Shown here one piece after another: positions 1 to 36,757 of a stretch of DNA of 36,757 bases; position 1 is the stretch's first letter; each line of letters begins with the position of its first letter. Below the pieces are notes generated by a model, which was given only the letters and a program-made list of their open reading frames with translations, did not search any database and was not told where the DNA came from. A program made the position numbers and the translations under genes. Location: NCBI GenBank assembly GCA_002869685.1, contig PKUE01000100.1, positions 1 through 36,757 of the forward strand, written 5' to 3'. This stretch comes from Desulfuromonas sp. GTDB taxonomy: Bacteria > Desulfobacterota > Desulfuromonadia > Desulfuromonadales > Desulfuromonadaceae.

Positions 1-2193
1 CTCCAGCGTAAAACGGCTCAGCATGGTGCGCAACTGCTGGGCCTGACTGCTGAGCTGCTCGGCGGCGGCAGCACTTTCTTCAGCACTGGCGGTATTCTGC
101 TGAGTGACGGTGTCGATCTGGCCAACGCCGATATTGATTTGCGAAATGCCCTGTGCCTGTTCCTGGCTGGCGGTGGCGATCTCAGCGACGAGATTGGACA
201 CCTTGGTGATCTCTTCGACCATCTCGTGCAACGCCTTGGCGGTCTGTGACGCGATCTGGGTGCCGTTAACGGTTTTTTCAACGCTTCCCTCGATCAGTTC
301 TGCCGTCTCGTGCGCGGCCTTGGCACTGCGGGCGGCAAGGTTGCGCACCTCTTCGGCGACAACGGCAAAACCTTTGCCGTGTTGCCCGGCGCGTGCTGCT
401 TCAACCGCCGCATTGAGAGCCAGCAGGTTGGTCTGAAAGGCGATTTCATCGATGGTTTTGATGATTTTACCGATCTGTTCGCCGGAGGCATTGATGTCGG
501 CCATGGCCTGAACCATCTGCTCCATATGCCTGCTGCCGGTTTCACCGGCTTTTTTAGCCGAGGTGGTCAATTGATTGGCGACCGTAGCATTTTCAGCATT
601 AGCGGTGGTTTGAGCCGAGCTCTGGTTAAGTGAGGCGGCAATCTGTTCGAGACTGCTGGCCTGCTCAGTGGCCCCTTGCGACAATGCCTGGCTGGTATCG
701 GAGATCTGATTACTGCCGGAAGCGATCTGTTCACCAAAGACACGAATTTGCGCCATGGTTTCATTCAGGGCGGCATTGGCCTGGGCCAGTGGGACGGCAA
801 TCACCCCCTGGGCTTTGAAGGTAAAATCGCCACTGGCCAGTTTTTCAAAGGCGGTAACCACTTCCTGCTGCAGGTTATCGGCAAATTGATCGACCACCTG
901 AGCCATGTCGCCAATCTCATCGTTTCGCTTGAGATTAAGCCGTTTGTCCAGCTGGCCATTTTGCAGATCCGTCATCATCTGCGCGGTTAAAACCAACGGA
1001 CGACTGACGCTGCGGGCCAACACGTAACTGCCGACAATCGACAAAAGAATCATGATCGCTGCGGCGGACGCAATCCACATCAACTGGGTGGCGACGGCGT
1101 TGCTCACCAGATTGTGCGATTCAACAAAGTCATCGGTATAATAGCCGGCAACAATGACCCAGTCCCAGGGGGCAAAATATGTGATCGCTGCCACTTTGGT
1201 ACGCACCTCACTACTGCCGGTGTCTTTCCAATTGTACTGTTCAAACGCAACCGGGATCTCGCCACGGCTGTGCGGAGGCAACGCCAGGGCCCTATCCAGG
1301 ATATTGCGGATAATCGAATTGCCATCGGCATCTTTGACATTGAGGATATTCTCTTTATCCCGCTTGCCATCCTGAGAAATTATATAGCTGCCCTCAAGAT
1401 CATCTTTACTGCCCAGCACATAGACGTAACCACTTGTGCCGACCTTGATATCAAGGATGCCATGACGCAGGCTTTCGATATTCTCCTGCTTTACGCCGAC
1501 ATAAAGGATGCCGACAACCGTATCATGTGAGGTATTCCAGATAGGTTCATAGGCGGTGATGTACCAATCATCAACAACAAACGCCCGGCCGCGATAGGTC
1601 TCTCCAGCCAAAACTTTAGCAATGACCGAATTGGTTCTGCCATCAGGGTTGGTGTGAGGAATATAGGTGCCCACCGCCCGCTGACCGTTTTTTTTCACCA
1701 CATTAGTGGCGACGCGCAGCATATCACCCTGTTCATTCATGCGCTGAAAGATGGTTACGGTACCGCCAACCAGCTGCTGTACTTTGTCAACAACGGGGGT
1801 GGCGACATCGACACGGGTGTTCTGCCCTATCCAGGTCTCGCCCACCATCATACGTGGGAGTGAAACCTCTTGAGATGTCTTGGTGTATTGATTAACCGCC
1901 TGCCACTGAACCGTCTCATCATCAAAAGCCACTCCACCAAGGGAGGCCAGTGTCTCGCGCGCGACATTGAGACCGGCATCCACCATAAGCTGCACAGATT
2001 CCTGCGCCGAGCGACACATGAGATAAACATCCTGAGAAATAGATGCCGCCTCTCTGCGCACCAGACTGTCAATTTCTCCACTGACGCGTTTGCTGAGAAT
2101 CGTATTCTGATACATGGCAATACTTAAAACAGAAACGACGGTAATCAGAACCAGTGACAAGGATGTCAGGATGATCTTTGTGCTAATTTTCAT
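1..2193 (-). CDS. Methyl-accepting chemotaxis protein with Cache sensor (3' end off window)
   Basis: A transmembrane chemoreceptor that passes ligand occupancy to the CheA/CheW kinase complex. The frame is open from ATG at 2193 to the window edge (731 codons, no stop), so the C-terminus is missing. An N-terminal membrane helix (about residues 5-28) is followed by a long periplasmic region to about 370, resembling the Cache3-Cache2 fusion sensor. A second helix lies at about 371-397 and a HAMP region follows. The cytoplasmic signalling hairpin tip is unmistakable ([20 protein letters not shown], then [15 protein letters not shown]). Upstream AGAGGAT gives a ribosome site. Ligand unknown; Cache-type sensors of this group often bind small organic acids, but nothing here decides that. 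No chemotaxis genes are adjacent, so it is probably an orphan receptor. Confidence 0.95.
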
Positions 2194-2646
2194 GCAGTAT
2201 CCTCTGATTGGAAAAAGCTGGGCCATTAGTTAATGAACAGAAATCCAAGAAATCTAAATTTCTAATCTATATCTAATAACGCTCATTCGACAAGTCTTTT
2301 TGAGTTAAATAAATGCCATTTTGAACCGGGAATTCAGGCGAAAGAAGTACGCCGCACCACCTGATCGTAACTATCCGAAATAAAACATCAAAATGGCAAT
2401 CACGCCGCAGTGTTTCGCCTTCATAAATACGAATAAAACGCCGATAATCTTCGTGTAGAAAATCCCGCTTCAGGGAGTGCCTGCGGCGTGAACGGTTGTG
2501 AAAATTCAGCCTTTTTCGCGTAAAAACAGAAGCGCACCACACCATCCCCGTTCGCCACAACAATACTTATTGACATCATTTAATAAACTTAAGTACTCTC
2601 CAGTTCAGAGTTTTTCCATACCCCATATCAATAGGAGAAATAAGCG
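2194..2646. other. Intergenic region between divergent MCP and YbjQ operons, no gene seen
   Basis: About 450 bases of AT-rich DNA between divergent genes, presumably holding both promoters. A minus-strand open frame at 2273-2563 starts with TTG, has no ribosome site and resembles nothing I recognise, so it is not called. TGCCATTTTGA at 2314-2324 is the exact reverse complement of TCAAAATGGCA at 2388-2398. AGGCGAAA at 2336-2343 is the reverse complement of TTTCGCCT at 2413-2420. The two pairs interleave rather than nest. I cannot assign a -35/-10 with confidence. Confidence 0.5.
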
Positions 2647-2961
2647 ATGATTTTGACCAATGTCAGTACTGTGCCGGGAAAAACCATTGTCGAGCATTTC
2701 GGCATTGTGCAAGGCAGTACGGTTCGCGCCAAGCATGTCGGTCGTGACCTGATGGCCGGACTGAAGAATCTGGTTGGTGGTGAACTGAAGGGCTACACGG
2801 AACTGCTGCAGGATGCCCGTGAGGAAGCCACGCAACGGATGGCGGAGCAGGCACAGCAATTCGGCGCCAATGCTGTGGTCAACATCCGTTTTGCCACGTC
2901 ATCTGTCGCCCAGGGGGCTGCCGAACTGTTTGCCTACGGGACGGCCGTGCGCGTCGAATAG
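2647..2961 (+). CDS. YbjQ/UPF0145 family protein
   Basis: A 104-residue soluble protein matching the YbjQ/UPF0145 family (often labelled putative heavy-metal-binding; E. coli YbjQ is about 107 residues). Visible family features are the N-terminal strand with a TTxP-like turn (STVPGKTI), the central GLKNLVGGELKGYTELL segment, the REEATQRMAEQAQQFGANAV helix and the terminal AYGTAVRVE strand. There are no cysteines or histidine clusters that would support metal binding. AGGAGAAA lies about 7 nt before the ATG. It is the first gene of a tight trio: six bases separate it from a membrane-anchored relative, which overlaps an M48 protease. The biochemical function of the family is not established. 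Confidence 0.88.
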   Translation: MILTNVSTVPGKTIVEHFGIVQGSTVRAKHVGRDLMAGLKNLVGGELKGYTELLQDAREEATQRMAEQAQQFGANAVVNIRFATSSVAQGAAELFAYGTAVRVE

Positions 2962-2967
2962 GAGGGT

Positions 2968-3450
2968 ATGAACATGGATCTTCTTCTCGACAATCTCGAC
3001 CTGGTCATGTTCCTCGTCCTGGTCTGCCTAGGCTACACAGCTGGCAGCTGGGCAGAAAAAAAGCATTACCGGTCTATTGAAGCACGGGAAAAGGAACTGC
3101 TGTCACTGGCCGTGGTGACCGCCGAGGGGAGCTTTCCCAAGAACAATGTCGCTCAGGCGGTTCTCGTCACCGGAAGTGCTGTTGTATCCATCGACTATTT
3201 CAAGCGACTGCTGGCCATCTTGCGCAACATCTTCGGCGGCCGGGTCAAGTCCTACGAATCGCTGGTGGATCGCGCCCGGCGTGAGGCGATTTTACGCATG
3301 AAAACGGCAGCGCAGGAACAGGGCGCCGGAATGATCGTCAATCTGCGGCTGGAAACCGCCGCCATTGGTCGCAATGCCAATCAAAAAAAGCAGATTGGCA
3401 GCGTCGAAGCCATTGCCTACGGCACGGCGATCCGTTTTAACCGCGTATGA
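2968..3450 (+). CDS. Membrane-anchored YbjQ-like protein
   Basis: A 160-residue protein with one hydrophobic N-terminal segment (about residues 9-27, DLVMFLVLVCLGYTAGSWA), then a YbjQ-like domain. The preceding protein and this one share the pattern FGGRVKSYESLVDRARREA, then AAQEQGAGMIVNLRLET, then AIAYGTAIRF at the C-terminus. It therefore appears to be a paralogue of its neighbour with an added membrane tether. AGGAGGG precedes the start. Its stop overlaps the ATG of the following protease by 4 nt (ATGA), which suggests translational coupling and a joint role at the membrane. It has an insertion near the C-terminus (NANQKKQIGS) absent from the first copy. Function unknown. Confidence 0.82.
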   Translation: MNMDLLLDNLDLVMFLVLVCLGYTAGSWAEKKHYRSIEAREKELLSLAVVTAEGSFPKNNVAQAVLVTGSAVVSIDYFKRLLAILRNIFGGRVKSYESLVDRARREAILRMKTAAQEQGAGMIVNLRLETAAIGRNANQKKQIGSVEAIAYGTAIRFNRV

Positions 3451-4292
3451 AATTCACCCCTAAACAGCTATCGGGAAACGTCAATGTGTCCCGAACCCAT
3501 CCGCTGGTCGAATTGTTCTGGCTACTTGCCGGCATCGTAATGCTGGGCGGGCTGTTTATTTTCGCCCTTGGCTTTACCACCGACTGGGCCGCCCGGAAAG
3601 CCCCCCTGTCTATCGAAAAATGGATTGGGCGTCAGACGCTGAAACAATTTCCCGGCGAAGACAACCCCGCCTTAAGTCAACGCTTGCAGGCGCTACTGAC
3701 GACGGCTTCCTCAGAAGAGCGTCTGCAGCGTTACCCGTTTCGTATCCTCGTGCTTGACCGCGACGACGTAAACGCGCTTGCCTTGCCCGGTGGTACAATT
3801 GTCATTTTTTCGGGTCTGCTGGATGAGATCACGTCGGAGAACGAGTTGATGATGGTGATCGGTCATGAACTGGGCCATTTTGCCCAGCGGGATCATTTGC
3901 GCGGTCTGGGGCGCGGGCTCGGAATTGCCATTGCGACAACGATGATTTTCGGCCAGGACAGCGGCTTCAGCGACCTGGTAGCCAAAGCGGTTCTGCCGAT
4001 CCAAGCTGGATATTCTCAGCAGCAGGAGCGCGCAGCTGACCGCTTTGCTCTCGATCTGTTAGCGCGCCATTATGGCCATTGCGGTGGCGCCACCGATTTC
4101 TTTGTACGCCATGCAACAACCAGCGGTCCCCAAATTGCCTACCTGCTGGCATCCCACCCTCACCCGCAGGCACGCATTGATGATTTAAACCGGATCATTG
4201 CCAGCAAACATTATGCGTTGTTGGCGCCCCAACCCCTCGGAGAAGACTTGCGCCACAGGCAGAGTGATCCGCCCGCTTCCCCCACGCACTAA
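3447..4292 (+). CDS. M48 family zinc metalloprotease, membrane-anchored
   Basis: A 281-residue peptidase of the M48 (Ste24/HtpX/BepA-like) group. The zinc motif HELGH lies at residues 140-144 (two His ligands, catalytic Glu141). The third ligand is Glu194 in the ERAAD motif at 194-198. One N-terminal transmembrane helix (about residues 22-46) precedes a folded domain that starts near residue 55. The DDVNALALPGG segment and the SHPHPQARI motif near the C-terminus are typical of the family. It is probably anchored in the inner membrane with the protease domain in the periplasm; this is inferred. It begins inside the stop codon of the YbjQ-like gene, so the three proteins are likely made together. 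It lacks the TPR domain of BepA and the multiple helices of HtpX. Confidence 0.9.
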   Translation: MKFTPKQLSGNVNVSRTHPLVELFWLLAGIVMLGGLFIFALGFTTDWAARKAPLSIEKWIGRQTLKQFPGEDNPALSQRLQALLTTASSEERLQRYPFRILVLDRDDVNALALPGGTIVIFSGLLDEITSENELMMVIGHELGHFAQRDHLRGLGRGLGIAIATTMIFGQDSGFSDLVAKAVLPIQAGYSQQQERAADRFALDLLARHYGHCGGATDFFVRHATTSGPQIAYLLASHPHPQARIDDLNRIIASKHYALLAPQPLGEDLRHRQSDPPASPTH

Positions 4293-4353
4293 CATCTAAA
4301 ACGGTGCATCTGCGTTACGCAACAGCATCTGCATTCTTCTGGACAAAACCTCT

Positions 4354-4381
4354 TTGAAAAAAAGTGGTTTCTGTTTATAGT
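4354..4381 (+). promoter_or_regulatory. Sigma70-type promoter of the TetR-family gene
   Basis: TTGAAA at 4354-4359, 16-nt spacer, TATAGT at 4376-4381. Transcription would start at about 4388, which coincides with the ATG of the regulator, suggesting a leaderless message. Confidence 0.55.
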
Positions 4382-4387
4382 GCCAAA

Positions 4388-5035
4388 ATGGATGTGAATC
4401 ATAATTCACCAAAAAAAAATCAGAACGCCCAGAGGCTGGCAACCGAGGTGCGGCGGGAGCAGATTGCTCTGGCGGCATTACACCTGATCGGCACAAAGGG
4501 GCTTGAAGGGATGAGTATTGCCGGGATCGCCCGAGAAATCGGCCTTGTTCCTTCGGCGATCTATCGTCACTTCAAGGGCAAAAATGAGATCCTCGATGCG
4601 GTCAATGATCTGATTCGTGACCGGCTTCTGGGGCTGGTGGCCAGCGTTCTCAAGGAAAAAAACGATCCCGTCGCGCAACTCCACACGCTGTTGCAACGTC
4701 ACGTGGCGCTGGTAAAAACCCACATCGGCATTCCTCGCTATGTCTTTTCCGTTGAAGGCAGCGGCGTTTCAAAAGACAACAACCAGCGCCTGTACGGGGC
4801 GGTTCAGGCCTATCTGGCCAAAGTGACACACATTATTCGCCAGGGTCAGGCTTCTGGGCACATCAATACCGAGATGGACGCCGCCACTCTGGCGTTTATG
4901 TTTTTGGGACTGCTGCAACCCGCTATTTTTCTTCACCACCTGAGTGGCGGGCTGTTCGACATCGAAGAGCAGACAGAGCGCGCCTGGACCATTTTCAGTT
5001 GCACGCTTACCCCACCCCCCTCGCCACTCCCTTAA
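4388..5035 (+). CDS. TetR/AcrR family transcriptional regulator
   Basis: A 215-residue repressor-type protein. The N-terminal helix-turn-helix (about residues 20-66) has the TetR signature, with IAGIAREIGLVPSAIYRHFK as the recognition region followed by GKNEIL. The C-terminal ligand domain is helical and unassigned. An in-frame GTG at 4364 would add eight residues, but it lies between the promoter elements, so ATG 4388 is preferred. No Shine-Dalgarno sequence precedes it, and the predicted transcript begins at or next to the ATG. A near-perfect copy of the palindrome found before the downstream cytochrome gene overlaps codons 3-8. This supports autorepression and control of the cytochrome by this protein. 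A run of nine A residues (4411-4419) sits in the early coding sequence. The ligand cannot be read from sequence. Confidence 0.9.
   Translation: MDVNHNSPKKNQNAQRLATEVRREQIALAALHLIGTKGLEGMSIAGIAREIGLVPSAIYRHFKGKNEILDAVNDLIRDRLLGLVASVLKEKNDPVAQLHTLLQRHVALVKTHIGIPRYVFSVEGSGVSKDNNQRLYGAVQAYLAKVTHIIRQGQASGHINTEMDAATLAFMFLGLLQPAIFLHHLSGGLFDIEEQTERAWTIFSCTLTPPPSPLP
4394..4409. promoter_or_regulatory. Palindromic operator O1 inside start of the TetR gene
   Basis: GTGAATCATAATTCAC, a 16-bp inverted repeat with a single imperfect pair at the centre. It differs by one base from the perfect palindrome at 5095-5110. It lies just after the predicted transcription start, where a bound repressor would block its own promoter. 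Confidence 0.7.
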
Positions 5036-5094
5036 TCCCAATCTCGCGAGTTGAATGGTCAAGATGAACAGTAGAGATTTTTTACATTCCCAAA

Positions 5095-5110
5095 GTGAAT
5101 CATGATTCAC
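5095..5110. promoter_or_regulatory. Palindromic operator O2 before the octaheme cytochrome gene
   Basis: GTGAATCATGATTCAC, a perfect 16-bp palindrome 87 bases before the cytochrome ATG. Its near-duplicate lies at the start of the neighbouring TetR gene, so both are best read as sites for that regulator. I see no convincing -35/-10 pair next to it; TTTACA at 5081-5086 is a possible weak -35. Confidence 0.75.
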
Positions 5111-5197
5111 AAAGAATTCTAGCCCAAGGGGCGGGAGCACACACCCCGAACAGGAAATGTTCGGGGAATTAATCACCAGAACCACAAGGAGGCAAAG

Positions 5198-6484
5198 ATG
5201 AAAAGAACGTTTGCAACAGGACTGGCCATGTTATGCAGTGCCCTGTTCCTGACAGGAACGGCTCTGGCAGGAAACAGCTGCATTGACTGCCACAGTAGCG
5301 TTTCCCCCGGTCAGGTCAAAGACTGGCAGGCAAGCATGCATGCAGAGGCGGGGGTCACCTGCGATCTGTGCCACGGCGACGCCCACACCAACGCATCAGA
5401 TAGTCAGAAGGCCCTGCTGCCGGATGAAAAAGTTTGTGCCGAATGTCACGAAGAGCAGTTCACATCGTTCAGCCACGGTAAGCATAATTACGGCTGGACC
5501 GTTCTTAACGCGATTCCCGCAACACATTTTGCCCCGGATGAGTTAATTGAGGGCGGGCGAGGCTGCGGCGGCTGTCACAATATGGGCATCAAAACAGACG
5601 CGCAAAAAGCGGATCAGCTGGCAAAAGGCTACCGTTATCAGACCAACTCATGTGACGAATGCCATACCCGTCACAGTTTCTCAAAAAAAGAAGCCAACAA
5701 CCCCAAGGCCTGCCAGCAATGCCATATGGGCTACGACCATCCCCAGTGGGAAATGTGGTCCAGTTCCAAGCATGGGGCACGCTACTTCGCCAAGAAAGAT
5801 GGCGATCTTCCCGACGGTGCAGCGGCACCGACCTGCCAAACCTGTCATCTGCCAGATGGCACCCATGAAAATCACACGGCCTGGGGCTTTCTGGGCGTGC
5901 GTCTACCATTGCCGGAAGATCCGCAGGCTGCGGCTGACCGGGTAACGATTCTCAAAGCACTGGGAGTACTCCATCCCGACACCGGCGAGCCAACAGCCAT
6001 TCTGGATGCGGTTAAAGCGGTCGATATGGCCCGCCTGGATCAGGCTTCATGGGAAAAAGAGCGCAACAAGATGCTTGATACCTGTCGTCAGTGTCACTCT
6101 TACACCTACGCAAAAGAGCAGCTGGATATGGGGGACGCGATCCTGACAAAAGCGGACCGGCTGATGGCAGAAGCCATTGAAACGGTAGCGGGTCTATACC
6201 GCGATGGCATAATCAAAAAACCGGCAGGTTACCCGTTTAACTATCCGTTTATTCTGGCGCTGATGCACACCAACGGTGCGAACTGGGATGAGAATCTGGA
6301 CGAATTGTCCTACATTGATCAGGTTCTTCTACAGATGTACTTCAAACACCGGATGCGGGCTTACCAAGCCTTCTTCCATGTCAACCCGGACTATGCCTAC
6401 TGGTATGGTTGGAACATGATGACAGAAGATCTGGGGGAAATTAAGCATCTCGCCAAAGCCATGCGCGCCGATCACGAGAACTAG
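5198..6484 (+). CDS. Octaheme c-type cytochrome, hydroxylamine oxidoreductase (HAO)-like
   Basis: A 428-residue secreted cytochrome with a signal peptide (cleavage near ALA-GN, residue 24). It has eight CXXCH motifs, starting at residues 28, 55, 80, 123, 152, 172, 213 and 296. The segment after the sixth heme, MGYDHPQWEMWSSSKHG, is a hallmark of the HAO/octaheme family, and the helical C-terminus with HVNPDYAYWYGW also fits. Such proteins oxidise hydroxylamine or hydrazine, or in anaerobes reduce nitrite or hydroxylamine to ammonium. I cannot tell from sequence whether the cross-linking tyrosine of true HAO is present, so direction and substrate are open. In this genomic setting a reductive or detoxifying role is the more likely inference. 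AAGGAGGCAAAG precedes the ATG. It has no membrane anchor and no quinol-oxidising partner beside it. A TetR gene and shared operators lie upstream. Confidence 0.9.
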   Translation: MKRTFATGLAMLCSALFLTGTALAGNSCIDCHSSVSPGQVKDWQASMHAEAGVTCDLCHGDAHTNASDSQKALLPDEKVCAECHEEQFTSFSHGKHNYGWTVLNAIPATHFAPDELIEGGRGCGGCHNMGIKTDAQKADQLAKGYRYQTNSCDECHTRHSFSKKEANNPKACQQCHMGYDHPQWEMWSSSKHGARYFAKKDGDLPDGAAAPTCQTCHLPDGTHENHTAWGFLGVRLPLPEDPQAAADRVTILKALGVLHPDTGEPTAILDAVKAVDMARLDQASWEKERNKMLDTCRQCHSYTYAKEQLDMGDAILTKADRLMAEAIETVAGLYRDGIIKKPAGYPFNYPFILALMHTNGANWDENLDELSYIDQVLLQMYFKHRMRAYQAFFHVNPDYAYWYGWNMMTEDLGEIKHLAKAMRADHEN

Positions 6485-6495
6485 GCGTATCAACA

Positions 6496-6526
6496 GTCAG
6501 GCCACTCTTTTATGGAGTGGCCTGAC
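6496..6526. terminator. Hairpin between convergent genes, likely terminator
   Basis: A perfect 12-bp stem (GTCAGGCCACTC / GAGTGGCCTGAC) with a 7-nt loop, 12 bases after the cytochrome stop and just beyond the end of the convergent small gene. There is no clear U-tract on either side, so it may be Rho-assisted or bidirectional. Confidence 0.6.
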
Positions 6527-6534
6527 ATCATCTA

Positions 6535-6756
6535 TCAAGCATTATCGCGTTCACGATGCATCTGGAAGCGTAACTCCCGCATCGCCGCAAAAATGGCATC
6601 CTGCCACTCCTCACCGCTGATCTGCCATTGTTCACACGCGGTGTAGTCAATGCCGTCTTTCGAAGAGTTGACCAGCTCAAAAAACGTATAGTTCGCCACA
6701 CAATGCTGTGCAAAATCGGCCACTCTGCCACGTAAGTCTGAAAGATATCGAACCAT
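6535..6756 (-). CDS. Small conserved-looking protein of unknown function
   Basis: A 73-residue protein I do not recognise. A longer in-frame start at 6807 exists, but ATG 6756 is preceded by a strong AGGAGGG 5 nt upstream, so the shorter form is chosen. It is soluble and probably helical, with several aromatic residues (NYTFFEL, QWQI, EEWQDAIFAAM) and two cysteines (residues 20 and 42), and no signal peptide. A plausible promoter lies at 6791-6819. It converges on the octaheme cytochrome gene and ends at the shared hairpin. It sits downstream of the tRNA-Ala terminator and so is transcribed separately. Function unknown; the ribosome site and promoter are the main evidence that it is real. Confidence 0.6.
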   Translation of the reverse strand: MVRYLSDLRGRVADFAQHCVANYTFFELVNSSKDGIDYTACEQWQISGEEWQDAIFAAMRELRFQMHRERDNA

Positions 6757-6790
6757 GACGCCCTCCTGATTGTCGCGTTTCAGGCTGGGG

Positions 6791-6819
6791 AACCTACATC
6801 TTGGCACGGATCAATGCAA
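6791..6819 (-). promoter_or_regulatory. Putative promoter of the small unknown gene
   Basis: On the minus strand: TTGCAT (6819-6814), 17-nt spacer, TAGGTT (6796-6791). It is about 35 bases before the preferred ATG of the 73-residue protein. Confidence 0.4.
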
Positions 6820-6860
6820 CCATTCTAATATTAAAACAGCAGAAAACTGACAGCAGGAAC

Positions 6861-6897
6861 AAAAAAAAGGGTTCGCTGATATTCAGCAAACCCTTTG
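6861..6897 (-). terminator. Rho-independent terminator after tRNA-Ala
   Basis: On the minus strand a stem AAGGGTTTGCTGA / TCAGCGAACCCTT with an ATA loop (one G-U pair) runs directly into eight Ts (complement of 6861-6868). It lies just past the tRNA 3' end. Confidence 0.85.
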
Positions 6898-6905
6898 ATT
6901 TTTTA

Positions 6906-6981
<76 letters not shown>

Positions 6982-6995
6982 ATAAGACGAAGGCG

Positions 6996-7025
6996 TTTAT
7001 ATCAAAGGGGGCGTGAGGCTGTCAA
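6996..7025 (-). promoter_or_regulatory. Promoter of tRNA-Ala
   Basis: On the minus strand: perfect TTGACA (7025-7020), 18-nt spacer, TATAAA (7001-6996), 14 bases before the mature tRNA 5' end. Confidence 0.8.
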
Positions 7026-7139
7026 CGCATTTCTGCATGGAACGCATAAAGTTTTAATTTTTTTCGAACATTCGCCAGAGCAATCTCACCGCAAAGAGAA
7101 AACAGCCCACAATTTCATCAAGTTACAGAGGAACCACAT

Positions 7140-8435
7140 TCAGAGCATCAAACTCAGCGCCGAAAGCAGAGCAATCACGACCAGGGTCGGTCCACACTGG
7201 CGAATCTGACCGAGAATCAATTGAATCAGGACATAACTGATAAAGCCGAAAGCCAGCCCGGTGGAAATACTGTAGCCAAGGGGAATCATCACAATCGTAA
7301 GGAAGGCGGGAGCCCCCTGCTGGACATCATGAAAAGGGATCTCGGCCACATGGCGCATCATCAACAACCCAACGACAATCAACGCAGGAGCCGTCGCGTA
7401 AGGGGGAACCACCGCAATCAGCGGGGTAAAAAACAACGCCAGCAAAAACATGACGGCGGTGGCCACCGCAGTGAGCCCGGTACGCCCACCGGCACTGACG
7501 CCGCTGCCCGATTCGATGAAGGTGGTCGTGGTGCTGGTACCGAGCAATGCTCCTCCAATGGTGGCCAGGGCATCGGCGTTGAGCAGGCGGGAAATCAGCG
7601 GCACGGTCCCCTGCCGCTCAAGCAGGCGCGCATCGCGACAGACCGACACCAGAGTGCCAAGACTGTCGAACAGATCCACAAACATGAAGGAAAAAACACT
7701 CGACCACAGCGAAATGGACAGGGCCGAAACGATATCAAGTTGCAACATCAGGGGCGCCGGTGACGGCGGCAAGGCAACCAGTTGCTGTGGAACCGGCACC
7801 ATGTCCAACACCATCGCTGTCAGGGTCGCCAGAGCAATACCGATCAACATGGCGCCGCGCACCCGTTTGATCTCCAGCACGACGATCACCAGCAACGCGG
7901 CCAGACCGACGCAGGACTGGGGAGTAAAGGAACCGAGCTGCACCATAGTCGCCGGGCTTTTGATCACCAGTCCGAGATTCTGCAGGCCGATAAAGGCAAT
8001 GAACAGGCCGATGCCCACCCCGGCGGCAATCTGCAACGGCTGGGGGATGGCCGCAACAATATGCTGGCGCACCCCGAGCAAGCTGAGCAACAGGAACACC
8101 ACTCCAGAGAGGAAAACCACCCCTAAGGCCGTTTGCCAGCTCACCCCTTGCCCTAGCACCAATCCATAGGTGAAAAAGGCGTTAAGTCCCATTCCCGGCG
8201 CCATCATCAATGGAGCATTGCCAAGCACAGCCACCAATAAGGTGGCAAAGGCGGCAACCAGACAGGTAACGGTGGTCAAGGCGGCCCGATCCATCCCCGT
8301 CTCGGCCAGCATGGCCGGATGGACGAAGATAATATAGGAGGCGGTCAGAAAGGTGGTGATCCCGGCAATCAGTTCGGCCTTGATTGTCGTGTGGCGCTCG
8401 CTCAAATTGAACAGCCGATCCAGGCGGTGGGTCAT
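7140..8435 (-). CDS. AzgA-type NCS2 purine permease
   Basis: A 431-residue membrane transporter of the AzgA/GhxP branch of the NCS2 nucleobase family, which imports adenine, guanine or hypoxanthine with protons. Family segments include AGITTFLTASYIIFVHPAML in helix 1, NAPLMMAPGMGLNAFFTYG, FVDLFDSLGTLVSV and the glycine-rich GTSTTTTFIESGSGVSAGG. About a dozen hydrophobic helices are apparent. ATG 8435 is chosen over the in-frame ATG at 8447 because GGAGAG lies just upstream of it. Downstream of purC on the same strand but behind a hairpin terminator, so it may have its own promoter within 8436-8475. Purine uptake next to a purine-synthesis gene is a sensible pairing. Exact substrate not decided. 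Confidence 0.92.
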   Translation of the reverse strand: MTHRLDRLFNLSERHTTIKAELIAGITTFLTASYIIFVHPAMLAETGMDRAALTTVTCLVAAFATLLVAVLGNAPLMMAPGMGLNAFFTYGLVLGQGVSWQTALGVVFLSGVVFLLLSLLGVRQHIVAAIPQPLQIAAGVGIGLFIAFIGLQNLGLVIKSPATMVQLGSFTPQSCVGLAALLVIVVLEIKRVRGAMLIGIALATLTAMVLDMVPVPQQLVALPPSPAPLMLQLDIVSALSISLWSSVFSFMFVDLFDSLGTLVSVCRDARLLERQGTVPLISRLLNADALATIGGALLGTSTTTTFIESGSGVSAGGRTGLTAVATAVMFLLALFFTPLIAVVPPYATAPALIVVGLLMMRHVAEIPFHDVQQGAPAFLTIVMIPLGYSISTGLAFGFISYVLIQLILGQIRQCGPTLVVIALLSALSLML

Positions 8436-8470
8436 GAGGCTCTCCATCCATGGGGATTGTCGCAGTTAAA

Positions 8471-8501
8471 ACGCAACAAGGGTGCACGAAGGCACCCTTG
8501 T
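8471..8501 (-). terminator. Hairpin terminator after purC
   Basis: A perfect 10-bp stem ACAAGGGTGC / GCACCCTTGT (8476-8485 with 8492-8501) and 6-nt loop. On the minus strand it is followed by TGCGTTTTA, a short T-tract, so termination may be partial. Confidence 0.65.
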
Positions 8502-8532
8502 CTGGTTAAATCTATTGGTTCATTTCCCGTGA

Positions 8533-9471
8533 TCAGGAGCAGCCGCAGCCACCACCACAGCATCCCGAAGGAACGGTGTTGAGCGTTACCGGCTGAGTCA
8601 GACGGGTCAGCGCTTCCATGTATTTCTGGCCGGTCTTCTCGACAATCTCTGCAGGCAGATCGGGTGCCGGAGCACATTTGCCCCAGTCGAGGGTTTCGAG
8701 ATAATCGCGCAGGAACTGCTTGTCAAAGCTGGGCTGCTGACCACCGGGCTGGTATTGATCTTTGGGCCAGAAGCGTGATGAATCGGGAGTCAGAGCTTCG
8801 TCAATCCAGATCAGTTCGCCGTCAAGCATGCCGAACTCAAACTTGGTATCGGCAATGATAATGCCTTTTTCGTTGGCAATATCACGGGCTCGCTCGTAGA
8901 TGGCAATGGTGGTATCACGCACTTTGGCAGCCAGATCGGCACCACACAGTTCCTCAACTTTGGAAAACGGGATGTTTTCGTCGTGCTCACCCAGTTCCGC
9001 CTTGGTAGACGGGGTGAAAATCACCTCGGGAAGCTTGTCGCTCTCTTTGAGCCCTTCTGGCAGCGGAATACCGCAGATGGCACCGGTCTTCTGGTAATCC
9101 TTCCAGCCGGAACCGGAAATATAACCACGCACGATACACTCGACAGGCAGCGGCTCGGCTTTTTTCACCAGCATGCTGCGTCCTTCGAGTTGCTCACGAT
9201 ATTTGTGGGTCTCAGGCGGAAAATCATCCACATTGGTGCTGACAATGTGGTTGGGGATGATGTCGGTCATCTTCTCGAACCAGAACTTGGAGATTTCCGT
9301 CAGCACGTAGCCTTTTTGCGGAATCCCTTCGTTCATGATGACATCAAAAGCGGAAATCCGGTCACTGGTGACGATCAACAGATATTCACCAACATCATAG
9401 ATGTCACGGACTTTTCCCTGATTGACCAGTTTAAGATCGGGGCAGTTACTCTGCATTACGATCGGAGTCAT
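8533..9471 (-). CDS. purC: Phosphoribosylaminoimidazole-succinocarboxamide synthase
   Basis: A 312-residue SAICAR synthase: it condenses CAIR with aspartate using ATP in purine synthesis. Family motifs are [10 protein letters not shown] near residue 19, [43 protein letters not shown] and [12 protein letters not shown]. The length is that of the longer form of the family (about 290-300 residues). The ATG overlaps the ppiD stop by 4 nt (ATGA), implying translational coupling. An oddity is the C-terminal tail: after the normal end it finishes [11 protein letters not shown], with cysteines at 304, 305, 309 and 311. This is confirmed by reading the codons directly up to the TGA. The tail is not part of the catalytic fold and looks like a small metal-binding or redox tag. 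Confidence 0.96.
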
Positions 9472-11405
9472 GATTCATTTCCTTCCATTGAACGCAGGAT
9501 CGCCGGAGCGATAATCACATCTGCTGTTTGTTTAAGTTCATCCAGTTGGCTGCGCAGCATTTCATCCTGCTTGCGGGCCAGAACCGTTTGTTGCAACCGT
9601 TGCGACTCCTCTTCAGTGAGACCATTAGGATCTGCCGGCTGCAGTTGCTTCAAACGAACGACATAAAAGCTGTCTGCCGCAGAGAACAGTGTCTGGGGCA
9701 CTGGCTCTTTGATGGTCAGGGTAAATGCGGTTTGTGCCAGACCGTTGACATTGCCCAAGGTCGGAACAAATTCGCCCAGCGCGCGGCTGAACAGTCCGGT
9801 TTCTTGCACCGAACGGCCTTTGCCGGCAACGATTTTGAGTGTAGCACCACCCTGGATTTTCTCCAGTGCCTGCTGGGCGGCCTGTTCGGCCAGCACAATC
9901 CCCTGCTCGCGTTTATAGGCTTCGCTCACCTGAGCTTTTACCTGATCGAGCTCCGGAATATGGCTGGGGATCTTTTCGCTGACGGCCGCCAGAACCACAC
10001 CGCGAGTGGCGGTTACCGGAGCCAGCATTTCACCCGATTCTGCCGTGAACGCGCGTTGGGTCAATTCGGTATTGATGCCAACCGTTGGAATCGCTTCGCC
10101 ACGGGTAAACAGACCGGTTTCGACCGGAGTAAGCGACAGGCTTGCTGCAGCAGCGGAAAAATCATTTTGCTTGCGGTTGAGATTATAGGCATCCGTGGCT
10201 TTTTCGTAGGCCAGTTTTTTTGCCTCATCGAGACGCAGCGCTTTTTCAACGTCGTCCTGCACGTCAGCCAGCGGAGTAAAACCGGCTTCAATGTGGTCAC
10301 CCCCTTTGATGATATGGTAACCGAAACGGCTTTCCACGATCGGACTCAGGGCACCTTTTTCCAGGCTGAATGCGGCATTCTCAAAGGCGGGATCCATCAT
10401 GCCACGTTTGAAAAAGCCCAGGTCGCCCCCTTTTTTGGCGGTTGCGGCATCGGCAGAGTATTGCTTCGCCAGCTTGGCAAAATCACCGGTCTGGGCTTTT
10501 TCCAGAACCTGCTCGGCCAAGGCGCGTTGTTTGTCCCGCTCCTCAGCGCTGGCGTCCTGTGCAACGGCAATCAGGATGTGGGCAGCAGACGCCTGTTCAG
10601 CAATCGCATAATTGGCCAGATGACGGTTGTAATAGTGTTCCACATCACCTTCATTGATCTGCACCTGGTCAAGGAAATCGCCCGGCTCAATGGTCACTAC
10701 ACTCAAGGCAACTTTATCGGCTACGCGGAACGCTTCCTGATGATCCGCATAGTAGCTCGCCAGAGCCTCGTCATTGACATCAACCTGACCGGTAAACTCT
10801 CCTGCCTTGAAGGTCAGATAGCTCAGGTTGATTTTTTCGTTGAGACGACGGTACTCGTCGGCAACTTCTTCATCCGACACGTTGGCTTCACTCTTGATCT
10901 GCGCCTGGGTCAGATTAACCAGCATCTGTCTTTTTTGCATCTGCTCAAACAGTTCCGGCGTCATGCGCTGATAACTCAGTACCGACAGATATTGTTCTTT
11001 ATTGAAGACACCATCAACCTGGAAGGCGGGAACCTGGGCAATGGCCTGGACCACATCGTCATCACTGACAGACAGGTTGCGACGATCGGCTATTTCGAGC
11101 AACAGCGTCTGATCGACCAGCATATTGATCGCCTGACGGGTAAGTTGCAGCTGTTTTTCCAGTTCAGGAGTAAAATTATCCTGGTACAGATTACGGTACA
11201 AATTGTACAGGTTGCTGTAGGTGGTGCGGAACTCTTCAAAACTGATGTCGGCTCCGTTAACCTGTGCCGCAACGGTGATGTCTCGCTGCTGATCGCGCCC
11301 CTTACCCCAAACGAGGAAAATGGTGCCGATAAACGTGGCGATAATGACCCAGAAAACAACCTTAACCAGGGTGGTTTTCTGCTTTTTACGAATCAAATCC
11401 AGCAT
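9468..11405 (-). CDS. ppiD: PpiD/SurA-like peptidyl-prolyl isomerase, membrane-anchored chaperone
   Basis: A 645-residue periplasmic folding factor tethered to the inner membrane. One transmembrane helix (about residues 13-34) is followed by a SurA_N-like helical chaperone domain and a parvulin (PpiC) domain at about 266-368, with AAHILIAV, the [10 protein letters not shown] loop, [15 protein letters not shown] and FGYHIIKG. The remaining C-terminal half has weaker parvulin-like repeats. ATG 11405 is chosen over an upstream in-frame ATG at 11459 because AAGGAGAAATC lies 6 to 9 nt ahead, and the [11 protein letters not shown] start is typical of PpiD. It is divergent from mreB and coupled to purC. 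A long open frame on the opposite strand is a shadow of this gene. Confidence 0.93.
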
Positions 11406-12761
<1,356 letters not shown>

Positions 12762-12818
12762 TAGCACTGACGGGATTGACGAAGCTGCTCCTTTGCCCTC
12801 CCGAGTCTGAGACCCTGC

Positions 12819-13637
12819 ATGCTCGACCTTCTCAAGCGATATCAGACCGCGCTGTTATTTTGTCTGCTGCTGCTGTGCGCCCTGCTGCTTTACTCCAACA
12901 GTCTGCGCCAGCGTGAACACACGTCACTGTTTGAAAAGGCGGTGTTGCAGCTGGCCAGCCCGTTCTACCGCACCATCGACGCAGTCAGTCGTGACAGCGC
13001 CGCCTTGTGGAACAACTACATCGACCTGATTGATGTCCGCCAGCAGAATATCGCCCTGCAGGAGCAACTACGCCAGCAGAAAGCCCACCTCAATCATCTC
13101 AAAGAGATCGAACAGGAAAACCAGCGCCTGAAAAACCTACTCGGGTTTCTCGAGTCCACGGAGCTTCCGGCCATCCCGGCCCGCGTCATCGCCGTAGATG
13201 CTTCAAGCTGGTTTCGCACCATCACCATCGACAAAGGCACCAACGACGGTCTTGATGAGGGTTTACCGGTCGTTGTTGCCGAAGGCATTGTCGGTCGCAC
13301 TATCAAGTGCGCCTCACGCACCTCGCGGGTACTCCTGATCATTGATGCCTCCTCCGAAGTTGCCGTGCTGGTGCAACGCAATCGCACCCGCGGCATTGCC
13401 CGTGGCCAGGGCGCCCAGCTGACTCTGGAATACGCCCTGCGTAGTCACGATGTCCTTGAAGGGGATGCCGTCGTCACCTCGGGGACCGGCGGTGTGTTTC
13501 CCAAGGGGCTTCCCGTTGGCACCATTTCCAAAATTGTCCGCCATGATTACGGCCTGTTTCAAACCCTCGAACTGACCCCGAGCGTCGACTTTGACCGCCT
13601 GGAAGATGTGCTGGTTCTGCCGGGAGAAACGCCATGA
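12819..13637 (+). CDS. mreC: Rod shape-determining protein MreC
   Basis: A 272-residue bitopic protein linking MreB filaments to periplasmic cell-wall enzymes. A membrane helix at about residues 9-27 (ALLFCLLLLCALLLY) is followed by a coiled coil (about 66-108, with QQNIALQEQLRQQKAHLNHL). The beta-rich MreC core then begins at PARVIAVDASSWFRTITIDKG. It also carries the family segment GVFPKGLPVGTI. The Shine-Dalgarno sequence before the ATG is weak, so the start is taken from family alignment. Its stop overlaps the mreD ATG by 4 nt. Confidence 0.96.
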   Translation: MLDLLKRYQTALLFCLLLLCALLLYSNSLRQREHTSLFEKAVLQLASPFYRTIDAVSRDSAALWNNYIDLIDVRQQNIALQEQLRQQKAHLNHLKEIEQENQRLKNLLGFLESTELPAIPARVIAVDASSWFRTITIDKGTNDGLDEGLPVVVAEGIVGRTIKCASRTSRVLLIIDASSEVAVLVQRNRTRGIARGQGAQLTLEYALRSHDVLEGDAVVTSGTGGVFPKGLPVGTISKIVRHDYGLFQTLELTPSVDFDRLEDVLVLPGETP

Positions 13638-14143
13638 AGCGGATGATTATCCATCTGCTTCTCGGTCTGGTTTTTATCCTGCTGCAAACCACACTGTTTC
13701 CCCGTTTTCTCGGCAATGGCCCCCGTCCCGACCTGGTTCTGATCCTCACCCTGTATCTCGGCATTCACGAACAGCCGTTTCAGGGCGCGCTGACGTCCTG
13801 GCTGCTCGGCTGTCTGCTTGATGTTCTCAGTGGCACCACCTTCGGACTTTATGGACTGATTCTGCTCCTGGTGTTCTGCGCCACGGTCATTGGCGGACGG
13901 CAACTCAATCGCGACAATGCCGCAGTGATGTTTTTTGCAGCCATTCTCGGCACGGCTGCCCACGATGTGTTACTGGTCACGACGCTGCTGTTCTTCGCCG
14001 ATGCTGACCAGGGCTGGCTGATCGTGCTACGACAACTGCCGCTGCAACTGATCTTCAACCTGCTGGCGGTCCTGGCCGTCACCCCGTTTCTCAACCGGAC
14101 CAAAGCGCCAAAACCGCTGAGTCTGCTGCGCACGACACGGTGA
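13634..14143 (+). CDS. mreD: Rod shape-determining protein MreD
   Basis: A 169-residue inner-membrane protein of the elongasome, largely hydrophobic with about five helices. Typical features are the start MKRMIIHLLLGLVFILLQTT, the PRPDLVLILTLYLGI segment and the GCLLDVLSGTTFGLYGL motif. It overlaps mreC by ATGA, so the two are translationally coupled, and it is followed after four bases by mrdA. The family is poorly conserved, and gene order is strong support for the call. Confidence 0.94.
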   Translation: MKRMIIHLLLGLVFILLQTTLFPRFLGNGPRPDLVLILTLYLGIHEQPFQGALTSWLLGCLLDVLSGTTFGLYGLILLLVFCATVIGGRQLNRDNAAVMFFAAILGTAAHDVLLVTTLLFFADADQGWLIVLRQLPLQLIFNLLAVLAVTPFLNRTKAPKPLSLLRTTR

Positions 14144-14147
14144 TCCC

Positions 14148-16007
14148 ATGGCCCTGAACAGTCCCAAACCCGATGACATCCGGCGCAAACGGCGCTTTGA
14201 ACTGCTCATGCTGGCGGCAATCTTCTTTTTTACCCTGCTAGCCATGCGCCTGTGGTATCTGCAGATCATCAGCGGCGAACGCTACCAGATCCTGTCGCAG
14301 AAGAACCGCACCCGCTATATTCCGATCGCGGCACCGCGCGGCCCGATCTATGACCGTTCCGGCCTGCTGCTGGTGGACAACCGCCCGTCCTTTACGGTTT
14401 CCGTGCTGCGCCAGGAGGTCACCGACAAGGAACAGCTGCTCAAAGACCTGGGAACCTACCTGCACAGTGACTGGCAAGAACTGGCCGCCGACTGGGACAA
14501 ACGCCGCTACTATCCACGTTACCGCCCGATCCCGTTGAAAAGCGATATCGACCGCGACACCTTGGAACAACTGGCGGAGCACTCGGTAGACTTGCCCGGC
14601 ATGCTGATCGAAGTTCAACCCATCCGCGCCTATCCCTACCGCGAAGTTGCCGCCCATCTGTTCGGCCACATTGGCGCCATCACGGAAAAAGAGCTCAACA
14701 GTCGTGAATTTGTCGGCTATCGTGCCGGGGAATTTATTGGTAAAAGCGGGCTGGAAAAGCATCTCGAAGCCTATCTGAAAGGCCAGGCCGGAGAGAAACT
14801 GCTTGAGGTGGACGTCAAAGGCAAGGAATTACGTCAATTACAGGTTCAGGAACCGTTGCCGGGCAAGAGTGTCTATCTGACACTGGACCGTGATCTGCAA
14901 CTGGCCACAGAGCAGGCCTTTGACGAGCAAGCTGGCGCCGCCGTGGTTCTTGACGTCAACAACGGCGATATTCTCGCCATGGTCAGCCGGCCGGCTTTCG
15001 ATCCGGCGCTGTTCGCCCGCGGCATCAGCGCCGAAGAGTGGCAGGCTCTGGTGGAAAATCCCGACCATCCACTGCAGGCTAAAGCGATCAGCGGGCAGTA
15101 CCCGCCCGGCTCAACCTATAAAATGGTCACGGCTCTGGCAGCGTTACGCGCCGGTGTGGTCACCCCCGACGAGTTGATCGACTGTGAGGGGCGCACCACC
15201 GTCGGCAACCGTGACTTCCGCTGCTGGAAAAAAACCGGTCACGGCCCCACTAATCTGAAAAAAGCGCTGCGGGAAAGTTGCGATGTGTGGTTCTACGAGA
15301 TCTCGCTGCGTCTGGGAATCGATCGCATGTCGGCCATGGCCCGTGAACTTGGGCTGGGGCGCGACTTCAACCTGCCGCTGGATAACGAACGTTCCGGGCT
15401 GATTCCTGACAAAGAGTGGAAACGGCGCCGTTTCAATGCCTCGTGGTACAAAGGGGAGACCGTCATTGCCGCCATCGGCCAGGGATATGTGCTGGCCACG
15501 CCACTGCAGTTGGCCGTAATGACCGCCACGATTGCCAACGGCGGCACCCTGTACCAGCCGCAACTGATCAAGCGGATTGCCGATTACACCGGACGCCCGC
15601 TGCAGGAAACCCAGCCAGTGGTACTGCATCAGGCTGACATCTCTGCCAAGAACCTGAAATCAGTAAAAAACGGCATGGTTGAGGTTATCAACCATGTTGC
15701 CGGTACCGGCCAATCGAGTAAACTGGCGGAAATCACCGTCGCGGGCAAAACCGGCACCGCCCAGGTAGTCAAGCTGAAGGAAGACCCCGAAGATGGCGAG
15801 AAACCGAGTCCTGACGAGATTGCCTACCGCCTGCGCGACCATGCGTTGTTTGTCGCATATGCTCCGGCGGAGAATCCGCAGATCGCCATTGCCGTCATCG
15901 TCGAGCACGGTCAACACGGCGGCAGTGCTGCCGGTCCAATCGCCCGGGAAATCTTTGAGCATTACTTCAATATCCAGCCCGCCTCCCCCGAGCAGCCGGA
16001 AGAGTAA
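14148..16007 (+). CDS. mrdA: Penicillin-binding protein 2 (elongation transpeptidase)
   Basis: A 619-residue class B penicillin-binding protein that cross-links peptidoglycan during elongation in a complex with RodA. An N-terminal membrane helix (about residues 22-41) is followed by the dimerisation/pedestal domain with APRGPIYDRSG. The transpeptidase domain has all three motifs: STYK with nucleophile Ser322, SCD at Ser377 (RESCDVWFYE), and KTG at Lys534 (GKTGTAQV). CWKKTGHG and IGQGYVLATPLQLA are further family marks. It lies 4 nt after mreD and 11 nt before rodA. Nothing is missing. Confidence 0.97.
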   Translation: MALNSPKPDDIRRKRRFELLMLAAIFFFTLLAMRLWYLQIISGERYQILSQKNRTRYIPIAAPRGPIYDRSGLLLVDNRPSFTVSVLRQEVTDKEQLLKDLGTYLHSDWQELAADWDKRRYYPRYRPIPLKSDIDRDTLEQLAEHSVDLPGMLIEVQPIRAYPYREVAAHLFGHIGAITEKELNSREFVGYRAGEFIGKSGLEKHLEAYLKGQAGEKLLEVDVKGKELRQLQVQEPLPGKSVYLTLDRDLQLATEQAFDEQAGAAVVLDVNNGDILAMVSRPAFDPALFARGISAEEWQALVENPDHPLQAKAISGQYPPGSTYKMVTALAALRAGVVTPDELIDCEGRTTVGNRDFRCWKKTGHGPTNLKKALRESCDVWFYEISLRLGIDRMSAMARELGLGRDFNLPLDNERSGLIPDKEWKRRRFNASWYKGETVIAAIGQGYVLATPLQLAVMTATIANGGTLYQPQLIKRIADYTGRPLQETQPVVLHQADISAKNLKSVKNGMVEVINHVAGTGQSSKLAEITVAGKTGTAQVVKLKEDPEDGEKPSPDEIAYRLRDHALFVAYAPAENPQIAIAVIVEHGQHGGSAAGPIAREIFEHYFNIQPASPEQPEE

Positions 16008-16018
16008 CGGAGACAGAC

Positions 16019-17116
16019 ATGTTTGACCGACGACTGATCTCAAATATCGACTGGATTTTACTGTTTCTGGTTCTCACCGCTGCCGGAATCGGCATTATGA
16101 ATCTGTACAGTTCCACCTCGGGCTGGAATATGACCGGAACCCCCATCTACCTCAAGCAGCTCTACTGGCTGGGGTTGGGGCTGCTGATCGCTTTCGGTGT
16201 CGCCCTGTTTGATTACCGCCACCTTGAGTACCTCGGCATTTACGGCTACATCGGATGTGTCTCGTTGCTGGCGGGTGTACTGCTGTTCGGCAAAACCAGT
16301 ATGGGTGCCACACGCTGGATCGATCTGGGCGTCTTCAATCTGCAACCGAGTGAAATCACCAAACTGGTGCTGATTGTCGCCCTGTCCACCTATTTCAGCC
16401 GCAATGAACGCCCCGACGGCTATGCGCTTGGAGAGCTCTGGGCTCCGGGGCTGCTCCTCGGCACGCCGGTCGTGTTGATCATGAAGCAGCCGGACCTCGG
16501 CACCGCCATGCTGCTGATGTTCATCGGTGTGACGATGGCGCTGTTTTCCGGCATCCGTCGTTCGGCCCTGGCAGTTCTCGGTGTTGGTGGCGTTTTGTCG
16601 ATGGTCGGCGGCTGGTTTCTCCTCCACGGCTACCAGAAAGACCGCATCCGCACATTTCTCGACCCGGAACGCGATCCGCTGGGAACCGGTTACCATATTA
16701 TCCAGTCTAAAATCGCCGTCGGCAGTGGCGGCTTCTGGGGCAAAGGTTTCATGCAGGGCACCCAGTCGCAGCTCTCATTTCTCCCCGAACGCCATACCGA
16801 CTTCGCCTTCTCCGTTTTTGCCGAAGAGTGGGGGTTGTCCGGTTCACTGTTGCTCCTGGCCCTCTACCTGATGATCGTGCTGTGGGGGATTCTCATTGCT
16901 CGCAAAGCGGGTTCAGGTTTCGGCATGTACCTGGCGATCGGTGTCACGGCCATGATTTTCTGGCATATCATTGTCAACCTCGGCATGGTGATTGGTCTGC
17001 TGCCGGTGGTCGGCGTGCCACTACCACTATTCTCTTATGGCGGCACCAGTATGGTAACGACGATGATCGGCACCGGCCTGCTGCTCAACATCAGCATGCG
17101 CCGTTTCATGTTCTAA
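16019..17116 (+). CDS. rodA: Rod shape-determining protein RodA (SEDS glycosyltransferase)
   Basis: A 365-residue SEDS-family lipid II polymerase with about ten membrane helices; it makes glycan strands for elongation with PBP2. Family motifs include GATRWIDLGVFNLQPSEITKL, KQPDLGTAMLL (with the conserved catalytic-region Asp), DPLGTGYHIIQSKIAVGSGG, FLPERHTDFAFSVFAEEWG and PLFSYGGTSM near the C-terminus. TAACGGAGACAGAC supplies the ribosome site directly after mrdA. The mrdA-rodA pairing follows the usual shape operon. Confidence 0.97.
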   Translation: MFDRRLISNIDWILLFLVLTAAGIGIMNLYSSTSGWNMTGTPIYLKQLYWLGLGLLIAFGVALFDYRHLEYLGIYGYIGCVSLLAGVLLFGKTSMGATRWIDLGVFNLQPSEITKLVLIVALSTYFSRNERPDGYALGELWAPGLLLGTPVVLIMKQPDLGTAMLLMFIGVTMALFSGIRRSALAVLGVGGVLSMVGGWFLLHGYQKDRIRTFLDPERDPLGTGYHIIQSKIAVGSGGFWGKGFMQGTQSQLSFLPERHTDFAFSVFAEEWGLSGSLLLLALYLMIVLWGILIARKAGSGFGMYLAIGVTAMIFWHIIVNLGMVIGLLPVVGVPLPLFSYGGTSMVTTMIGTGLLLNISMRRFMF

Positions 17117-17130
17117 TTCTTCACAACCGC

Positions 17131-17157
17131 TTGCCACAATCGTTAACTATCTATAAT
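17131..17157 (+). promoter_or_regulatory. Possible promoter before comEC
   Basis: Perfect TATAAT at 17152-17157 with TTGCCA at 17131-17136; the 15-nt spacer is short. It lies in the only sizeable gap of the shape operon and could drive comEC and hisS. Confidence 0.35.
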
Positions 17158-17198
17158 ATTACAGCTCTGAATCGTCTTCCCGACCGACAAGGAGCACC

Positions 17199-19553
17199 GT
17201 GTTTTCTTTCCCCGCGCGCCTGGGCAGCTGGCCCCTGCTGTTGAGTTACTGCCTCGGTCTGGTCTGGGCAGCGAGCGGCCACGCACTGCCAACAGCCTTA
17301 CTGGTCATCGCGCTGCTGTTAGTACTGGCCAGCCCGTTTCATCGCCGTCAGGCATTCAAAATCCCCCTGCTGATTCTCCTGCTCTTGTTCGCTATTGGTG
17401 CGTGGAACGATCACCACGGGCTGCGGCCCTTACCATCGCCGCCATCGTCCGCTCTCCAGACTCTGGTTGGCGAGGTAGAACGGATCGAACCACAGCCACA
17501 ACGCTGGCGCATGGACGTTCGGCTGCACCTACCTGTTAAATTGGCAGGACAACGGATCCGTCTCCATGTCATGGAGCAGGAATGCACGCTTCATCCCGGC
17601 GATTTGATTGAACTCAAAACCCGCCTGCGTGCTTCTCGCCTGTTTGGTATTCCGGGGGAATTTAACTACCCGCGCTATCTTGCCGAACGCGGTATCGCCC
17701 TGAGTGGCTACGTCACCGCCAAACAACCGATCAGACGACTGGCCGCCAACGCTACAACTTCGCCTCTGACCCGCATCGAGCGTTGGCGCCACCAACTGGG
17801 CCAAGCCATTGCCGCCACCCTGCCCGAGAGCGACAGCGCATTGTTGCTCAGTCTGGTTCTGGGAGAAAAGACCCGTCTGAGTCAAGCGCAGCGACAACAA
17901 CTGGCGCAACTGGGTCTGTCCCACTTGTTCGCCATTTCGGGACTACATCTCGGTTTGCTGGCGAGCGGGCTTTATTTTATGCTGCAGGCATTCTACCGCC
18001 GCAGTGACTGGGCCTTGCACCACTGGCCACTGCAACAGGCCGTTGCCCTGCTGTGCCTGCCGCCGCTGTTGTTTTATCTGCTCTTCAGTGGCGGAGCGCT
18101 CCCAACCTGGCGGGCCGCATTACTGGCAACGCTGGCAGTCTGGTTCACCCTGCGGCAACGCCATGTACGCCCGATTGATCTGCTTTGCTCCATTGGTCTG
18201 TTAATTCTGGTGGTAAATCCGCTGGCCCTGTTTGGAGCGTCATTTCAACTCTCTTTCGCCGGTGTCGCCGCCCTGATTCTGGTCATGCCTTACTGGCAAA
18301 AGCGCAGCCGCCACTGGCCTGCGGCGAAGCGCTGGCTGCTGCTGCCACCCCTGGTCACCCTGAGTGCCACGTTGGGAACAGTGCCCATTGCCCTGTGGCA
18401 TTTTCATCTGCTGGCACCTGCGGCAGTGCTCAACAACCTGTTTTCGGTCCCGCTTATCGGACTGGGAGCACTGCCCCTGGCCCTGATAGCAACGGGACTA
18501 TTTGCCTTCCACGCTCCGTTGGCAGCTCTGTGCTTTGAAATAGCGGCCCGACTGCTCCAATTATGCTTGACCATGGCCGACGCCTTAAGCCAGGGGCTCC
18601 TCGCCGCCCGCTGGCTGTATCTTCCCCCGATCGACCACCTGCTGATCGGCGCAATCTGCCTTACACTACTGCTGAGCCTGGGGGGGAAACGCAAAGCCGC
18701 TGCGGGTATGGCACTCCTCACAGTTGTCACAACCGTAACTTATCTGGCGTGGCCCACCGTCACCCCTCCGCTGCAGTTGACAGCCTTCAGCGTCGGTCAG
18801 GGCGATGCCCTGCTACTCCAACGCGGCCGGGACCATACGATGTTGATTGATGGCGGCGGGCTCTACAGTCGTACCTTCGACGTCGGTGAACGCTTGCTGG
18901 CTCCGGCACTGGGGCGGCTTGGCATCCGTCGCCTGGAAACCGTGGTATTGACTCACGACCATCCCGATCACCGTAAGGGACTGCTCCATGTCCTGCGCTG
19001 TTTCCCCGTCGGCGAGTTCTGGTGTTCAACTCCCGTCAACCAGCTTCATCCCGACCTGCAACACATTCTCCGTCAACGCCAGATCGCCGTGCGCGTTTTT
19101 CCGCCGGGATGGTCGCTGGTCGCGCATGATCCCCTGGGCCGTTGTGAGGTGTTTGTCCCTGCTCAGGCCGCCGACAAAAACGATCAATCACTGGTGGTCT
19201 ATGCCTCCTGCCGCAATGACGGCCTGTTGCTATGCGGCGATCTGGAACAAGCAGGGTTACGCCAGCTTCAGCAGGCGGGAATCCCCGGACCGGCTCAGGT
19301 GATTAAACTCCCCCATCACGGCAGCCGCCATGCCCACCCGCAAAGCCTTCTCGATCAACTGGCGCCCCACTGGGCCATTGCCACAGTGGGCTATCGTAAT
19401 CGTTACCACTTCCCCCATCAGGCGGTTGTTGACCACCTCGAACAGCGGCAGATCACGCTGCTGAGGACCGACCGCGACGGCAGCGTCCAACTGACCTCCC
19501 GGGGCCACGGCTGGCACGCCAGCTTTTTGACATCTCCCCTCCCCTGGCCTTAA
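17199..19553 (+). CDS. comEC: ComEC/Rec2 family DNA-uptake channel protein
   Basis: A 784-residue inner-membrane protein thought to form the channel for single-stranded DNA during natural transformation. Domain order is N-terminal helices, an OB-like DUF4131 region (about 85-170), the competence domain with many helices (about 215-500; LGLSHLFAISGLHLGLLASG is the signature), then a metallo-beta-lactamase domain from about 525. The latter has FSVGQGDALLL, LIDGGG, THDHPDH (about 585-591) and KLPHHGSRH, so the metal site appears intact. The start is GTG with AAGGAG 5 nt upstream. All three expected domains are present. No other competence genes are in the window. Confidence 0.95.
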   Translation: MFSFPARLGSWPLLLSYCLGLVWAASGHALPTALLVIALLLVLASPFHRRQAFKIPLLILLLLFAIGAWNDHHGLRPLPSPPSSALQTLVGEVERIEPQPQRWRMDVRLHLPVKLAGQRIRLHVMEQECTLHPGDLIELKTRLRASRLFGIPGEFNYPRYLAERGIALSGYVTAKQPIRRLAANATTSPLTRIERWRHQLGQAIAATLPESDSALLLSLVLGEKTRLSQAQRQQLAQLGLSHLFAISGLHLGLLASGLYFMLQAFYRRSDWALHHWPLQQAVALLCLPPLLFYLLFSGGALPTWRAALLATLAVWFTLRQRHVRPIDLLCSIGLLILVVNPLALFGASFQLSFAGVAALILVMPYWQKRSRHWPAAKRWLLLPPLVTLSATLGTVPIALWHFHLLAPAAVLNNLFSVPLIGLGALPLALIATGLFAFHAPLAALCFEIAARLLQLCLTMADALSQGLLAARWLYLPPIDHLLIGAICLTLLLSLGGKRKAAAGMALLTVVTTVTYLAWPTVTPPLQLTAFSVGQGDALLLQRGRDHTMLIDGGGLYSRTFDVGERLLAPALGRLGIRRLETVVLTHDHPDHRKGLLHVLRCFPVGEFWCSTPVNQLHPDLQHILRQRQIAVRVFPPGWSLVAHDPLGRCEVFVPAQAADKNDQSLVVYASCRNDGLLLCGDLEQAGLRQLQQAGIPGPAQVIKLPHHGSRHAHPQSLLDQLAPHWAIATVGYRNRYHFPHQAVVDHLEQRQITLLRTDRDGSVQLTSRGHGWHASFLTSPLPWP

Positions 19554-19706
19554 TTTTTTGGCGAGATCCTCTTTACGGCGAGTTTTTTTTCTCCGGGGGT
19601 TCCCATGTGTCGGCAAATCCTGTATTAAAGGAAATCCGTTCACCATCTGCGGTGGACGATGAACTTTATCGGCCTTGGGCCGGACGGACCACCAAAGGAG
19701 CCACCC

Positions 19707-20981
19707 GTGAGTATTACCGGAATCAAAGGGATGAATGACATACTGCCTGAAGAGATTGCAACCTGGCAGTTTTTGGAAGAAACGGCACGCAAAATTTTCG
19801 CCACCTACGGCTGTCAGGAGATCCGGGTGCCGGTGGTAGAAAAAACGGAACTGTTCTGCCGTTCCATCGGTGAGACCACCGACATCGTCGAAAAAGAGAT
19901 GTACACCTTTAACGACAAAAGCGACCACTCCCTGACTCTGCGTCCCGAAGGGACAGCACCGGTCATGCGTTCCTTTATCCAGCACAAGCTATACAATCTG
20001 GACCAGGTCTCCAAGCTCTACTATATGGGCCCCATGTTCCGCTACGAACGCCCCCAGAAAGGGCGCTACCGCCAGTTTCACCAGATCGGGGCCGAGATCA
20101 TCGGCATTGATGATCCGCGCATGGATGCTCAGGTCCTGGCCATGCTCAGCCACTATTTCGAAGCCGTCGGTCTCGACGATGTCAGTCTGCAGATCAACTC
20201 GCTGGGCTGCCCGGAGTGCCGTCCCGCCTATCGCCAGACCCTGATCGACTTTCTGCAGGAGAGGATGGATCAACTGTGTCCCGACTGTCAGCGCCGCTGC
20301 AGCAGTAATCCGTTACGGGTTCTTGATTGCAAATCAAAATCGTGCAAAGAGGCCACGGTGGATGCGCCTTCGGTACTCGATCACCTGTGCCCGAGTTGCG
20401 ATGAGCATTTCGCCACGGTCCAACAACGCCTGAATCAACTCGGCACCAGTTACACCATCAACAACCGCATGGTTCGCGGCCTTGATTACTACACCAAGAC
20501 CACCTTTGAAATGGTCACCAACAACCTCGGCGCACAAAACGCCGTTGCCGCGGGTGGACGTTACGATGGCCTGGTCGAGGAATTGGGTGGTCCCGCACTG
20601 CCCGGCATCGGCTTTGCCATGGGCGTTGAACGGCTGGTTCTGCTGCTGCAGGACAAGAAAATTGAAACCCCGCCGCCGGCCCTGTTTCTGGCCACCCTTG
20701 GCGAAGAAGCGGAACTGTTCGCCTTCAAAATTCTCAACCAGTTGCAGCGCGAAGGCATTTATGCCGAGATGGATTTCAGCGGCAAAAGCCTCAAAGCGCA
20801 ACTGCGTCGGGCGGACAAGTTAAATTGCCGCTATACCATCATGATCGGTGAAAATGAATTGGCCACAGGCAGTGCCCAACTGAAACACATGGTGGACGGC
20901 GAACAGCAGACCATTCAACTGGACGGTCTGTTGGACGGGTTGCGGGCGCTACTTGACGACAGTGCAGCGACATCGCTATAA
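19707..20981 (+). CDS. hisS: Histidyl-tRNA synthetase
   Basis: A 424-residue class II synthetase charging tRNA-His. The start is GTG 19707, preceded by AAAGGAG six bases upstream, giving the canonical N-terminus (V/M)SITGIKGMNDILP. An in-frame ATG at 19659 would add 16 atypical residues. Motif 2 region is MFRYERPQKGRYRQFHQ. The histidine-binding motifs are MVRGLDYYTKTTFE and AAGGRYDGLVEELGG. The C-terminal anticodon domain begins near 318. Several CxxC pairs in the middle (CPEC, CPDC, CKSKSC, CPSC) are common in related bacterial HisRS proteins. aspS follows after 126 bases. Confidence 0.97.
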   Translation: MSITGIKGMNDILPEEIATWQFLEETARKIFATYGCQEIRVPVVEKTELFCRSIGETTDIVEKEMYTFNDKSDHSLTLRPEGTAPVMRSFIQHKLYNLDQVSKLYYMGPMFRYERPQKGRYRQFHQIGAEIIGIDDPRMDAQVLAMLSHYFEAVGLDDVSLQINSLGCPECRPAYRQTLIDFLQERMDQLCPDCQRRCSSNPLRVLDCKSKSCKEATVDAPSVLDHLCPSCDEHFATVQQRLNQLGTSYTINNRMVRGLDYYTKTTFEMVTNNLGAQNAVAAGGRYDGLVEELGGPALPGIGFAMGVERLVLLLQDKKIETPPPALFLATLGEEAELFAFKILNQLQREGIYAEMDFSGKSLKAQLRRADKLNCRYTIMIGENELATGSAQLKHMVDGEQQTIQLDGLLDGLRALLDDSAATSL

Positions 20982-21107
20982 TGTCGCGTTTGGCGTATGC
21001 GCCGAACAGCAACGACTGGCAACAACGGTGACACTGACACCGCAAAAAAGGCAATCGACGAACCTGCTGCCAGGTTTGCTCTATAATTTCATTTGGAGGA
21101 ACAACCC

Positions 21108-22898
21108 TTGAACGACGCACTCGGAAACTGGAAAAGAACCCATTATTGTGGCGATATCAGCAGCGCAGACATTGGCAATGAAGTATGTCTGATGGGCTGG
21201 GTGCAACGCCGTCGTGACCACGGTGGCCTGATTTTTATCTATTTGCGTGATCGCGAAGGGATCGCCCAACTGGCACTGGACCCGGACCGCGATCCCGAAG
21301 CCCATGAAAAAGCCGATAAGGTGCGCAACGAATACGTTGTCGCTGTCAAGGGAACGATCTCTCCACGTCCGGAAGGAACCGTCAATCCGAAGATGAAAAC
21401 CGGTGAAGTGGAAGTGGAAGTCAGCGAACTGCGCATCCTCAATGTCTCCAAGACCCCGCCGTTCATGCTTGATGACCATGTTGATGTGGCCGAAAACATC
21501 CGCCTCAAACACCGCTACCTCGACCTGCGTCGCCCGGCATTGCAGAAAAACATGATTCTGCGCCACCAGGTCACCAAGACCGTGCGTAACTATCTCGACG
21601 AGCAGGGTTTTCTCGAGATTGAAACCCCGGTACTGACAAAAAGCACCCCGGAAGGGGCTCGCGACTACCTGGTGCCCAGCCGGGTCAACGGCGGCAACTT
21701 CTTTGCCCTGCCCCAAAGCCCGCAGCTGTTTAAACAACTGCTGATGGTCTCCGGCTATGACCGTTACTGCCAGATCGTCAAATGTTTCCGCGATGAAGAC
21801 CTGCGTGCTGACCGCCAGCCCGAATTCACCCAAATCGACTGCGAAATGAGCTTTGTCGATACTAACGACGTCATGACCATCATGGAAAACATGATCGCCC
21901 GTGTCTTCAAGGAAACTATCGGTGTCGAAGTCACCGCTCCAATGGCGCGCATGACCTATGCTGAAGCCATGGACCGTTTCGGGGTCGACAACCCGGATCT
22001 GCGCTTCGACCTGGAGTTGACCGAACTGTCATCCATTGTTGAGGGTTGCGGGTTTAAGGTCTTCGCCGATGCGGTCAAAAATGGTGGTATGGTCAAAGCC
22101 ATCAACGCCAAAGGCTGTGCAACCTTCTCACGCAAAGACCTCGACGATCTGACTGAATTCGTTAAAATCTACGGCGCCAAAGGTCTGGCCTGGGTCAAAA
22201 TGACCGAAGAAGGCTGGCAATCGCCTATCGCCAAATTTTTCACCCCTGAAGAGCTGGAGAAAATCAACCAGGCCCTGGACGCCCAAGTGGGTGACCTGCT
22301 GATGTTTGTCGCCGACAGCACCAGCATCACCAATGAATCTCTGGGACGACTGCGTGGCCACCTTGGCCAGAAACTCGGCCTGGCCAAAAAAGACGATTAC
22401 CAATTTGTCTGGATCACCGACTTCCCGCTGCTTGAATGGGACGGTGAAGCCAAACGTCACGTTGCAGTGCACCATCCCTTTACCGCGCCGCGCGATGAGG
22501 ATCTGGCTCTGCTCGATACAGATCCGGGCAAAGCCTGTGCCAAGGCATACGACCTGGTTCTCAACGGTTCAGAAATTGGCGGCGGCAGCATTCGTATCCA
22601 CGACCAATCAATCCAGAGCAAAATGTTCAACCTGCTCGGCATTGGTGACGAAGAAGCACAAGAAAAATTTGGCTTCCTCCTCGATGCCTTGGAATACGGC
22701 GCGCCTCCTCATGGTGGACTGGCCTTCGGCCTTGATCGCCTGGTCATGATCCTGACCGGGTCCGACTCGATCCGTGATGTCATCGCCTTCCCGAAAACCC
22801 AGAAGGCCACCTGCCTGCTGTCAGGTGCACCGGGTGAGGTTGACGACAAACAGCTTCAGGAGCTCTCGATCCGCCTGCGCATCCGCAAAAAGGAATAG
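21108..22898 (+). CDS. aspS: Aspartyl-tRNA synthetase, likely non-discriminating (Asp/Asn)
   Basis: A 596-residue bacterial-type AspRS. The start is TTG 21108, with GGAGGA 7 nt upstream; an in-frame TTG at 21093 lies inside the ribosome site region and is rejected. Domains are the N-terminal OB anticodon domain (about 10-115), the class II catalytic core with [18 protein letters not shown] (motif 2), an inserted GAD domain (about 300-410) and motif 3 [13 protein letters not shown]. In the anticodon domain, His38 (RRRDHGG) and Gly90 (RPEGTVN) align with His31 and Gly82 of Pseudomonas aeruginosa AspRS. These residues are linked with charging both tRNA-Asp and tRNA-Asn. E. coli has Leu and Lys there. 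This implies Asn-tRNA is made through GatCAB. Confidence 0.96.
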
Positions 22899-23011
22899 CC
22901 TGGCGAGGAGCTTCAGTTAACCGGCACCTGTGACACCGAGACGCGAACCATGCATCACCCGACACAAGCCGTCCCGGCAGCAACCGGTGTCAGCACGATG
23001 GAAATTCTATT

Positions 23012-23064
23012 TTCGCCAGCGGCCCGTTACACTTCACCATGAAACGGACACAACCGCTGGCGAA
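23012..23064 (+). other. Long hairpin upstream of the LysM lipoprotein gene
   Basis: TTCGCCAGCGG (23012-23022) is the exact reverse complement of CCGCTGGCGAA (23054-23064). CCGTT (23024-23028) and AACGG (23043-23047) extend the stem inside. The outer arm ends 12 bases before the ATG, touching the ribosome site region. It could terminate aspS transcripts (no U-tract) or control translation of the next gene. Confidence 0.45.
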
Positions 23065-23076
23065 TAAGGACGCTCG

Positions 23077-23781
23077 ATGAGCTTATCTTTTCGACCTATT
23101 GTTGTGTTGTTGTGTGCAGTCGGCCTAATGGCCGGCTGCGCAACAAGTCCGCCAATAGAACTGCCCATTGCCCGTCAGGCAATCGACAGTGCCCGTAACG
23201 AAGGTGCACAAAGCTATGCACCGACAGAACTGAATCAGGCCATCTCCGCTCTTGAGCAGGCCGAACGCCTCCTCGACAACGGCCAGCAGGACCAAGCGGT
23301 CCTATCGCTGCAAAACGCCACTCAACTGGCCATCTCGGCTAAAAGCTCTGCACGCACTCAGCGGGAAACCCAGCGACAGTATCAGCAACAATGTGAAGCT
23401 CTGACCGCGCAGCCGCGTCTTGATACACTCAAAGCACAACTCGAGCACCCGCAGGAAAAGCTTGTGGTTCAAGCACCGGCGCCACCACAACCGGCTGAAA
23501 CGACAGTGGCGACTACAACAAACAACGTGTCAACCAAAACAGTGCTGGTTTCCGAGTATCGCGTTGGAACAGGTGAGAATCTCTACGCCATTGCCGCACG
23601 CCCGATGATCTATGGCGAAGGGTTGCTGTGGCCCTTGATTTACCGTGCCAATCGCGACCAGATCAAAGACCCGCAACAGATCTTTCCCGGCCAGACCCTG
23701 AGTATCCCACGCAACCACAGTGCGGAAGAGTTGGAATCCGCTCGGGAGACGGCCAGACAGTCCGGGATTTTTCTCCCATAG
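23077..23781 (+). CDS. Lipoprotein with DUF4398-like helical domain and LysM domain
   Basis: A 234-residue lipoprotein. The signal peptide ends in the lipobox LMAGC, giving acylated Cys at about residue 21. Residues about 30-110 form a helical, Gln/Ala-rich segment resembling DUF4398 (ARNEGAQSYAPTELNQAISA, then LDNGQQDQAVLSLQNATQLA). A Pro/Thr-rich linker (about 130-155) leads to a C-terminal LysM domain (YRVGTGENLYAIAARPMIYG, then NRDQIKDPQQIFPGQTLSIP) that would bind peptidoglycan. It probably ties a membrane to the cell wall. AATAAGGACG precedes the ATG. It is separated from mdh by a promoter region. No enzymatic domain is seen. Confidence 0.88.
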   Translation: MSLSFRPIVVLLCAVGLMAGCATSPPIELPIARQAIDSARNEGAQSYAPTELNQAISALEQAERLLDNGQQDQAVLSLQNATQLAISAKSSARTQRETQRQYQQQCEALTAQPRLDTLKAQLEHPQEKLVVQAPAPPQPAETTVATTTNNVSTKTVLVSEYRVGTGENLYAIAARPMIYGEGLLWPLIYRANRDQIKDPQQIFPGQTLSIPRNHSAEELESARETARQSGIFLP

Positions 23782-23829
23782 GACAACAACTTTTCCCCTT
23801 GCAGCCTGAAAAAGCTATGGTAATTTTTC

Positions 23830-23858
23830 TTGACAGCTTTCAGGGTTTTGCATACTGT
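23830..23858 (+). promoter_or_regulatory. Strong sigma70 promoter of mdh
   Basis: Perfect TTGACA (23830-23835), 17-nt spacer, TACTGT (23853-23858). The leader to the mdh ATG is about 155 bases. A TGTATAC operator half overlaps the -10. Confidence 0.75.
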
Positions 23859-23879
23859 ATACGTCGCTTGTAGTATACA
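23856..23879. promoter_or_regulatory. TGTATAC inverted repeat overlapping the mdh -10
   Basis: TGTATAC (23856-23862) and GTATACA (23873-23879) are inverted copies separated by 10 bases, lying on the -10 and the expected transcription start. The same core recurs over the korA promoter. It resembles GTATAC-core operators of FadR-type GntR regulators; the regulator itself is not in the window. Confidence 0.6.
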
Positions 23880-23889
23880 CTCCGACTAG

Positions 23890-25008
<1,119 letters not shown>

Positions 25009-25035
25009 TCAGTACAATCCATAGTTGACTCAACC

Positions 25036-25074
25036 CAACAAGGGCAATGGCGACATTGCCCTTGTTGCTTTGTC
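25036..25074 (+). terminator. Terminator after mdh
   Basis: A perfect 14-bp stem CAACAAGGGCAATG / CATTGCCCTTGTTG with a GCGA tetraloop, followed by CTTTGT. It lies 27 bases after the mdh stop. Confidence 0.85.
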
Positions 25075-25206
25075 AGTGTCTGAGAGCATAAGGACTTTTT
25101 AAAAAAACCCTCTCCTTTTTTACACTCCCTAACACTGTTTTAGCCAAACTCAACGGATGTGATATTTTATTTCATCTTACGCATCTCTGTGCTTGCACAT
25201 TGTATA

Positions 25207-25237
25207 TTGCATATTGTATACAATTGGTGTATACAAT
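25207..25237 (+). promoter_or_regulatory. korA promoter with embedded TGTATACA operators
   Basis: TTGCAT (25207-25212), 17-nt spacer, TATACA (25230-25235). The spacer contains the perfect 12-bp palindrome ATTGTATACAAT (25213-25224), and the -10 lies within a second palindrome TGTATACA (25228-25235). A third imperfect copy, ATTGTATATT, begins at 25199. The sites cover the whole promoter, as expected for a repressor. The same core is found at mdh. Confidence 0.65.
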
Positions 25238-25319
25238 TTGCGACGAGCAAATGACGATGTTTGATTGCTGTAAGCGCAGCATAATTTCTTAAAACATCTC
25301 TTTTTACACAGGAGACAGT

Positions 25320-27188
25320 ATGGCAGAGAACGCAAAACTCACGAGTGCTGAGCAAATTGTCGTGAAATTCACCGGTGACTCCGGTGACGGCATGCAGCTC
25401 ATCGGTAATCAGCTTACCGCCCTGGCAGCTTTGGACGGTAACGATGTTAACTCCCTTCCTGACTATCCATCAGAAATCCGTGCCCCGACCGGTACCATCG
25501 CGGGTGTTTCCGGTTTCCAGATGTGCTTGGGCGATCACAAGATCTATACCGCGGGTGACGCTCCTGACGTTCTGGTCGCGTTTAACCCTGCTGCGGTTAA
25601 GCACAGTGCCAAATTCGTCAAGCCGGGTGGCATGATCATCACCAACTCCGACTCTTTCACCGAGAAAGCGCTGGCAAAAGTTGGTTATGAGAGCAACCCT
25701 CTCGAAGACAAGTCTCTTGACGGCTACGACGTTAAAGCCATCCCCATGTTCACCTTGGTGCGCGAAGCACTGGCTGACATGGACATGCCTAACGCTGCTA
25801 AAGACCGCTGCAAGAACTTCTTCACCATGGGCGTCCTGTGCTGGCTGTTCAACAAAACACCTCAGCTGGTTCTCGATTTCATCCAGGAAAAATTCGGTCC
25901 CAACGCCAAGAAACCTAAACTGCAAATTGCTGAAGCAAATACCAAGGCATTTAAAGCGGGTCTGAACTATGGTGAAACCACCATCATGTTCCAAGAGCGC
26001 TATGACCTTGGTGCTGCTCAGATCGAAAAAGGTCTGTACCGTAACATCACCGGTAATGACGCTTCTGCTTTGGCTATTGCCGCTGCCGGTGCCAAATCCG
26101 GTCTGCAACCGTTCATCGGTTCTTACCCGATCACCCCGGCAACCGACCTGCTGCACTACGCATCAGAATTCAAAGACCTCGATCTCGTCACCATGCAGAT
26201 GGAAGACGAAATTGCCGGTATCTGCTGCGCCATCGGTGCTGCCTACGCTGGCAACCTGGCATTCACCACGACTTCCGGCCCGGGTCTGGCTCTGAAAACT
26301 GAAGCTGCCGGTCTGGCTCTGATCCTGGAACTGCCTTTGGTTATCGTTAACGTTCAGCGTGGCGGTCCTTGTACTGGTCTGCCGACCAAAACCGAGCAAT
26401 CTGACCTGCTGCAGGCCATGTTCGGCCGCAACGGTGACAGCTACATGCCGATCATCGCTGCCAACAGCCCGGCTGACTGCTTTGATGCAACCTTCCAAGG
26501 CGCTAAAATTGCTTTGAAATACCGCACTCCGGTTATCGTCCTGACCGACGGTTACATCGGCCAAGGCAGCTGCCCGTGGAAAGTACCGACTCTGGATGAG
26601 CTCGAAGACCTCACTCCTTACGTCAACCTGTGGAAGCCGGAAGATCATCCTGGTGAGACCTACATGTCTTACAAGCGTGATCCCGAGACACTGGCACGTG
26701 ACTGGGCGATCCCCGGCACTAAAGGCTGCCAGCACCGTATCGGCTCCCTGGAGAAAAACGAGTCTGGCGCTGTTAGCCATGACCCGATGAACCACCAGAA
26801 GATGACCGAAATCCGTAAAGCCAAAGTTGACAATCTGGCCGCGGTTCTGCCTGAGGCAGAAATCAACGGTGCTGATTCCGGTAAAGTTCTGGTTATCAGC
26901 TGGGGTGGTACTTATGGTGCGGTTAAAGGCGCTGTTGATCGTCTCATCGCGGATGGCAAGCCGGTTTCCGGTGTAAACCTGCGTTGGGTATGGCCGTTCC
27001 CGCCGAACCTGGGCGACATCATCAGCCGCTTTGACAAGGTTCTGGCACCTGAGCTCAACATGGGCCAACTGAGCCTGCTGCTGCGCGCCAAGTTCCTGGT
27101 TGACGTACAATCTCTCTCCAAGGTTCAGGGCGACCCGTTCCGCGAGTTCGAGGTTATCGACAAAGTCAACGAAATGTTAGGAGAATAA
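25320..27188 (+). CDS. korA: 2-oxoglutarate:ferredoxin oxidoreductase, fused gamma-alpha subunit
   Basis: A 622-residue subunit of a two-subunit 2-oxoacid:ferredoxin oxidoreductase, which converts 2-oxoglutarate and CoA to succinyl-CoA and reduced ferredoxin. The N-terminal gamma domain (about 10-200) has VVKFTGDSGDGMQLIGN. The alpha part carries the PYR-domain motif GSYPITPATDLLHY (about 263), the MEDEIAGICCAIGAAYAG helix and QRGGPCTGLPTKTEQSDL. The C-terminal domain II begins around 510. AGGAGACAGT lies before the ATG. korB follows after 3 bases. Context between mdh and icd favours 2-oxoglutarate rather than pyruvate as the substrate. No ferredoxin-type delta subunit is adjacent, so a free ferredoxin is the likely acceptor. 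Codon use is highly biased. Confidence 0.93.
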   Translation: MAENAKLTSAEQIVVKFTGDSGDGMQLIGNQLTALAALDGNDVNSLPDYPSEIRAPTGTIAGVSGFQMCLGDHKIYTAGDAPDVLVAFNPAAVKHSAKFVKPGGMIITNSDSFTEKALAKVGYESNPLEDKSLDGYDVKAIPMFTLVREALADMDMPNAAKDRCKNFFTMGVLCWLFNKTPQLVLDFIQEKFGPNAKKPKLQIAEANTKAFKAGLNYGETTIMFQERYDLGAAQIEKGLYRNITGNDASALAIAAAGAKSGLQPFIGSYPITPATDLLHYASEFKDLDLVTMQMEDEIAGICCAIGAAYAGNLAFTTTSGPGLALKTEAAGLALILELPLVIVNVQRGGPCTGLPTKTEQSDLLQAMFGRNGDSYMPIIAANSPADCFDATFQGAKIALKYRTPVIVLTDGYIGQGSCPWKVPTLDELEDLTPYVNLWKPEDHPGETYMSYKRDPETLARDWAIPGTKGCQHRIGSLEKNESGAVSHDPMNHQKMTEIRKAKVDNLAAVLPEAEINGADSGKVLVISWGGTYGAVKGAVDRLIADGKPVSGVNLRWVWPFPPNLGDIISRFDKVLAPELNMGQLSLLLRAKFLVDVQSLSKVQGDPFREFEVIDKVNEMLGE

Positions 27189-27191
27189 ATC

Positions 27192-28187
27192 ATGGCAGAA
27201 CTGACTAAAAAAGATTTCGCCTCCGCTGCTGAGGTTAAGTGGTGCCCGGGTTGTGGTGACTACGCCATCATGAACGCTGTCCGCGCTGGCATGGTTGCTG
27301 CTGGCAAGCCCCGCGACGAGGTGGCTATCGTTTCCGGTATCGGTTGCTCCAGCCGTTTCCCTTACTACATGGAAACTTACGGTCTGCACACCATTCACGG
27401 TCGTGCCGCAGCCATTGCTTCCGGTGTTAAAGTTGGTAACCCCAAGCTTGACGTTTGGGTCATTTCCGGTGACGGTGACTCTACCGCAATCGGTGGTAAC
27501 CACTTCATGCACGCAATTCGTCGTAACATCAACCTGAATTACGTCATGATCAACAACAAGATCTACGGCCTGACCAAAGGTCAGTATTCTCCGACTTCGG
27601 AGATGGGCCAGATCTCCAAAACCACTCCTTACGGTGTTATCGACTACCCGATGACTCCTCTGAAGGTGGCAATGGGCCTGGGGGCTACATTTGTTGCTCG
27701 TGGTCTGGATGCTCAGATGAAACTGTCTGAAGAAATCTGCGTTCGTGGTGCTAAGCACCATGGCTTCAGCATGATGGAAATCTTTGCCAACTGCATCATC
27801 TACAACGATGGCGCCCATCAGCAACTGACAGACAAGGATACCGGCGCTGACTACTTCATCATCCTCAAGGATGGTGAGAAAATGATCTTCGGCACCGAAA
27901 ACCAGTACTGCCTGGTTCAGGACGGCTTCAAGATCAAAGCTGCCAAAGTAGCTGACGTTGCTGAATCCGACATCCTGGTTCACGACGAGAAGAACGCTGA
28001 AGTGGCTGCCCTGCTGACCGCAATGCGCCCTGACGGTGGCCTGCCTCTGGCTCTGGGCATCATCTACGCTGATGATAGCAAAAAGACCTACGACGACATG
28101 GTTTACGAGCAGGTTGCTGCCGTTAAAGCCAAGCGTGGTCGCACGGTTGACCAAGTCATGCAAGAAGGTCACACCTGGACGGTTTAA
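27192..28187 (+). CDS. korB: 2-oxoglutarate:ferredoxin oxidoreductase, beta subunit
   Basis: A 331-residue beta subunit that binds thiamine diphosphate and one [4Fe-4S] cluster. Cluster cysteines are Cys18 and Cys21 (WCPGCGDY), a third in GIGCSSRFPYY (about 53) and a fourth in FANCIIYNDG (about 200). The ThDP motif is GDGDSTAIGG through NNKIYGLTKGQYSPTS (about 95-137). It is translated right after korA (3-nt gap, AGGAG within the korA end). All cofactor residues expected of the two-subunit enzyme are present. A UUCG-loop terminator follows. Confidence 0.95.
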   Translation: MAELTKKDFASAAEVKWCPGCGDYAIMNAVRAGMVAAGKPRDEVAIVSGIGCSSRFPYYMETYGLHTIHGRAAAIASGVKVGNPKLDVWVISGDGDSTAIGGNHFMHAIRRNINLNYVMINNKIYGLTKGQYSPTSEMGQISKTTPYGVIDYPMTPLKVAMGLGATFVARGLDAQMKLSEEICVRGAKHHGFSMMEIFANCIIYNDGAHQQLTDKDTGADYFIILKDGEKMIFGTENQYCLVQDGFKIKAAKVADVAESDILVHDEKNAEVAALLTAMRPDGGLPLALGIIYADDSKKTYDDMVYEQVAAVKAKRGRTVDQVMQEGHTWTV

Positions 28188-28217
28188 TCACCGCGCCAAT
28201 GACCACACGTACTACCC

Positions 28218-28248
28218 GCCCGGAGGATTCGTCCTCCGGGCCGTTTTA
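28218..28248 (+). terminator. Terminator after korAB
   Basis: A 10-bp GC-rich stem GCCCGGAGGA / TCCTCCGGGC closed by a UUCG-type TTCG loop, followed by CGTTTTA, 30 bases after korB. Confidence 0.85.
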
Positions 28249-28500
28249 ACATAAAACCATGGAACACTTGCTGGACATGTCAGGCTTCTGGGATGTTTGA
28301 CGGCACCACGCTTTGGCTCCTCATGAAACCTGCCTGTCCTTGCACACTCACCAACGCCTCATCTCACAGCGCCGCGTATTTTTTTTCAGCGGTGCTTACA
28401 TAGCTCTCATCCGACCATGTTTTATTCTCGGTGAGCCAAGGCTATGACTCGACACGCACTCGAGGTTGAGCGTTACTGAAATCACCACTAAGGAGAGAAC
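28249..28500. other. Leader/promoter region of icd
   Basis: About 250 bases with no gene. An ATG at 28259 opens only 13 codons. I find no TGTATAC-type operator like those at mdh and korA and no clear -35/-10 pair. AAGGAGAGAAC lies immediately before the icd ATG. Confidence 0.4.
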
Positions 28501-30723
28501 ATGTCCACGATTATCTGGTCAGAAATTGATGAAGCACCGGCATTAGCGACTTACGCATTGCTGCCTATCGTACAAAAATTCCTCAAAGGGTCTGGTGTTG
28601 ATGTTGAAACCCGCGACATCTCCCTTTCAGGGCGTATTCTTGCTAATTTCCCTGAGAAGCTGAAAGATGAGCAAAAAGTTGCTGACTATCTGGCACAACT
28701 GGGTGAATTGACTCAAGACCCTTCAGCGAACATCATTAAGCTGCCGAACATCAGTGCTTCTATCCCTCAGCTGCAGGCAGCCATTAAGGAACTGCAGGAA
28801 AAAGGCTATGATGTACCTGACTACCCTGAAGAGCCTAAGACTGCTGAAGAAAAAGAACTGCAGGCGCGCTACTCCAAGTGCCTGGGCAGTGCGGTAAACC
28901 CGGTACTGCGTGAAGGTAACTCTGACCGTCGTTCCGCCGCATCCGTTAAAAAATTCGCCCAGAAGAATCCTCATCGCATGATGAAAGACTGGCCTGCTGA
29001 TTCCAAAACTCGTGTAGCGCACATGAACGCTAACGACTTTTATGCCAGTGAAAATTCGGTTACCCTCGACAAAGACACCACACTTACTTACAAGTTTGTC
29101 GGCAACGATGGCAGTGAGCAGGTTCTGAAAGCCAACCTTCCGGTACTGGCTGGTGAAGTTGTTGATTCTTCTTCCATGAGCATGGCGGCAGTCCGTGAGT
29201 TTTTTGCTCAACAGATTGAAGAAGCTAAAAAAGATGGCGTGTTGTTGTCTCTGCACATGAAGGCAACCATGATGAAGATCTCTGACCCGTATATCTTCGG
29301 TCAGTGCGTCAAAGTCTTCTACAAAGATGTCTTCGAGAAATACGGTTCCGTGTTTGAAGAGATCGGTGTTAACGTCAGCAACGGTCTGGGCGATGTTTAT
29401 GCCAAGCTCAAGCGTCTTCCGGATGCGCAACGTGAAGAGATTGAAGCCGCCATTATGGACGTCTACAAAGATCGTCCGGCCCTGGCCATGGTTGACTCCC
29501 GTCGTGGCATCACCAACCTGCATGCCCCCAACGATGTCATCATCGATGCTTCAATGCCAGTCGTTGTTCGTGATGGCGGCCGCATGTGGAACCTGCAAGA
29601 CGAACTGCAGGACACTATTGCCATGATCCCTGATCGCTGCTACGCCACGATCTACCAAACCGTGATCGAAGATTGCCAGAAAAATGGTCAATTCGACCCC
29701 GCCACCATGGGTGCGGTTTCCAACGTTGGTCTCATGGCGAAGAAAGCCGAAGAGTACGGCTCTCACGACAAAACCTTCTACTCTCCTGGCGACGGGAAGA
29801 TTCAGGTTATTGATGATGCAACCGGCAGCGTATTGCTTGAGCAGACGCTCGAAGCTGGCGATGTCTTCCGTTCTTGCCAGACCAAAGACGAGTCGATTCG
29901 TGACTGGGTTAAACTGGCGGTATCTCGCGCTAAAGCAACCGGCGTACCGACTGTATTCTGGCTGGATCCCAAGCGTGGCCACGATGCGCAACTTATCGCA
30001 AAAGTTGAAACCTACCTCAAGGACCACGACACCACGGGTCTTGATATCCGCATCATGACTCCTGATGATGCCATGCAGCTGGCCTGTGATCGCAGCCGTC
30101 GTGGCGAAGATACCGTTACCTGCACCGGTAACGCCCTGCGTGACTACCTCACCGACCTGTTCCCGATTCTGGAACTCGGCACCAGTGCCCGCATGCTGTC
30201 TATCGTACCGCTGCTGCAAGGTGGCGGCGTGTTCGAAACAGGTGCCGGCGGTTCTGCTCCTAAGCATGTTGAGCAGTTCCTCAAAGAGGGTCACCTGCGT
30301 TGGGACTCGCTGGGCGAGTACTGCGCTCTGGTTCCGTCTTTGGAGCACATTGCCAACTCTACCGGCAACGAAACCGCGCAGCTGTTTGCCGATGCACTGG
30401 ATGCAGCCGTTACGGATTATCTGCTCAATGAAAAAGCGCCTTCCCGTAAGGTCAATGAGATTGATAACCGCGGCAGCAGCTTCTACATTGCACTGTACTG
30501 GGCCAAAGCTCTGGCTGCTCAAGACAAAAACGCCGAGCTCAAAGCCAAGTTCACGAAAGTTGCCGCTGATCTCGAGGCCAATGAAGCCAAGATCAATGAG
30601 GAGCTTCTGGCTGCTCAAGGTTCACCGGTTGACATTGGTGGCTACTTCAAGCCGGATTTTGCAAAAACAAGTGCGGCAATGCGTCCTAGTGCGACCTTGA
30701 ACGCCATTATCGACGCACTGTAG
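28501..30723 (+). CDS. icd: NADP-dependent isocitrate dehydrogenase, monomeric type
   Basis: A 740-residue monomeric IDH (IDH-II), unrelated in size to the dimeric E. coli enzyme (about 416 residues). It converts isocitrate to 2-oxoglutarate, CO2 and NADPH. Family motifs are the start [40 protein letters not shown] (isocitrate site, about 138-157), [47 protein letters not shown] and [16 protein letters not shown]. It stands alone between two terminators, downstream of korAB, and supplies 2-oxoglutarate to that enzyme. Codon use is similar to its highly biased neighbours. Full length. Confidence 0.97.
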
Positions 30724-30748
30724 GTCGAAAATACGCACTAAGCACAAC

Positions 30749-30790
30749 AAAAAAGCCAAGGCATTTATTGCCTTGGCTTTTTTATTTTTA
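30749..30790 (+). terminator. Rho-independent terminator after icd
   Basis: A 9-bp stem GCCAAGGCA / TGCCTTGGC with a TTTAT loop, preceded by six As and followed by TTTTTTATTTTTA. The A-tract could also make it work on the opposite strand. Confidence 0.92.
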
Positions 30791-30832
30791 TTGTCCCGTC
30801 CTGAAATAGGTTTACACCTTGGAGACTTATTT

Positions 30833-31026
30833 ATGGACAAAGTAGAAAGCAAGCGGAGTCGGCAGACTCAACGAGATTACACAATGAGCTTTAAATTGCA
30901 GGGTGTTGATGCCGTAGAAAAAGGCGATATGTCCTACAAGCGGGTCCAGAGGATCTATGCCATCCGGTGTCGCTCAACCGTGTTAGCATGGTTAATAAAT
31001 CACGGAAAGTTGGACCCGGGCGACTA
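30833..31026 (+). pseudogene. IS3-family transposase OrfA remnant (N-terminal HTH only)
   Basis: A 5' fragment of an IS3-type OrfA. ATG 30833 has GGAG 7 nt upstream. About 62 residues match the helix-turn-helix of such OrfA proteins (TQRDYTMSFKLQGVDAVEKG, MSYKRVQRIYAI, RSTVLAWLINHGKLD). Right after HGKLD the similarity stops and the frame runs on antisense to the GGDEF/EAL gene, so the rest of OrfA and all of OrfB are gone. I see no terminal inverted repeats. The product would lack a catalytic DDE domain. It lies between the icd terminator and the stop codon of the convergent gene, which it touches. It is a scar of a past insertion rather than an active element. Confidence 0.75.
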
Positions 31027-32931
31027 TGACCGAAAGGGCGCTCCTGTTCTCAACAGAGCACATAACTCCTTCTGCGGCACAGGCCCGGAGAACAAGAAGC
31101 CCTGCATCGCCTTACAACCAAGATCACTCAAAAAGCTCACCTGCTCCATCGTCTCGACTCCCTCGGCAATCACACTGAGATCCAAAGTATCTGCCATAGA
31201 AATGATTGTAGCAACAATAGCCGCATGATTATCATCATGCATGACATCGACCAGAAACGATTTATCAATTTTCAGCCGATCAAGCGGAAACGTATTGAGA
31301 TAATTCAGTGATGAATAGCCGGTGCCAAAATCATCAATGGCCAGTTTTATCCCTAATGCATTAAGTTTCTGAAGGGTGTCCCGAGCGGAGTCGGCATTTT
31401 CCATCAGAATACTTTCAGTAATTTCCAACTCCAGCAATTCTGGCGGGAAATTGGTCTCCCGCAATGCTTTTTCCACCTTGTTCACCAGGAGACTATCGTC
31501 AAACTGCCGCCCGGAGAGATTGACCGACAGACGCAAGGGGGTTGACAGCGCCCTCTGCATATCGCCAACCTGCTGACAGGCCCGACGCAATACCCACTCC
31601 CCCAAGGCAACAATCTGTCCGGTTTCTTCAACAACGGGAATAAACACCTCAGGGGTAATCATTCCTCCTTGCTTTTGGTTCCACCGCACGAGAGCTTCTA
31701 CTCCGGTAACAGTCTGAGTGCCCCAATCAATCTGCGGCTGGTAATACACTTCAAACTGATTCTCAATCAAAGCATGCCGTAATTGCTCTTCGAGCTCCAA
31801 CTGACGGGTCGCATTACGATTCATCTCTTCGGAAAAGAAACAGTAGCCATTCCCTCGCTCATATTTTGCAGCATACATGGCCATATCGGCATTGCGCATG
31901 AGAATTTCAGCATTCTCGCCATCTTGTGGATACACTGAGATACCGATACTGGCACTGATCACCAGCTCCCGATCCGCCACCAGATATGGCTGGGATAGTG
32001 CGTCGAGGATTTTTTGGGCAATATGAGGAACATTACTGAGTTGTTTAAACCCGGAAAGAATGACGATAAACTCATCGCCACCAAGGCGCGCCGCAGTATC
32101 ATTTTCCCGCAGGCAGATCCGTAAGCGTCGCGCCGCATCTTTGAGTAAGAGATCCCCTACAGAATGCCCCAAAGTATCATTCACCTTTTTAAACTGGTCG
32201 AGATCGATGAACATTACCGCCAGAAAATGGGAGAAGCGACGGGCATCGGCAATGGCATGAATCAAACGGTCCTGCAACAGGATACGGTTGGGTAACCCGG
32301 TCAACGTATCGTAATAGGCCAGTTGATGAATTTTCAATTCAGCTTGTTTGCGTTCAGAAATATTGCGGAAAATACCCCGAACACTATGAGGTCGATTATC
32401 CTCGTAGCGCAGGCTGATATTCCCTTCCAGTAAAACAGCACTGCCATTTTTACATTGAAAAGAAACTTCTATCGGACTGAGTTCTTCACCTTGAATCAAC
32501 ATTTCGATTCGCTGGCGACAGCCATCGCGATCTGCGGGAGCAAGAATATCGAAAACATTGAGTTGAGCCACCTCGTCATCGCGATAACCGAGCGTTTCTT
32601 TCCAGGCACGGTTGACATAGAGAATTGAGCCATCAAGGGTAACAGACTGGATCAGATCGGAGGCATTTTCAAAGAGATCAAGGTAATGTTTCTGGAGTTT
32701 CACCTGGCGTTTCAATGCCTTGCGCAAACGCCCCGACCAGACGCCGACCAGACCACCGGCGATACTGCCGTAAAAGGCGGGAAAGAGATAAGCTTCAACA
32801 CGCCACAGGTAAGCACCGATATATATTTTCTGGAAAACGGACAGGAAACTGAGCAGGAGAGCCCCCAGAATGGGCAAGAGGATAAAATCGACACTCAAGC
32901 TGTACAGGCGATGTGCCCCATAACATTTCAT
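31024..32931 (-). CDS. Membrane PAS-GGDEF-EAL protein (c-di-GMP turnover)
   Basis: A 635-residue signalling protein. Two hydrophobic segments (about 14-34 and 44-64) are followed by a PAS domain (about 80-200), a GGDEF domain (about 210-365) and an EAL domain (about 378-630). The diguanylate cyclase site is intact (RLGGDEF near residue 284), with an RxxD inhibitory site (REND) exactly five residues earlier. The phosphodiesterase signatures are also intact: EALVRW, NLSGRQF, LELEITES, DDFGTGYSSL and AEGVET. Both activities are thus possible, and net direction cannot be read. GGGGGAA precedes the ATG. Its stop touches an IS3 remnant, but the EAL domain end looks complete. Confidence 0.95.
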   Translation of the reverse strand: MKCYGAHRLYSLSVDFILLPILGALLLSFLSVFQKIYIGAYLWRVEAYLFPAFYGSIAGGLVGVWSGRLRKALKRQVKLQKHYLDLFENASDLIQSVTLDGSILYVNRAWKETLGYRDDEVAQLNVFDILAPADRDGCRQRIEMLIQGEELSPIEVSFQCKNGSAVLLEGNISLRYEDNRPHSVRGIFRNISERKQAELKIHQLAYYDTLTGLPNRILLQDRLIHAIADARRFSHFLAVMFIDLDQFKKVNDTLGHSVGDLLLKDAARRLRICLRENDTAARLGGDEFIVILSGFKQLSNVPHIAQKILDALSQPYLVADRELVISASIGISVYPQDGENAEILMRNADMAMYAAKYERGNGYCFFSEEMNRNATRQLELEEQLRHALIENQFEVYYQPQIDWGTQTVTGVEALVRWNQKQGGMITPEVFIPVVEETGQIVALGEWVLRRACQQVGDMQRALSTPLRLSVNLSGRQFDDSLLVNKVEKALRETNFPPELLELEITESILMENADSARDTLQKLNALGIKLAIDDFGTGYSSLNYLNTFPLDRLKIDKSFLVDVMHDDNHAAIVATIISMADTLDLSVIAEGVETMEQVSFLSDLGCKAMQGFLFSGPVPQKELCALLRTGAPFRS

Positions 32932-32981
32932 TACATTCCCCCCATGCGGTTCCAGCAGGAATTTATAGTATATTAATCGTC

Positions 32982-33014
32982 AAAAAAAGGCACGCCCAAT
33001 GATTAGAGCGTGCC
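32982..33014 (-). terminator. Rho-independent terminator of the cytochrome bc-type operon
   Basis: On the minus strand GGCACGC (33014-33008) pairs with GCGTGCC (32995-32989) across a 12-nt loop and is followed by seven Ts. It lies 49 bases past the lipoprotein stop and ends the right-hand operon. Confidence 0.85.
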
Positions 33015-33062
33015 CGTTTATTAGAAAAGACCATCTAAGTGGCCAAACCGTTCCAGTCTGGA

Positions 33063-33944
33063 TTAATCAGATAACGGTTCGTCCTCGCCCCAGTTTTCCA
33101 GCCCCAACCCTTGAAAGCGGGGAACCCAAGGCGACGTTTCCATAGACTGCGGTTCCACGTCGTCTACGGTTGTCCCCTGTATTTCCGGCTGCCTTACAAT
33201 TGCAGGGGAAGACACCACGACAGCGGAAGGGGCCTGCTCCTTCCCGCTGTCAAGATGTTGCTCAACAACAGGAATCACCGCATTAGCCGTTGGCATAGGA
33301 TCAACTACAGGCTCAGCGGGCAAAGATGGTGCGGAGACGGCAGGCGGGACAGAGACGTTCACAGGAGCAGTAATGGGGACGACAATCTCTTGGCCCTCGC
33401 TGGAAGGATCATTTACCATCACTGTCTCGTCGACACTCGGGGTGACAACGGTATCGGGGACAACAGGGGCCGTAGCAATTTGAGCGGGAGCCGCTGGTGG
33501 CACCTTTGCCGTTGTTGTAATACGGGAATACAGCTCGTACAACGTGGATTCGACTCCAGACCACAAATCAATTTCACCTGTTCCATAAAAATAATCGGCG
33601 ACACCCAGTAATTGGCCATTTTCGGCATTGATCACTTTGGCGTGAAAACTCTTCACGGTCTTGATGGGTTCACTGTCCGCATTGAGATCAATCACCCGTT
33701 GCCAGCGGCACAACACTTGGATGTCGGCGTTATGACCGGCTGAGGCCGGTTGCCAGCCCAGCTGGTAAATGGCTTCGGAGACCTGAGTTACAGCAATCTC
33801 CGCCGGGGGCTGTTCAACAACGACATCGACATGCGCATCAGCAGATACACGCCAGCTGGAATCAAGGTCCACATGCAAGTGGCTGCACGCAGTCACCAAC
33901 ACCATGCAGAACACTGCAAACAAATAACGGCTCACTTTACTCAT
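33063..33944 (-). CDS. Lipoprotein of unknown function, last gene of the redox operon
   Basis: A 293-residue protein I do not recognise. ATG 33944 is chosen over 33974 because AGGGAGAACC precedes it and the N-terminus then reads as a lipoprotein signal (MSKVSRYLFAVFCMVLVTAC, Cys at 20). Residues about 20-150 form a compact domain (VTQVSEAIYQLGWQPAS, then FYGTGEIDLWSGVESTLYEL). It is reminiscent of small envelope lipoprotein domains of the DUF4136/LpoB-like type, but this is not a secure match. Residues about 155-270 are Pro/Val/Ala-rich and probably disordered, and the tail is acidic. Its ATG shares one base with the stop of the tetraheme cytochrome gene, so it is co-translated with the redox proteins. 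No heme motifs. Confidence 0.8.
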   Translation of the reverse strand: MSKVSRYLFAVFCMVLVTACSHLHVDLDSSWRVSADAHVDVVVEQPPAEIAVTQVSEAIYQLGWQPASAGHNADIQVLCRWQRVIDLNADSEPIKTVKSFHAKVINAENGQLLGVADYFYGTGEIDLWSGVESTLYELYSRITTTAKVPPAAPAQIATAPVVPDTVVTPSVDETVMVNDPSSEGQEIVVPITAPVNVSVPPAVSAPSLPAEPVVDPMPTANAVIPVVEQHLDSGKEQAPSAVVVSSPAIVRQPEIQGTTVDDVEPQSMETSPWVPRFQGLGLENWGEDEPLSD

Positions 33945-34780
33945 CAGTGCGGTTCTCCCTGGGAAACAGGCCATGAGTTATCGATCAGTTCTCGAATCTG
34001 CTGATCGTCTAAATTAAGCGGAGGCATTGGCGACAAAGGCCGGATCTGGCGGGGATTTTTAATCCAGCGGCTCAGGCCATCAGCATCCCACGCCTGCTGC
34101 TCCTTAAAATTCTGCGGATAAAAGGGGGTCAGCAATCCGGAAAGGTTCGGAGCAACCGTCGCCTGCCCCAGCCCACCGGCATGGGCGGTCAGAACCCGGT
34201 GACACGAACCACAGTGCTTCTCAAACGGGCGCGGTTCGGCATCCGCCTCTTCAAAATGGACGATCGAGACATCCTGCTGCTCAGCAACATCCTGATCCAC
34301 GCCACCCGCCAGCAATGCCAGAATGACAAGGTCGCGATCCTCACGGCTAAACTGAAAATCCGGCATATAATAGGCGGGCTGGGTCAACGCATCATCCAGT
34401 TCCGAGATCGAACGTCGTCCATAGAGGTGATCGAGATCAACAGCCAGCGCATTGCCCTGTTTCGCCTGACGATGACAGCGCCGACAGGCAAAGAGATTCA
34501 CCTTCATAGTTGCCTGTTTCACAACGGCGGAATCGGCAAACCGGTACCAGCAATAACGCCCCTCGATCAAGCGAAAATGGGCCAGGTCCTTGCGACGTGT
34601 CGCGGCATTACCACGATGGCAGGCAACACAATCCGTCAGGGCTATGGAGCTGTCATCGACAAAAGTATGGGTAAGCACCGCACGCCCGTGACACCCCAGG
34701 CAGCTATTAAGTTCGCCACCAACCGCCGTCCCGGTCAAGCCTGCAAACAGCAGGATCAGAAAGGCAATACGAACGACCAA
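33944..34780 (-). CDS. Periplasmic tetraheme c-type cytochrome (ExtS-like position)
   Basis: A 278-residue cytochrome with a signal peptide (cleavage near residue 22) and four CXXCH motifs, at residues 27, 51, 99 and about 191. The first three lie in a small multiheme domain. The fourth (HCGSCHRVL) begins a class I monoheme fold with a likely distal Met in LSPMPPLNL. The start is TTG 34780, with GGGGTGA upstream; it overlaps the end of the preceding cytochrome b piece by 25 nt. No ATG gives a signal peptide. It probably takes electrons from the cytochrome b/Rieske complex encoded just before it. By order it corresponds to the c-cytochrome following ExtPQ in Geobacter-type loci, recalled from memory. 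Confidence 0.88.
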   Translation of the reverse strand: MVVRIAFLILLFAGLTGTAVGGELNSCLGCHGRAVLTHTFVDDSSIALTDCVACHRGNAATRRKDLAHFRLIEGRYCWYRFADSAVVKQATMKVNLFACRRCHRQAKQGNALAVDLDHLYGRRSISELDDALTQPAYYMPDFQFSREDRDLVILALLAGGVDQDVAEQQDVSIVHFEEADAEPRPFEKHCGSCHRVLTAHAGGLGQATVAPNLSGLLTPFYPQNFKEQQAWDADGLSRWIKNPRQIRPLSPMPPLNLDDQQIRELIDNSWPVSQGEPH

Positions 34781-35169
34781 TTTTCACCCCGGAAATACAA
34801 TGCAACAAGAGTAAGGACACAAATCACGACACAACTGACCACCGTCAACCAATTCACCCACCGTTGTTCCCCTGCCCACCACTGCGCCCGTTTGGCTGTC
34901 GGTGTCCCCGGCAACCACGGCAGCACGCAAAACAGTCCGCCAAGGACGACAACACCATAGATGGCGTATTTTGAATAGCTGACCACTTCCTGCATCCAAA
35001 TCAGAAACCAGGCCGCACGGGAAGGATTCGGCACACGCGACACGTCGGCCGGTCCAAGTAGTGGTGCCGGAAACAATGCCGCAAACACGATTGTTGCCAG
35101 TAATGTTGCCGCCATGGCCCCCTTGATGAGACGAAAAAACGTCGGGTCGCTTTTGACAAAATTCTTCAC
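34756..35169 (-). CDS. Cytochrome b C-terminal-like membrane subunit (PetD/ExtQ-like)
   Basis: A 137-residue protein with three hydrophobic helices, matching subunit IV of b6-type complexes. It shows PAPLLGPADVSRVPNPSRAAW, where b6f proteins have the Qo-site loop. In place of the PEWY motif it reads AAWF, so the Glu usually involved in quinol deprotonation is absent. The start is GTG 35169, overlapping the stop of the cytochrome b N-terminal gene by 4 nt (GTGA), a split arrangement typical of b6-type complexes. It probably sits in the inner membrane and forms part of the quinone site with the upstream subunit. Confidence 0.85.
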   Translation of the reverse strand: MKNFVKSDPTFFRLIKGAMAATLLATIVFAALFPAPLLGPADVSRVPNPSRAAWFLIWMQEVVSYSKYAIYGVVVLGGLFCVLPWLPGTPTAKRAQWWAGEQRWVNWLTVVSCVVICVLTLVALYFRGENWSFVLPF

Positions 35170-35795
35170 AGGTAGGGCAAAGCTCCTTTTTGTTTACGGA
35201 TTTTGTAAAAATGCAAGGCACACAACGCCACGGTCAGCATGGGCAGCACCACGACATGCAACATATAAAAACGCAGTAACGACAACGGCTCGCCAACAGC
35301 ATCGGGCACCATAAAACGGTAGAGCCATTCCCCCAAAGGCAGGATACGCACTAGTTCCATCCCGGTTTGTGTCGCCCACAGGGCCAGCTGATCCATGGGC
35401 AGCAGATAACCGGTATAACCGGAGAACAGCGCCAGACACAAAAGAAGGAAACCGATCAGCCAGTTCATTTGCCGTGGTGGCCGGTAGGCGCCTGTCAACA
35501 GCACCCGCACAGTATGGAGAAAAATCAGCATCAGATACAGATTGGAAGCGGTTCGATGCAAACTGTGGAGAAAATGCCCGGCAAAGACCTGCTCCTCAAT
35601 GTAGAGGATAGACCCATAGGCATGCTCTGAATGCGGTTGATAGTACATCGCCAGGAGCAAGCCACTGATGGCAAGCACCAGAAACAGGGTAAATGCCATC
35701 CCCCCCAGGCAAAACGTATAGCTGATTTTCAGATTCTCCTTGAGAACCATGCGGGGGAACAGGTGACGGATAAAATCGTTAAACACAAGCACCAT
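35166..35795 (-). CDS. Cytochrome b6-like diheme subunit (PetB/ExtP-like)
   Basis: A 209-residue four-helix cytochrome b. Heme ligands are two His pairs: His80 with spacing of 13 to His94, and His180 with spacing of 14 to His195, the b6-type spacing, so both b hemes can be ligated (80/180 and 94/195). The GYTGYLLPMDQLALWA loop resembles the quinol site region. Start choice is uncertain: AAAGG abuts the ATG at 35795, while an in-frame GTG at 35786 has a better spacing and would give MFNDFIRHLFPR. It is followed by the subunit IV-like piece and preceded by a Rieske protein, together forming a quinol-oxidising core. Confidence 0.92.
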   Translation of the reverse strand: MVLVFNDFIRHLFPRMVLKENLKISYTFCLGGMAFTLFLVLAISGLLLAMYYQPHSEHAYGSILYIEEQVFAGHFLHSLHRTASNLYLMLIFLHTVRVLLTGAYRPPRQMNWLIGFLLLCLALFSGYTGYLLPMDQLALWATQTGMELVRILPLGEWLYRFMVPDAVGEPLSLLRFYMLHVVVLPMLTVALCALHFYKIRKQKGALPYL

Positions 35796-35819
35796 CCTTT
35801 ACATACACAAGCAACCGAC

Positions 35820-36212
35820 TTAACCGTAGACCAGCCATAAATCATCCTGCCGCACCAGACGCAAATGAGGCAGAGGACGGTCAGCAGGACCGCGTGTCAC
35901 CTGCCCCTGGCGATCAAAGGTACTGCCATGGCATGGACAACTCAACTCGCGTGACGTCACCGACAGAGTACAGCCCAAATGGGTACACACCAAACTCAGG
36001 GCGTACACCTGACCGCGTTCTCGAATCAAGGCAAAACGCTGTTGCCGAAACACCAGCGCCCCCCGTTCCGGGATACGCTGATCTTCAACAGTCGCCAGCA
36101 GACTTTCTTGCGGAGGTGCCGAGGAAAAGAATTTGACCAGCCCCCAACCGGAAAGTGCCGATACGATTACTGTCTGGATGAAGCGGCGTCTTTTTTGAGA
36201 AAATCCTGCCAT
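35820..36212 (-). CDS. Rieske [2Fe-2S] protein (ExtO-like)
   Basis: A 130-residue Rieske protein. Cluster motifs are CTHLGC (76-81) and CPCHG (92-96): Cys76, His78, Cys92 and His95 bind the cluster, and Cys81 and Cys94 can form the disulfide. The N-terminus (KRRRFIQTVIVSALSG) has a twin-arginine-like signal anchor, so the folded cluster would be exported by Tat and stay attached to the membrane. Its ATG lies 46 bases inside the end of the upstream cytochrome gene. Smaller than typical bc1 Rieske subunits (about 180), matching the compact b6-like type. It transfers electrons from quinol to the c-cytochromes of the same operon. Confidence 0.93.
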   Translation of the reverse strand: MAGFSQKRRRFIQTVIVSALSGWGLVKFFSSAPPQESLLATVEDQRIPERGALVFRQQRFALIRERGQVYALSLVCTHLGCTLSVTSRELSCPCHGSTFDRQGQVTRGPADRPLPHLRLVRQDDLWLVYG

Positions 36213-36757
36213 TTTTCCACATAGCCTCGCGAATATTCCGGAGTTTTCCGGGACATACGATCAAACCGCTCCGGGCTCAGAAAGCTGCCATTAACAACCC
36301 GTTGACCGTCAGCGCGCCAGAAACTCTCCAGTCCAAGCCCGTCACGATCCGGGCGGTAAATTCGTTTTTCCAGCGGTTCAAGGATAAAACGCCGTGCATT
36401 ACCGTGACACTGATTGCACATAGCCGTTCCACGCCGAATGGTATGGGGCGTGAAAACCTTCCACTCACTGGCCAGGCGCCGATTCTCTTCCCCTTCGGCC
36501 TGGTTGTCGACAATCTTGCTAAAATACGCCTGAAACTGGGGACGGATCGGGGCAACCCGCCCGTGTTCATTAACTCCCAGCGGAGGCAGATCCTGACGTT
36601 TGAGGTAACTGCTTTTCACGTAACGCTCGTTGCCAGAAGGTTTCACCCTGAAATAGTTGCGATTACTGCTGTTGATCGTTTCAATATAAAAGGTCGCATA
36701 TTCCTGAGCCGCCCAGGCAGCATGGCAACTGACACATTCCATCTTTTCCAGATGGGC
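36167..36757 (-). CDS. Multiheme c-type cytochrome, C-terminal part (5' end off window)
   Basis: An open frame of 196 codons running in from the right edge, with no start visible. The first residues are AHLEKMECVSCH, so an internal Met at 36742 is not the true start. Two CXXCH motifs are visible (CVSCH at once and AMCNQCHGNARRF about 110 residues later). The rest is polar with RPQFQAYFSKIV and FLSPERFDRMSRKTPE. The upstream portion, probably with more hemes and a signal peptide, is missing. The gene overlaps the Rieske gene by 46 nt and leads the visible part of the operon. In Ext-type loci a c-cytochrome (ExtN) precedes the Rieske gene, which fits. Confidence 0.85.
   Translation of the reverse strand, partial: AHLEKMECVSCHAAWAAQEYATFYIETINSSNRNYFRVKPSGNERYVKSSYLKRQDLPPLGVNEHGRVAPIRPQFQAYFSKIVDNQAEGEENRRLASEWKVFTPHTIRRGTAMCNQCHGNARRFILEPLEKRIYRPDRDGLGLESFWRADGQRVVNGSFLSPERFDRMSRKTPEYSRGYVEKWQDFLKKDAASSRQ

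Follow-up and report, generated by a model that had tools for sequence, protein, structure and literature searches.

A probable autoregulated TetR switch with two matched operators at an octaheme cytochrome gene of Desulfuromonas

AcrR, TtgR and MtrR are autoregulated TetR-family regulators of local efflux genes, and the TetR described here resembles them in its fold, in its helix-turn-helix (HTH) and in having sites both at its own gene and at the next-door target; many of its relatives adjoin efflux genes, as these three regulators do. It differs from them in the target, which here is an octaheme cytochrome, and in the predicted operator, GTGAAT-N4-ATTCAC, and its scores lie far under the cut-offs of the NCBIfam models for AcrR (31.9 of 271) and MtrR (34.8 of 280). 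FadR (YsiA) of Bacillus, another member of the TetR family, also has a TGAAT half-site in its operator. This protein aligns with our TetR over most of its length, with a low score of 47.3 bits against a cut-off of 200 for the Bacillus-type FadR model NF053878, and no fatty-acid gene was noticed beside the tetR studied here. As for the enzymes, little is known, to our knowledge, about how octaheme HAO-like proteins are regulated in bacteria other than nitrifiers and anammox organisms. Regulators with similar targets, namely hcp, RIC (dnrN), norB and nitrite reductase, are HcpR, DNR, NnrR, NsrR and NorR, which, according to the part of PMC1274295 consulted, belong to other protein families than the TetR considered here. 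In the same part of that paper, the motifs of HcpR, DNR, NnrR and NorR, for example TTGAC-N4-GTCAA and TTGAT-N4-ATCAA, differ from our operator, and no TetR is named among the NO and nitrite regulators. Judged from search listings, the open-licence PMC literature yielded neither a TetR regulator of an octaheme cytochrome nor a TetR regulator of NO stress, and a search with the operator letters returned nothing relevant among the matches listed, which were apparently primer letters.

The locus lies in a window of 36,757 nucleotides, the whole stretch of DNA analysed here, from contig PKUE01000100.1 of a Desulfuromonas draft assembly (GCA_002869685.1). The features on which the following account is built are:

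4354..4381, plus strand: predicted sigma-70-type promoter of tetR, TTGAAA-16 nt-TATAGT, 10/12 consensus positions
4388..5035, plus strand: tetR, 215 aa, with its ATG 6 nt after the -10, supported by PF00440 and by the geometry of orthologues
4394..4409, no strand: predicted operator O1, GTGAATCATAATTCAC, in codons 3-8 of tetR, conserved in relatives
5078..5088, plus strand: T-rich stretch just 5' of O2; relatives are similar, with T runs upstream of the site (by eye)
5095..5110, no strand: predicted operator O2, GTGAATCATGATTCAC, upstream of the cytochrome gene, conserved in relatives
5198..6484, plus strand: octaheme c-type cytochrome of the HAO superfamily, 428 aa, with eight CXXCH motifs, PF13447 and a signal peptide recognised by eye

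O2 is a perfect 16-bp palindrome placed 87 nt 5' of the cytochrome ATG, and O1, at a spacing of 701 bp, differs from it by one change, exactly as an earlier note on this DNA had described the two elements. When the 16-mer was searched at up to 3 mismatches, O1 and O2 were its sole matches in the window, with 0.22 matches expected per shuffle and two matches reached in 2 of 100 shuffles. A perfect 16-bp palindrome accompanied, less than 1 kb apart, by a copy with at most one change was produced by none of 200 first-order Markov simulations of the window; since the pair is also conserved in relatives, a chance repeat was rejected, and the earlier claim that two such palindromes are very unlikely by chance holds. 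Perfect 16-bp palindromes by themselves are no rarity (0.66 per simulated window on average), which leaves some room for the idea that the two elements are chance structures, RNA hairpins or the sites of another factor, such as CRP/FNR, and that the adjacent TetR is unrelated to them. The other perfect 16-bp palindrome of the window, GAAACGGCGCCGTTTC at 15419-15434, lies within a long ORF (14148-16007) and has half-sites unlike those of the operators. In the whole draft genome (3,116,757 bases in 186 contigs, 94.76% complete), O1 and O2 are the only matches to the 16-mer at up to 2 mismatches, with 5 further ones at 3 mismatches, and also the only exact occurrences of GTGAAT-N4-ATTCAC with a free centre; this motif occurs with one change at three sites, all within unrelated ORFs and away from gene starts, as compared to one site for the reversed control.

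The predicted tetR promoter consists of a -35-like hexamer at 4354-4359 and a -10-like hexamer at 4376-4381, and by itself it is not significant (2 sites found against 1.7 expected in shuffles). In the five orthologous gene pairs discussed below, the best hexamer pair agrees with the consensus at 8-10 of 12 positions, the weakest being that of G071, 5-7 nt separate the end of the -10 from the ATG, and an operator no more than one change away from the motif begins 6 nt after the A of the tetR ATG. A longer tetR reading frame starts at GTG 4364, within the predicted promoter. O1 begins at the third tetR codon, directly after this promoter, and a message starting there has no space for a Shine-Dalgarno sequence, so that the tetR message is probably leaderless, with its start near the ATG at 4388. 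Ahead of the cytochrome ATG, instead, AAGGAGG is found at 5186-5192. No promoter-like hexamer pair was found near the cytochrome gene and O2, and a sigma-54 promoter, sought by eye, was not conserved. The 5'-UTR of the cytochrome gene contains a strong hairpin at 5144-5166, and the 100 nt before the start fold with a z of -3.1 by simple mononucleotide shuffles; a conserved hairpin is not claimed, as z among the orthologues ranges from +1.2 to -6.4, a spread due in part to the folding of the operator itself. A search of Rfam for annotated RNA elements between the genes, over positions 4200-7100, gave nothing but the tRNA.

The identities that the earlier note had assigned to the two genes were confirmed by PF00440 in the regulator and by the eight CXXCH motifs and PF13447 in the cytochrome. 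The N-terminal HTH of TetR scores 44.4 bits with PF00440 (gathering score 24), and the protein also matches three TetR C-terminal families above their cut-offs; among the NCBIfam models listed at E <= 0.001, none reached its cut-off. The AlphaFold2 model (mean pLDDT 91.2) is all-helical and has ten helices, as is typical of TetR proteins, which consist of about 9-10 helices and carry their ligand domain at the C-terminus. Residues 1-10, six of which are encoded by O1, are poorly predicted (mean pLDDT 54). In an alignment of 49 TetR members, efflux-linked and cytochrome-linked ones mixed, 46 to 49 sequences share the residues H105, Y142, Q154, F172, Q177 and W200. Moreover, 18 of the 49 aligned sequences, whose N-termini are partly trimmed, have no cysteine, and this makes a sensor based on a conserved cysteine or on an Fe-S cluster unlikely.

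As for the cytochrome, its PF13447 score is 90.9 bits against a threshold of 21.9, and this domain and the eight CXXCH motifs are common to HAO and the reductive octaheme HAO family, from which the protein differs in being only 428 aa long and of low overall similarity. Its best PDB relatives by sequence are the HAO-like 6t5e, 6h5l and 4n4j together with the HAO 4fas; with the NCBIfam model of hydrazine dehydrogenase, NF052343, it scored 77.8 bits, against a cut-off of 900. A weak local alignment (21.7 bits) places Y401 opposite position 467 of 4fas, which we take to be the tyrosine cross-linked to the catalytic heme; Y399 and Y403 are adjacent, and all three tyrosines are invariant in 8/8 aligned orthologues. 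The part of PMC12758564 consulted reports a Tyr at the key site of oxidative HAOs and a His in reductive ones, with indications of a His-to-Tyr transition within the Desulfobacterota. The structure model of the cytochrome, built from three sequences, reached a pLDDT of 36.6 and was unusable. Following the cytochrome gene, on the minus strand, there is an ORF of 90 aa (6535-6807) for which neither Pfam nor NCBIfam gave a match at E <= 0.001.

At E <= 1e-40, 25 of the 136 genomes of the order contain cytochrome orthologues, at 29 loci in all, and a tetR relative adjoins seven of these loci, in the window itself, in G027 (two contigs, one of which is cut through tetR), G033, G034, G071 and G074. 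Since G027 and G033 are near-identical, the seven loci amount to five distinct pairs and, as G034 is also close to them, to four lineages. The tetR-linked cytochrome gene of G071 carries one in-frame TGA, either a true break or a sequencing error. The palindrome was looked for at these orthologous gene pairs, and both sites, each within one change of GTGAAT-N4-ATTCAC, are present at 5/5 of them; conservation in relatives thus bears out what the earlier note proposed, namely the pairing of the regulator with its operators, a putative site of autoregulation and the connection with the octaheme cytochrome. At the 22 cytochrome loci with no adjacent tetR, for which the upstream DNA ranged from 97 to 1,561 bases (the shortest at L018 and L031), the best upstream match has 3-5 changes in every case, like the reversed control. 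The motif within two changes is therefore missing before all 22 tetR-less orthologues, a result that speaks against an unrelated factor or chance as the source of the palindromes.

To extend the comparison beyond the order, TetR relatives were collected from two sources. The class search, at E <= 1e-35, found them in 45 of 277 genomes, with loci given for 30 matches, and a contig scan gave 79 loci; the 89 loci scored comprise 63 of the latter (L085-L147) and 26 of the former 30, after leaving out the 16 weakest contig-scan loci (L148-L163) and four loci common to both searches, and near-copies, such as L038/L039, were kept among them. At the start of tetR, the site is exact at 36 loci and has one change at 34, two at 10 and more at 9, which makes 70/89 with at most one change. 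For the second site, at the end of the gene, the corresponding numbers are 22, 21, 12 and 34 (43/89 with at most one change), and four control patterns occurred, at up to two changes, at 0/89 loci in both places. Among the sites chosen at up to two changes, the half-sites are nearly fixed and the 4-base centre varies freely. The exact motif was found in 14 of 16 genomes picked for holding the TetR, and the reversed control in none; class-wide, an exact site occurs in 41/277 genomes versus 5/277 for the reversed control. Within the order, 5 of the 7 genomes with a close TetR contain the exact motif versus 9 of the 129 others (Fisher p 1e-4), all 10 exact sites of those five genomes being within 11 kb of tetR; the close TetRs of G027 and G124 occur in genomes with no exact motif. 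As read from the genomes compared, GTGAAT-N4-ATTCAC is the mark of this TetR subfamily. The nine order genomes that hold an exact motif somewhere and have no close TetR agree with another factor or with chance, but the motif tracks the TetR subfamily across several phyla, and nearly fixed half-sites around a free centre are not what this explanation would lead one to expect; we regard it as very improbable. FNR/CRP sites in particular were rejected, because they have different half-sites and the motif goes with the TetR. The assignment of this regulator to these two operators and to this target, predicted by comparing genomes, appears instead nearly certain. Among the subfamily loci, three belong to anammox genera (L100, L108 and L111, from Loosdrechtia, Jettenia and Brocadia), which have the TetR and both sites, one start site with one change; the genes called there as partners encode a ClC channel, a HlyD-type protein and, at a distance of 701 bp, a hemerythrin.

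The neighbourhoods of the subfamily bear on what the TetR may sense. In G034, G071 and G074 a perfect site lies between hcp and an RND efflux operon near tetR, and in G033 and G034 a perfect operator is found about 50 bp before the gene of a PilJ-domain methyl-accepting chemotaxis protein (L207:2937 and L205:4155); the RND protein and the chemoreceptor of G034 and the hcp product of G074 were scanned with Pfam, and the names of their counterparts and of the HlyD-type adaptor come from inspection by eye. On the 3' side of the cytochrome, G034 carries a flavodiiron gene (ODP), a protoglobin-PsiE gene, a PAS-like gene, NapC/NrfH and a second octaheme gene, and the same gene order was seen by eye in G033 and G027. 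The window genome contains two hcp genes, part of an NrfA and a distant flavodiiron gene (30%), and the TetR motif (up to two changes) was not found on the stretches fetched around both hcp genes. The self-contained sensor-enzyme unit envisaged by the earlier note may hold in this draft genome, in which the only two promoter-placed sites are O1 and O2, but it is not a general description, given the sites of the relatives before the RND operon beside hcp and before the chemoreceptor gene, and the number of relatives that adjoin efflux genes.

A downstream gene could be called at 78 of the 89 loci and none at 11, and the 78 partners are HlyD-type (23), OEP (17), MMPL (6), octaheme (6), RIC (4), Hcp (2), qNOR (2), hemerythrin (2) and other (16). 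These tallies are rough, because the mechanical ORF script misses genes in GC-rich contigs; the partners were grouped by BLAST, and each group takes its name from one member, or a few, scanned with Pfam. L121 is one of the 11 loci with no called partner, though tblastn finds its NapC/NrfH and octaheme genes, and L047 is counted under RIC, the gene called there being hcp and RIC having been seen separately. An efflux gene (HlyD, OEP or MMPL) thus follows tetR at 46/78 called loci, so that the inducer may be a general toxicant, and this is the main argument against a nitrosative signal. The TetR would then be of the efflux type and sense a hydrophobic or antibiotic-like toxicant, the cytochrome being an extra detoxification gene in its regulon and the N-oxides not being the signal. 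The perfect site before the RND operon of three relatives and the six residues conserved across the mixed alignment, which suggest one ligand class, fit this explanation. On the other hand, hcp, RIC, qNOR, flavodiiron and two kinds of octaheme genes recur beside the sites, which is hard to reconcile with an unrelated xenobiotic, and the window genome has kept the tetR-cytochrome pair with no close orthologue of the RND pump (best 28%). We consider an efflux-type sensor a real possibility, though not the probable one.

The evidence from the individual nitrogen-related loci is uneven. The qNOR-linked L122 (one change) and L129 (exact) and the Hcp-linked L092 (one change) have the start site only, the RIC-linked L095 has two changes at both sites, and L093 has a perfect site between a flavodiiron gene and another ORF. 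The motif is missing at the Geobacterales TetR-RIC-Hcp loci L045, L047 and L066, which belong to a related TetR clade, and at the Hcp-linked L143; as these make up most of the RIC loci (3 of 4) and half of the Hcp loci (1 of 2), the support from the two groups is weak. At L045 a different near-palindrome, AAGTGAGTATTCACTT, is present 54 bp upstream of the match. Moreover, hcp occurs in 5 of 61 flanks (the 63 contig-scan loci minus two octaheme-linked ones) versus 0.32 expected on the assumption of 2 hcp copies per 4 Mb.

A second type of octaheme gene is also found with this TetR. In a Desulfobacteraceae MAG (L121:5925-8608), an exact site, tetR, NapC/NrfH and an octaheme gene follow in a row. 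Octaheme genes of this type occur in 68 of 395 genomes of the phylum at E <= 1e-100; 30 loci were fetched, and a tetR relative is upstream in four (L222, L228, L229 and L232), the other 26 genes having none in their 1.5-kb flank. Longer stretches of those four, from other Desulfobacterota (L254-L257), present tetR, then NapC/NrfH, then the octaheme gene, and their best site, at the tetR start or ahead of it, is exact in one and has one change in three. At L252 and L253 a one-change site precedes NapC/NrfH with no adjacent tetR, and L253 has another site before a ferredoxin-flavodiiron-hemerythrin group (names from tblastn and by eye); at L258 both tetR and the site are missing. Modules of NapC and HAO are otherwise known, and the reverse-HURM of Nautilia (PMC3701875) is one with an HAO; NapC is reportedly part of it. 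The second type, a NapC/NrfH-octaheme operon, here preceded by tetR, resembles such modules, from which the window cytochrome differs in having no adjacent NapC/NrfH gene. A single origin of the TetR-octaheme link was considered and not retained: each octaheme type has its TetRs in a well supported clade of its own, and the two clades lie apart in the tree, yet one joint clade is not rejected (p-AU 0.398).

Some of the cytochrome orthologues with no tetR have a different element upstream. TTGAT-N4-ATCAA, which the part of PMC1274295 consulted gives as the FNR/DNR box (the HcpR box being TTGAC-N4-GTCAA in Geobacter and Desulfuromonas), is exact at 4 of the 22 tetR-less loci and has one change at 2 more, and within one change it is found at 0/7 tetR-linked loci. 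One sequence of this kind, TTGATCTAGATCAA, is shared by the tetR-less cytochrome loci L009 and L019 and occurs also 73 bp before one hcp gene of the window genome (L210:3247-3260, G000:C150). On a cytochrome tree of 27 rows, one change accounts for the TetR label, carried by 6 rows, and the FNR label, carried by 5, a pattern recovered in 82% of the bootstrap trees, the branch support being only 79/48. This suggests that relatives differ in what controls the cytochrome, some using an FNR/DNR-type box and others the TetR.

In the mechanism that we propose, in the absence of inducer a TetR dimer would occupy O1, which follows its own -10 and covers the first codons, and O2, keeping both genes low; an inducer would bind the C-terminal helical domain and release the TetR, and the periplasmic octaheme cytochrome would then be made. 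TetR regulators are mostly repressors. From this knowledge of the family, repression is quite likely here, and release by a ligand would be expected. The TetR might instead activate the cytochrome gene: as no promoter-like pair was found there, O2 could occupy an upstream activating position, but O1, directly after the -10 and in the first codons, is in a repressing position, which, together with the habit of the family, makes activation improbable.

Taken as a whole, an autoregulated TetR repressor with two operators, an octaheme cytochrome as its target and an inducer linked to nitrosative stress is the probable reading of the locus. The nitrosative signal is deduced from the neighbouring genes and from the box shared with hcp, and we give an even chance to an inducer that reports such stress, be it NO, nitrite, hydroxylamine or a product; from the same neighbourhoods we infer that the cytochrome would convert a nitrogen compound of this kind. 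The neighbouring genes indicate a kind of stress rather than one particular molecule, and the inducer may be the substrate of the enzyme, as the earlier note surmised. It is a tentative and rather doubtful step further to see in the subfamily an undescribed class of nitrosative-stress sensors which reads GTGAAT-N4-ATTCAC, has no conserved cysteines and controls efflux pumps and N-oxide enzymes, two octaheme HAO-like kinds included, across Desulfobacterota, Planctomycetota (with the anammox genera), Acidobacteriota, Verrucomicrobiota and Negativicutes. One may even speculate that NO or hydroxylamine itself is the signal of the subfamily, perhaps perceived through a cofactor at the conserved H105.

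In many bacteria, relatives of this switch that have the same DNA sites adjoin detoxification genes, a hint of a little-known alarm raised by toxic compounds, perhaps by toxic nitrogen compounds. With a concrete 16-bp operator, its regulator and a list of candidate targets across phyla at hand, the inducer, and through it perhaps the natural substrate of the enzyme, becomes directly testable.
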